DNA from: Bacillota bacterium
GTDB taxonomy: Bacteria > Bacillota > Dethiobacteria > Dethiobacterales > Dethiobacteraceae
Length of the DNA: 46,961 bases
NCBI GenBank assembly: GCA_018725565.1
Contig: QLUR01000021.1
Location: 1-46,961, forward strand
Direction of reading: 5' to 3'
The position numbers and the translations under genes are program-made. The notes under the pieces were generated by a model. It made no database searches. It worked only from the letters and a program-made list of their open reading frames with translations, and was not told the DNA's origin. Below, in pieces: positions 1-46,961 of the stretch; the stretch's first letter is position 1; the number at the start of each line of letters is the position of its first letter.

Positions 1-74
1 AGGGCCTGCGCTTTGCCATCCGTGAGGGCGGCCGTACCGTGGGTGCCGGCGTGGTCACCTCGATCATCGAGTAG
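1..74 (+). CDS. tuf: Elongation factor Tu, C-terminal end (partial)
   Basis: The first complete codon starts at base 3, and 23 codons run to a TAG at 72-74. They encode the highly conserved end of EF-Tu domain 3 (FAIREGGRTVGAGVV, followed by TSIIE). EF-Tu is the GTPase that carries aminoacyl-tRNA to the ribosome. Its place directly before rpsJ is the usual str-S10 junction of Firmicutes. Only the tail lies in the window, so nothing can be said about the GTPase domain. Confidence 0.93.
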   Translation, partial: GLRFAIREGGRTVGAGVVTSIIE

Positions 75-90
75 ACCCCATGCCCCCTCA

Positions 91-111
91 CCCTCTCCCG
101 GGGGGAGAGGG
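91..111. other. GC-rich perfect hairpin between tuf and rpsJ
   Basis: CCCTCTCCC at 91-99 is the exact complement of GGGAGAGGG at 103-111, with a GGG loop. It lies 17 bases after the tuf stop. No run of T follows (GATTTACAG), so it is not a canonical intrinsic terminator. It may attenuate or stabilise the tuf-rpsJ transcript, or be a dispersed palindromic repeat. No clear promoter for rpsJ was seen between 112 and 181. Confidence 0.5.
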
Positions 112-181
112 GATTTACAGGGAGTTTCTATCGGCTATACAAGGCTGACGCCGCTAAGTCGCCAGCCGAGGAGGGAAAACG

Positions 182-490
182 ATGCCTAAGCAAAAAATAC
201 GGATCCGCCTGAAGGCGTTTGACCACCAGCTGCTTGACCAATCCTCCGGCAAAATTGTGGAGACGGCCAAAAGAACCGGGGCAGAAGTGGCCGGCCCCAT
301 ACCGTTGCCGACTGAAAAAAGCATTTACACTGTAATCAGGGCGCCTCACAAGTATAAGGATTCCCGTGAGCAGTTTGAGATGCGTACGCACAAGCGCCTT
401 ATCGACATCCTGGAGCCTACGCCCAAGACTATTGACGCGCTGATGCGGCTTGACCTGCCGGCCGGCGTGGACATTGAGATTAAGTTATAG
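182..490 (+). CDS. rpsJ: 30S ribosomal protein S10
   Basis: The product is a 102-residue protein of full family length. S10 is a small-subunit head protein and, as NusE, also part of the transcription antitermination complex. The N-terminus ([19 protein letters not shown]) and the HKRLIDI segment around residue 70 are typical. The ATG follows GAGGAGGG with good spacing. It is the first gene of the S10 operon here, with rplC 10 bases downstream. Confidence 0.98.
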
Positions 491-499
491 GGGGTGCTT

Positions 500-1135
500 A
501 TGGTGCAGAAAGCTATTTTAGGGAAAAAGCTCGGCATGACTCAATTTTTTGATGAAGCGGGCAACATTACCCCTGTAACCGTGATTGAGGCGGGACCATG
601 TGTGGTTGTACAAAAAAAGACGCTGTCTGTTGACGGCTACGAGGCTATTCAGGTTGGGTTCGGCACGGTCAAAGAGGGAAAGCTTGCCAGGCCCAGGGCA
701 GGCCACTTTAAAAAGGCGGGCATCCTTCCGCGAAAGTATCTTCGCGAATTGCGCCTCGAAAATATTGCTCCCTACAGCGTCGGGCAGGAACTAAAGGCCG
801 ATGTGTTTGCACCGGGAGAGTATGTCGATGTGACTGCTGTTTCCCGGGGCAAGGGTTTTGCAGGTGCCATCAAACGTCACGGGCACGGGCGCGGTCCGAT
901 GTCGCATGGTTCAGGATACCACCGCGGCCCGGGCTCCATGGGGTCGATTAACGCGGCACGCATCTTTAAAAACCAGACCATGGCCGGTCGCATGGGAGGA
1001 GAAAAGGTAACTGTACAGAATTTGCGGGTCGTCAAGATTGACCCGGAGCGCAATCTGCTGCTGGTGTGCGGTGCGGTGCCAGGTGCGCGCGGTGCGTTGG
1101 TAAGAATCAAAAAATCTGTCAAGGCAGCCAGATAG
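500..1135 (+). CDS. rplC: 50S ribosomal protein L3
   Basis: L3 is an early-assembling 23S rRNA-binding protein whose extension reaches the peptidyl transferase centre. The family signature [14 protein letters not shown] is at the N-terminus, and the basic glycine-rich loop ([16 protein letters not shown]) lies around residues 128-145. I chose ATG 500, six bases after a GGGGG tract, over an in-frame GTG at 494 that would sit inside that ribosome binding site. The product is 211 residues, normal for L3. Confidence 0.97.
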
Positions 1136-1241
1136 ACGGGAAAACCCATCCTTGGCGATCAAGCCGGGTTTGCGAGCCGGGCAAGTCTGTAAGGCAAGAA
1201 CAGCGGGCTGTTGCCGGGAGTGGGGGAAGGAGGATTTTTGT

Positions 1242-1865
1242 ATGCCGATAGTGGCTTTATACAACACCAGAGGCGAGCAGGTCGGAGAAGTAGTGCTGGC
1301 CGACTCGGTATTCGGCGTGGAAGTAAATGAGGCGGTGATGCACCAGGCGGTGCTGACTTTTCTTGCCAACAGGCGCTTGGGAACCGCTGCGACAAAAACC
1401 CGGGCAGAAGTACGCGGCGGAGGGCGCAAGCCATGGCGCCAGAAAGGAACAGGGCGTGCGCGCCACGGCTCGATCCGTTCGCCGATCTGGAAAGGCGGCG
1501 GCGTGGTCTTTGGACCGCAGCCCCGCAGCTACAGGATGTCTTTGCCGAGAAAGGTCAGGAAACTGGCGTTAAAATCTGCTCTGACCAGCAAAACTTGCAG
1601 CGGGTCATTGATACTCCTTGATCAGTTGATCATGGAGAGTCCTAAAACAAAAGAAATGGCCGGCATCTTCAAAAACCTGAAGACAGGCCGCAAAGTATTG
1701 CTCGTTCTGGACGGGCCGCAGGAAAACATCATTAAGTCGGCCCGCAATATTCCCGGGGTAAAGACGCTGAATGCAGGGCAGCTCAATGTTTATGACATCC
1801 TGAACAGCGAAAACCTTGTGATGACGCGCGATGCGGCGGCCCGGCTCGAGGAGGTGTATGCCTGA
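1242..1865 (+). CDS. rplD: 50S ribosomal protein L4
   Basis: L4 binds 23S rRNA, and its loop lines the exit tunnel. In some bacteria it also represses the S10 operon. The frame is open from 1152, but ATG 1242 follows AAGGAGGA (1227-1234) and gives 207 residues starting [17 protein letters not shown], a normal L4 length. The tunnel-loop motif [19 protein letters not shown] is intact. The TGA shares its last base with the rplW ATG (TGATG), implying translational coupling. The 106-base gap before it holds no other gene. Confidence 0.97.
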
Positions 1866-2155
1866 TGCGCGAGGCGCGCGATGTTATCATAAAACCATTG
1901 ATCACCGAAAAAGCAACCAGGCTGATGGAAGAGAGAAAATATTTGTTCCGGGTAGATAACAGGGCCAACAAGATAGAAATCAAGCATGCTGTGGAGGAGA
2001 TTTTCAAGGTTAAGGTCCAGTCGGTGAACACAATCCGCGTAACAGGTAAGTTTAAGAAGGTGGGTGTACACACCGGACGGCGCTCTAACTGGAAAAAGGC
2101 CATTGTCACTTTGGCGGAAGGCAGTAAGCCGATTGAAATCTTTGAGGGCCTCTAA
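1865..2155 (+). CDS. rplW: 50S ribosomal protein L23
   Basis: L23 sits at the tunnel exit and docks trigger factor and SRP. The 96-residue product has the family features: [17 protein letters not shown] at residues 5-21 and the [20 protein letters not shown] region. The ATG overlaps the rplD stop by one base, and the gene lies within the usual L4-L23-L2 order. No anomalies are visible. Confidence 0.97.
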
Positions 2156-2177
2156 CCTTTAGGAAGGAGGGAGAAAT

Positions 2178-3008
2178 ATGGCTGTAAAAAGTTTTGTACC
2201 CACTTCGCCGGGACGACGCTTCATGACTGTTAGCACGTTTGCGGAAATTACCTCTACTGAACCGGAGAAATCGCTGCTGCGGCCGCTTAAGAAGAACGCA
2301 GGACGCAACGCGGAAGGACATATCACCGTACGCCATCAGGGCGGAGGGCATAAGCGTCAATACCGGCTGATTGACTTTAAGCGCGACAAGGACGGCATTC
2401 CCGCCAAAGTGGCTGCCATTGAGTACGATCCCAACCGCTCGGCCAATATTGCCCTGCTGCACTATGCTGACGGGGAAAAGCGGTATATCCTTGCTCCACT
2501 GGGACTGACGCCGGGTGCGACGATAATCTCCGGTGTTGACGCGGATATCAGGCCGGGGAATGCACTGCTGCTAAAAAACATCCCGGTTGGAACCCTGTTG
2601 CACAATATTGAACTGAAGGTTGGCAGAGGGGGACAACTGGTTCGTTCCGCCGGCGCTGCTGCTCAACTGATGGCCAAGGAAGGCAAGTATGCTCATGTAC
2701 GCCTGCCTTCGGGAGAGGTTCGCCTCATCTCCCAGGAGTGCAGGGCAACTATTGGCCAGGTCGGCAACCTGGATCATGAAAACATTACTGTCGGCAAAGC
2801 CGGTCGTTCCCGCTGGCAGGGCAGGCGTCCCACCGTGCGTGGCGTGGTAATGAACCCTGTGGACCACCCGCACGGCGGCGGCGAGGGAAAAGCGCCAATC
2901 GGACGGAAAAGTCCGGTCACACCATGGGGAAAACCGACCTTAGGCTTTAAGACACGCAAGAAGAAGAACAAATCCGACCAATATATCGTTAAGCGCCGGA
3001 ACAAGTAG
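2178..3008 (+). CDS. rplB: 50S ribosomal protein L2
   Basis: The product is 276 residues, full length. L2 is needed for subunit joining and peptidyl transferase activity. The C-terminal signature is present around residues 215-235 ([17 protein letters not shown]), including the conserved histidine of the DHPHGGG loop. The ATG follows AAGGAGGGAG. The basic tail ([19 protein letters not shown]) is typical. Confidence 0.98.
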
Positions 3009-3025
3009 GAAGGAGGTCGTGCCGT

Positions 3026-3310
3026 ATGTCCAGGTCAACAAAAAAGGGACCGTATATCGAACCTTCACTGCTGGCAAAAATTAAGCAGATGAATACCAAA
3101 AAGGAAAAAAGGGTGCTCAAAACATGGTCGCGCCGTTCCACCATCTTCCCGGAGATGGTCGGCCATACTTTGGCTGTCCATGACGGACGCAAACATGTGC
3201 CTGTCTATATCACGGAAGACATGGTTGGGCACCGGCTTGGAGAATTTGCACCGACACGCACCTTCCGCGGCCACGGCGCCCACACGGAACGGTCGTCAGC
3301 TTTAAAGTAA
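3026..3310 (+). CDS. rpsS: 30S ribosomal protein S19
   Basis: S19 forms the head of the 30S subunit with S13 and touches the A-site finger. The 94-residue product starts [16 protein letters not shown] and carries the signature [19 protein letters not shown] around residues 48-66. The ribosome binding site is AAGGAGG about ten bases before the ATG. Spacing to rplB and rplV is 17 and 12 bases. Confidence 0.98.
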
Positions 3311-3322
3311 GGGGGAAAAGGT

Positions 3323-3661
3323 GTGGAAGCAAAAGCCGTTGCTAAATATATCCGGATGTCACCGCGGAAAGCCCGGCTGGTTATGGATCTGATTCGCGGG
3401 AAAGAGGTCGGCGAAGCATTGGCGATTTTAAAATATCTTCCTAACCATCCGACAAAACCTATTTACAAAGTGTTACATTCTGCTGTAGCCAATGCTGAAC
3501 ACAATCTGGAACTGAAGCGGGACCAACTTTATGTCTGGAGGGCGTTCATCGACCAAGGACCGCCGCTGAAACGCTTCCGGCCCAGGGCGCGCGGGATGGC
3601 CAGCCGGATTCGCAAGCCTACCAGCCACATAACTATCATTCTAAAAGCAAGGGAGGGATAA
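3323..3661 (+). CDS. rplV: 50S ribosomal protein L22
   Basis: L22 lines the exit tunnel with a long beta-hairpin. The GTG start at 3323 follows GGGGGAAAAG and gives 112 residues beginning [20 protein letters not shown]. The hairpin segment [20 protein letters not shown] is intact near residues 85-105. Sequence changes in that loop are known in macrolide-resistant strains, but nothing unusual is seen here. The gene is followed after 3 bases by rpsC. Confidence 0.97.
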
Positions 3662-3664
3662 GCG

Positions 3665-4345
3665 GTGGGTCAAAAAGTCAGCCCGATTGGTTTTAGAATC
3701 GGAATCATCCGAGACTGGGACGCCAAGTGGTACGCCGGAAAAAATTATACGGAACTGTTGCACGAGGATTTGCTGATTAGAAAAATCATCGCGCAGCATC
3801 TTCGTAATGCCGCTGTTTCACGCGTCGAAATCGAGAGAGTAGCCACCCGGGTCCGTATTTCCGTCCACACCGCCAAGCCCGGAGTGGTAATCGGCAAGGG
3901 CGGTGCCGGAGTGGATGAACTGCGCAAGAAGTTGGAAAAGGCCACTGACAAGCAGGTGCATATTAATATCATTGAGATTAAAACGCCGGAGATGGACGCC
4001 TGTTTGGTCGCCGAGGGCATCGCCGCCCAACTGGCGAAACGGGTGACTTTTCGCCGGGCCATGAAACAGGCGCTAATGCGTACCATGCGCAGCGGAGCGA
4101 AAGGCGTCAAGGTAATGGTCAGCGGTCGGCTGGGCGGGGCGGAAATCGCCCGTACTGAAGTCAACCACGAAGGAACAGTCCCGTTGCAGACTTTGCGTGC
4201 CAATATTGATTATGGCTTTTCTGAAGCACACACCACTTACGGCCGTATCGGTGTGAAAGTCTGGATTTACAAAGGAGAGGTTCTCCCGACCAAACGGAAG
4301 AACACAGAGGGGGGGACCCGGGATGCTAATCCCGAAAAGGGTTAA
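3665..4345 (+). CDS. rpsC: 30S ribosomal protein S3
   Basis: S3 lies at the mRNA entry channel and has mRNA helicase activity together with S4 and S5. The GTG start gives a 226-residue protein with the KH-domain motif [19 protein letters not shown] around residues 74-92 and the C-terminal domain motif [13 protein letters not shown] near 197-209. The ribosome binding site AGGGAGGGAT lies within the end of rplV. The 3' end overlaps rplP by 23 bases. Confidence 0.98.
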
Positions 4346-4757
4346 ATACCGCCGGCAGCACCGTGGCCGGATGAAGGGCAAGGCCCAAGCCGGCAGCACG
4401 ATCTCTTTTGGTGAATACGGGTTACAGGCGATGGAGCCTGCCTGGGTGACCAGCCAGCAGATAGAGGCCGCCCGTGTCGCCATGACCCGCTTTATCAAGC
4501 GCGGTGGGAAGGTCTGGATCAGAATATTCCCTGACAAGCCGGTAACTGCGAAGCCTGCTGAGACAAGGATGGGAAGCGGTAAAGGCTCTCCGGAGTTTTG
4601 GGTGGCCGTCGTCAAGCCGGAGCGGATTCTCTTTGAGATAGCCGGCGTGCCTGAGGACTTAGCCAAGGAGGCCATGCGGCTTGCCTCCCATAAGCTTCCT
4701 ATCAAAACAAAATTTATTACAAAGGCAGCGGCAGGGGGTAATGTCGATGAAGGCTAA
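4323..4757 (+). CDS. rplP: 50S ribosomal protein L16
   Basis: L16 organises the A-site region of the large subunit. The 144-residue product starts [19 protein letters not shown] and has the [22 protein letters not shown] stretch around residues 62-83, both diagnostic. The start overlaps the end of rpsC, behind GGGGGGACCCGG, and the 3' end overlaps rpmC by 11 bases, so S3, L16 and L29 are translationally linked. Confidence 0.97.
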
Positions 4758-4944
4758 GGAATTGAGAGATTACAGTGAAAAGGAATTGGATGGCAGACTG
4801 TCTGAACTGAAGATCGAGCTTTTTAACCTGCACTTTCAGATGGCGACCGGCCATTTGGAAAACCCGATGAGAATCAGGGAGGTCCGCAAAGACATTGCCC
4901 GCGTAAAGACCATCAAGCGTGAACGGGAATTAGGGCGAGCCTGA
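4747..4944 (+). CDS. rpmC: 50S ribosomal protein L29
   Basis: L29 sits beside L23 at the tunnel exit. The frame is open from 4681 and also has an ATG at 4741, but ATG 4747 is eight bases after the GGGGG of the ribosome binding site. It gives 65 residues starting [14 protein letters not shown], the usual L29 length. The C-terminal [14 protein letters not shown] helix is typical. Confidence 0.94.
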
Positions 4945-4978
4945 CTGCAGGTTTGCCAACAGGAGGAGGCAATAGAGC

Positions 4979-5239
4979 ATGGAGCGCAGCAAGCGTAAAG
5001 AACGGGTCGGGCATGTAGTCAGCAATAAGATGGAAAGAACAGCCGTTGTGACGGTGGAGCGGGTTACACGCCATCCACTTTATGGTAAGACAATCAGGGT
5101 TACCAAGAAATACAAGGTCCATGATCCGGAAAATGCCTGCCACATCGGCGATAAAGTCAGGATAATGGAAACCAGGCCGCTTAGCAAAGAAAAAAGATGG
5201 CGGCTGGTGGAAATCATGGAGAAATCGAAAGACCGCTGA
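4979..5239 (+). CDS. rpsQ: 30S ribosomal protein S17
   Basis: S17 is an OB-fold primary binder of 16S rRNA. The 86 residues begin [24 protein letters not shown], and the motif [19 protein letters not shown] is present at about 42-60. The ribosome binding site AGGAGGAGG lies nine bases upstream. A 68-base gap to rplN carries only that gene's ribosome binding site. Confidence 0.97.
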
Positions 5240-5307
5240 TTTGTCACTGACGATTTCTGCCGCTGCAAACGAGTTTCCAAACAGCCCAGGACGGAAGGAG
5301 GGCAACT

Positions 5308-5676
5308 ATGATTCAAACACAAACATACCTGAACGTGGCCGACAATTCGGGGGCTAAAAAAATAATGTGCATCCGGGTTCTCGGGGGCTCTACCCGTAAG
5401 ACGGCCAACATTGGCGACATTATTGTGGCTTCTGTCAAGGAAGCAACGCCCGGGGGTGTTGTCAAGAAGGGTGATGTCATCAAAGCGGTAATTGTCCGTA
5501 CATGTAAGGGACTTCGGCGCAATGACGGTTCATATATAAAGTTTGACGAAAATGCGGCTGTGTTGATTAATGAACAAAAAAACCCGCGGGGGACGCGGAT
5601 TTTTGGTCCGGTGGCCCGCGAACTGCGTGAAAGGGATTTTATGAAAATAATTTCCCTGGCACCGGAAGTGATTTAG
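5308..5676 (+). CDS. rplN: 50S ribosomal protein L14
   Basis: L14 is at the subunit interface and is the binding partner of the silencing factor RsfS. The 122-residue product starts [21 protein letters not shown] and contains the signature [17 protein letters not shown] at about 52-68. The ribosome binding site GAAGGAGGG precedes ATG 5308. This is the first gene of the spc-type segment. Confidence 0.98.
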
Positions 5677-5701
5677 TGCCCTTAAAGGAGGTGCATTTGC
5701 T

Positions 5702-6016
5702 TTGCATAAGCTGCATGTAAGAAAGGGAGATAAAGTGCTGGTCCTGTCCGGGAAAAACAAGGGCAAGAAGGGCAAAGTGCTGGCAGCTTTTCCGGATGAA
5801 GGCAAGGTGCTGGTTGAAGGGGTGCATCTTGTCAAGAAGCATCGTAAGGCCAAGCAGCGTGTACAGGCAGGGGTCCATGAACAGGAGGCGCCGCTGCCGA
5901 GCGCCAAGGTGATGGTTATCTGCCCGAATTGCCAGCAGGCTACGCGTATTGCTAAAGTGCTTCTGGCGGACGGTTCGCGTGCCCGGTCATGTAAAAAGTG
6001 CGGGACACACCTCTGA
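5702..6016 (+). CDS. rplX: 50S ribosomal protein L24, zinc-ribbon type
   Basis: L24 initiates large-subunit assembly. The TTG start at 5702 is the only in-frame choice behind AAAGGAGGTG and gives 104 residues. The KOW motif VRKGDKVLVLSGKNKGKKGKVL is at residues 6-27. The C-terminus has two Cys pairs (ICPNCQQ and CKKCG, about residues 77-102), the zinc-binding tail found in many L24 proteins. A 162-base spacer with repeat-like sequence follows before rplE. Confidence 0.96.
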   Translation: MHKLHVRKGDKVLVLSGKNKGKKGKVLAAFPDEGKVLVEGVHLVKKHRKAKQRVQAGVHEQEAPLPSAKVMVICPNCQQATRIAKVLLADGSRARSCKKCGTHL

Positions 6017-6020
6017 TTTA

Positions 6021-6160
6021 GAGGTCAGTGGTCAGTAGGCTCCAGTGAGCAGGAAGACTATCATCCATGAGGCTGCTGGAGTTCATCAACAGGCTGTCAG
6101 CAATCAGCGAGCCGGAGTTTGGCTTGCCGGAGTCCACCGATAGCTGAAAGCTGGTAAATA
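6021..6160. repeat. Degenerate GGTCAG/GTCAGC repeat patch between rplX and rplE
   Basis: The 162-base spacer is unusually long for this cluster. It starts with GAGGTCAGTGGTCAG (6021-6035), then has CTCCAG and CTGGAG as an inverted pair, GTCAGCAATCAGC, and GATAGCTGAAAGCTG near its end. GAGGTCAG(A/T)GGTCAG recurs at 39182-39189 and 40458-40486. The patch is non-coding in all frames that I checked and looks like an old insertion into the ribosomal operon. Transcription must read through it to reach rplE. Confidence 0.5.
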
Positions 6161-6178
6161 GAGGGGAGGTAACTACGA

Positions 6179-6721
6179 ATGTCCCGTTTGCAGGAAAAAT
6201 ATCTTAATGAAGTCCGGCCGTCACTTATGGAACGGTTTGCGTATAAAAACGCACTTCAGGCCCCTCGTCTGGGAAAGGTCGTCATTAATATGGGTGTCGG
6301 TGAAGCCAAGGAAAATGCCAAGATTTTGGATGCAGCAGTCAAAGACCTGGCCCTGATTAGCGGTCAGCGTCCTGTTATTACGCGGGCCAAGAAATCCGTG
6401 GCCAGTTTCAAGCTGCGTGAGGGCATGTCTATCGGCTGTAAAGTTACTTTGCGCGGCAGGCGAATGCACCACTTCCTTGATAAGCTGTTTAATGTTGCTT
6501 TGCCCCGTGTCCGCGATTTCCGCGGCGTTTCACCCAGGTCGTTTGACGGCCGGGGCAACTATACACTGGGACTGCGGGAACAACTGATTTTTCCTGAAAT
6601 TAGTTATGACCAGGTAGAAAAGGTGCGCGGCATGGATATTGTTATTGTCACTACGGCGAAAAGCGATGAAGAGGCCCGGGAGTTGTTACGCGGACTGGGT
6701 ATGCCCTTCCGCACAGCCTAA
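6179..6721 (+). CDS. rplE: 50S ribosomal protein L5
   Basis: L5 binds 5S rRNA and contacts P-site tRNA. The 180 residues start [18 protein letters not shown], with the family signature [16 protein letters not shown] at about residues 28-43 and [18 protein letters not shown] near 123-140. The ribosome binding site GAGGGGAGG precedes the ATG. It is the first gene after the repeat-bearing spacer and is fully intact. Confidence 0.98.
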
Positions 6722-6750
6722 GTAACACAAGGTTTTGAGGAGGTAAGACT

Positions 6751-6936
6751 GTGGCCAAGAAATCAATGATTGCCAAGGCGAAGCTTACGCCAAAATTTGC
6801 AGCGCGCAGCTATAATCGCTGCAAGCTATGCGGCCGCCCGCGGGCTTATTTGCGCAAGTTCGCGATGTGTCGCCTTTGTTTCCGCAAGCTTGCCCATGAA
6901 GCAAAGATACCCGGGGTGCGAAAAGCCAGCTGGTAG
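6751..6936 (+). CDS. rpsZ: 30S ribosomal protein S14, type Z (zinc)
   Basis: The product is a 61-residue short-form S14 with a zinc site of the pattern C-x2-C near residue 27 (CKLCGRP) and C-x2-C near 43 (CRLCFRK). This is the C+ form used by Firmicutes with enough zinc. The GTG start is set by GAGGAGGTAAGACT. It is located between L5 and S8 as expected. No zinc-independent paralogue lies in the window. Confidence 0.97.
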
Positions 6937-6967
6937 AAGGGAACCGGAGAGAAAGGAGGTTGTCGCT

Positions 6968-7366
6968 ATGTCAATGACGGACCCGATTGCCGATATGTTG
7001 ACCAGGATTCGTAATGCCAACACAGTTCATCATGATTCTGTGGAAATACCAGCATCTAAAATTAAGCTGGCCATGGCTGATGTTCTGAAGCAGGAAGGTT
7101 TTATCAGGGAATATGAACTCAAAAAAGGCAGTAAACAGGGAACAATCAGGATTTATTTAAAATATGGCCAGAGTCGTGAGAGGGTTATCACGGGATTGAA
7201 GCGAATCAGCAAACCGGGTTTGCGTGTTTACGCCCAAAAGGATGACCTGCCAAAGGTGCTGGGGGGGCTTGGTATCGCCATTATTTCCACGTCTCAGGGG
7301 ATTATGACCGACAAGGCTGCCCGCAAGTCAGGCCTTGGCGGTGAAATCCTTTGTTATGTCTGGTAG
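6968..7366 (+). CDS. rpsH: 30S ribosomal protein S8
   Basis: S8 binds the central domain of 16S rRNA and represses the spc operon in model bacteria. The frame is open from 6770, but ATG 6968 follows AAAGGAGG by eight bases and gives 132 residues starting [18 protein letters not shown]. The C-terminal signature [20 protein letters not shown] is intact. The 3' end lies 14 bases before rplF. Confidence 0.97.
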
Positions 7367-7380
7367 GGGGAGGGTTAAGA

Positions 7381-7917
7381 ATGAGCCGTATCGGGCGCAA
7401 ACCAATAAGCTTGCCAGCCGGTGTGGAAGTTGCCCACGAGGGCGCTGCCCTGTCCGTGGAGGGTCCACTGGGCAGACTGGAGAGAGTCCTGCCTGAAGGG
7501 GTTACCATAAAATTGGCGGATAATCAGGTTTTCATCGGCAGGGCTTCCGACAGCAAGGTACACCGTGCTTTGCACGGGCTGTCCCGTACGCTGGTGGCCA
7601 ATATGGTGGATGGTGTCAGCAAAGGATACGCCAAGTCGCTGGAATTAGTCGGCGTGGGCTACCGGGCTGCCAAACAGGGCGATAAATTGTTGCTTACTGT
7701 CGGGTATTCCCACCCGGTGGCAATCTTGCCTCCGGCGGGCATTGTGCTGGAAGTGCCAACACCAAACAAAATCATCGTAAAGGGAATTGACAAGGAGGCG
7801 GTAGGCTCAATGGCGGCTAAGATCAGAGCTGTCCGCGAGCCGGAACCCTATAAAGGTAAAGGCATCAAATATGAGCCGGAGCGTATCCGCCGCAAAGTCG
7901 GCAAGACAGGCAAGTAG
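7381..7917 (+). CDS. rplF: 50S ribosomal protein L6
   Basis: L6 is near the GTPase-associated centre. The ATG at 7381, after GGGGGAGGG, gives 178 residues starting [17 protein letters not shown], the standard L6 start. The C-terminal motif [27 protein letters not shown] is complete. The frame extends upstream to 7351, but those codons overlap rpsH and lack a ribosome binding site. Confidence 0.97.
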
Positions 7918-7929
7918 GAGGGTTATTTA

Positions 7930-8298
7930 ATGTTAAGCCGTGAAGACAGGAATGTGGCGCGAAAACGCCGTCACCTGCGGGTGCGCAAAAAAGTGGCCGG
8001 GACAAAGGAAAGGCCACGATTGAACGTCTACCGCAGCCTTAAGCATATCTACGCCCAGATTGTGGACGACGGAGAGGGCCGGACTTTGGTAGCGGCTTCC
8101 AGCCTGGACAAAGCTGTTTCTGATGGGCGCAATTCTTGCGGGAACAAAGAGTGTGCGCGCCTGGTCGGGAAACTGGTCGCCGCGAAGGCGGTACAATTGG
8201 GGATAACAACAGTGGTCTTTGACCGTGGAGGCTACCTTTTCCATGGTCGTATCAGGGAACTTGCCGAAGGGGCACGAGAGGGGGGGCTGGAATTCTGA
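7930..8298 (+). CDS. rplR: 50S ribosomal protein L18
   Basis: L18 binds 5S rRNA together with L5. The 122 residues include [18 protein letters not shown] (about 34-51) and the C-terminal [23 protein letters not shown]. The ribosome binding site TAGGAGGG precedes ATG 7930. The stop TGA overlaps the rpsE start as TGATG, indicating coupled translation. Confidence 0.97.
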
Positions 8299-8819
8299 TG
8301 CAGAGGAGAGATAGAGGCTTGGAGCGGCGTGACGCCGAAAAAAGCGAGTTTTCAGAGAAGGTTGTCCAGATTAACCGGGTGGCCAAAGTTGTCAAAGGCG
8401 GTCGCCGGTTCAGTTTCTCTGCGCTGGTTATTGTCGGCGACGGCAAGGGCCGTGTCGGCGCCGGTCTTGGCAAGGCTGGGGAAGTTCCTGAAGCAATCCG
8501 CAAAGGTGTGGAAGATGCCAAGAAGCACATGTTTGCAGTTCCTCTGTATCGGACCACCATCCCGCATCCTGTCACAGGCCTGTTTGGCGCCGGGAAAGTA
8601 TTGATGAAACCAGCCTCGAAAGGAACGGGTGTTATTGCGGGTGGGCCAGTGCGCGCAGTTCTGGAGCTGGCTGGAATCCGTGATATCCTTACCAAATCAC
8701 TCGGTTCCGCCAATGCGATTAACATGGTTAATGCTACCATAGCGGGTTTGCGCAGCCTGAGACGGGCCGAGCAAGTCGCGAAACTGCGTGGCAAGTCGCT
8801 GGAAGAGTTGCTGAGATAA
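8298..8819 (+). CDS. rpsE: 30S ribosomal protein S5
   Basis: S5 is part of the mRNA entry helicase and helps control accuracy. The 173-residue product has the double-stranded-RNA-binding-like N-domain [22 protein letters not shown] at about 17-38 and the C-domain [19 protein letters not shown]. Only 44 non-coding bases lie between it and rplO. The rpmD gene (L30), expected here in most Firmicutes, is therefore absent. Confidence 0.97.
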
Positions 8820-8863
8820 GCTATCCTGATACAGGCGGGACAATGTGAGGAGGAGGTGTAAAG

Positions 8864-9304
8864 ATGCGCTTGCATGAGCTTAAGAGCCCGAAAGGCGCTC
8901 GTATAAGCAGGAAGCGGGTTGGTAAAGGAATAGGCAGTGGTCTTGGCAAGACGTCCGGCCGCGGCCATAAAGGGCAGAAGGCGCGCTCCGGCGGCGGTGT
9001 CCGGCCCGGTTTTGAGGGCGGCCAGATGCCTTTGCAACGTGCTCTTCCCAAAAGAGGGTTTACCAGTGTCTTTAAGAAAAAGTTTAATGAACTCAATGTT
9101 GCCAGGCTGAACGTGTTTGAGGACGGCACTGAAGTTACCCCGGCGCTGCTCAGGGAAAAAGGACTGATCAAATCTTTGAAGGACGGAATTAGGATTCTTG
9201 GTGGCGGCGAACTGGAGAAATCACTGACTGTTTTAGCCCATGGTTTCAGCAAGGCAGCGACTGACAAAATCCGCGCGGCAGGCGGTAAGGCCGAGGTGAT
9301 TTAA
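8864..9304 (+). CDS. rplO: 50S ribosomal protein L15
   Basis: L15 is a late-assembly 23S rRNA binder. The 146 residues have the glycine-rich basic N-terminus ([20 protein letters not shown], about 20-39) and [15 protein letters not shown]. The ribosome binding site GAGGAGGTG precedes the ATG. The stop at 9302-9304 directly abuts the secY ATG at 9305. The gene upstream is rpsE rather than rpmD. Confidence 0.97.
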
Positions 9305-10561
9305 ATGCTGGAAACAATGCGGGACGCTTGGAAAATCAAGGAACTGAGACAAAGGATACTGTTTACCTTGGCCATGTTTGTGGTTTACCGGCTTGGCGCT
9401 CATGTGCCGGTACCCGGTGTGGATCCTACCAGATTGGCCGAATTCTTTCAGGACGACAACCTGTTTGGTTTGTTTAACGTTTTTGCCGGAGGCGCGTTAG
9501 CTAATTTTACCATCTTTGCTATGGGTATTATGCCCTACATCAACGCTTCAATTATCATGCAACTGCTGACAGTAGTTGTGCCCAGATTCGAACAGTTGGC
9601 CAAAGAAGGTGAGGAAGGGCGCAAAAAATTGTCGCAATTTACCCGTTACGGCACTATCGTCCTGGCCCTGATTCAGGCTACGGGCATGTCAGTGGGGATT
9701 TTCGGAGCGGCTGTTATTGCTCCCGGATTTTTTACCTACACCGTTATTATTATCACTTTGACAGCCGGTACTGCGTTTCTGATGTGGCTTGGCGAACTGA
9801 TTACGGAACGTGGTGTGGGCAATGGCATTTCGCTGGTCATCTTTGCCGGTATTGTTTCGCAGTTTGGTCCCGGGATGTTGAGAACAATAGAATTGACCCG
9901 TCTTGGCGAGTTGAACATCTTTACTCTGCTGGTGACCATTATTATCGTACTCGCCCTGATCGTCGGCATCATTGCCCTGGAAGTGGGGCAGCGCCGCATC
10001 CCGGTGCAGTACGCCAAGCGTGTTGTCGGCCGCAAGATGTACGGGGGGCAGTCGACGCACATTCCGCTGAAAGTTAACCAGGCCGGCGTTATTCCTGTAA
10101 TTTTTGCCTCGGCCTTGCTGATGTTGCCTGCGACTATTACGCAGTTTATCAACCATCCTGCGGCCAGGTTTTTTGAAGGCATGTTTCGGGAGGGTGCTCC
10201 TTTATATACAATTCTTTATGTGCTGCTGATTTTCTTTTTTGCCTTTTTCTACACAGCTATTCAGTTTGACCCGCTGAAAATTGCCGGCGACATGAAAAAA
10301 TATGGCGGTTTTATTCCTGGCCTGCGCCCTGGTCGGCCAACCGCAGAGTTTATAGGCCGGATTTCCGGCCGGCTGACGCTGGCGGGGGCATTGGCCCTGG
10401 CGCTGATTGCTGTGATGCCGGTACTCCTGCAAAACGCTTTCCGTATTGACATCATTTTTGGTGGTATCGGTATGATTATCGTGGTCGGCGTGGTGCTGGA
10501 GACGACGAAGCAGATTGAAAGCCATATGTTGATGCGTAGTTATCAGGGGTTCATGAAGTAA
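9305..10561 (+). CDS. secY: Protein translocase subunit SecY
   Basis: SecY is the channel-forming subunit of the SecYEG translocon in the cytoplasmic membrane. The 418-residue protein has about ten hydrophobic helices. The plug/TM2 region (FAGGALANFTIFAMGIMPYI) lies near residues 60-80, and the cytosolic loop motif RRIPVQYAKRVVG near 230-242. The ATG directly follows the rplO stop, with a ribosome binding site inside rplO. map follows after only 12 bases; adk, usually next, is missing. Confidence 0.98.
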   Translation: MLETMRDAWKIKELRQRILFTLAMFVVYRLGAHVPVPGVDPTRLAEFFQDDNLFGLFNVFAGGALANFTIFAMGIMPYINASIIMQLLTVVVPRFEQLAKEGEEGRKKLSQFTRYGTIVLALIQATGMSVGIFGAAVIAPGFFTYTVIIITLTAGTAFLMWLGELITERGVGNGISLVIFAGIVSQFGPGMLRTIELTRLGELNIFTLLVTIIIVLALIVGIIALEVGQRRIPVQYAKRVVGRKMYGGQSTHIPLKVNQAGVIPVIFASALLMLPATITQFINHPAARFFEGMFREGAPLYTILYVLLIFFFAFFYTAIQFDPLKIAGDMKKYGGFIPGLRPGRPTAEFIGRISGRLTLAGALALALIAVMPVLLQNAFRIDIIFGGIGMIIVVGVVLETTKQIESHMLMRSYQGFMK

Positions 10562-10573
10562 TTGTGAGGCAAA

Positions 10574-11320
10574 ATGATAACTATCAAATCGGCGCGGGAA
10601 TTGGAACTGATGCGTCATGCCGGCCGTGTGGCGGCAGAAGCATTGCGGGCGGTAGGGGCGGCTGTCCGCCCGGGGATTGCTACGTTGGAGCTTGACCGGA
10701 TAGCAGAGAGGTACATCCGCAAGGCCGGATGCCTGCCGGCGTTTAAGGGATATCATGACTTTCCCGCTACGGTCTGTGTTTCTATAAACGAGGAGGTTGT
10801 CCATGGCATTCCAAGCTTACGACGGCTGTGCAGCGGCGACCTTGTCAGCATTGATGTCGGCACTGTTTATCAGGGATATTATGGTGATGCGGCTGCCACT
10901 TTCCCGGTAGGCGAGGTGGACCCGGAAGCGTTACGCCTGATTTCCGTAACCCGTGAATCGTTGCAGCGCGGTATTCTTCGGGCGGTGGAGGGCAGGCACC
11001 TCAGCGACATTTCACATGCTATTCAGTCGTATGTGGAAAAAAACGGGTTCTCGGTGGTGCGCAACTATGTCGGCCACGGGATAGGCAACCGGATGCATGA
11101 GGAGCCGCAGGTTCCTAATTTCGGCAGCCCTGGCCACGGTCCTTTGATGATGGCCGGCATGGTACTGGCGATTGAGCCGATGGTTAATGCCGGTACTTGG
11201 CAGGTGGAGACGCTTTCAGATAATTGGACTGTAGTGACGCTGGACCGCAAATGGTCGGCTCATTTTGAGCATACCGTTGCTGTTGGCAGAAAATTTCCGG
11301 AGGTTCTGACAATGCTTTAG
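10574..11320 (+). CDS. map: Methionine aminopeptidase, type I
   Basis: The enzyme removes N-terminal methionine from nascent proteins in the cytosol. The 248-residue product has all dimetal and catalytic residues: H77 (VHGIP), D94, D105 (GYYGDAA), H168 (VGHGIG), E201 (AIEPM) and E232 (FEHT). There is no N-terminal zinc-finger extension, so it is the short type Ia form. The ribosome binding site is weak (GTGAGGC). Immediate succession to secY indicates loss of adk from this operon. Confidence 0.96.
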   Translation: MITIKSARELELMRHAGRVAAEALRAVGAAVRPGIATLELDRIAERYIRKAGCLPAFKGYHDFPATVCVSINEEVVHGIPSLRRLCSGDLVSIDVGTVYQGYYGDAAATFPVGEVDPEALRLISVTRESLQRGILRAVEGRHLSDISHAIQSYVEKNGFSVVRNYVGHGIGNRMHEEPQVPNFGSPGHGPLMMAGMVLAIEPMVNAGTWQVETLSDNWTVVTLDRKWSAHFEHTVAVGRKFPEVLTML

Positions 11321-11365
11321 CTATAAGAATGTTTAACGGTTTCCCGGAAAGGAGATGTTGACCTG

Positions 11366-11698
11366 GTGGTAAACTTGCTGCAGCCGGGTACCCTGGTACA
11401 CTCAATGGCTGGCCGGGATGCCGGAGAATATTATCTTGTTGTCAGTATTTCGGAGCCAAACCTTGTCTTTATTGCCAACGGACAAACCCGCCCTTTAACC
11501 CGCCCGAAAAAGAAAAATATCCGTCATTTGCTGCATTGGGGGCAGTGTGACGCGAAATTGGCAGCCAAAATCGGCAGCCGCCAGGCACGAGATGAGGAAA
11601 TAGCGCAAGCGCTGCAAGAGTTGGCTGTACAAAGCCTACCTGGTGGAGGAAGGGAGGGGAGCGCCCCTGATGTCAACGAAGAAAAAAGACGTCATTGA
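11366..11698 (+). CDS. KOW domain RNA-binding protein (L14e/L6e/L27e-like)
   Basis: This is a 110-residue protein starting at GTG 11366 behind AAAGGAG. The N-terminal 50 residues form a KOW-like small barrel ([19 protein letters not shown], then [19 protein letters not shown]), as in the L14e-like KOW proteins found between map and infA in many Clostridia. A charged C-terminal tail follows. The gene overlaps infA by 29 bases, so the two are probably translated together. A role in ribosome function or RNA binding is inferred from family and position only. Confidence 0.8.
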
Positions 11699-11894
11699 GG
11701 TGGAGGGAACTGTAGTTGAACCACTGCCCAATGCCATGTTCCGCGTGGAGTTAAAAAACGGGCACAAGATCCTGGCACATGTTTCCGGGAAGATTCGCAT
11801 GAATTTCATCCGCATCCTCCCGGGGGACAGGGTTATGGTGGAATTGTCGCCCTATGACTTGACGCGCGGCCGGATTACTTACCGTCATAAGTAA
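11670..11894 (+). CDS. infA: Translation initiation factor IF-1
   Basis: IF-1 is a one-domain OB-fold protein that blocks the A site during initiation. ATG 11670, after GGAGGGGAG, gives 74 residues ([20 protein letters not shown]), including the conserved [19 protein letters not shown] stretch and [13 protein letters not shown] at the end. Upstream in-frame codons from 11643 lie inside the KOW gene. Family length is 71-75 residues. Confidence 0.97.
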
Positions 11895-11964
11895 GATGTC
11901 CTCAGGGTCAACCCTTCCGGGAACAGTGGCGGAACTCTTAATACATTGGCAAGGAGGTTTTGGG

Positions 11965-12078
11965 ATGAAAGTAAGACCATCCGTGAGACCCATTTGCGAA
12001 AAATGTAAGATCATCAAACGCAAAGGAAAAGTCATGGTAATCTGCGAAAACCCCAAGCATAAGCAAAGACAAGGATAA
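11965..12078 (+). CDS. rpmJ: 50S ribosomal protein L36, zinc type
   Basis: The ATG follows AAGGAGGTTTTGGG and gives 37 residues, [20 protein letters not shown] and so on, the exact family length. The zinc ligands are C11, C14, C27 and H32-type spacing (CEKC, ICENPKH). This is the zinc-dependent L36 form. It lies in the standard infA-rpmJ-rpsM order. The frame is open upstream to 11896, but that part is not conserved. Confidence 0.96.
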
Positions 12079-12144
12079 GGTATCAAACGGGAAAGTATGG
12101 AAATAATAACTTTGTTTGCCTGAAGCAAAAGGAGGTGCTGCAAA

Positions 12145-12516
12145 ATGGCACGAATTGCCGGAGTCGACCTGCCGCGGGAAAAGCGAGTGGAAGTTGCGCT
12201 TACCTATATTTATGGCATGGGTCGCAAATCAGCCCAGAATGTTCTCTCTAAAACCGCAATTAATCCGGATACAAGGGTGCGTAACCTGACTGAAGACGAA
12301 GTAGGCAGGCTGCGTGAGCACATTGACAAGCAACTGAAGGTGGAGGGAGATCTGCGCCGGGAGGTGGCCATGAGCATCAAGCGGCTGATGGAAATCGGCT
12401 GCTACCGGGGCATTCGTCACCGCCGCGGCCTGCCGGTGCGGGGACAGACGACCAAAAACAATGCCCGCACCCGCAAGGGGCCGAAACGGACGGTCGGCGT
12501 AAGACGGAAAAAATAA
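12145..12516 (+). CDS. rpsM: 30S ribosomal protein S13
   Basis: S13 forms the B1 intersubunit bridge with L5 and contacts P-site tRNA. The 123 residues begin [24 protein letters not shown] and end with the basic tail [12 protein letters not shown]. The motif [15 protein letters not shown] is at about 88-102. The ribosome binding site AAGGAGGTG precedes the ATG. Confidence 0.98.
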
Positions 12517-12537
12517 TTTACATTTGGGGGGAAATCT

Positions 12538-12933
12538 GTGGTTGCACGTAAAAAAAGTGTCCGCCCGAAAAGACGGGAGCGTAAAAATATTGAGTACGGG
12601 GTAGCTCATATAAGGTCCAGTTTTAATAACACCCTGATTACCATTTCGGACCTTAAGGGCAATGCCCTCTCTTGGGGCAGCGCCGGCACCGTCGGGTTTA
12701 AAGGCTCCAGAAAGTCGACACCGTTTGCTGCGCAGCTGGCTGCGGAAAAAGCTGCCAGAGCGGCCATGGAGCACGGATTAAAAGAGGTGGATGTTTATGT
12801 CAAGGGGCCGGGTTCCGGTCGCGAAGCCGCTATTCGCTCCCTGCAGGCGGCAGGTCTTGAGGTAAACTCTATCAGAGATGTTACGCCTATTCCTCATAAT
12901 GGCTGCCGTCCGCCCAAGCGGCGCAGAGTTTGA
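12538..12933 (+). CDS. rpsK: 30S ribosomal protein S11
   Basis: S11 lies on the platform of the 30S subunit near the Shine-Dalgarno helix. The GTG start at 12538 follows GGGGGGAAAT. The 131-residue product contains [18 protein letters not shown] (about 21-38) and ends with the signature [17 protein letters not shown]. Spacing to rpsM is 21 bases. Confidence 0.98.
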
Positions 12934-12952
12934 CTTTTTAGGAGGTAATGAT

Positions 12953-13582
12953 TTGGCAAGATACACTGAAGCTGTGTGCCGCCTGTGCCGCCGTGAGGGG
13001 CTTAAACTTTATTTAAAAGGCGAACGTTGCTATACTGAAAAATGCGGGATAAGCCGCCGCGCTTTTGTCCCCGGACAACATGGGCAGGGACGGCGTAATA
13101 AGCCATCTGAGTATGGGTTGCAACTGCGTGAAAAACAAAAGGCACGACGGATTTATGGTGTGCTGGAAAGCCAGTTTCGCAGGTATTTCAAAGAGGCCGA
13201 CCGGCGCAAAGGGGTTACCGGTGAAAACCTCCTTCGGCTTCTCGAATTGCGAATGGACAATGTTGTTTACCGGCTGGGACTTGCCGCGTCCCGGGCTGAG
13301 GCTCGCCAGCTTGTCCGTCACGGTCACTTTAACGTCAACGGTCGCAAAGTCTCGATTCCGTCTTATCAGGTAAGTCCGGGAGAGGTTATCACGGTACGCC
13401 CGGGCAGCAGTGATAAAGGACGTTTTAAAGATTTGGCTGAGTTGCTGCGTAACCAGGGGACAGTTGAATGGCTGGAGGTTGACCGCCAGGCGTTGTCGGG
13501 GAGGGTAGTCCGGTTGCCGGCACGAGAGGAAATTGACGTTCCCATCACCGAACATCTCATAGTTGAACTGTACTCGCGTTAG
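12953..13582 (+). CDS. rpsD: 30S ribosomal protein S4, zinc-finger (C+) type
   Basis: S4 nucleates 30S assembly and autoregulates in model systems. I chose TTG 12953, six bases after TTTAGGAGGT; it gives 209 residues ([16 protein letters not shown]). Four cysteines in the first 35 residues (CRLC, CYTEKC) form the zinc site. The S4 RNA-binding domain (RLDN-like [20 protein letters not shown]) follows near residue 99. The 110-base gap after it contains only a short GC-rich hairpin (13606-13617). Confidence 0.96.
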
Positions 13583-13692
13583 CAGGGAGCATACATGTTC
13601 CTGAACGGCGTGCGCCGCCAGAGGATTGGTATCATTCCTGCAGAGAAACACCCTCTCGATAATTTGCGGACTTGGATAAGGAGGGTCGAAGC

Positions 13693-14640
13693 TTGATAGA
13701 GATCGAAAAGCTTAGAATAGAGCGGTTGGAAAACAACGGTGACGGAACATACGGCAAATTTGTCATTGAGCCCCTGGAGCGTGGCTACGGCATTACACTT
13801 GGAAACTCTCTCCGCAGGATTCTGCTTTCCTCCCTGCCGGGTGCAGCGGTGACGTCTGTGCGCATCGAGAATGTCCTGCACGAGTTTTCCATTATCCCTG
13901 GGGTTTTGGAAGACACAACGGAAATCATTATGAACCTCAAGCACCTGTCTATGAAGATCCACGGCGATGCTCCCCAGACTCTGGTTATCATTGCTGCCGG
14001 GCAAGGCGTGGTCACTGCCGGCGACATCAAGGCCCCGGCTGATGTGGATATCCTTAACCCTGATTTGCACATTGCCACCCTGGAAGAAGGCGGCCGGCTT
14101 TACATGGAGATGACCGCTATGAACGGGCGTGGTTATGTCCCGTCTGAACGCAATAAAGAGGCCGGGCAACCTATCGGCGTTATCCCCATTGACTCCCTGT
14201 TCTCTCCGATCAGGAAAGTAAACTACAGGGTGGAAGACACGCGGGTCGGACAGCACACCGACTATGACAAGCTTACCCTGGATGTCTGGACAAACGGCAG
14301 TATCCGTCCGGAGGAAGCTGTCAGCCTGGGCTCGAATATTCTCTCCAAACACTTGTCCCTGTTTATTAACCTGACAGAAAAAGTTGACGCAGTTGAAATC
14401 CCTGCCCCAAAAAGCGAAGATGACAAGGTCAAGGTGCTGGAAATGTCGATTGAAGAACTTGACTTGTCCGTACGTTCTTACAATTGTCTGAAGCGTGCCA
14501 ACATCAACACTGTACAGGAACTGATCAGCAAAACTGAGGAAGAGATGATGAAGGTTCGTAATCTGGGGAAAAAATCTCTTGAGGAAGTAGAACAGAAACT
14601 GAATCATCTAGGCCTGAATTTACGACAAAACGGCGAATGA
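13693..14640 (+). CDS. rpoA: DNA-directed RNA polymerase alpha subunit
   Basis: Alpha dimerises to start RNA polymerase assembly, and its C-terminal domain binds UP elements and activators. I chose TTG 13693, seven bases after AAGGAGGG; it gives 315 residues starting [14 protein letters not shown]. The N-domain motif [21 protein letters not shown] is at about 35-55. The alpha-CTD follows from about residue 245 ([20 protein letters not shown]). Length and domains are normal. Confidence 0.97.
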
Positions 14641-14653
14641 AGGAGGTAACAGC

Positions 14654-14992
14654 ATGGTTCTTCGCAAGTTTGACCGCCGTAGCGGCCACCGCCGGGCGAT
14701 GCTGCGCAACCTGACCACATCCATAATCCTGCATGGTAAAATAGCAACTACTGAGGCAAAGGCCAAACAGGTCCGGGGAATTGCAGAAAAGATGGTTACT
14801 CTTGGCAAGCGCGGTGACCTGCACGCCCGGCGCCAGGTCTTGGCGTACCTGCTGGACGAAACCGCGGCAAAAAAGTTGTTTGAAGAAATTGCTCCCCGCT
14901 ACAGCGAGCGTCCAGGCGGATACACCCGTCTGTTAAAAATTGGCATGCGGCGTGGTGACGCAGCGGCGGTTGCTGTTTTGGAATTTATTTAA
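14654..14992 (+). CDS. rplQ: 50S ribosomal protein L17
   Basis: The product is 112 residues of short, Gram-positive-type L17, starting [20 protein letters not shown], with the family motif [16 protein letters not shown] at about 34-49. The ribosome binding site AAGGAGG precedes the ATG. The stop codon is directly followed by the ATG of ecfA1, so the vitamin-transporter genes are transcribed with the ribosomal cluster. Confidence 0.97.
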
Positions 14993-15817
14993 ATGATCCG
15001 GGCAACGGGGCTGGGATTCCGCTACCAGAACCGGGGAGGGCAGGATATCTGGGCTTTGCGGGATATTTCCTTGCGGATTGACAGCGGCTCATTTGTGGCC
15101 GTCATCGGACCGAACGGTTCAGGGAAGTCAACGCTTGCCAGGCAGTTCAATGCCTTACTGGTGCCAAGTGAGGGAGAGGTGCTGGTCAGGGGCCTGTCGA
15201 CCGGTGATGAGGCTAATCGCTGGCGTATCCGACAGTTGGTGGGAATGGTCTTCCAGAACCCCGACAACCAGCTCGTGGCCTCCACCGTAGAGGAAGACGT
15301 GGCCTTCGGTCCGGAAAATCTGGGGCTGCCCGGAGGGGAAATCCGGGAGCGGGTAGATGAAGCGCTTGCCCTGACCGGCATGACTTCCTTCCGCCAACAT
15401 GCGCCGCATTTGTTGTCAGGCGGCCAGAAGCAGCGGGTGGCTATTGCCGGCGTGATTGCCATGCGTCCGCAATACCTGGTGTTGGATGAGGCAACAGCCA
15501 TGCTAGACCCCCGCGGCCGGCAGGAGGTAATGGAGACGGTGATTCGCTTAAACCGGCAGGAAGGGATCGCCGTTATTTGCATTACTCATCATATGGAGGA
15601 AGCTCTGGCGGCGGAGCGCGTGCTTGTTTTGGATCAGGGCCGTGTAGTGCTTGACGACCATCCGTACCTGGTCTTTCAACAGGTGGAGGCCTTGTATGCC
15701 TTGGGTCTAGGACTCCCAGCCATCCCTGAGCTGGTTTGGGAGCTGCGGGCAGCCGGTTTGGAAGTGCCGACCGCTATCCTGACCGTTGATGAACTGGCGG
15801 TTTTTTTATGTTCCTGA
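14993..15817 (+). CDS. ecfA1: ECF transporter ATPase EcfA1
   Basis: This is one of two ATPases of an energy-coupling factor (ECF) importer for vitamins or metal cofactors. In 274 residues it has Walker A GPNGSGKST (39-47), the Q-loop FQNPDNQLV typical of EcfA/CbiO (from 87), signature LSGGQ (141-145) and Walker B VLDEAT. The ATG abuts the rplQ stop, and the 3' end overlaps ecfA2 by 10 bases. No S component is encoded nearby, as expected for a shared (group II) module. Confidence 0.95.
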   Translation: MIRATGLGFRYQNRGGQDIWALRDISLRIDSGSFVAVIGPNGSGKSTLARQFNALLVPSEGEVLVRGLSTGDEANRWRIRQLVGMVFQNPDNQLVASTVEEDVAFGPENLGLPGGEIRERVDEALALTGMTSFRQHAPHLLSGGQKQRVAIAGVIAMRPQYLVLDEATAMLDPRGRQEVMETVIRLNRQEGIAVICITHHMEEALAAERVLVLDQGRVVLDDHPYLVFQQVEALYALGLGLPAIPELVWELRAAGLEVPTAILTVDELAVFLCS

Positions 15818-16680
15818 CGGTGGAAAAGCTGACCCATGTCTACCTGCCGGGAACACCCTTTGCGGTGACAGCGTTGCGGGAAGTAAGCTTAACTATCCGC
15901 AAAGGCGAGTTTGTGGGGCTTATCGGACAGACAGGCTCGGGGAAATCAACCCTGATCCAACATTTTAACGGGCTGCTTAAACCTGCCTCCGGCCGTATCC
16001 TGCTTGAAGGCCGGGAAGTCGTTCCCGAAAAGAGCGCGACGCCGGTTGATTTGCGACGCCGCATCGGGTTGTTGTTTCAATTTCCTGAGCAGCAGCTGTT
16101 CGAGGAAACAGTGCTGGCGGATGTCGCCTTTGGACCACGCAACATGGGACATACCCGCGAGGAGGCGGAGTCCCGCGCCAGAGATGCCCTGAGGGCGGTA
16201 GGACTTTCAGCCGACAAGTATGCGGACCGTTCGCCGTTTTCTCTTTCCGGCGGCGAGATGCGCCGCGCAGCAATTGCCGGTATTCTGGCCATGGAACCGG
16301 AGATGCTTGTTTTGGACGAACCTCTTGCCGGCCTTGACCCGGGAGGCAAACGGGAGATTCTGGACTTGATCGCTGCTTTGCGCAAGGAGAGAGGGTTGAC
16401 CGTTGTGCTGGTTTCCCACAGCATGGAGGAGGTGGCGCGCTTGGCCGATCGCCTGTTCGTGTTGTCTGCAGGTGAACTCAGGAAGGTTGGCACGCCTGAA
16501 GAAGTATTCGCCGATGCGGAAAGCCTGGAGAGACTGGGTCTTGCTCTGCCGCAGCTGGCACAACTGATGCACAAATTGCGCCAGGCCGGCAAAAACGTCC
16601 CGGCAGGCGTATTTACTGTGGACAGAGCAAAAAAAGCCATTTTGGCTATGCTGCAAGAGGAGAAACGGGGACTTGTTTAA
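15808..16680 (+). CDS. ecfA2: ECF transporter ATPase EcfA2
   Basis: This is the second ECF ATPase, of 290 residues. Walker A GQTGSGKST is at 40-48, the Q-loop FQFPEQQLFEE at 90-100 (the FPEQQLF form marks EcfA2), the signature LSGGE at 146-150 and Walker B VLDEP at 168-172. It forms a heterodimer with EcfA1 on EcfT. Its ATG lies inside ecfA1 and its stop lies 8 bases inside ecfT, giving tight translational coupling. Confidence 0.95.
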   Translation: MFLTVEKLTHVYLPGTPFAVTALREVSLTIRKGEFVGLIGQTGSGKSTLIQHFNGLLKPASGRILLEGREVVPEKSATPVDLRRRIGLLFQFPEQQLFEETVLADVAFGPRNMGHTREEAESRARDALRAVGLSADKYADRSPFSLSGGEMRRAAIAGILAMEPEMLVLDEPLAGLDPGGKREILDLIAALRKERGLTVVLVSHSMEEVARLADRLFVLSAGELRKVGTPEEVFADAESLERLGLALPQLAQLMHKLRQAGKNVPAGVFTVDRAKKAILAMLQEEKRGLV

Positions 16681-17470
16681 GAGTATAATCATCGGGCAGT
16701 ATCTTCCCGGGGATACCTTTCTGCACCGCCTCGACCCGCGGGCGAAGATCATCGCCTTGGCGCTGCTGATTGCCGCCATCTTTTCCATCCGCTCTTATTG
16801 GGGGTACCTGGTTATGGCAGCTGTTGTGCCGGCATTGCTGCAGTCGGCAAAGGTCCCTCTGACTTACGCTTTCCGTGGTCTTAGACCGGTACTGTACATT
16901 TTGTGCTTTACCGTGCTCGTCCATTTTCTGACGACAAGGGGGGGCGAGGTTTTACTGCATTTCGGCCCGTTACGGGTGGAATCTGATGGCGTTTATCTAG
17001 GTCTGTTTATGGCGCTGCGGATTATCTTCCTGGTAATCACAACCTTGCTGCTGACCCTGACTACTTCTCCCATTGTACTGACCGATGGGCTGGAATACCT
17101 GATGAAGCCGCTCAAAGGACTTGGCGTTCCCGCGCATGAGATTGCTATGATGATGACGATGGCTTTGCGGTTTATACCCACGCTCATGGAAGAAAGCGAC
17201 AGGTTGATGAAGGCGCAGATGGCCAGAGGAGCAGATTTTACCACGGGCAGCATTTTTCACCGTGCCAGGAGTCTCTTGCCCTTGCTGGTTCCCCTGTTTG
17301 TTTCAGTGTTCCGTCGCGCCGACGAACTGGCGATAGCCATGGAGGCCCGTTGCTACCGTGGCGGCGAAGGAAGAACACGTCTGTACGAACTGAAAGCCAA
17401 GCCCCGTGACTTTGCCGGTGTTGCCTCTGCGGCACTGCTGCTGGCGGTCATCGTTTGGGCCCGGCTTTAA
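16673..17470 (+). CDS. ecfT: ECF transporter transmembrane subunit EcfT
   Basis: This is the membrane scaffold of the ECF module, 265 residues with several hydrophobic helices. The two coupling-helix Ala-Arg-Gly/Ala-Arg motifs of EcfT are visible (MARGADF near residue 184 and EARCYRGGEGRT near 223). The TTG start lies inside ecfA2 behind GAGGAGAAACGG. The N-terminal PGDTFLHRLDPRAKI is typical of the CbiQ/EcfT family. Confidence 0.94.
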   Translation: MFKSIIIGQYLPGDTFLHRLDPRAKIIALALLIAAIFSIRSYWGYLVMAAVVPALLQSAKVPLTYAFRGLRPVLYILCFTVLVHFLTTRGGEVLLHFGPLRVESDGVYLGLFMALRIIFLVITTLLLTLTTSPIVLTDGLEYLMKPLKGLGVPAHEIAMMMTMALRFIPTLMEESDRLMKAQMARGADFTTGSIFHRARSLLPLLVPLFVSVFRRADELAIAMEARCYRGGEGRTRLYELKAKPRDFAGVASAALLLAVIVWARL

Positions 17471-17503
17471 TTTTTAAGAAACTGCGGTAGGAGGTTCCCC
17501 TCC

Positions 17504-18235
17504 TTGCCAAACATCAGGCTGATTCTAAGCTACGATGGTTCAGATTACCATGGGTTTCAACTCCAGGAAAATGCCAGAACGGTGCAGGGTACACTGGAGC
17601 AGGCGCTGGCTCTGCTCCTGGGTATTGCTGTCCGGGTCATTCCCGCCGGCCGCACTGATACCGGTGTCCATGCTGCAGGGCAGGTGGTCAATTTTCGCGC
17701 GGCTACCCGTATCCCGGTTGAACGTCTTCCCTACGCCCTGAATTCCGTCCTGCCGGAGGATATTGTGGTTTGCGGGGCCAAGGTTGTGCCCGATTACTTC
17801 CATGCCCGCTTTTCCGCTCTCGGCAAGATTTATGCCTATACCATTGACAATGCGCCGCACCCGCGTGTCATGACCAGAAAATATGCCTATCACTTCCGTC
17901 ATCCGCTGGACGTGACGGTCATGGCCGCCGCCGCTTCCAGCCTTGCCGGTATTCATGATTTCGCTGCTTTCCGGGCCAGCGGCAGCTCAGTCAGGACAAC
18001 AGTCCGCAACCTGATGCGGCTTGACGTCGCGGAACATGACAGCTATGTGACGATTACAGCCGAGGCGGACGGCTTCTTATACCATATGGTGCGGATTATC
18101 GCCGGTACGCTGCTGGAAGTCGGCAGCGGCAGGCGGCCGCCGGATTTAGCCCCCCTTTTGCTGGCCCGCGAGCGCCGGGCCGCCGGACCGACGGCTCCTG
18201 CCCACGGCCTGGCTCTCAAAGCGGTCAGGTATTAG
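17504..18235 (+). CDS. truA: tRNA pseudouridine synthase A
   Basis: TruA makes pseudouridine at tRNA positions 38-40. The 243-residue protein has the catalytic motif AGRTDTGVHAAGQV with nucleophile D52. The TTG start at 17504 follows TAGGAGG. It is the last gene of the cluster. In related Firmicutes rplM and rpsI normally follow, but here a gene on the opposite strand ends 11 bases away and no clear terminator hairpin is visible between them. Confidence 0.95.
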   Translation: MPNIRLILSYDGSDYHGFQLQENARTVQGTLEQALALLLGIAVRVIPAGRTDTGVHAAGQVVNFRAATRIPVERLPYALNSVLPEDIVVCGAKVVPDYFHARFSALGKIYAYTIDNAPHPRVMTRKYAYHFRHPLDVTVMAAAASSLAGIHDFAAFRASGSSVRTTVRNLMRLDVAEHDSYVTITAEADGFLYHMVRIIAGTLLEVGSGRRPPDLAPLLLARERRAAGPTAPAHGLALKAVRY

Positions 18236-18246
18236 CGTCCGCCGTA

Positions 18247-19413
18247 TTATTGAGCGCGCAGAGCCTCGATCGGGTTTAATTTCGCGGCTTTGTTCGCCGG
18301 CCAGAGCCCGAAAAACATGCCTACGCAAAGAGAAAAGACGAGGGCGACCGCAACGACCAGCGGGGAGAAGGCCGGGGTCAGATCTGTGAAATTGCTGATA
18401 GCGATACCTGCCCCGTAACCCAAGGCCAGACCGAACAGTCCGCCGAACCCGCTCAGCACAGATGATTCAATCAGGAACTGCAGCAGAATATCTCGTTTTT
18501 TGGCCCCGAGAGCTTTGCAGATACCGATTTCGCGAGTCCGCTCGGTCACCGATACCAGCATGATATTCATAATGCCGATACCGCCCACCAGCAGGGAGAT
18601 GCCGGCAATCCCGCCCAGCATCAAGGTGAGGGTTCCGGTTATTTGTTCCAGAGTGTCCAGGATTTGCGCCTGATCGAACAGTGTGAAGGCCTGATCATCG
18701 CGGAAATGCAGGGTAAGTGCCGCTTCTACGCCGGCAATTACCCTGTCTACCATTTCCGGTGCAGACGCCTGCAGGTAAATGGTGCTGATTCCGCTGATAC
18801 GGAGCAGCCTTTGGGCGGTTGTTACGGGAACAATAATTTTGTCATCGCCTGATCCGCCAAGGCCGGCCCCTTGTTCCTCCAGCAGGCCGATGACGGTAAA
18901 AGGGGTGCCGTCAATACGAATTTCGCGGCCGAGCGGGTCGCCAAGCGGAAAGAGTTCTTCTGCCACGCTGCCACCCAGCAGGACGACATTTTGCCTGAAT
19001 TGAAGGTCGGCTTCCGTGAGGAAACGACCACTTTGCGCAGACTGATTCCGTACGGTCCGGTATTCCGGCGAAGTTCCCTCCAGTGTGGTGTCCAGGGTAA
19101 CATTCCCTTGTTTAACCGTGACGCGCCCGCTGACGACCGGAGCAACAGCCCTGACCCCTTCACGCCCGGCCAGCCGGTTGGCCTCTTCCAGCGACAGGGT
19201 GCGGTGTCCCCGGCCGGTAATATTAACGATAATCAGATTGGGTCCCATTTCCTCGATTTGCTCCGTTACTGCGCCGGTGGCCCCTTGGGCAATGGAAACC
19301 AGTGTCACCACGGAAAATACCCCGATGATAACTCCGAGCATTGTCAGAAAGGAACGCAACTTATGGGACCGAATGGCACCGAAAGACACCTTGATGGCTT
19401 GCAATATTTTCAT
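18247..19413 (-). CDS. MacB/FtsX-type ABC transporter permease
   Basis: This is a 388-residue permease with the MacB topology. One TM helix lies near residues 20-42 (FLTMLGVIIGVFSVVTLVSI), followed by a large extracytoplasmic domain (about 45-265) and then three C-terminal helices. The conserved RTREIGICKALGAKKRDIL stretch lies between them. Such permeases work mechanically with an ATPase and an adaptor to expel peptides, antibiotics or lipids. The gene overlaps the ATPase gene by 4 bases (ATGA). It is the last gene of the operon; its substrate cannot be read from sequence. Confidence 0.92.
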   Translation of the reverse strand: MKILQAIKVSFGAIRSHKLRSFLTMLGVIIGVFSVVTLVSIAQGATGAVTEQIEEMGPNLIIVNITGRGHRTLSLEEANRLAGREGVRAVAPVVSGRVTVKQGNVTLDTTLEGTSPEYRTVRNQSAQSGRFLTEADLQFRQNVVLLGGSVAEELFPLGDPLGREIRIDGTPFTVIGLLEEQGAGLGGSGDDKIIVPVTTAQRLLRISGISTIYLQASAPEMVDRVIAGVEAALTLHFRDDQAFTLFDQAQILDTLEQITGTLTLMLGGIAGISLLVGGIGIMNIMLVSVTERTREIGICKALGAKKRDILLQFLIESSVLSGFGGLFGLALGYGAGIAISNFTDLTPAFSPLVVAVALVFSLCVGMFFGLWPANKAAKLNPIEALRAQ

Positions 19414-20090
19414 GGCACTCTGACTTCCTCCCGAATAATCATACCATCATACATTTTAACAGTTCTTTGGGCCTGTGAGGCCAAGTCTGGATCATGAGTA
19501 ATCAGGACGACCGTTTTGCCTTGCCGATGAAGCTGGTGCAGCAGAGCAATGATTTCATTGCCTGATCCGGAGTCGAGATTGCCGGTCGGCTCATCAGCCA
19601 GTATAACAGATGGCTCGCCCACCAGCGCGCGGGCGATGGCCACACGCTGCTGCTGGCCGCCGGACAGTTGAGTGGGGCGGTGTCGTACCCTGTCGGCAAG
19701 TCCGACCCGCTCAAGAGCCTTCAGCGCCAAACGTGTTCTCTCCTTGCTGCTGATTCCGCGATAGAGCAGAGGTAATTCCACGTTTTCGCGGGCGGAAATC
19801 CTCGGCAGCAAATTGAAACTTTGGAATACAAACCCGATATGCCGGTTGCGGATTTCGGCCAGCCTGTTATCCGGGAGGCGGCCGACATCTTCTCCGTTCA
19901 GGCAGTAAACACCGGAGCTGGGTATATCGAGGCAGCCGATAATATTCATCAAGGTAGATTTGCCCGAACCTGACGGACCTGCGACCGCTATAAATTCTCC
20001 TTCCGCCACCGACAGGCTGACCTCCCGCAGGGCTGCAACCTGCACTCCGTGCAGATAGTAAATCTTATTGACGCCACTGATGGCTATCAT
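19410..20090 (-). CDS. ABC transporter ATPase, MacB/LolD family
   Basis: The 226-residue ATPase has Walker [10 protein letters not shown] (38-46), the Q-loop [11 protein letters not shown] (88-97), signature LSGGQ (142-146), Walker [14 protein letters not shown] (162-174) and the H-loop THD. The DEPTGNLD signature is characteristic of the LolD/MacB/FtsE group. It is ATGA-coupled to both the adaptor gene upstream and the permease gene downstream, so the three proteins are made together as one tripartite pump. Confidence 0.94.
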
Positions 20091-22432
20091 TCCCTGGCAC
20101 CTCCGGGCATTCTCTGCATCGGGCCGCCGCTGCCCGGACCGTCAAAACCCGGACCGTCAAGATTCTGAGCGCGGTTGCCTCCGGCTCGAAGGGCAAGTTC
20201 CTGACCTTCACTGACGCCGCTAAGAATTTCTATATAATTCATATCGTGAGCCCCGGTTTGTACCTCGACCAGCCTGACCCCCGGCCCGCCTTCCGCAGCG
20301 CCTGCCTGCTGGTCGACCACCGGCAGATAGGTCTTGCCGTCCTGGAACTGAACAGCTTCAATGGGTACCAACAGCGTATCACGGCGGTTTTCCACCAAGA
20401 TTTCTGCGTTAGCTGTCATGCCTGGTTTAAGGCCCCCCGGCTGCTCGATAACAACAGTAACATCAAAGGTGGAGACACCGTCCTGCGTCTGTCCTTCATA
20501 AGCCACCCGGCTTACCTGCCCGGAAATTGCGGCGCCGGGCAGCGCATCGCTTTGAATCTGTACTTTTTGGCCGGGGTTGACTTTTATCACATCCAGTTCG
20601 TCTACAGGTATCACTATGCTCAGCTGGGAGCTATTGACGATTGTGCCGAGAACGGTACCCTGCGCCACAGCATCCCCGAGACCCGGGACCTGTGCCGGAG
20701 GAATCAGCCAGCCGTCCAGAGGAGCCCGGATAACCGCTTCTTGCCTATTGTCACTTTGCTGGTTGATTCTTTCCTGCAGGGCGAGCTGAAGCTTGCGCAA
20801 CCGGAGTTCGGCAGTAATTATCTGCTGTCTTAACTGTTCGGCCTTGTCTCGGTCCGCAATTTCCGCCAGCCCCTGGCCTGTACGAACGAAACTGCCGCTT
20901 TCTGTCAGCAAAGTGATGGTGCCGGCCAGCGGGGCCCGCACAGTAAGCGCTTCCGGGAGTTCGGTCCTGCCTTCGGCTGTCTGCTGGCCTGTTCCAGTGC
21001 TGATTTTCAGCACTCCGGCTTGACCGGCTGCCAATACACCCGGATTTATTATCCGGACTCTTACATCATACAGTGCGGCGGGTACCGGCGCGGTCTTCCC
21101 GGCCCGGGGCACAGAACTGACTTCGGTCACTTTTCCTTGAATGGTCATATTGTACCGGGCCAGATAAAAATCAACCTGCTGCCCCACGACGATACCGTCC
21201 AGCTGCTTTTCGTCAAAGAGCGCGACGGTAGTCATTTTTTCAGTATTCTGCAAGGCGGCAACAATGCTGCCTTCCTGAACGCGGTCACCTTCTTTGGCTT
21301 TCCATTGCAAAACACCATTGCCGGGAGCGAGCACGGTTGTGTTGGAGTATTTGTTGCGTTGTTCATAAAGGCTGGTTAACTCGTTTTGCCGGGATTGAAT
21401 ATCCATGTGCAGTTTTTCAATCTCTGTCTGTGTTTGCGCGGTCAGCGCGGGGCCTGTCAGTTGCGTCAGCCGGCTTAGCTCGCGATAATCATTCCACAGG
21501 CGTGTTTCGGCAGCTGAAATCTGGTTGTTTAACTGAGTCAGGCGCTCAGGGTCTGTTATATGCGCCAAATTTTGGCCGTCCCGCACGGAATCCCCGCTGT
21601 TTACCTGCAGTGATGACAAAGTACCGGAAAGATGGGCGCGGACCTCCTTTGCCTCCGGCAGCAGTAAGCCAGACTGTTCTGCCGCCTGCCTGGTTCCTTC
21701 CGCCGTACGGACCGTCAGCCTGCCCTGCTCACCGGCAGGAATTTTTTGTGGATTGTCAAATTCCGCAGTAACTTCATAAAAGACGGCTAAAGAGGCCTGG
21801 TGCAGCCCCGGGCGGGGCACGGAGCCGACTTCTGCAACCTGTCCGGCGAAATCAAGGTTATGTTCCGGCAGGTGCAAGACGGCCGCCTGTCCCTTGCTGA
21901 TTGCCGCAGCCTGCGTGGCTGTAAACCGGCCCGCCACTTCAAGAAAATCACGCTCTGTTACGGTGGCGATGACGGTACCTGACTGAATCCGGTCACCGTC
22001 CCTTACCTGCCAGGTGATTTCGCCATCCTGCGCTGTATTCACCGTTTGCGCGGTCTTTTCCGCCCGCAGTTTTTCCAGCTCCGCTTCCTGAATGGCGATA
22101 TCGAGGCGGCTCTGTTCAAGCTGCAGTGAGATGTCCTGCACCTCCAGTTCAGCCAGAACCTGCCCTGCACTAACATGACCTTCCTGTACATAGTAACCGC
22201 TCAGGGTCCCTCCCATAGCTACCCGGACATCCCTGCGGGCGACAGCCTCCACCCTTCCCGTGCCGGAGACATTGACCACCAGGTCGCCGCGTTCCACACG
22301 CACTGCGGCCGGACCGGCCGCCTGAGGTTCCCCGGGAGGCCGGCCGGCCATGACCCAATATGCTCCTGCCAGCAACAGCAGTGCGCTGGCTGCAGCGATC
22401 ACTGACTGTCGCCGTAAGATGATTTTCAGCAA
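20087..22432 (-). CDS. Long membrane-fusion (MacA/HlyD-like) adaptor with a duplicated module
   Basis: The frame opens with GTG at 22441, which overlaps the GGAGG ribosome binding site. TTG at 22432 has 9-base spacing and is preferred, giving 781 residues. An N-terminal TM anchor (about 9-30) is followed by HlyD/MacA-type lipoyl and barrel segments. Numbering from the GTG, residues 139-316 and 375-547 are clear duplicates (W-x-x-DGDR/EGDR, EVGSVPR/EVSSVPR, then PEA-x5-RA, AAETRL/TAELRL). A third barrel module spans 573-684. Typical MacA is 370-400 residues, so this is roughly double. The tail is Gly/Pro-rich. Confidence 0.9.
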   Translation of the reverse strand: MLKIILRRQSVIAAASALLLLAGAYWVMAGRPPGEPQAAGPAAVRVERGDLVVNVSGTGRVEAVARRDVRVAMGGTLSGYYVQEGHVSAGQVLAELEVQDISLQLEQSRLDIAIQEAELEKLRAEKTAQTVNTAQDGEITWQVRDGDRIQSGTVIATVTERDFLEVAGRFTATQAAAISKGQAAVLHLPEHNLDFAGQVAEVGSVPRPGLHQASLAVFYEVTAEFDNPQKIPAGEQGRLTVRTAEGTRQAAEQSGLLLPEAKEVRAHLSGTLSSLQVNSGDSVRDGQNLAHITDPERLTQLNNQISAAETRLWNDYRELSRLTQLTGPALTAQTQTEIEKLHMDIQSRQNELTSLYEQRNKYSNTTVLAPGNGVLQWKAKEGDRVQEGSIVAALQNTEKMTTVALFDEKQLDGIVVGQQVDFYLARYNMTIQGKVTEVSSVPRAGKTAPVPAALYDVRVRIINPGVLAAGQAGVLKISTGTGQQTAEGRTELPEALTVRAPLAGTITLLTESGSFVRTGQGLAEIADRDKAEQLRQQIITAELRLRKLQLALQERINQQSDNRQEAVIRAPLDGWLIPPAQVPGLGDAVAQGTVLGTIVNSSQLSIVIPVDELDVIKVNPGQKVQIQSDALPGAAISGQVSRVAYEGQTQDGVSTFDVTVVIEQPGGLKPGMTANAEILVENRRDTLLVPIEAVQFQDGKTYLPVVDQQAGAAEGGPGVRLVEVQTGAHDMNYIEILSGVSEGQELALRAGGNRAQNLDGPGFDGPGSGGPMQRMPGGARE

Positions 22433-22491
22433 TGCCAACACCTCCAGTTATCAGGAACAGGCAAAGAAAAAGCTAACTGCTCCTTATAATG

Positions 22492-22548
22492 ATTGTAAGC
22501 GCGAAATACCGGGCAATTATGAAAAATTTATGGGAAATTATGAAAAAT
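22492..22548. promoter_or_regulatory. Candidate response-regulator operator and efflux-operon promoter
   Basis: TTATG occurs at 22517, 22528 and 22538, a spacing of 11 and 10 bases, each followed by an A-rich tract. The outer two extend to identical AATTATGAAAAAT units (22515-22527 and 22536-22548) 21 bases apart. Helically phased direct repeats are the usual sites of OmpR/PhoB-family regulators. On the minus strand a -10-like TACAAT (22492-22497) lies just beyond them with no good -35, as in activated promoters. The site lies between the efflux operon and the regulator gene. Confidence 0.55.
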
Positions 22549-22582
22549 ATCAGGATGTGCTGAATCAGGCGGTGTTTTTTGC

Positions 22583-22588
22583 TATACT
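22583..22588 (+). promoter_or_regulatory. Possible -10 element of the two-component operon
   Basis: TATACT at 22583-22588 is preceded by TTTTTTGC and lies 24 bases before the response regulator start. No convincing -35 is seen at 16-18 bases upstream, so the promoter may depend on an activator bound at the TTATG repeats. This call is weak. Confidence 0.3.
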
Positions 22589-22611
22589 TATGGCAATCGG
22601 GAGGTGAGAAA

Positions 22612-23280
22612 TTGTCCTACCGGGTCTTTCTCGTGGAAGATGACCGTAACCTAAACTCAGTGCTGACATCTTATCTGAAAAATGAGGGATGGCAGGTTCG
22701 CTCATTTATGACCGGCTCTGCCGCCAAAGCCGCCATTAAGGATGCGCCTCACTTGTGGATTCTGGATATCATGCTGCCTGACAGCGATGGCTATCAACTG
22801 CTGCGGGAAATTAAAGAATCTGCGCACCAAGTCCCTGTTATTTTTATTTCTGCCAGGGACGCCGATATAGACCGGATTATTGGCTTGGAAATGGGGAGTG
22901 ACGACTACCTGCCCAAGCCGTTTCTGCCCCGCGAGCTGGTCATCCGGGCCAGAAAGCTGCTGGAGCGTGTCTATGGCAGGCGGTCCAAGCCCCTTCTGCT
23001 ACAGGTTAAGAACTACACCATAGATGAGGCGGGCCGCAGGGCCTATGCCGGCTATCAACAACTGGACCTGACGGCGAAAGAATTCGACCTGCTCCTTTCT
23101 CTGCTCCGAAACCTGGGGCAGGTTCTGTCACGGGAGCAACTCCTTAACCGTGTCTGGGGACATGACTATTTTGGTTCTGACCGCGTGGTAGATGACCTGG
23201 TGCGCCGCCTGCGCAAGAAAATGCCTGATTTGCATATCGAGACGCTATATGGCTTTGGTTACAGGCTGGTAAAGTCATGA
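22612..23280 (+). CDS. OmpR/PhoB-family response regulator
   Basis: The frame opens at 22579, but TTG 22612 follows GGGAGGTGAG and gives 222 residues (MSYRVFLVEDDRNLNSVL). The receiver domain has the acidic pair E9/D10/D11, phospho-acceptor D52 (LDIMLPD) and the conserved lysine in KPFLPREL near 102. A winged-helix DNA-binding domain follows from about 130 (LTAKEFDLLLSLLRNLGQVLSREQL). It is ATGA-coupled to the kinase gene. It probably controls the divergent efflux operon and itself. Confidence 0.94.
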   Translation: MSYRVFLVEDDRNLNSVLTSYLKNEGWQVRSFMTGSAAKAAIKDAPHLWILDIMLPDSDGYQLLREIKESAHQVPVIFISARDADIDRIIGLEMGSDDYLPKPFLPRELVIRARKLLERVYGRRSKPLLLQVKNYTIDEAGRRAYAGYQQLDLTAKEFDLLLSLLRNLGQVLSREQLLNRVWGHDYFGSDRVVDDLVRRLRKKMPDLHIETLYGFGYRLVKS

Positions 23281-24650
23281 AAAACAAACCGCTTTTTATA
23301 CAGATTTGGCTGGTCTTTACCCTGTTTTCCTTAGTCGTTTTTCTGTCGTTGGCCGGCTTATTTCCGCGTACGCTCCGGGATTTCTTCACCTGGGAAATTT
23401 ATGCCACGATTGAAAACGCTCAGGAACTGGCGCTCAACCGCGCTTCGGGAGTCCTCCCGGGAGAAGTTCAGGAGATTTGGCCGTCAGGTGATCGCCCCTT
23501 ACCGGTAAGGGATATCCGAACAGTCAGGCATTTTGTCATTTCAGGTGATACTCCTCCTGTCGGTATGCTTCCTTTGCCCTCCGACTTCATCAGCGAAGTA
23601 CAGGCGCAGGCCAGAAACCAGAAAACCGGCAGTCAACGCTATAGCGGACGGGTGCTGAACCGCAAGATATTTTACGTTATAACCAGGGAAGATACTTTGG
23701 GACAACCGGCTTTTCTCATTTCTTACATGTGGGATACCTACCGGGAAGGTTTGGTGCGGACACTGTTTGCCAGACTTACTCGTCTTATGGTCTTTGTTTT
23801 TTTGTTCAGCTGGCTCCTTTCTTTCTGGCTGGCCCGCTATCTTTCCAGACCGCTAGTGACGCTTGAACAGCAGGTGCACAGGATCGCCCGGCGCGACTGG
23901 CATGAACCTGTTCGGCTGCCGAGAAAAGACGAAATTGGCCGCCTGGGAGCATCCATTGAGAAATTACGTACGCAGCTGCTTCGGCACGATGAAGACCAGC
24001 GGTCGTTTCTGCAACACATTTCCCACGAACTGAAAACACCGGTAATGGTTATCCGCGCCTTTGCCCAGTCGATCCGCGACGGCATTTTCCCCAAAGGAGA
24101 CCTGGCCGGCTCCTTGCAGGTCATTGATGAAGCAGCGGAGCGGCTGGAAAAGAGAATCCGCAGCCTGCTGTATTTGAACAAGCTGGATTATCTGGAGTCC
24201 CGTAAGCCTGAGCGTGAACATGTTGACCTGCATCTTCTGGCGGAGGAAGTGGCGGATCTTTTTCGCTGGCGCCGGGCCGGGCTTGACTGGAGATTGTCTT
24301 TTGAACCGGTTGCTGTTTCCGGAGACAGGGAACAACTGCGTATCGCCCTGGAAAATTTGTTAGATAACCAGCTTCGCTACGCCAAAAGTAATATTGCTGT
24401 CACAGTCCAAAAAAAAGCAGGCCATGTCGTCATTCAGGTTTGGAATGACGGGCCTGCGATCGAGCCGGCCATGCTGGAGACCTTGTTTGAAAAGTTCCAG
24501 AAAGGATATAAAGGCGAATTTGGCCTTGGTCTGGCCATTGCCCGGCGCATTGCTGACCTGCATGGAGCAAAGGTTAGCGTCGCCAATGAAAACGAGGGAG
24601 TTTCCTTTACCCTGGAATTCCCAACACAGGACAATCTTACGGAAAGCTAA
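23277..24650 (+). CDS. Sensor histidine kinase (HAMP-HisKA-HATPase)
   Basis: The 457-residue membrane kinase has TM1 at about 8-29, an extracytoplasmic sensor region of about 130 residues, TM2 at about 168-188 and HAMP at about 188-240. The phospho-acceptor is H250 (HISHELKTP). The N-box is ENLLDNQ (359-365), G1 is NDGPAI (390-395) and G2 is GEFGLGLAIARR. The ligand of the sensor region is unknown. It pairs with the upstream regulator gene, whose stop overlaps its start. The gene ends 7 bases from the convergent MFS gene. Confidence 0.94.
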   Translation: MKNKPLFIQIWLVFTLFSLVVFLSLAGLFPRTLRDFFTWEIYATIENAQELALNRASGVLPGEVQEIWPSGDRPLPVRDIRTVRHFVISGDTPPVGMLPLPSDFISEVQAQARNQKTGSQRYSGRVLNRKIFYVITREDTLGQPAFLISYMWDTYREGLVRTLFARLTRLMVFVFLFSWLLSFWLARYLSRPLVTLEQQVHRIARRDWHEPVRLPRKDEIGRLGASIEKLRTQLLRHDEDQRSFLQHISHELKTPVMVIRAFAQSIRDGIFPKGDLAGSLQVIDEAAERLEKRIRSLLYLNKLDYLESRKPEREHVDLHLLAEEVADLFRWRRAGLDWRLSFEPVAVSGDREQLRIALENLLDNQLRYAKSNIAVTVQKKAGHVVIQVWNDGPAIEPAMLETLFEKFQKGYKGEFGLGLAIARRIADLHGAKVSVANENEGVSFTLEFPTQDNLTES

Positions 24651-24657
24651 ACAGGGC

Positions 24658-25761
24658 CTACGGTGACTGATCTTTCAGGGAGGGGAGGACGGTTTGCCGG
24701 AGAGAAGTCAACAAGCCGACCAAGGTTATGACAGCGGCAAATAGCATAACTGACCGGTACCCGAACAACTGTGAAATCAGGCCGCCGACCAGCGGGCCAA
24801 CCGCGCCGCTTAAGTTGATGGCGGCAAAAAATACTCCGCTGGCGGTGCCTTTTTCTTCGCCGCTTTTCAGGACGACAAGGAGAGAGCCGACATACAGGAA
24901 AGCCCAGGAAACCCCCAGCAGCACTTGGAGCGGGATGACCTGCAGATGATTATGTATCAAGGTGTAGCCGAGAAAGACTACGACAGAAAGTATTTGTCCG
25001 GTAAGGAGCACCGTTTTCTCGGAAAAATTTTCTACCAGGCGCATGGCGATAAACTGAAAGGTGAAATTAATACCCCACAGCAGCCCGATCCATGTTTTAG
25101 AGGCGCCGAGTGAGGCAAAAAAGAGGGGCAGTATAACCCAGATGGCAGTAGCGCCAAGGTGGCGCAAGAAAAACGCCAGTAATACTCTGCTGTTGCGACG
25201 GGCGACAGCCAAGGGGCGGGGTATCTCTTTAGGCTTGGTTGACACTGCTTCCTGCATGAAGAGGGAAACAAGAAACGCGGCTAGGCAAAGAAGGGTACTG
25301 AAAATAAACAGGGTATTGTAGTCGGCCAGAGTAGTGGCGACCAGCGTGCCACCGATCCAGCCGAGTGAACCGTACGAGCTGAATTTGCCCATATTGCCGC
25401 TGGATTCGTAAATATAAGCGATAAGTGCCGCGGTGGAGATGCCTAAGCTAAAGCCGACCAGAGCCCGGAACACGAATAGCGCAGTCAGGTTGAAAGAGAG
25501 CGTCTGGGCCAGGAAAGCGACGCTGCTGGCCGCCAGTCCGAAACGAATAAATAATAGCCTGCCCAGCAGGTCCGACTTCCATCCAAAAAAAAGAGAGGAA
25601 AGCAGGTAGGCAACACCGAAAGCGGCACCGACCAGTCCAACCTCGAAGGAAGAAGCGCCAAGGTCAGCGCTGAGCAGCGGGATGAATATTTGGGAAGACA
25701 TGATGGCGCTGTGCAAGAGGAAAGTAATCAGATTGGCTTGTAACCTGACAGTGTCTGTCAT
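24658..25761 (-). CDS. Major facilitator superfamily transporter
   Basis: The 367-residue polytopic membrane protein has about 11-12 hydrophobic helices in two halves. The loop-2 MFS motif appears as GWKSDLLGRLLFIR near residues 60-73. An internal basic loop (TKPKEIPRPLAVARRNSR) separates the halves near 173-190. It resembles drug-efflux or sugar-efflux MFS members, but the substrate is not evident. It is transcribed alone from a good promoter (25842-25871). Convergence with the kinase gene suggests a loose functional grouping only. Confidence 0.85.
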   Translation of the reverse strand: MTDTVRLQANLITFLLHSAIMSSQIFIPLLSADLGASSFEVGLVGAAFGVAYLLSSLFFGWKSDLLGRLLFIRFGLAASSVAFLAQTLSFNLTALFVFRALVGFSLGISTAALIAYIYESSGNMGKFSSYGSLGWIGGTLVATTLADYNTLFIFSTLLCLAAFLVSLFMQEAVSTKPKEIPRPLAVARRNSRVLLAFFLRHLGATAIWVILPLFFASLGASKTWIGLLWGINFTFQFIAMRLVENFSEKTVLLTGQILSVVVFLGYTLIHNHLQVIPLQVLLGVSWAFLYVGSLLVVLKSGEEKGTASGVFFAAINLSGAVGPLVGGLISQLFGYRSVMLFAAVITLVGLLTSLRQTVLPSLKDQSP

Positions 25762-25841
25762 AGTGAAGAGTAGACCCGGTTTAGTTTATACAATGAGGAA
25801 GCGCTCCTTAGAACTGACGGCTCCGGCCGGCAATTAGTTAT

Positions 25842-25871
25842 ATTGTAGGTTGCAGGCGGAGAAATTGTCAA
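25842..25871 (-). promoter_or_regulatory. Sigma-A-type promoter of the MFS gene
   Basis: On the minus strand TTGACA (25866-25871) and TACAAT (25842-25847) are separated by 18 bases, about 80 bases before the MFS start. The -35 hexamer overlaps that of the candidate rightward promoter for the acylase gene, so the two may compete. Confidence 0.55.
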
Positions 25872-25893
25872 TTGTCTTGCGCAATTATTTTAT
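25865..25893 (+). promoter_or_regulatory. Candidate promoter of the penicillin-acylase-family gene
   Basis: TTGTCA (25865-25870), a 17-base spacer and TTTTAT (25888-25893) lie about 110 bases before the ATG. The -10 is imperfect. The -35 lies back to back with the -35 of the MFS promoter. Confidence 0.4.
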
Positions 25894-26002
25894 CTCTGAC
25901 TTACAGTAAGTAAAATTTTTAGAGAATTCAAAATTCGCGCCAGGAAAATTGCAGGCTTGGAGTGAATAATTTTTGGAAAATAAACTTTCAGGGGAGGTTA
26001 CA

Positions 26003-28579
26003 ATGAAAAGAAAAAGCTTCCGCAAGACTGCCCGTAAAATATTGCTGATGTTTTCAGTATTCGCGGCATTGATTGCTCTCGGTTGTTATATCTATTACTA
26101 TGACCTGACCAGGGGACCGCTCCCCCGGCATGCCGGGGAACTCCGTATTGACGGCTTGCACGATACTGTAAGGGTTATTCGCGATAAATGGGGCGTTCCG
26201 CACATTTACGCCGCCAATTATCACGACCTGTATTTTGCACAAGGCTATACACAGGCTCAGGACCGTTGGTGGCAGATGGAGTTTTTCCGGCATATCGGCA
26301 ACGGCAGCCTCGGAAGACTGGTAGGCAGGAAAGCCGAGGTGCTGGCGACAGATCTTTTTATTCGTACGGTGGGTTTCCGGCGTGCAGCCGAGCGGGATCT
26401 GAAGAATTACGATGTGGAGACGGTCGCTATGCTGCAATCTTTTGCGGACGGCGTAAACGCCTATCTGGCAAAACGTGATGCAGGCGGATTGGCCCTGGAG
26501 TACGGCGTACTGAGACTGACAGGCACCGGCAGCCCGGTTGAGCCGTGGACTCCTGCCGATTCGCTGGTCTGGGGCAAGGTAATGGCTTGGGATTTGGGCG
26601 GTAACCATGATAAGGAGCTGGTCCGGGCAGTGCTGCATAACCGCCTTGGGGCAGAAATGGCTGAACAATTGTTGACTCCTCCCTGGCCTTACGGCCGAAA
26701 ACCAACCATCATCCAGGCCAAAGAATTGGTTGCTGCAGAACCTGCGCTTGCCAGCCAAGCTGATTATAAGAACGGTGTGCGGGAAAATAATCTGCTGCTG
26801 GCCGGAGGTGTGCCGGTCGGGATAAACTTAGTATTCGGGCAGGGTTCCGGCATCGGCAGCAATAACTGGGTAATCAGCGGGAAGCTGACGAAGACAGGAA
26901 AACCTTTATTGGCCAACGACCCGCATTTGGGTATCCAAATGCCTTCCATCTGGTATCAGGTTGGGCTGCATCTGCAGGGGGCGGAACAGACCAGGAGCGT
27001 GGCCGGCTTTGCTTTTGCCCCGGTCCCGGGAGTGATTATCGGTCACAACAACCATATTGCCTGGGGGGTGACCAATGTTAATCCGGACGTACAGGATTTG
27101 TACGCGATTCGTGTCCATCCGGAAGACCCTTTGCAGTATAAGTGGAACGGGTCCTGGCGCCGGATGACGGTACACGAAGAAACCATCTACTTTGGAGACG
27201 GCCAGGAGCCTGTTACCATTCAGGTCCGCGAGACACACCTGGGACCGGTCATCAACGATAACAGGCTGGAGGCGGCCGATGGCACAATCAGGGGCTTCAA
27301 CAATGAAAACCCGCAAGTGTTGCGCTGGACAGCCCTGGACCCGGGAACAATGTTTAAGGCGGTGATAAAGCTCAACCGGGCGCAAAACTGGGAAGAATTT
27401 CGCAGCGCGCTGCAATATTGGGATGTTCCCTCGCAGAATTTCGTTTTCGCCGACATAAATGGCAACATCGGCTATCAAATGACGGGACGGATTCCTTTTC
27501 GTGCACGGCAGCACAGCGGCTTGCTGCCGGTCCCCGGCAGTACGGCGGATTATGTCTGGCAAGGGTTTATTCCCTTTGATAAGTTACCGCGCCTGTTTAA
27601 TCCGGAACGAGGGTATATTCTTACTGCCAATCAGGCGGTGGTTCCTCCGGAATATTATGACTGGCTGTCCCGGGAGATGGGTGAAGGACCTAACTATGTC
27701 ATCAGCCGGGAGTGGGATTATGGCTACCGGGCGCAACGGATTAACGAAATGCTTGATAACATGGCACCACACGATATCAGCAGCGTCCGCAATATGCTGG
27801 GAGACAACATGGACATCGGCGCAAAGAAACTGCTTCCCTACCTGGCTGAGCTGACCTTTGACGATGCTGCCGTGGCGGAAGCACGCAACTGGCTGTTAGA
27901 ATGGGACGGCCAGAAGCATAAAGACAGCCCGCAGGCCGCTCTGTATGCTCACTTTTGGGCCGTGTTGACGGAAAACTTGTTTGGTGACCAGCTTGCAGAA
28001 GATATGCAGCTAAAAGGCAACGACAGGGAAATGTGGGCTGCTTATTTGCTGCTGCAGCAACCTGACAACACCTGGTGGGACGATACAGCGACAGAAGGGC
28101 TAAGCGAGCAGCGGGATGAGATTCTGCTCCGCTCCTTTGAGGAAGCTTACGCCAAGACCATTGCAACTCTTGGCCGGAATCGTGATAACTGGAAATGGGG
28201 AGACTTGCACACCGCGACTTTTGTCAGCAATCCGCTTGGATTAAGCGGCATCGGGTTGCTGGAACGGATGGTGAACCGGGGTCCCTTTGCCGCAAGCGGC
28301 AGTACTGAAACGGTAAACAGTGTTGGATGGAATGCCGGCGCGGGCAATTTTGCCGTGACAAGTTTACCTTCGCTGCGCATGATTGTTGACCTTGGAGACT
28401 TCAGGCAAAACGTTGCCATCCATGCTACCGGGCAAAGCGGTCATCCCTACAGCAAAAACTATGATGACCTGATAGAGCTTTGGCGGCAAAACAGCTATCT
28501 GCCAATGCTTTGGACGCCGGAACAGGTGGAAGCGGCTGCGGTAAATACGCTTGTCTTAAACCCAGCCAATCAGAGATAA
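26003..28579 (+). CDS. Penicillin acylase family protein (Ntn hydrolase)
   Basis: ATG 26003 follows GGGGAGGTTACA and gives 858 residues; an in-frame start at 25973 lacks a ribosome binding site. A basic N-terminus and hydrophobic segment (about 10-33) serve as signal or anchor. The alpha-chain motif RDKWGVPHIYA is at 60-70. The autoprocessing nucleophile is S286 in GSNNWV, which becomes the beta-chain N-terminus. NDPHLG (305-310) and the Asn of the oxyanion hole region also match. Family members cleave amides such as beta-lactam side chains, acyl-homoserine lactones or cyclic lipopeptides. The substrate is not known here. Confidence 0.93.
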   Translation: MKRKSFRKTARKILLMFSVFAALIALGCYIYYYDLTRGPLPRHAGELRIDGLHDTVRVIRDKWGVPHIYAANYHDLYFAQGYTQAQDRWWQMEFFRHIGNGSLGRLVGRKAEVLATDLFIRTVGFRRAAERDLKNYDVETVAMLQSFADGVNAYLAKRDAGGLALEYGVLRLTGTGSPVEPWTPADSLVWGKVMAWDLGGNHDKELVRAVLHNRLGAEMAEQLLTPPWPYGRKPTIIQAKELVAAEPALASQADYKNGVRENNLLLAGGVPVGINLVFGQGSGIGSNNWVISGKLTKTGKPLLANDPHLGIQMPSIWYQVGLHLQGAEQTRSVAGFAFAPVPGVIIGHNNHIAWGVTNVNPDVQDLYAIRVHPEDPLQYKWNGSWRRMTVHEETIYFGDGQEPVTIQVRETHLGPVINDNRLEAADGTIRGFNNENPQVLRWTALDPGTMFKAVIKLNRAQNWEEFRSALQYWDVPSQNFVFADINGNIGYQMTGRIPFRARQHSGLLPVPGSTADYVWQGFIPFDKLPRLFNPERGYILTANQAVVPPEYYDWLSREMGEGPNYVISREWDYGYRAQRINEMLDNMAPHDISSVRNMLGDNMDIGAKKLLPYLAELTFDDAAVAEARNWLLEWDGQKHKDSPQAALYAHFWAVLTENLFGDQLAEDMQLKGNDREMWAAYLLLQQPDNTWWDDTATEGLSEQRDEILLRSFEEAYAKTIATLGRNRDNWKWGDLHTATFVSNPLGLSGIGLLERMVNRGPFAASGSTETVNSVGWNAGAGNFAVTSLPSLRMIVDLGDFRQNVAIHATGQSGHPYSKNYDDLIELWRQNSYLPMLWTPEQVEAAAVNTLVLNPANQR

Positions 28580-28600
28580 AGAATAGGGAACGTCCTGCGC

Positions 28601-29389
28601 TCAATTCTGGCTGGCTTGAGACGGAAAACATTCTGTAAGCCAGTTCCCCAATGCCAGCCAGGCCTGCTGGTAGTGGTTGCTGAACTGGTGGTCCCCTCCG
28701 GAAACGACTATCAGCCGCTTTGGCTCAGCAGCCGCCTCTGCTAAGAGGTAAGCATCGCTGACTGGCACCAGTTCATCCTGGTCGCCATGGATGACTAGCA
28801 GCGGCCGGGGTCCAACCCGGGCCGCTGCCTGAATTAAATCATGCTGTGCCAGGTCTGCCAGGAAAGCATCCCTTAAGTGCAGCACCTGACCGTTAGCCCC
28901 GGACAGTTCCAGAATACCGCCGGGCAAGCGCCGGGCCCGCTGCAAAAGACGGCTAAATAACTTCCACGGTTCTGCCGGGGTAGCCCAGGCGCAGACACCG
29001 GCCACAGCTTTCTCCATGGCGGCAAAGCAGAGCGCCCCATTTCCACCGAAACTCCGCCCTGCCAGCACAATTGTGGAAAACCCGCTGGACCGGCAATAGT
29101 CAAATACCGCCCGCAGGTCACCTATGTGGTTGCTGAGAGAGATGTCCCTAAACTCTCCCTCGCTTTCTCCGCAGCCGGCAAAGTCAAACAGGAAGGCCCC
29201 ATAGCCCAATGTTCCAAGCGCTTCGGCCATAGCAACGGCCCGGCCGCCCCCTTCCTTTGACCCGGTAAAACCATGGGCAATTATGACCATTTGACCCGTT
29301 ACCCGAGGGCTGCCATACAGTAATCCTGCCAGGTGGAATCCCCGCTGGTTTTTAACCCTGACTTTTTGCCAATGCCATTTTGGTGCCAT
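28601..29389 (-). CDS. Alpha/beta hydrolase family protein
   Basis: The 262-residue cytosolic-looking protein has a Ser-Asp-His triad: S113 in GRSFGG, D205 in HGDQDELVP and H234 in GGDHQF. The HGFTGSKEGG oxyanion region is at 39-48. It resembles serine aminopeptidase S33/dienelactone-like esterases. The ATG follows GGAGGTCGGAAAA. It converges on the acylase gene with 21 bases between stops and is transcribed alone. The substrate cannot be told. Confidence 0.88.
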   Translation of the reverse strand: MAPKWHWQKVRVKNQRGFHLAGLLYGSPRVTGQMVIIAHGFTGSKEGGGRAVAMAEALGTLGYGAFLFDFAGCGESEGEFRDISLSNHIGDLRAVFDYCRSSGFSTIVLAGRSFGGNGALCFAAMEKAVAGVCAWATPAEPWKLFSRLLQRARRLPGGILELSGANGQVLHLRDAFLADLAQHDLIQAAARVGPRPLLVIHGDQDELVPVSDAYLLAEAAAEPKRLIVVSGGDHQFSNHYQQAWLALGNWLTECFPSQASQN

Positions 29390-29413
29390 TTTTCCGACCT
29401 CCGTTTAGCCCTG

Positions 29414-29443
29414 ATTCTACTGCAAAAACATAAATTATGACAA
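29414..29443 (-). promoter_or_regulatory. Promoter of the alpha/beta hydrolase gene
   Basis: On the minus strand TTGTCA (29438-29443), 18 bases, then TAGAAT (29414-29419), 25 bases before the start codon. The rest of the gap from 29444 to 29645 is AT/GC mixed and shows only a CTGCCC/GGGCAG inverted pair (about 29616-29642) and no gene. Confidence 0.45.
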
Positions 29444-29645
29444 ACCCCACCTGTACAACCGGACAGCTTATATGGCCTGCCGGCTGCAGGGGACGACAGG
29501 CTTTTCACCTCATGCCATTAATTCGCGGTGAATGCTAGATTTACCTGGATTTTGCCGAGGTATACCGGCTCAATTTTGCGGTTTTTATATTTAAATAGGG
29601 GCGTTTTGCAACGTGCTGCCCCTGCGGGTCTTAATTGGGCAGAGC

Positions 29646-29674
29646 TTTACTTTACGGTGCCTTTTTAGTAAAAT
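29646..29674 (+). promoter_or_regulatory. Promoter of the leader-corC unit
   Basis: TTTACT (29646-29651), a 17-base spacer and TAAAAT (29669-29674) precede the leader ORF. A second overlapping combination TTTACG/TAAGAT with an 18-base spacer is also possible. Transcription would start near 29681, just before the ribosome binding site GGAGG at 29689-29693. Confidence 0.5.
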
Positions 29675-29706
29675 TAAGATGTAAATCTGGAGGTTGATAT
29701 ATTTAT

Positions 29707-29865
29707 ATGGAAGACGACCCCGGGGAAGCGGGTGCCAGTAGAGAGCCGCTGTTGCGGCCTGAGCTTCTGGAAATGGGATGCATCAAACAGCAAAGGCAAT
29801 GTGGAACCCTTGTATTCGGCAGGTTCTTCGGTTGTCTTTTTTTGTATTTCCCGGTGGAGGTGTAA
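29707..29865 (+). CDS. 52-codon leader ORF upstream of the CorC-type gene
   Basis: An uninterrupted ORF starts at ATG 29707, 13 bases after TGGAGG, and stops at TAA 29863-29865, only 6 bases before the TTG start of the CorC-type gene. It begins MEDDPGEAGASREP and ends hydrophobic (FFGCLFLYFPVEV). I recognise no family. The acidic N-terminus with an early proline recalls MgtL, whose acidic/proline start destabilises ribosomes at low Mg2+. Its 3' end overlaps the ribosome binding site of the next gene, which would couple their translation. It may instead be non-coding leader RNA. Confidence 0.4.
   Translation: MEDDPGEAGASREPLLRPELLEMGCIKQQRQCGTLVFGRFFGCLFLYFPVEV
29711..29843 (+). promoter_or_regulatory. 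Structured leader RNA ending in a U-run
   Basis: AAGACGACC (29711-29719) can pair over nine positions with GGTTGTCTT (29830-29838, one G-U). The second strand runs into seven T (29837-29843). Inside are GAAGC/GCTTC with a nested CCGC-TGTT-GCGG hairpin, and GAACC/GGTTC (29804-29826). The layout resembles an attenuator: a long closing helix whose 3' strand is followed by a U-run just before a gene. I could not match it to a riboswitch class. Confidence 0.4.
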
Positions 29866-29871
29866 GCCAGG

Positions 29872-31170
29872 TTGTTCGCCGAATTATTATTTTTGTTGTT
29901 GCTCATCTTATTCAACGCTTTTTTTGCTGCGTCTGAAATCGCATTAATATCGCTAAACGACAACAAGATCAAAATGATGGCCGAAGAAGGCCACAAAAAG
30001 GCCAGATTATTAACCAGACTCTTGAATGAACCGGGTAGATTTCTTGCTACCATCCAGGTGGGAGTAACATTGGCAGGTTTTCTGGCCAGCGCTTTTGCCG
30101 CCAAAAATTTTGCCGAACCCCTGATTAATCTTTTAATAGCAGCCCGGGTTCCTGTTTCTGAAACATGGCTTGAGGGCATATCAGTAATTTCTATTACACT
30201 GGTGCTGTCATACTTCTCGCTGGTATTAGGCGAACTGGTCCCTAAAAGACTGGCCATGCAGAATGCCGAACGTATCTCCATGTCGGTGGCCTGGCCGCTC
30301 AATACACTGTCGGTTATTGCCCACCCTTTTGTAAAGTTGTTAACGACTTCCACGAATTTTTTCATCAGATTGCTTGGTTTCGATCCTTACGCCGAAGAAG
30401 CTAATGTCACGGAGGAAGAAATACGCCTGATGGTTGATGTAGGAAAGGAAAAGGGCGTAATAGACCAAATTGAAAAAGAGATGATCAACAATATATTTGA
30501 GTTTGATAACAAGCTGGTTTCGGAAATCATGACTCACAGGACAGACATTACAGGTATTCCTCTTTCCAGCGCGTTGAGCGGAGTGCTTAAGCTTATTAGC
30601 ATTGAGCAATATACCCGGTTTCCGGTGTTTGAAGACGATTTGGACAATATAGTGGGGGTTCTGCATATAAAGGACCTGATCAGATTCCTGGGAAGCAATG
30701 AACAACGTAATCATTTCAGTTTAAAAAGTATTATGAGGCCTCCTTATTTTGTGCCCATTTCCAAAAAAACAGACGAGTTGTTCAAAGAACTGCAGAAAAA
30801 CAGGACCCATATGGCGGTGGTCATAGATGAACACGGGGGAACGGCGGGAATTGTGACCATAGAGGATTTGATCGAGGAGGTCATGGGCAATATATTTGAT
30901 GAATATGACGATGAGGAGCCGGATATAGAAGAGCTGGACCGGAACACTTTCATTATCAAGGGTTCGGTGAGCCTCGGCGCCATAAAAGATTACTTTGACA
31001 TCGAACTTCCGACGGATGATTATGATACTTTAAGCGGTTTCATTATAGGACAGGTGGACAGGATACCTGATGAAAAAGAGACGCTGGAAGTGGAATATTC
31101 CGGAATGGTCTTTAAAGTGGAAAAAGTTGAGGGGAAACGGATTTCAAAGGTCAAAGTTTGCAGGGCATAA
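29872..31170 (+). CDS. CorC/HlyC (CNNM-type) transporter with CBS pair
   Basis: The 432-residue protein starts at TTG 29872 behind GGTGGAGGTG. Residues about 1-150 are the CNNM/DUF21 membrane domain with 3-4 helices (LFLLLLILFNAFFAASEIALISLN, then SYFSLVLGELVPKRLAM). Two CBS domains follow (about 210-335: MTHRTDITGIPL and MRPPYFVPISKKTDELF), then the CorC_HlyC transporter-associated domain (about 345-430). Family members are Mg2+/Co2+ exporters or regulators, for example MpfA. Substrate by family only. A leader ORF and possible attenuator precede it. Confidence 0.92.
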   Translation: MFAELLFLLLLILFNAFFAASEIALISLNDNKIKMMAEEGHKKARLLTRLLNEPGRFLATIQVGVTLAGFLASAFAAKNFAEPLINLLIAARVPVSETWLEGISVISITLVLSYFSLVLGELVPKRLAMQNAERISMSVAWPLNTLSVIAHPFVKLLTTSTNFFIRLLGFDPYAEEANVTEEEIRLMVDVGKEKGVIDQIEKEMINNIFEFDNKLVSEIMTHRTDITGIPLSSALSGVLKLISIEQYTRFPVFEDDLDNIVGVLHIKDLIRFLGSNEQRNHFSLKSIMRPPYFVPISKKTDELFKELQKNRTHMAVVIDEHGGTAGIVTIEDLIEEVMGNIFDEYDDEEPDIEELDRNTFIIKGSVSLGAIKDYFDIELPTDDYDTLSGFIIGQVDRIPDEKETLEVEYSGMVFKVEKVEGKRISKVKVCRA

Positions 31171-31234
31171 GCAATATAACAAAGAGTTTGAGCCCGGCCT
31201 GAAAGCTGACAGCGATTTCCATGCCGGCTGGCCC

Positions 31235-31263
31235 TTGACGGGAGCTGTTGATTTCGCTATAAT
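31235..31263 (+). promoter_or_regulatory. Strong promoter of the tRNA cluster
   Basis: TTGACG (31235-31240), a 17-base spacer and perfect TATAAT (31258-31263) lie 27 bases before tRNA-Asn. The predicted start is near 31270. Confidence 0.75.
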
Positions 31264-31289
31264 TATTACTGTATCGTGAGCCATGGCGT

Positions 31290-31364
31290 TCCTCGATAGC
31301 TCAACGGTAGAGCAACCGGCTGTTAACCGGTAGGTTGCAGGTTCGAATCCTGCTCGGGGAGCCA
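31290..31364 (+). tRNA. tRNA-Asn (GTT)
   Basis: The cloverleaf is complete: acceptor TCCTCGA/TCGGGGA (one T-G), D-arm GCTC/GAGC, anticodon stem ACCGG/CCGGT with loop CTGTTAA (anticodon GTT, 31322-31324), T-arm GCAGG/CCTGC with loop TTCGAAT. The discriminator is G and CCA (31362-31364) is encoded. It is followed at 14 bases by its own terminator, so it is probably a single-gene transcript. Confidence 0.96.
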
Positions 31365-31377
31365 ATTTGTACACTAG

Positions 31378-31402
31378 AATGCAGGCCAATCCTGCATTTT
31401 TT
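31378..31402 (+). terminator. Intrinsic terminator after tRNA-Asn
   Basis: AATGCAGG (31378-31385), loop CCAAT, CCTGCATT (31391-31398), then a run of six T (31397-31402). The stem and T-run are canonical. It separates tRNA-Asn from the next three tRNA genes, for which I saw no clear separate promoter in 31403-31449; partial read-through is possible. Confidence 0.75.
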
Positions 31403-31449
31403 GCCAGCAGGCTTTTGCCGGGGGGTTGCAAAGAGATTCCCTGATTACC

Positions 31450-31524
31450 GGGCCTATAGCTCAATGGCAGAGCAGCCGGCTCATAACCGGTCGGTTCCAG
31501 GTTCGAGTCCTGGTGGGCCCACCA
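31450..31524 (+). tRNA. tRNA with CAT anticodon (Met, or Ile2 with lysidine)
   Basis: Acceptor GGGCCTA/TGGGCCC, D-stem GCTC/GAGC, anticodon stem GCCGG/CCGGT with loop CTCATAA (CAT at 31482-31484), T-stem CCAGG/CCTGG, discriminator A and encoded CCA. It lacks the initiator features (mismatched 1-72, three G-C anticodon pairs). The GGCTCATAACC loop context matches that of Firmicute tRNA-Ile2, in which TilS turns C34 into lysidine, better than elongator Met (GGTTCATACCC). I cannot settle which without comparing the other CAT tRNAs of the genome. Confidence 0.9.
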
Positions 31525-31528
31525 CTAA

Positions 31529-31603
31529 GGCCCCTTGGTCAAGCGGTCAAGACACCGCCCTTTCAAGGCGGTAACGCGGGTTCGATTCCCGCAGGGGTCA
31601 CCA
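31529..31603 (+). tRNA. tRNA-Glu (TTC)
   Basis: Acceptor GGCCCCT/AGGGGTC (one G-T), anticodon stem CCGCC/GGCGG with loop CTTTCAA (TTC at 31562-31564), T-stem GCGGG/CCCGC, discriminator A and encoded CCA at 31601-31603. Only 4 bases separate it from the CAT tRNA and one base from tRNA-Val, so the three are co-transcribed. Confidence 0.95.
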
Positions 31604-31604
31604 T

Positions 31605-31680
31605 GGGCGATTAGCTCAGTCGGGAGAGCGCCTGCCTTACAAGCAGGAAGTCGGCAGTTCGAGCCTGTCATCGCCCACCA
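31605..31680 (+). tRNA. tRNA-Val (TAC)
   Basis: Acceptor GGGCGAT/ATCGCCC, D-stem GCTC/GAGC, anticodon stem CCTGC/GCAGG with loop CTTACAA (TAC at 31638-31640), T-stem GGCAG/CTGTC (one G-T), discriminator A and CCA to 31680. It is the last tRNA. A five-hairpin region starts nine bases later, with no terminator in between. Confidence 0.96.
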
Positions 31681-31688
31681 GTAAAATT

Positions 31689-31864
31689 ACGCAACGTCGG
31701 AAGACTTTGCGTATGAGGGTGACAGGACGTCGCCCCGACGATCGTGAGATCGTCGATAGGCCAACGGAAAACCGCGCTTTTCTGTTGGCCGAAACGTCGA
31801 AAATGCAGGAAGGATTTTCGACGTCATGGATAAAAGAGCGGCAAGACATACTGTTGCTCTTTTT
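31689..31864 (+). ncRNA. Candidate structured RNA: five hairpins plus terminator
   Basis: Consecutive non-overlapping stems: H1 ACGCAA-c-GTC-GGAA-GAC-t-TTGCGT (31689-31712); H2 GGGTGAC/GTCGCCC (31717-31735); H3 GACGATC-GTGA-GATCGTC (31737-31754); H4 a 13-bp stem with one G-U, GGCCAACGGAAAA/TTTTCTGTTGGCC (31759-31790); H5 ACGTCGAAAAT/ATTTTCGACGT (31794-31824). An intrinsic terminator (31833-31864) follows. H1 and H3 have GNRA-type tetraloops (GGAA, GTGA). It could be a separate small RNA, the tail of the tRNA transcript, or a riboswitch-type leader of the methyltransferase gene that starts at 31895. I cannot name a family. Confidence 0.6.
31833..31864 (+). terminator. Intrinsic terminator before the methyltransferase gene
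   Basis: AAAGAGCGGCA (31833-31843) pairs with TGTTGCTCTTT (31852-31862, two G-U), loop AGACATAC, followed by T-rich TTTTCTGTTT. It ends about 30 bases before the methyltransferase ATG. It would end transcripts from the tRNA/structured-RNA region or serve as an attenuator for the gene. Confidence 0.65.
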
Positions 31865-31894
31865 CTGTTTATTAAACGTAACGGGGAGGCGTTT

Positions 31895-32746
31895 ATGAAG
31901 GATAGTGAAGACCGGCAGACCCGGCAGGCGGTGGAAAGCCACTACGGCCAGGGAAAAATTCTGGACATGCTGTTAAACGCGCTCCGTGCGGCGGGAAAGG
32001 ACCTCGACAGGTTGAGGCCCGCCGACCTGGCACCGGTTGACCTGTTTCACATCCGGGGACGTGAGGCGACGGTTGAACTGGCCGGCCGCGCGTCCCTGCG
32101 GCCCGGGTGGCGTGTTTTGGACGTCGGCTGCGGGCTGGGCGGGTCGGCGCGTTACCTGGCCACAGAATGGAAGTGCCATGTTACTGGAATCGACCTGACC
32201 GATGAGTACATTGAGGCGGCTAAAGCCCTGGCAGAATTGACCGGGCTGGCAGGTGTCACCTCTTTCCTGCAGGGCAGCGCGCTGGACCTGCCATTTGCTG
32301 CTGACTCTTTTGACATAGTCTGGACGGAACATGTGCAAATGAACATTGCCGACAAACGCGCCTTTTATTCTGAAATATTTCGGGTGCTGGCGCCGGGCGG
32401 GCGCCTGCTCTTTCATGATATTTTCCAGGGCGACGGCGGGGCCTTGTACTATCCTGTACCCTGGGCGGAGGACAGCACCATCAGTTTTCTTGCTACCCCG
32501 GCGGAGGTGCTGGTTATGCTGGAAGACCTCGGTTTCAGAATATTGGACTGGCAGGATAAAAGCCGCCAATCGCTGACCTGGTTTACAGCCGCGGCAGAAA
32601 AACTGAAGGCCGCTGCCCCGCTGCCGCTGGGACTGCACCTGTTGATGGGCGGCAATGCGCCCCTTAAGTTGGCCAATAATTTACGCAACCTGGCAGAGCA
32701 GCGCTTTGTTGTGGTACAGGCTGCAGCCGGCAAGGAAAACAGTTGA
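31895..32746 (+). CDS. Class I SAM-dependent methyltransferase (sarcosine/dimethylglycine-type)
   Basis: The frame opens at 31826, but that part is the terminator hairpin. ATG 31895 follows ACGGGGAGG and gives 283 residues. Motif I DVGCGLGGSARYLA is at 76-89, the acidic residue ending beta-2 in VTGIDLTDEYIEAAK, motif II near 145 (FDIVWTEHVQMNI) and motif III VLAPGGRLLFHD. The layout, with HIRGREATVELA before motif I, resembles glycine/dimethylglycine and related small-molecule methyltransferases. The substrate is not certain. A hairpin-rich region precedes it. Confidence 0.87.
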   Translation: MKDSEDRQTRQAVESHYGQGKILDMLLNALRAAGKDLDRLRPADLAPVDLFHIRGREATVELAGRASLRPGWRVLDVGCGLGGSARYLATEWKCHVTGIDLTDEYIEAAKALAELTGLAGVTSFLQGSALDLPFAADSFDIVWTEHVQMNIADKRAFYSEIFRVLAPGGRLLFHDIFQGDGGALYYPVPWAEDSTISFLATPAEVLVMLEDLGFRILDWQDKSRQSLTWFTAAAEKLKAAAPLPLGLHLLMGGNAPLKLANNLRNLAEQRFVVVQAAAGKENS

Positions 32747-32839
32747 AAAAACGGTGCCGCAACCGGGCGGGGAATAAAGATAAGCAGAAAAAGGAACAGG
32801 AATAGTATGATATTTGCCGTGAATTGACGAAGAGAAGAC

Positions 32840-32868
32840 TTGCCGGCGGAGATAAATCACGGTATAAT
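32840..32868 (+). promoter_or_regulatory. Promoter P1 of the iron-type ABC operon
   Basis: TTGCCG (32840-32845), a 17-base spacer and perfect TATAAT (32863-32868). Confidence 0.65.
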
Positions 32869-32870
32869 GA

Positions 32871-32900
32871 TTGATGTTATCAACTGAGAATAGTTATAAT
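32871..32900 (+). promoter_or_regulatory. Promoter P2 with overlapping Fur-like box
   Basis: TTGATG (32871-32876), an 18-base spacer and perfect TATAAT (32895-32900). TGAGAATAGTTATAA at 32885-32899 matches the 7-1-7 Fur consensus (TGATAATNATTATCA) at 11 of 14 informative positions and covers the -10. A weaker second match, TGATTGATGTTATCA (32868-32882, 10 of 14), overlaps P1. Iron repression would fit the transporter downstream. Confidence 0.5.
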
Positions 32901-32919
32901 TTGCAAGGGAGAGAAAGTT

Positions 32920-33012
32920 TTGTTCAAACGAAAAGCTATCTTGCTCAGTATCGTCGTTTGCTTGGTATTTATCACCGGTTTGCCGGCGGCAGCCGGACGG
33001 GGTCGGTTATAA
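32920..33012 (+). pseudogene. Signal-peptide remnant of a substrate-binding protein
   Basis: TTG 32920 follows GGGAGAGAAAG and opens a 30-codon frame: a basic N-terminus (MFKRKAILLS), a hydrophobic core (IVVCLVFITG), then PAAAGRGRL and TAA at 33010-33012. This is a textbook signal peptide with no mature protein. FbpA/AfuA-type binding-protein genes normally sit exactly here, before the permease and ATPase genes. The simplest reading is a deletion removing nearly all of the binding-protein gene. It could also be a small exported peptide or a translational leader. Confidence 0.55.
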
Positions 33013-34686
33013 GTGAGGACGCTTCCAGTCTTGTCAAAGCGTTTCCGAACGTTAATCAGGAACGGGCAGAGCTGGCACAGCCTGCCCGTGCTGCCGCTTT
33101 TGCTCGCCCTGCCGGTGGTGTTGCCGGTGCTGGTCGTCAGCTCCGCCATACTCACGCCGACCCGGGAGGTATGGCTGCATCTCGGCAGGACGCTGTTGCC
33201 GGAAATGAGCCGCAACACCCTGTTGCTGCTGGCGGGTGTGGGAGGCGGCACGCTGCTGCTCGGGGTAAGCTTGGCCTGGCTGGTGACGGCGTACCGTTTC
33301 CCGGGCCGGAGAGTGCTGGAATGGCTGCTGGTCCTGCCCATGGCTGTACCGGCCTATGTGCAGGGCTTTGTTTATATGGCTACTTTTGACTTTGCCGGTC
33401 CGGTGCAGACTGCCTTGCGCCCGTTTTTCAGGGATATGGCCTGGTTTCCGGAAATCCGTTCCGGGACCGGCGCTATCCTGGTGATGACTTTGGTTTTGTA
33501 TCCTTATGTCTACCTGTTGGCCAAAGCCGGCTTTCGTGAGCAAAGCGGGGTGCTGCTGGAGGCCGCCCGCGTGATGGGATATAGTCCGGCGGCAGTTTTT
33601 TTGCGGGTTATCCTGCCGCTGGCCAGGCCTTCCATTGCCGCCGGTACAGCGCTGGCAGTGATGGAAGCGCTAGCCGACTTTGCCACCGTCCGCTTTTTCA
33701 ATTTCCCGACCCTTTCCGACGGGGTCATCCGTGTCTGGCACGGCATGATGGACCTGCGTGCCGCTTCCGAGCTGGCAGGGCTGCTGGCGCTGGTGGCACT
33801 TGCTATTCTCCTGCTGGAGTATGCCTTGCGGGGGCGTACCCGTTACTTCCAGGCCGGAGGCAAGGCGCCGGGAATCACCCCGGTTGCCCTTCCGGGCTGG
33901 CGCGGCTGGCTGGCCTCAGCCGCCTGCCTGCTGGTGGTGGCAGTATCCTTTGCCCTGCCGGTGGGGCAGCTTTTATCCTGGACGCTGCAAGAATTGCCCC
34001 ATCAGCCGGCCGGTACGCTAAGCGTTTATACACAACTGGCTCGTAACAGCATAATTCTCTCTGTGCTGGCAGCACTCTTTGCCACGGTGACTGCCTTGCT
34101 GCTGGCCAGCAGCATCCGGCTGACCTCCAGCCGGGTTGCCTTTATGCTGGCTAAACTGGCTACCAGTGGTTATGCCATGCCAGGGGCGGTCATCGCCGTG
34201 GGCATTATCATACCGTTGTCTGCGTTTGACCACGCGCTGAACAATTTCCTGACCTCCTGGAGGGGAACCGGTGTGGGGCTCGTGCTGACCGGGTCGGTTG
34301 TGGGCCTTGTTTACGCCTATGTTGTCCGCTTCCTGTCCGTTAGCTACAGCAGCGTCGATTCCAGCCTGGAAAAGATTACACCGAATGTTACGGCAGCTGC
34401 CCGCCTGCTGGGTGCCGGGCCGTGGCGACTGTTGTGGAGCGTTCATCTGCCGCTGGTGGTGCCCGGCATGCTGGCCGGTGCAATCCTTGTGTTTGTAGAC
34501 GTGATGAAGGAACTGCCGATTACCATGATGCTGCGGCCTTTCGGCCATGACACCCTGGCAGTGTGGGTCTGGCAGATGGCTGCAGAATCAATATGGGGCG
34601 GCGCCTCCCTGCCGGCGCTTGTAATTGTGCTGGCTGGTCTTATTCCGGTGTTTTTCCTGATGCGGGTAGCCGACCGTAAATTTTAA
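33013..34686 (+). CDS. Iron(III)-type ABC transporter permease (FbpB-like)
   Basis: The 557-residue fused permease has two binding-protein-dependent transport domains and about 12 TM helices. Each half has an EAA-type loop: EAARVMGYSPAAVFLRVILPLARP (near 192) and AAARLLGAGPWRLLWSVHLPLVVPG (near 460). This double-domain layout is typical of the FbpB/SfuB ferric ion family (also some thiamine-type permeases). The GTG start directly follows the TAA of the signal-peptide remnant. Function as an importer would need a binding protein encoded elsewhere. Confidence 0.9.
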   Translation: MRTLPVLSKRFRTLIRNGQSWHSLPVLPLLLALPVVLPVLVVSSAILTPTREVWLHLGRTLLPEMSRNTLLLLAGVGGGTLLLGVSLAWLVTAYRFPGRRVLEWLLVLPMAVPAYVQGFVYMATFDFAGPVQTALRPFFRDMAWFPEIRSGTGAILVMTLVLYPYVYLLAKAGFREQSGVLLEAARVMGYSPAAVFLRVILPLARPSIAAGTALAVMEALADFATVRFFNFPTLSDGVIRVWHGMMDLRAASELAGLLALVALAILLLEYALRGRTRYFQAGGKAPGITPVALPGWRGWLASAACLLVVAVSFALPVGQLLSWTLQELPHQPAGTLSVYTQLARNSIILSVLAALFATVTALLLASSIRLTSSRVAFMLAKLATSGYAMPGAVIAVGIIIPLSAFDHALNNFLTSWRGTGVGLVLTGSVVGLVYAYVVRFLSVSYSSVDSSLEKITPNVTAAARLLGAGPWRLLWSVHLPLVVPGMLAGAILVFVDVMKELPITMMLRPFGHDTLAVWVWQMAAESIWGGASLPALVIVLAGLIPVFFLMRVADRKF

Positions 34687-34701
34687 GGTGAGGTGACTGA
34701 A

Positions 34702-35793
34702 ATGTTTCTTATGTCAGGCACGCCTGCTGTCTGTCCGCTGGGGAACGGGCCGGCTTATGTCCGGCTGGACAACGTTTCCAAATTTTTCAGCAGTGCCAGG
34801 GCTGTATTTCAATTGACTGTAGGAATCGGCAAAGGGGAGTTTTTTTCTTTGCTCGGTCCCTCGGGTTGCGGGAAAACAACTACCTTGCGGTTGATTGCCG
34901 GACTGGAGCGCCCTGACCAGGGTGCTGTCAGCATTGGCGGAGAAGTGGTGGCTTCTGCTGACACCTGGGTTTCCCCTGAAAAAAGGGGCATCGGCATTGT
35001 TTTTCAGGATTATGCGCTGTTCCCCCATATGACGGTGGGGCAAAATGTGGCTTTCGGGCTGAAAGGGTGCGGGCGTGCGCAGGCCAAGTCCAGGGTGGAA
35101 GAACTGTTGGAACTGACTGGCCTTGCCGGCCTTGCCGGCAGGTACCCGCACGAACTTTCCGGCGGCCAGCGGCAACGGGTGGCGCTGGCCCGCTCTCTGG
35201 CTCCACGGCCCAGCGTTATTTTACTTGACGAGCCATTTTCCAACCTAGATGCCGACCTGAGGGAAGAACTGCGCCGGGAAACGAAACGCATCCTTAAAGA
35301 GCAGGGGGCCACCACGATTCTTGTGACTCACGACCAAGAGGAGGCTTTCTCCCTCTCCGACCGTGTAGGTGTGCTGCAGGGCGGGACGCTTGAACAGCTT
35401 GGCAGTCCCGCAGAAATATATCACCGGCCGGCCAGCAGGTTTGTCGCTGATTTTGTCGGTAAAGCTGATTTTATCGACGGTACGGTTGAAGACGGGACCG
35501 TCCGCTCCACTTTCGGCTCCTTTCCGCTTGATGACAGCGCAGGCATCGGGACAAAGCAAGTGGAACTGATGGTCAGGCCGGATGATGTCAGCTTTGTGCC
35601 TGATGCCGCAGGTCAGGCTACGGTTACCGAAGCCCGTTTTCTCGGAGCTTCCGTCCTGTACCAGCTGCAGTTTACTGACGGCAGGGCGATCCACTCCATC
35701 AGGCCTTCTGCGGAGGTAACTCCGGTGGGAAGCCGTGTAAGCGTCAAAGTGGATGCCAGCCATATCGTTATCTTCCCCAAGGACAACGCTTAA
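34702..35793 (+). CDS. Iron(III)-type ABC transporter ATPase (FbpC-like)
   Basis: ATG 34702, eight bases after AAGGTGAGG, gives 363 residues; a GTG at 34693 overlaps that site. Walker A GPSGCGKTT is at 52-60, signature LSGGQ at 152-156 and Walker B VILLDEP at 172-178. A C-terminal TOBE-like regulatory domain (about 255-363; VELMVRPDDVSFVPD) follows, as in FbpC/PotA. It follows the permease by 15 bases and must act with it. No terminator is visible after the stop. Confidence 0.9.
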   Translation: MFLMSGTPAVCPLGNGPAYVRLDNVSKFFSSARAVFQLTVGIGKGEFFSLLGPSGCGKTTTLRLIAGLERPDQGAVSIGGEVVASADTWVSPEKRGIGIVFQDYALFPHMTVGQNVAFGLKGCGRAQAKSRVEELLELTGLAGLAGRYPHELSGGQRQRVALARSLAPRPSVILLDEPFSNLDADLREELRRETKRILKEQGATTILVTHDQEEAFSLSDRVGVLQGGTLEQLGSPAEIYHRPASRFVADFVGKADFIDGTVEDGTVRSTFGSFPLDDSAGIGTKQVELMVRPDDVSFVPDAAGQATVTEARFLGASVLYQLQFTDGRAIHSIRPSAEVTPVGSRVSVKVDASHIVIFPKDNA

Positions 35794-35944
35794 CGCTCGT
35801 TGGTGTTTGGGGTTTATGGCGAAGATATATCTGTCCGCACTTTGAAGGGTCTTGATCGGGGAGTAACCATTATATACGGAAAACATTTGCAGTTTTTACC
35901 CACTTGTTGCCTCAGTATGTATTGACAACGTAAGCGAATAGATG

Positions 35945-35964
35945 CTTTCTGTTAACACAGAAAG
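35945..35964. promoter_or_regulatory. Palindromic operator candidate of the toxin-antitoxin operon
   Basis: CTTTCTGT (35945-35952) and ACAGAAAG (35957-35964) form a perfect 8-bp inverted repeat with a TAAC centre. It ends inside the antitoxin ribosome binding site (AAAGGAG). A -35-like TTGACA lies at 35922-35927, without a clear -10. Ribbon-helix-helix antitoxins of the RelB/DinJ family bind such palindromes to repress their own operon. Confidence 0.55.
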
Positions 35965-35978
35965 GAGCTGATAATGTT

Positions 35979-36242
35979 GTGGCAACTACGAGCGTTACCA
36001 TTCGTATAGACGAAAACCTTAAAAAGCAGGCTGAAATACTTTTTGAGGATATGGGCATGAACATGACCACGGCTTTTACTATTTTCGTCAAGACTGCCGT
36101 GCGGCAGGGTAAAATTCCCTTTGAAGTTGCAGGTGACCCATTCTACAAAGAGGCTAACCAGGCAAGATTGCGCGAAGCGATTGCCGCTCTTGATGCTGGA
36201 AAGGGTACCGTCCACGAACTGATTGTGGTGGACAATGAATAA
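35979..36242 (+). CDS. RelB/DinJ family antitoxin
   Basis: GTG 35979 is the only in-frame start behind AAAGGAG and gives 87 residues. The N-terminal ribbon-helix-helix (TSVTIRIDENLKKQAEILFEDMGMNMTTAFTIFVKTAVRQGKIPFEV) is the typical RelB/DinJ DNA-binding domain. The C-terminal part is the likely toxin-neutralising segment. The stop overlaps the toxin start by 8 bases. It should neutralise the downstream RNase and repress the operon with it. Confidence 0.9.
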   Translation: MATTSVTIRIDENLKKQAEILFEDMGMNMTTAFTIFVKTAVRQGKIPFEVAGDPFYKEANQARLREAIAALDAGKGTVHELIVVDNE

Positions 36243-36498
36243 AATTTGGTACGATTCCGCATGGGAGGATTACCTATATTGGCAGACGCATGACAAAAAG
36301 ACTTTGCGTCGAACAAACCAGCTTTTGAAGGACATTGATCGCCACGGTTACGAAGGAATAGGAAAACCGGAGCCTTTGAAACATGACTTTTCAGGCTGGT
36401 GGAGTCGAAGAATCGACGAAGCGAATCGGGTAGTTTACCGCATCAAAGCTGGCCATATAGAGATTGCTCAATGCGGTGCACATTACCGAGATAAGTAA
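36235..36498 (+). CDS. yoeB: YoeB/Txe family toxin (ribosome-dependent mRNA interferase)
   Basis: ATG 36235 gives 87 residues that align along their length with E. coli YoeB (84 residues): WYDSAWEDYLYWQ, GIGKPEPLKHDFSGWWSRRI and NRVVYRI. The catalytic set E46, R65, H83 and Y84 is present at the same numbers as in E. coli. The toxin cuts mRNA in the ribosomal A site. YoeB usually pairs with a YefM/Phd antitoxin, while here the partner is of the RelB/DinJ type. Confidence 0.92.
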   Translation: MNKIWYDSAWEDYLYWQTHDKKTLRRTNQLLKDIDRHGYEGIGKPEPLKHDFSGWWSRRIDEANRVVYRIKAGHIEIAQCGAHYRDK

Positions 36499-36621
36499 AT
36501 TATTCGCGGTCACTGCAGACGGCACTGCGACTTAAAGGACTGACAACAGCCTGTATTGCAGCAGGATTTTCATATTTTCTATGGAACTGGTAAACATACC
36601 GGCGGAGAGGTGTATGTTTCC

Positions 36622-37335
36622 ATGAAGCTGACCCCGCGCCTGGCAGCTCTTGCCGAACTGGTGCCCGCCGGCAGCGTTGTGGCTGACATCGGCACAGACC
36701 ATGCTTACCTGCCGGTCTACCTGGTACAGGAAAGGAGCTGCCGCCGGGTTGTGGCCAGCGACATCAGCCCCGGTCCGCTGGCGCAGGCCCGGGAAACGGT
36801 GACAGCGTTTAACTGCCTGCACAAGATTGATCTTCGCCTCGGCGAGGGACTGCAGGTCCTGCACGCGGATGACGGGATTGACACGGTAGTTATTGCCGGC
36901 CTGGGAGGGCGGAAGATTGCCGCACTACTGGATGAGGGAAGGGATAAATTACAGTGGGTGAGTCGCCTGCTGCTCCAGCCGGCACAGGATGCCGCGGCGC
37001 TGCGCCTGTATCTGGCAGGGCATGGCTTTGCCCTGTTACAGGAAGCGCTGGTCCTGGAGGGCAGGCGGCTGTATGAGATTATCTTGGCCGGGCCAGGGCG
37101 GGAAGAGGAAACAGACCCCTTCCGCCTGGCTGTCGGCCCGCGCTTGCTGGAAGGGCGGCCGCCGCTTCTGCCCAGGCTGCTCCGGGAAAAAATGCGCCGG
37201 CTGAAATCGGTCCGCAACAGCCTGCAGAAAGCCCGGTACGATTCCGGCCGAGAAAAAATCAGGGAAGTGGAACAGGAACTTTCCCGCCTGGAGGAGGTTC
37301 TGCACAGTGCCGCTTTATGTCCAGACGCTGATTAA
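36622..37335 (+). CDS. trmK: tRNA (adenine(22)-N1)-methyltransferase TrmK
   Basis: ATG 36622 behind GGCGGAGAGG gives 237 residues; the frame opens at 36556, but earlier codons lack a ribosome binding site. The SAM site is VADIGTDHAYLPVYL near 20-34, followed by VVASDISPGPL and the motif DTVVIAGLGGRKI near 86-98. It methylates A22 in the D-loop of some tRNAs. Its 3' end overlaps the Nif3-family gene by 29 bases, the pairing seen in many Firmicutes downstream of rpoD. Confidence 0.9.
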   Translation: MKLTPRLAALAELVPAGSVVADIGTDHAYLPVYLVQERSCRRVVASDISPGPLAQARETVTAFNCLHKIDLRLGEGLQVLHADDGIDTVVIAGLGGRKIAALLDEGRDKLQWVSRLLLQPAQDAAALRLYLAGHGFALLQEALVLEGRRLYEIILAGPGREEETDPFRLAVGPRLLEGRPPLLPRLLREKMRRLKSVRNSLQKARYDSGREKIREVEQELSRLEEVLHSAALCPDAD

Positions 37336-38422
37336 CTTTATGGAACAAATTGCTCCCCGCCGCCTAGCCTGCGACTGGGACAATACCGGCTTGCTGATCG
37401 GCAGCCCGCAGGCTCCGGTACACAAGATACTGGTTGCTCTGGACGTTGACGACCGTGTGCTTGATGAGGCTGCAGCCCTTGGGGCGGACGTTATTGTTGC
37501 CCATCATCCCTTAATCTTCCGCCCCTTAAAAAACCTGCGGACCGACCTGCCTGGCGGCAAAACCGTCGCTGCGGCCCTGGCGGCCGGGATAACCGTTTTC
37601 GCGGCGCACACCAATCTTGATGTGGCTGCCGGCGGAGTTAGCGATGCGCTTTCCTCCTCTCTTGGCCTGATTGAAACCAGGGTTCTGCGTGTCACCGGCA
37701 GCGAATCGCTGGAAAAAATCGTGGTTTTTGTTCCAAAGGGTCACGAAGACAACGTCCGCCAGGCTATGAGCGCGGCCGGCGCCGGCTGGGTCGGCAACTA
37801 CAGCCATTGTACCTTTCAGGTAAGCGGGACAGGGACGTTTATGCCGCAGGCCGGGACTGACCCTTTTATCGGTGAGCAGGGCAAATTGGCCAAAGCTGCT
37901 GAGTTGCGGATGGAAACTGTTTTCCCCGCCTCATTGCGAGCCCGGGTGGTCGGGGCCATGCGGAAAGCCCACCCTTATGAGGAAGTGGCCTACGACCTTT
38001 ATACCCTGCAAAACGAAGGACAGCCTGTTGGTTTTGGACGGGTCGGCCGCATCAATGAATGTACCCTGGATCGGTTCGCTGATGCGGTCAAAGATAAGCT
38101 GGCTGTGCGGAACGTGCGCGTTACCGGCGACGGGAGCGTCTTAATCAGGAAAGTGGCGGTGTGCGGCGGCTCCGGAGGTGATCTGGTCCAGGCCGCCTTG
38201 TTTGCCGGAGCAGATGTGCTGGTGACCGGCGACGTGAAGTACCACGAGGCCAGAGAGGCACTGTCCGCCGGCCTGGCCGTGATCGATGCCGGTCATGACG
38301 CCACGGAGAGAGTGATAATCCCTGTACTGCGGGACCATCTTTTGGCAAAAATCCGGGAAAGCGGGCAAACAGCGGAAGTTATCGCCTCAACGGTGGAAAC
38401 ATCCCCCTGGCGTATTGTATGA
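37307..38422 (+). CDS. Nif3-like dinuclear metal centre protein (GTP cyclohydrolase I type 2 family)
   Basis: GTG 37307, eight bases after GAGGAGGT, gives 371 residues. Metal ligands are H66 and H67 (AHHPLIF), D105 (AAHTNLD) and, at the C-terminus, H330 and E334 (DAGHDATERV). A central insert of about 100 residues (about 125-235) is the PII-like domain seen in B. subtilis YqfO, so length is normal for that subfamily. Function remains uncertain for the family. It is translationally coupled to trmK and followed by a hairpin. Confidence 0.9.
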   Translation: MPLYVQTLINFMEQIAPRRLACDWDNTGLLIGSPQAPVHKILVALDVDDRVLDEAAALGADVIVAHHPLIFRPLKNLRTDLPGGKTVAAALAAGITVFAAHTNLDVAAGGVSDALSSSLGLIETRVLRVTGSESLEKIVVFVPKGHEDNVRQAMSAAGAGWVGNYSHCTFQVSGTGTFMPQAGTDPFIGEQGKLAKAAELRMETVFPASLRARVVGAMRKAHPYEEVAYDLYTLQNEGQPVGFGRVGRINECTLDRFADAVKDKLAVRNVRVTGDGSVLIRKVAVCGGSGGDLVQAALFAGADVLVTGDVKYHEAREALSAGLAVIDAGHDATERVIIPVLRDHLLAKIRESGQTAEVIASTVETSPWRIV

Positions 38423-38450
38423 GGACGGGTTTATCCTGTCCTCGTTTCTT
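38421..38450 (+). terminator. Terminator-like hairpin after the Nif3-family gene
   Basis: GAGGACGGG (38421-38429) pairs with CCTGTCCTC (38435-38443, one G-U) around loop TTTAT, followed by GTTTCTT. The first two bases are within the stop codon. The T-tract is broken by C, so read-through to the next gene is likely. Confidence 0.5.
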
Positions 38451-38467
38451 ATGAAAGGATGATAATC

Positions 38468-39175
38468 ATGAGTGAACTGCGCCGGCTTTATGAAGCGCAG
38501 TTGCTGGAGGCGAAACTGGACAGCCTGAACTTGGCGTTAAAAGAATTGCCCGTCTATGAGGAATACAGAAAGCTGCAGGCGGAAGCGGCGGAGGTCAACA
38601 AAGCTGCCGGCTTGCTGGCCGGCAGGCTGGAAGAACAGTGGAAACGCCTTAAATATCTGGAGCTTGACATGCAAAAAGCGGAGGAGGAAAGCAAAACTGC
38701 CCAGGTCCTGCTTTACAGCGGCAAGGTTAGCAACCCCAAAGAGCTGGCACAGCTGGAGGCCAAAGCCGGTTCTCTGCAACGCGAGCGAAGCAAGGCCGAA
38801 GACAGCGTATTGCAGGCCATGGAGGCGGCTGAGGAAACGGAAAAGTCGCTCTCTGCCTGCAGGGAAAAGCAGCAAAGCTTGGCAGACAGGCTGCACAGGC
38901 TAAAGACACAGGCTGTTCTTGAACTGTCCGGACTTAAGGAACAAATCAGAGAACACCAGCAGGAACGGGAGAAGCTGTTGGCCGGCATCAGCGATAAGCT
39001 GCTCAGTCAATATCGCGAGTTGCAGCAAAGATTTCGGGACACGGCGCTTGTCCCCGTGGACGGCGAGGTATGTGGCGGTTGCCGCGTCTCACTGTCCACC
39101 AACCTTAAAAACCGCCTCTGCAACCCGGCGGCACTGCAAACTTGCGAATACTGCGGGCGCATACTGGTTCCCTGA
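38468..39175 (+). CDS. Coiled-coil zinc-ribbon protein (C4-type, DUF164 family)
   Basis: ATG 38468, eight bases after AAAGGA, gives 235 residues. Residues about 5-175 are an almost continuous Glu/Lys/Gln-rich coiled coil. The C-terminus has a zinc ribbon with C202, C205, C226 and C229 (CGGC and CEYC); a fifth Cys (218) is between them. Members of this family are widespread and conserved next to nif3-type genes; function is unknown. The stop is followed at once by a repeat-bearing spacer (39178-39250). Confidence 0.87.
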   Translation: MSELRRLYEAQLLEAKLDSLNLALKELPVYEEYRKLQAEAAEVNKAAGLLAGRLEEQWKRLKYLELDMQKAEEESKTAQVLLYSGKVSNPKELAQLEAKAGSLQRERSKAEDSVLQAMEAAEETEKSLSACREKQQSLADRLHRLKTQAVLELSGLKEQIREHQQEREKLLAGISDKLLSQYRELQQRFRDTALVPVDGEVCGGCRVSLSTNLKNRLCNPAALQTCEYCGRILVP

Positions 39176-39177
39176 CA

Positions 39178-39250
39178 TCCGGAGGTCAGAGGGCAGTCTG
39201 CTGGAAAGGGACAAACTGGTTCACCGGCTATAGGACATCTGACTTCTGGA
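39178..39250. repeat. Small palindromic element upstream of addB
   Basis: TCCGGAGGTCAGAGG at 39178-39192 and the reverse complement of 39236-39250 (TCCAGAAGTCAGATG) agree at 12 of 15 positions, enclosing 43 bases. This looks like a miniature element with imperfect terminal inverted repeats. It starts 2 bases after the zinc-ribbon stop. GGAGGTCAGAGG recurs within addB. No gene fits in the 144-base gap before addB. Confidence 0.5.
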
Positions 39251-39319
39251 ATAGAACCTGTACCTGCGTATGAAATATGCGAATAAATGCTAAAACCGCA
39301 ACAGCGGGGAGGTGAGGCC

Positions 39320-42300
39320 GTGAACGCCATGCTGTCCGCCTTGGCTGACATCTGCCGCCGGGAAGTCTTCCGGGAAAAGATCGTGGTTGTCCCTTCGCAG
39401 AGCCTGGGTCACCAGTTGCTGGAGGCTTTGAGTTCTGCCGGAGTGCCCTGGCTGAACGTCCGTCCCGCCACGCCTTTCGACCTGGCGCAACAGGTAGCCG
39501 CCACCGACCTCTTCCGCGATGGGAGAGTACTCCTTAACGCCGGTCAAACAATAGCCCTTGTGGAAGAAGCGCTGTCAAACATGGCTGCCGCCGGCCAACT
39601 CCGTTATTTTGCCCAGCTGCAGGAAACGGGCGACTTGGCCCGCCTGCTCCACGAAACGGTGCAGGAGCTGCGCCTGGCCGGCCTCACCGCTCTCAGCCTG
39701 CCCCCCCGTGCTTTCGTCTCCCCGCAAAAAGGCAGCGAGCTCAAAAGACTGCTCTGCCTCTACGAAGCTGCTCTCCGCCAACGCGGCCTAGCTGACCAGG
39801 CGCTGGTCTTCCGCCTTGCATTACAGGCGGCCTGCTGCGGCCGGACCCCCTTTCGCGCCGCCCTGTTTGTCATCCCCTCGGAACAGGAGTTCCCGCCGCT
39901 GGTCCACAGTTTTTTGTCCCGGCTGTCCGCCGGTGCCCGCCAGGTCCTGCCAGCCGAACCGGTCCGCGGCCTGTACGCTCCCAGCGGCTGCTCCTTTCCT
40001 GCCGGGTCGGAAGTCCGGGAAGAGTCGCTCTTATCTCGGCTTTACGATCCGCCGGCCGGCCGGTCTAGCCCCGGCGCAGAAATCTTCGGCGCCTACGGTG
40101 CGGCCAATGAACTGCGCGAAGTGCTGCGCCGCCTGAAAGATGGCGGACTCCCCCTGGACAGCGCTGTGTTAATCCATACCTCCTCTGAAACCTACCTCCC
40201 CTTGGCCCACGCTCTGACCTCCCGCTTGGGCCTGCCCGTCACCTATGCCGAGGGACTGCCGGTTCGCTGCACTCGCCCCGGACGCCTGGCACTGCAACTG
40301 CTGCGCTGGCTCGCAGACGATTATGCTTCCGCATCTTTTGGCCGTATCCTGACCGGCGGCGATATAAACGTCCCCTCCCCGGAAAAACTGGCGCGGGTAT
40401 TACGCCGCTGGCGCGTCGGCTGGGGGCGGGACCGTTACCTGTCGTGCCTGCCAACCGGAGGTCAGAGGTCAGAAAGCGGAGGTCAGAGCTTGGACCCCGA
40501 CCTCCGGAAAGCGACGATTGACGAGGCGACAGTGAGTCTGAGGGAGATTCTGGAGAAGCTGCTTGCCGCCCTGCCGCCGGCCGGCCCGGACGGCCACCTC
40601 CATTATCCATCCCTGGCCCGCGGCCTGTTGGCCGCCCTGACCGCCTTTTCCCACACTTCTACGGAAGCAGACCGCCAGGCGCTCGAAGCCTTGAGCGAAA
40701 ATCTGACTGAAGCTGCCGATGAGTTCGGGGGCTCCCTGACGACAAGGCAAGCGCTCATCAGGTTGCACCGCCGCCTGGGCGGCCTCGCTTCCGGTGCATC
40801 AGCCCCAAAACCCGGCGCTCTTCACGTTGCCTCCTACCATAACGCCTGGTTTACCGGGCGAACCCACGCCTTCGTGGTGGGTCTCTCCGCCGGAAGCTTC
40901 CCCGGCGGCGGCCTGCAGGACCCTGTTCTCCTGGACGGCGAACGTCGCTGCATCTGCAAACGTCTCAGCTTACGCGAACATGTACCGCTTAAAAATACTC
41001 TGTCCCTGGTCCGCCTGCTGGCATCCCACCGCGGCCGCATTACCTTGAGCTACCCCTGTTACGACCCGGCAGAAGGGCAGCCGGCATCACCCTCCGGTCT
41101 GCTCCTGCAGGCTTGGCGCCTGGCTTCGGGTGATACGGGCGCCGACTACAGCACCATGCTGGGGCAGCTGCCGCCTTATGCCACATATGTGCCGGACGAC
41201 CCGGCCGACAGCCTGGATCAGGACGAATGGTGGATGGCCGCTGTGCTGCGAGGCCGCCACTCCGCAGGTTCGGAGAGCGTGTCTGCCTGTTACCCGGGAC
41301 TTGGCCGCGGGCTGCTCGCCGCCGAAGCCCGCAGACGCCCTTTTTTTACCCCCTTTGACGGCCTGGTGGCCGTGGACCCGGCTGCACTGGACCCGCGCCG
41401 GAACCCGGAACTGGTACTGTCTTCCTCGCAGCTGGAAAAGCTTGCCGCATGTCCCTTCAGTTATTTTCTCTCTCATGTGCTGCGCGTACTTCCTGCTGAC
41501 GAACCCGTTTTTGCCGCCGGTGCCTGGCTGGACAACCTTTCCCGCGGCTCCCTGCTCCACGACATCTACTGCCGCTACCTGCGCGAGACTTACCCGCCCG
41601 GCGGCCCGGCGGCAGCCCCGGACAAAGATCGGCTCTTAACCCTCGCCCATGAAATGATCGAACAAAAGCGGGGGGAGATTCCCCCTCCTGCCGAACGGGT
41701 CTTTGAATACGAGCGCGATAATCTGCTGCGTGACCTGGAGGTCTTCTTCCACCTGGAAGCGGAGCATACCTCCGCACCTGCTTTCTTCGAAGTGCCCTTC
41801 GGAGCCTCCTCCGACGACATTGCCGCGGCCGGCCTTGGCCAAAGCGATGCCGTGACGCTTGCGCTTCCCGACGGCAGTACCGTACGCCTGCGCGGCCGCA
41901 TTGACCGCCTTGACCGTGCTGAGGAAGGGCACTGGGAGGTCTGGGATTTCAAGACCGGCAGCGCTTACAGTTACAGCGACCACGAATATTTTCGCCAGGG
42001 CCGTCAGCTCCAGCACGCCCTCTACGGCCTGGCCGCCGAGGTTATTCTGCGTCAGTGCGGGGTGGACAATGGCGCACAAGTGCGGTTAACAGGCTACCTT
42101 TTCCCGACGGAGAAGGGAGAGGGCCAGCGCTTTAACCGGTCCGCCGCCTCCCGGGATACAGCCCTGAAAGTGCTGGCCAGGCTGCTTGACCTGGCTGCGT
42201 CAGGGGTGTTTAGCGCCTCCCATGAAGAGGAACGCTGTTATTATTGCGAGTACAAAACAGTCTGCCGCACACCTTCCATGGGACAGAAAGTCAAAGAACT

Positions 42301-42352
42301 CCTGGATAAGCCTGAACTTGCCCCCTGGAAGGAGCTGCAGGACTATGACTAA
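39320..42352 (+). CDS. addB: AddB-like subunit of the AddAB helicase-nuclease
   Basis: GTG 39320, seven bases after GGGGAGG, gives 1010 residues; the frame opens at 39287 without a ribosome binding site. AddB works with AddA in double-strand break resection. The C-terminal nuclease motif GRIDRLDR-x-WDFKTG lies near 860-885. The Fe-S cysteines are one in LAACPFSYF (near 713) and C-x2-C-x5-C (CYYCEYKTVC) at the end. The N-terminus has no Walker A (B. subtilis AddB has GRSGSGKT), so it probably has no ATPase. An in-frame repeat adds about 18 residues near 379-396. Confidence 0.86.
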   Translation: MNAMLSALADICRREVFREKIVVVPSQSLGHQLLEALSSAGVPWLNVRPATPFDLAQQVAATDLFRDGRVLLNAGQTIALVEEALSNMAAAGQLRYFAQLQETGDLARLLHETVQELRLAGLTALSLPPRAFVSPQKGSELKRLLCLYEAALRQRGLADQALVFRLALQAACCGRTPFRAALFVIPSEQEFPPLVHSFLSRLSAGARQVLPAEPVRGLYAPSGCSFPAGSEVREESLLSRLYDPPAGRSSPGAEIFGAYGAANELREVLRRLKDGGLPLDSAVLIHTSSETYLPLAHALTSRLGLPVTYAEGLPVRCTRPGRLALQLLRWLADDYASASFGRILTGGDINVPSPEKLARVLRRWRVGWGRDRYLSCLPTGGQRSESGGQSLDPDLRKATIDEATVSLREILEKLLAALPPAGPDGHLHYPSLARGLLAALTAFSHTSTEADRQALEALSENLTEAADEFGGSLTTRQALIRLHRRLGGLASGASAPKPGALHVASYHNAWFTGRTHAFVVGLSAGSFPGGGLQDPVLLDGERRCICKRLSLREHVPLKNTLSLVRLLASHRGRITLSYPCYDPAEGQPASPSGLLLQAWRLASGDTGADYSTMLGQLPPYATYVPDDPADSLDQDEWWMAAVLRGRHSAGSESVSACYPGLGRGLLAAEARRRPFFTPFDGLVAVDPAALDPRRNPELVLSSSQLEKLAACPFSYFLSHVLRVLPADEPVFAAGAWLDNLSRGSLLHDIYCRYLRETYPPGGPAAAPDKDRLLTLAHEMIEQKRGEIPPPAERVFEYERDNLLRDLEVFFHLEAEHTSAPAFFEVPFGASSDDIAAAGLGQSDAVTLALPDGSTVRLRGRIDRLDRAEEGHWEVWDFKTGSAYSYSDHEYFRQGRQLQHALYGLAAEVILRQCGVDNGAQVRLTGYLFPTEKGEGQRFNRSAASRDTALKVLARLLDLAASGVFSASHEEERCYYCEYKTVCRTPSMGQKVKELLDKPELAPWKELQDYD
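40455..40507. repeat. Palindromic GGAGGTCAG repeat inserted in frame in addB
   Basis: CCGGAGGTC (40455-40463) is perfectly complementary to GACCTCCGG (40499-40507). Between them GGTCAGA recurs (GGAGGTCAGAGGTCAGA, then GGAGGTCAGA). The element reads through as GGQRSESGGQSLDPDLRK without shifting the frame. The same GAGGTCAGAGG word occurs upstream of addB and, as GAGGTCAGTGG, in the rplX-rplE spacer. Confidence 0.65.
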
Positions 42353-45300
42353 GCCACTGCCCGACAGGGAAGCGCGCTTTTGCATCCGCACCGAGCTGGA
42401 CACCACTTTCCTGGTGGAAGCGGGCGCCGGCTCCGGCAAAACCGCCAGCCTGGTCGACCGCATGGCCGCCTTGGTGGCTACCGGACGCTGCAAACCTGCG
42501 CACTTGGCTGCGGTGACCTTTACACGCAAGGCGGCCGGCGAACTGCGCGAGCGTTTCCAGGCCAAGCTGGAGCAGCAGCACAGCGCGGAGGCTGACCCTG
42601 CCGTCAAAGGCCGACTGGCAGAGACCCTTGCCAATTTGGACCGCGCCTTTCTCGGGACGATTCATTCCTTCGCTGCCCGCCTGCTGCGCGAGCGGCCGCT
42701 GGAGGCCGGCCTCTCCCCCGACTTCACTGAGGTAGAGGGTCTGGAAGAACAAGAGTTGCGGGAATATGCCTGGGAACGGTACCTAACGGAAACCAGACTG
42801 TACTGCCCGGAACGGCTGCGCCGCCTGGATGAACTGGACGTTTCTCCCGAAGAGCTGAAGAGCGCCTACAGAGAACTGGCGCTTTATCCAGACGTCAAAG
42901 TAGTCTCTGCTCCCGCTCCTTACCCGGACTTGGCGCCGGCCCGAGCTGAGCTTTACTCCCTGCTTGACAGCGCCAGCGCCTGCCTCCCCGATAACAAGCC
43001 AGACAGAGGCTGGGACAGCCTGCAGACTTTCTGCCGACTGGCATTCCGGCACTGCCGTGTCTTTGACCTTAACGATGACCGCCGGCTCCTGCGCCTCCTT
43101 GAACGGCTGAGCCGGAATATTACAATCGTCCAGAACCGCTGGCCCTGTAAGAATACAGCCAAACAGCTGCTTGCCGGCTTCGTTCGCTTCCGCGGGGAAA
43201 CGGTGGAGCCGCTCCTGAACCAGTGGCGGAGCTTTCGCCACCAGCCCCTCCTGGATTTCCTCCTGCCAGCCGTGGACTCCTTCCATAAGCTTCGCGACCG
43301 GGAGAACAAGGTCAACTTTCAGGACCTGTTGATCCGTTTGGCGGGCACCTTGCGTGACAACCAGGAAGTGCGGGAATACTTCCGCAGCCGCTACACACAC
43401 CTACTGGTTGACGAATTCCAGGACACCGACCCTATCCAGGCCCAGATTATGCTGTACCTGACCGGCACCGACCTTACAGAAAAAGACTGGACCAGGCTGG
43501 TGCCACACCCCGGCTCGCTTTTTGTCGTAGGCGATCCCAAACAGTCCATCTACCGCTTCCGCCGGGCCGACATCGATATTTACATCCAGGTCCGGCACCT
43601 GATTGAAAACAGCGGCGGCCGTGTCCTCCGCCTGAGTGCCAATTTCCGCTCCCTGCCCGAAATTGTTGCTTTTGCCAACACTGCCTTCACCGGCCTGTTC
43701 TCCGCCGGCAGTGAGCCATACCAGGCCGCCTTTACCCCGATGCAGGACATGCGCCGGCCTGCCACCTCCGCTTCCGGCATCTTTTACCTGCCCGTAGACG
43801 CGGAGAACAACCAAGAAGCAATCGCCGCAGCCGACGCCCGCAACATCGCCTCCTGGATCCGCAGTTGCCTGGACAACGGCCTGCCCCTGTCCAGGGCCGG
43901 GGGACCGGACCGGGAGGAGACGGCTACTCCTGCCGGTCCCTCTGATTTCCTGCTCCTTGTCCGCTATAAAAAGCACATCTCCGTCTACGCCCGCGCCCTG
44001 GAAGAGTTCAGCATCCCATTCGCGGTCAGCGGCGGCGGTCAGGCAGAATTGCCGGAACTTTGCGAGTTCCTGTATCTTCTGCAAACAATAGCCGACCCGG
44101 ACAACCCGGTCCTGCTGGTGGCTGCCCTCCGAGGACTCTTTTTCGGTGTCAGCGATGATGAACTGTACCGCTTTAAACTGGCTGACGGACTGTTCAACTT
44201 TACGGCGCCTCCCCCTGCCGGTGCTCCGGATTCCATCAAAGACGCCTTTGTCAGCCTCTGCCGTTACCGCGACTGGTCGCGCTCCCTCCCCGCCGTTGCT
44301 GCCCTGGAGAGAATCAGCGAAGACTTGGGCCTGCTGCCCTGTGCCCTTTCCGGCAGCATGGGCAAAAGCCGCGCCGGCTGCATCATCCTGGCGCTTGAAC
44401 TGCTGCGTCGCCACGAACAGTCGGGAACGGCCGGCTTTGCCGGCGCCGTCGCCTTCCTGGAACGCCAACTTTCTGACGGCACGGAAGAGGAACTGGACAT
44501 CGAGGGCGGCCGCAATCCTTGCGTGCGCATCATGAACCTGCACAAGGCCAAGGGCCTGGAAGCGCCCGTCGTCATCCTTGCCAATCCTGGCAGGAAGACC
44601 AAACATAGCCCGTCACTGCACGTAACTCGCGTATCCGGTGAACCCCTTGCTCACATCTGCCTCCGGCACAAAAAGGATGAGAGCAAGCCGGCCAAAGTTC
44701 TCGCCGAACCCACTGGCTGGGAGGCCTATGCCCAGGAAGAAGACCTCTACCAGCGGGCTGAAGAGACACGTCTGCTGTATGTGGCCGCCACCCGCGCCAA
44801 AAATATCCTGGTAATCAGCACCTACCCGCGCAAAGCGGAAAGTTCTGCCTGGCATCCCCTGGAAGCTTACTTGCCTGAGACAAAGCAGCGCATCCTGCCG
44901 GAAACAACCCCTCCCTCCCAGACAATAGAAGCCCCTCCCGTCACACCCGCCGTCCTGGAGCAGGCAAAGAAAGAGCAGGCGCTGGCCATTGCCCGGGTTA
45001 TGGCACCATCCTACAGCCGTACCACGGTTACGGACTTGGTCAAAACAGCTGAAACCCCGGATCGTTTCCGCACCGGACGCGGCCGTGCCTGGGGCAGCCT
45101 GCTCCACAAAGCCCTGGAGATACTGGTCCGAGGAGAGGAGAATGTCAACCTGGACGAGATGGTCACTTCCCTGGTCTGCGGCCGGAATTATGACCCTGCA
45201 TCATGCGAGGAGATACACACGATCCTGCAGGAGATTACGGCTACGCCCTTCTGGCAGCGCGTCCGCCTGTCCTCCGCCAAGTATACCGAAGTGCCTTTCG

Positions 45301-45545
45301 GTCTCCGTCATGACAACACCTGTCTGACGGGTACCGTTGACTTGGCCTTCCGTGAAGAAGACGGGTGGGTACTTGTTGACTACAAGACCGACACCGTCCG
45401 CGATCAGGAGCATCTCGACCAGCTGATCAAATATTACAGCCCGCAAATCATGGAATACGCCCGCCGCTGGGAAGAGATTACCGGCGAGCGTGTGCAGGAA
45501 AGGGGGCTGTTTTTCGTGGACGGGTTGAGGTATATGGTGTTATAA
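42345..45545 (+). CDS. addA: AddA helicase-nuclease (UvrD-like)
   Basis: ATG 42345, ten bases after AAGGAG and overlapping addB by 8 bases, gives 1066 residues. Motif I is EAGAGSGKT (25-33) and motif Ia is AAVTFTRKAAGELRERF. Motif II is VDEFQDTDPIQ (near 356), motif III VGDPKQSIYRFRRAD (near 396), motif V NLHKAKGLEAPVV (near 731) and motif VI LLYVAATRAK. The C-terminal RecB-type nuclease has GTVDLAF and VDYKTD near 1000-1016. It is the ATP-driven motor and one nuclease of AddAB. Its length is slightly shorter than B. subtilis AddA. Confidence 0.93.
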   Translation: MTKPLPDREARFCIRTELDTTFLVEAGAGSGKTASLVDRMAALVATGRCKPAHLAAVTFTRKAAGELRERFQAKLEQQHSAEADPAVKGRLAETLANLDRAFLGTIHSFAARLLRERPLEAGLSPDFTEVEGLEEQELREYAWERYLTETRLYCPERLRRLDELDVSPEELKSAYRELALYPDVKVVSAPAPYPDLAPARAELYSLLDSASACLPDNKPDRGWDSLQTFCRLAFRHCRVFDLNDDRRLLRLLERLSRNITIVQNRWPCKNTAKQLLAGFVRFRGETVEPLLNQWRSFRHQPLLDFLLPAVDSFHKLRDRENKVNFQDLLIRLAGTLRDNQEVREYFRSRYTHLLVDEFQDTDPIQAQIMLYLTGTDLTEKDWTRLVPHPGSLFVVGDPKQSIYRFRRADIDIYIQVRHLIENSGGRVLRLSANFRSLPEIVAFANTAFTGLFSAGSEPYQAAFTPMQDMRRPATSASGIFYLPVDAENNQEAIAAADARNIASWIRSCLDNGLPLSRAGGPDREETATPAGPSDFLLLVRYKKHISVYARALEEFSIPFAVSGGGQAELPELCEFLYLLQTIADPDNPVLLVAALRGLFFGVSDDELYRFKLADGLFNFTAPPPAGAPDSIKDAFVSLCRYRDWSRSLPAVAALERISEDLGLLPCALSGSMGKSRAGCIILALELLRRHEQSGTAGFAGAVAFLERQLSDGTEEELDIEGGRNPCVRIMNLHKAKGLEAPVVILANPGRKTKHSPSLHVTRVSGEPLAHICLRHKKDESKPAKVLAEPTGWEAYAQEEDLYQRAEETRLLYVAATRAKNILVISTYPRKAESSAWHPLEAYLPETKQRILPETTPPSQTIEAPPVTPAVLEQAKKEQALAIARVMAPSYSRTTVTDLVKTAETPDRFRTGRGRAWGSLLHKALEILVRGEENVNLDEMVTSLVCGRNYDPASCEEIHTILQEITATPFWQRVRLSSAKYTEVPFGLRHDNTCLTGTVDLAFREEDGWVLVDYKTDTVRDQEHLDQLIKYYSPQIMEYARRWEEITGERVQERGLFFVDGLRYMVL

Positions 45546-45751
45546 GTTTGTAAAAGCCTGCACTGGGAAACAGAGATAACCTTAGTAACCTGGTTTACAG
45601 CAGAAGAGAATACCTTTTTCGGACCGCCGCTGATTTCCCCTGCAAAAGTGCTGAAGATGCGGGCGAAACCATTGTCAGCAGCGCTGGTTGCCCACCTTCC
45701 ATGCCGGAGAGCGGGCGATTCTATTTAGAGCTAATGCAAAAGGACAGGAGG
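45546..45751. other. Non-coding gap after addA
   Basis: No gene could be supported here. One frame is open from about 45554 to 45796 but lacks a start codon with a ribosome binding site, and I recognise nothing in it. No addA terminator hairpin with a T-run was found. The rest of the gap to the transporter gene (45752-46195) holds upstream repeats, a sigma-54 promoter and a roughly 300-base leader, annotated separately. Confidence 0.5.
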
Positions 45752-45789
45752 GCTACAACTGTAGCGTACACTGTAGCAAATGCTGTAGC
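45752..45789. promoter_or_regulatory. Phased TGTAGC repeats, candidate enhancer-binding-protein site
   Basis: TGTAGC occurs at 45760, 45772 and 45784, an exact 12-base period. The first copy is also the right half of a perfect palindrome GCTACA-AC-TGTAGC (45752-45765). The repeats end 74 bases before the -24 element of a sigma-54 promoter, in the range where bacterial enhancer-binding proteins bind. Confidence 0.55.
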
Positions 45790-45862
45790 GGTTTGACTAG
45801 TGTTTGACCGGCAGAATTTAGCAGATTATAATGTTTTTGTAGCAGGGTCAAGTATTCTGGGA

Positions 45863-45879
45863 TTGGCACACACTTTGCA
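45863..45879 (+). promoter_or_regulatory. Sigma-54 (-24/-12) promoter of the fatty acid transporter gene
   Basis: TTGGCAC (45863-45869) and TTGCA (45875-45879) place GG and GC exactly ten bases apart, a near-perfect match to TGGCAC-N5-TTGCW. The predicted start is near 45890, giving a leader of about 305 bases before ATG 46196. AtoE-type transporter genes are under sigma-54/AtoC control in E. coli, which supports the call. Confidence 0.8.
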
Positions 45880-46161
45880 TGCTGTAACAAATGCAGATGT
45901 AAAAATATTTTGCTTATTTAGGATAACCGGCAGTACAAAAAGACTTAAGACTTTTTCAGGCAGTATGTTAAACCTTCTACGTTGTCAGGCAGTAAAAAGT
46001 TTAATGAAAGCGGGTGAATGTCTGGGTAGATAAAAATAATTTGCTTTAATGACTAACCGTAGGGTGTACGACGGAGAATGGAGAAACCTAATTTAATGGT
46101 CAGGAGGGAGTGCAAGAACTCAGGACGCCAGAGCAGTGAGCCTAAAAATACTTCACAAAAT

Positions 46162-46198
46162 TGGAGGTGAATGGCAGGCCTAGGTCTGCCGCATAATG
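46162..46198 (+). promoter_or_regulatory. Shine-Dalgarno bridged by a hairpin to the atoE start
   Basis: A strong TGGAGGTGA (46162-46170) is 26 bases from ATG 46196, too far for normal initiation. Between them GGCAGGC-CTAG-GTCTGCC (46173-46190) folds into a 7-bp stem (one G-U). When it is folded, only 7 unpaired bases remain between the Shine-Dalgarno and ATG. When it is unfolded, the ribosome would instead see ATG 46171, which opens a 21-codon out-of-frame ORF ending at 46236. Confidence 0.5.
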
Positions 46199-46921
46199 CT
46201 AAACACAATTACCAAACCATTTATACGCTTTGTTGAGAAGTATTACCCGGATCCGTTTATTTTTGCGATATTACTAACGTTCGTTGCTTTTATTATGGCT
46301 TTAATATTTACCGAAACCACAATTATCGGTGCTATAATGGCTTGGGGCAACGGATTGCATGGGCTGATGGCTTTCCTTGCACAGGTAGCGTTTACCCTGA
46401 TATCATCGACAGCTCTGGCCAATACGCGTCCGGTTAAAGGACTGCTGCGCAGACTGTCCGAGCTGCCCCGCAACGCGGCTGCCGCATATGCCTTAACTTG
46501 TTTTGTAGCTGCTATTGCCAGCTGGTTTACATGGGCGCTGGGTTTGATCGCGGGCGGTATTTTAGCCCGTAACATTCAGTTCTACGCGCAAAAAAGAGGA
46601 ATTAAGGTTCACTACCCGCTGCTTGTAGCTTCAGCATATTCCGGCTTTGTAATCTGGCATATGGGATATTCCGGAAGTGCGCAGCTTCTTGTTGCTACAG
46701 CGGGCCATCCCCTGGAAAAACTGGTAGGCATAATTCCGGTTTCTGCCACTACTTTTGCCCCTTATAATGTACTGGGGTTTTTATTCCTGCTGGTTACCCT
46801 TCCTTTGCTGATGGTTATTATAAAGCCGAAAGACAATGATGAATCAATCCGCGAACTGCCTCGGGAGGTCATCGCCGAAATAGATGAGTATTCCTGCGGC
46901 ATCCGGCCAGCAATCCTGTGA
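46196..46921 (+). CDS. atoE: AtoE-type short-chain fatty acid transporter, 3'-truncated
   Basis: ATG 46196 opens 241 codons. The sequence matches the N-terminal half of AtoE family transporters (about 440 residues): FVEKYYPDPFIFAILLTF, WGNGLHGLMAFLAQVAF, ALANTRPVKGLLRRL, the SWFTWALGLIAGG helix, and YPLLVASAYSGFVIWHMGYSGSAQLL. It imports short-chain fatty acids such as butyrate or acetoacetate. After about residue 233 the homology stops, and the frame runs into 22-bp repeats that supply the stop (residues SCGIRPAIL). The gene is therefore interrupted, probably by an insertion sequence. Confidence 0.85.
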   Translation: MLNTITKPFIRFVEKYYPDPFIFAILLTFVAFIMALIFTETTIIGAIMAWGNGLHGLMAFLAQVAFTLISSTALANTRPVKGLLRRLSELPRNAAAAYALTCFVAAIASWFTWALGLIAGGILARNIQFYAQKRGIKVHYPLLVASAYSGFVIWHMGYSGSAQLLVATAGHPLEKLVGIIPVSATTFAPYNVLGFLFLLVTLPLLMVIIKPKDNDESIRELPREVIAEIDEYSCGIRPAIL

Positions 46922-46960
46922 CATCCGGCCAGAGTTCTTGTCACATCCGGCCACAGTTCT
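46895..46960. mobile_element. Three 22-bp terminal repeats, likely end of an IS21-type element
   Basis: Three tandem 22-bp units start with TG and share ATCCGGCCA: 46895-46916, 46917-46938 and 46939-46960. Units 2 and 3 differ at few positions (TGTGACATCCGGCCAGAG versus TGTCACATCCGGCCACAG). Multiple roughly 20-bp repeats next to a TG terminus are characteristic of IS21-family ends. They begin exactly where atoE homology is lost. No transposase lies in the window, so the family is inferred. Confidence 0.55.
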
Positions 46961-46961
46961 T

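Follow-up and report, generated by a model that had tools for sequence, protein, structure and literature searches.

How can ribosomes initiate atoE when the strong Shine-Dalgarno (SD) sequence before the gene stands far from its start codon? The question arises near the end of a 46,961-nucleotide stretch of DNA from a Bacillota bacterium (the window), which is the whole of contig C27. A sequence-only reading of this DNA had pointed to a strong SD well upstream of the atoE ATG, to a 7-bp hairpin that fits between the two and leaves 7 unpaired bases, and to an ATG directly after the SD that opens a 21-codon, out-of-frame open reading frame (ORF) overlapping the atoE start. Our analysis confirmed all of these elements and their positions, which are as follows.

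46163..46170, + strand: Shine-Dalgarno GGAGGTGA, a perfect 8 nt, forming a -14.4 kcal/mol duplex with the assumed anti-SD
46171..46236, + strand: 21-codon ORF, out of frame with atoE, beginning at the decoy ATG 46171 and probably hardly translated
46173..46190, + strand: 7-bp hairpin, bridging from the SD to the atoE start, with a fold of -12.7 kcal/mol and base-pair probabilities of 0.97-1.0
46196..46884, + strand: atoE up to the insertion (5' part), coding for a short-chain fatty acid transporter (PF02667/TIGR00366); its 3' part lies on contig C1 (L068)

The anti-SD is assumed, as the genome's own 16S 3' end had no match in the assembly (0 matches). With 25 nt intervening before ATG 46196, against a 4-8 nt peak for sampled genes on the same measure, the SD is over-distant, and the best near SD of atoE reaches only -3.6 to -4.1 kcal/mol. 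The predicted hairpin (GGCAGGC-CUAG-GUCUGCC, 1 of its 7 bp being G-U) lies wholly within the gap and leaves 2 bases (46171-46172) and 5 bases (46191-46195) unpaired outside it; these 7 nt fall inside the range of about 5-11 nt that a split ribosome binding site should retain. The decoy ORF is in another frame than atoE and overlaps it by 41 nt.

Is ATG 46196 the true start? The 241-residue atoE product matches PF02667 from residue 1 (residues 1-227, 5.4e-59), and it matches TIGR00366 at 2.4e-58, with 198 bits for the 5' half, a score under the full-length cut-off because the gene is cut. Since both models match across the N-terminal half, we place the product in the AtoE / SCFA_trans family. 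An atoE-frame TAG in the hairpin loop (46181-46183) leaves no possible ATG, GTG or TTG start further upstream, so the start cannot precede 46196. We also compared relatives, 51 of 398 genomes having matched atoE, with loci taken from the best-scoring matches and 28 new ones read. A start was called in 32 of the 34 phylum and class loci (L089 and L098 gave none), and 31 of these 32 starts fall at atoE residue 1 or 2, one lying 11 codons upstream. Given that ATG 46196 is the sole start reaching the conserved N-terminus, and that relatives start at residue 1 or 2, we conclude that it is the atoE start and that its SD spacing is the odd one out.

The same evidence bears on whether a one-base indel, a sequencing error or a real change, parts ATG 46171 from atoE, such that the true protein begins at 46171. 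The two frames are indeed one base apart over 25 nt. However, the extension would add 8 residues to a protein whose readable relatives agree so well on the start, the SD spacing would be zero, and the atoE-frame TAG stands between 46171 and 46196; we therefore consider an indel scarcely credible. A frameshift from the 46171 ORF into atoE was rejected as well, the atoE frame being conserved from its first residues and inspection by eye having turned up no recognizable +1 shift motif.

All 32 called relatives carry an SD of -8.0 to -13.2 kcal/mol located 4-9 nt from the start, a count biased toward normal sites because starts were picked partly on SD strength. Seven further class loci were considered, and all 4 readable ones have a near SD at 6-10 nt, the other 3 (L124, L125 and L128, at contig edges) being left out of the count. 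Normally spaced SDs in relatives had been named in advance as an observation that would speak against the hairpin, and every readable distant phylum relative has one. These phylum and class relatives, however, are only 28-45% identical to the atoE protein, and for that reason we read the bridged arrangement as lineage-specific rather than without function. Searching the genome sets turned up no close relative: the best protein identity in one GTDB-wide scan was 49% over nearly the whole query, or 51% over part of it (L027), and at the DNA level the leader matched nothing in the class's other 96 genomes.

We also scanned 48 GTDB-wide relatives for a far SD with a paired gap, bearing in mind that start calls are less secure here than for the phylum loci and that many of the 48 have weak SDs. 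Seven rows from 6 loci emerged (L014, L015 twice, L025, L047, L048 and L049). Start calling preferred other starts in L015, L047, L048 and L049, the L049 candidate lying 18 codons upstream of the expected start; the L014 fold reaches merely -2.4 kcal/mol; and in the GC-rich L025 and L015 pairing takes up almost the whole gap (1-3 nt left). Thus, none of the 48 loci offers a clear second bridged case.

We then come to what the hairpin might do. The sequence-only reading had joined two ideas, namely that the hairpin restores the spacing, as in T4 gene 38, and that its melting allows a fold-dependent choice of start codon. In the predicted ensemble, the hairpin forms with a probability above 0.97 in both 65-nt and 432-nt contexts, and the stem is still folded at up to 70 C. 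Opening the SD alone costs 4.8 kcal/mol. In a 160-nt context, 7.2 kcal/mol is needed to clear both SD and atoE start of pairing if the hairpin is retained, against 18.2 kcal/mol for access to the SD together with the decoy ATG and 12 nt, making the decoy about 11 kcal/mol dearer. Given that SD pairing gains about 14.4 kcal/mol, the bridged atoE start is affordable, while the decoy is not. In the 432-nt fold part of the SD is taken up in pairs, its single bases being unpaired with probabilities of 0.03-0.67, and the atoE AUG is predicted to lie partly within a weak 3-bp helix.

These energies weigh heavily on the choice of start codon, in which melting of the hairpin would send ribosomes to ATG 46171, yield a 21-residue peptide and turn atoE off. 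The geometry is suggestive, in that ATG 46171 touches the SD and opens an ORF running across the atoE start, and a 30-codon ORF (46078-46170) stops inside the SD, where a terminating ribosome could melt the stem. Set against this are the energetic penalty, the zero aligned spacing of the decoy ATG and the near-complete predicted formation of the hairpin. Moreover, a 447-kb sample of the genome contains the SD-ATG junction GGAGGTGAATG a single time, where it opens only the 21-codon ORF and no gene, and the decoy peptide has no NCBIfam family match. The leader is also less stably folded than its shuffles (z +1.52) and contains no credible Rfam family, its sole match, AfaR, falling at 16.5 bits far below the gathering score of 100, as expected of chance. 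We consequently abandoned the start-choice half of the earlier interpretation as very improbable. The Rfam and shuffle results likewise gave no sign of a riboswitch or known leader RNA, and we saw no alternative fold of the leader.

A related switch would sense translation: a ribosome on the leader ORF would melt the 5' arm and reinitiate at 46171, with atoE off, and in an untranslated leader the hairpin would re-form, with atoE on. The TGA of the leader ORF does lie within the SD and abuts ATG 46171. Judged by eye, however, this ORF has no well-spaced SD of its own, and the support for such a switch is consequently confined to geometry; we hold it to be most unlikely.

Because the decoy is unaffordable, has zero spacing and sits at a junction seen once in the 447 kb, we favor a constitutive hairpin-bridged ('split') ribosome binding site over a switch, and assign this reading a probability of roughly 0.6. 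The 30S subunit would dock on the strong SD at 46163-46170, the 18-nt hairpin at 46173-46190 would loop out, and the working distance to ATG 46196 would shrink from 25 to about 7 nt, so that atoE would be initiated there. ATG 46171 would be an incidental start-like triplet, silenced through zero spacing as well as through the hairpin, which holds its G. The bridging half of the earlier interpretation thus survives as the best available reading, from which we infer use by ribosomes.

How often might such a hairpin arise by chance? Of 5000 dinucleotide shuffles, 70 folded at least as well as the 25-nt gap with its -12.7 kcal/mol; among 5000 mononucleotide shuffles, 6 did. Random genomic 25-mers folded as stably in 176 of 40,000 cases, and 89 of 60,000 were equally stable and also left 5-9 nt unpaired. 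At a milder bar (-6 kcal/mol, 5-9 nt left), 1532 of 20,000 25-mers passed; therefore, some bridging hairpin is not rare, but one of this strength is. None of these counts is a true p-value, the site having been chosen post hoc. The 36-nt piece from SD to ATG gave z -2.03 (8 of 200 shuffles equally good), and nothing stands out in the fold of the wider 91-nt segment (z -1.32; 19 of 200).

Our survey took in 447 kb of this genome (the window plus 20 stretches), with 384 long ORFs. A near SD (-7 kcal/mol or better, 2-12 nt from some in-frame start) was present in 322 of them and absent from 62, so a poor near site is itself not rare. A far SD (-10 kcal/mol or better, at 15-45 nt) precedes 6 of those 62. 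Among these six, atoE ranks first for its far SD (-14.4) and is alone in having a hairpin below -10 kcal/mol, the runners-up having -9.0, -8.5 and -8.2. In a looser set of 202 far-SD candidates, the best 40 included 3 hairpins that were more stable and 1 tie, each belonging to a candidate with a better in-frame start near an SD.

An explanation that must be weighed against these counts is that the site is weak or broken, a palindrome having arisen or inserted between SD and start and spoiled the translation of a declining gene, which an insertion sequence later disrupted, with the fit due to chance. Exact deletion of the hairpin would give the standard 7-nt spacing, as expected of an insertion, the readable distant relatives have their SDs at normal distance, and random 25-mers can fold this well, as counted above. 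The gene is, in addition, split by an insertion sequence. However, the ideal leftover spacing at this stability is seen in merely 89 of 60,000 random 25-mers, and we found no other decay, since joining the halves of atoE gives 451 codons free of stops, and the 5' half retains its 198 bits to TIGR00366. We consider a broken site unlikely, though it deserves to be kept in mind.

The interruption itself is clean and defines the end of the window.

46879..46884, + strand: AATAGA target-site duplication, 6 bp, with a second copy at L068:122-127
46885..46961, + strand: left end of a multicopy insertion sequence, which interrupts atoE and ends the contig

The genome contains 12 identical left ends of this element, the boundary coming from a comparison of 10, and 7 full-length right ends; the one at the atoE 3' half is L068:1-121, so that this half, on contig C1, adjoins the other end of such an element. 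Many contig ends of the assembly are breaks at the same insertion sequence. Its ends, TG...CA with several 22-nt repeats, presumably mark it as similar to the IS21 family. When the insert and one AATAGA copy are removed, the empty site forms an open frame of 451 codons. Because a clean insertion at 46885 splits this intact ORF, atoE is probably dead in this assembly, yielding a truncated product at most. Given that the 451 codons were open before the insertion, the bridged site would have served an open gene, and since that gene is now split, the arrangement probably persists here as a recent relic.

The region upstream suggests how atoE was transcribed.

45752..45789, + strand: candidate enhancer sites of a sigma-54 activator, a GCTACA-AC-TGTAGC palindrome and two TGTAGC direct repeats with 12-nt spacing
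45864..45879, + strand: predicted sigma-54 (-24/-12) promoter TGGCAC-N5-TTGCA, the only match in the window

The sigma-54 consensus occurs in 6 of 100 shuffled windows, and TGTAGCN5CTGTAGC is present twice against a shuffle mean of 0.03, the GCTACA half having been recognized by eye. The genome has rpoN (sigma-54), and a gene for a GAF-PAS-AAA-Fis sigma-54 activator (L068:862-2499) lies convergent, just behind the atoE 3' half on contig C1. We predict that promoter, TGTAGC repeats and activator gene form a self-contained regulon. The predicted promoter implies a leader of about 300 nt, in which no intrinsic terminator was found (0). A sigma-70-like site (11/12) is also present at 45804-45832.

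Several repeats were noted in passing. GGCAGTA occurs three times in the atoE leader (45929-45935, 45959-45965 and 45988-45994) at about 30-nt spacing, two copies being inside a 16-nt repeat. The leader also holds a 16-nt near-repeat, TAAAAATATTTTGCTT / TAAAAATAATTTGCTT, at 45900-45915 and 46031-46046, 131 nt apart. Elsewhere in the window, GGAGGTCAGAG-like units are repeated around 40460-40490, just 5' of a TTG in a long frame.

With the promoter placed, one can also ask whether the palindrome acts as DNA. The 18-bp near-perfect dyad GGCAG-N-CCTAGG-N-CTGCC would then bind a dimeric regulator, and the RNA hairpin would be a by-product. The symmetry is high, at 16 of 18 bases (46173-46190 has 0 mismatches on the forward strand and 2 on the reverse one), but the predicted promoter would lie about 290 nt upstream of such an operator. 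We also saw no sign of a family of such sites: allowing up to 3 mismatches gave 12 matches at 10 places, against 3 for a reversed control. The sole other symmetric match, C32:20433, lies just past the 3' end of another gene and resembles part of a terminator (contexts were read at 2 of the 10 places). An operator therefore seems improbable to us, and we retain the bridged ribosome binding site as the preferred reading.

If ribosomes use it, the atoE leader would provide a chromosomal bacterial case of a hairpin-held ribosome site, and gene finders that require a close SD could mis-score or mis-start such genes. The weight of this is lessened by the principle being already known and by the interruption of atoE in this genome. 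A search of the open-licence literature brought up no description of a bridged site in front of atoE, which is no proof of absence.

How does the locus compare with known systems? E. coli atoDAEB is sigma-54-dependent. In the available part of one source, atoDAEB is described as being under AtoSC (PMC3118216), and the accessible portion of another describes predicted sigma-54 control of atoE in the Clostridium AhcR / atoE-hbd-cotX regulon (PMC6615313). Our atoE is like both in having a predicted sigma-54 promoter in front, activator sites upstream of that and an adjoining activator gene; as far as these partial texts go, the likeness concerns transcription only, with nothing on a hairpin. Mechanism 1 of the E. 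coli polyamine modulon, as set out in the part of the source at hand, has a distant SD and a bulged-out hairpin and responds to spermidine (PMC7177335). Besides T4, it is another known setting for distant SDs. It shares with atoE an unusually distant SD, and its translation depends on mRNA structure between or around SD and AUG. Unlike the bulged hairpin of that account, however, the atoE stem is a continuous 7 bp with no bulge.

The closest parallels are T4 genes 38 and 25. According to the available part of the source, a hairpin shortens the SD-AUG distance from 22 to 5 nt in gene 38 and from 27 to 11 nt in gene 25, bridging in both is reported as demonstrated by mutation, and the gene 25 arrangement is limited to close T4 relatives (PMC3014915). 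The atoE numbers fit these well, an over-distant SD at 25 nt being cut to 7, and, within the same limits of the source, the lack of the arrangement in distant relatives of atoE resembles the situation of gene 25. Unlike the two T4 genes, atoE is an interrupted chromosomal transporter gene of a bacterium, known here from its sequence and predicted fold. With that difference, our best reading by analogy is that the atoE site would work like those of T4 genes 38 and 25.
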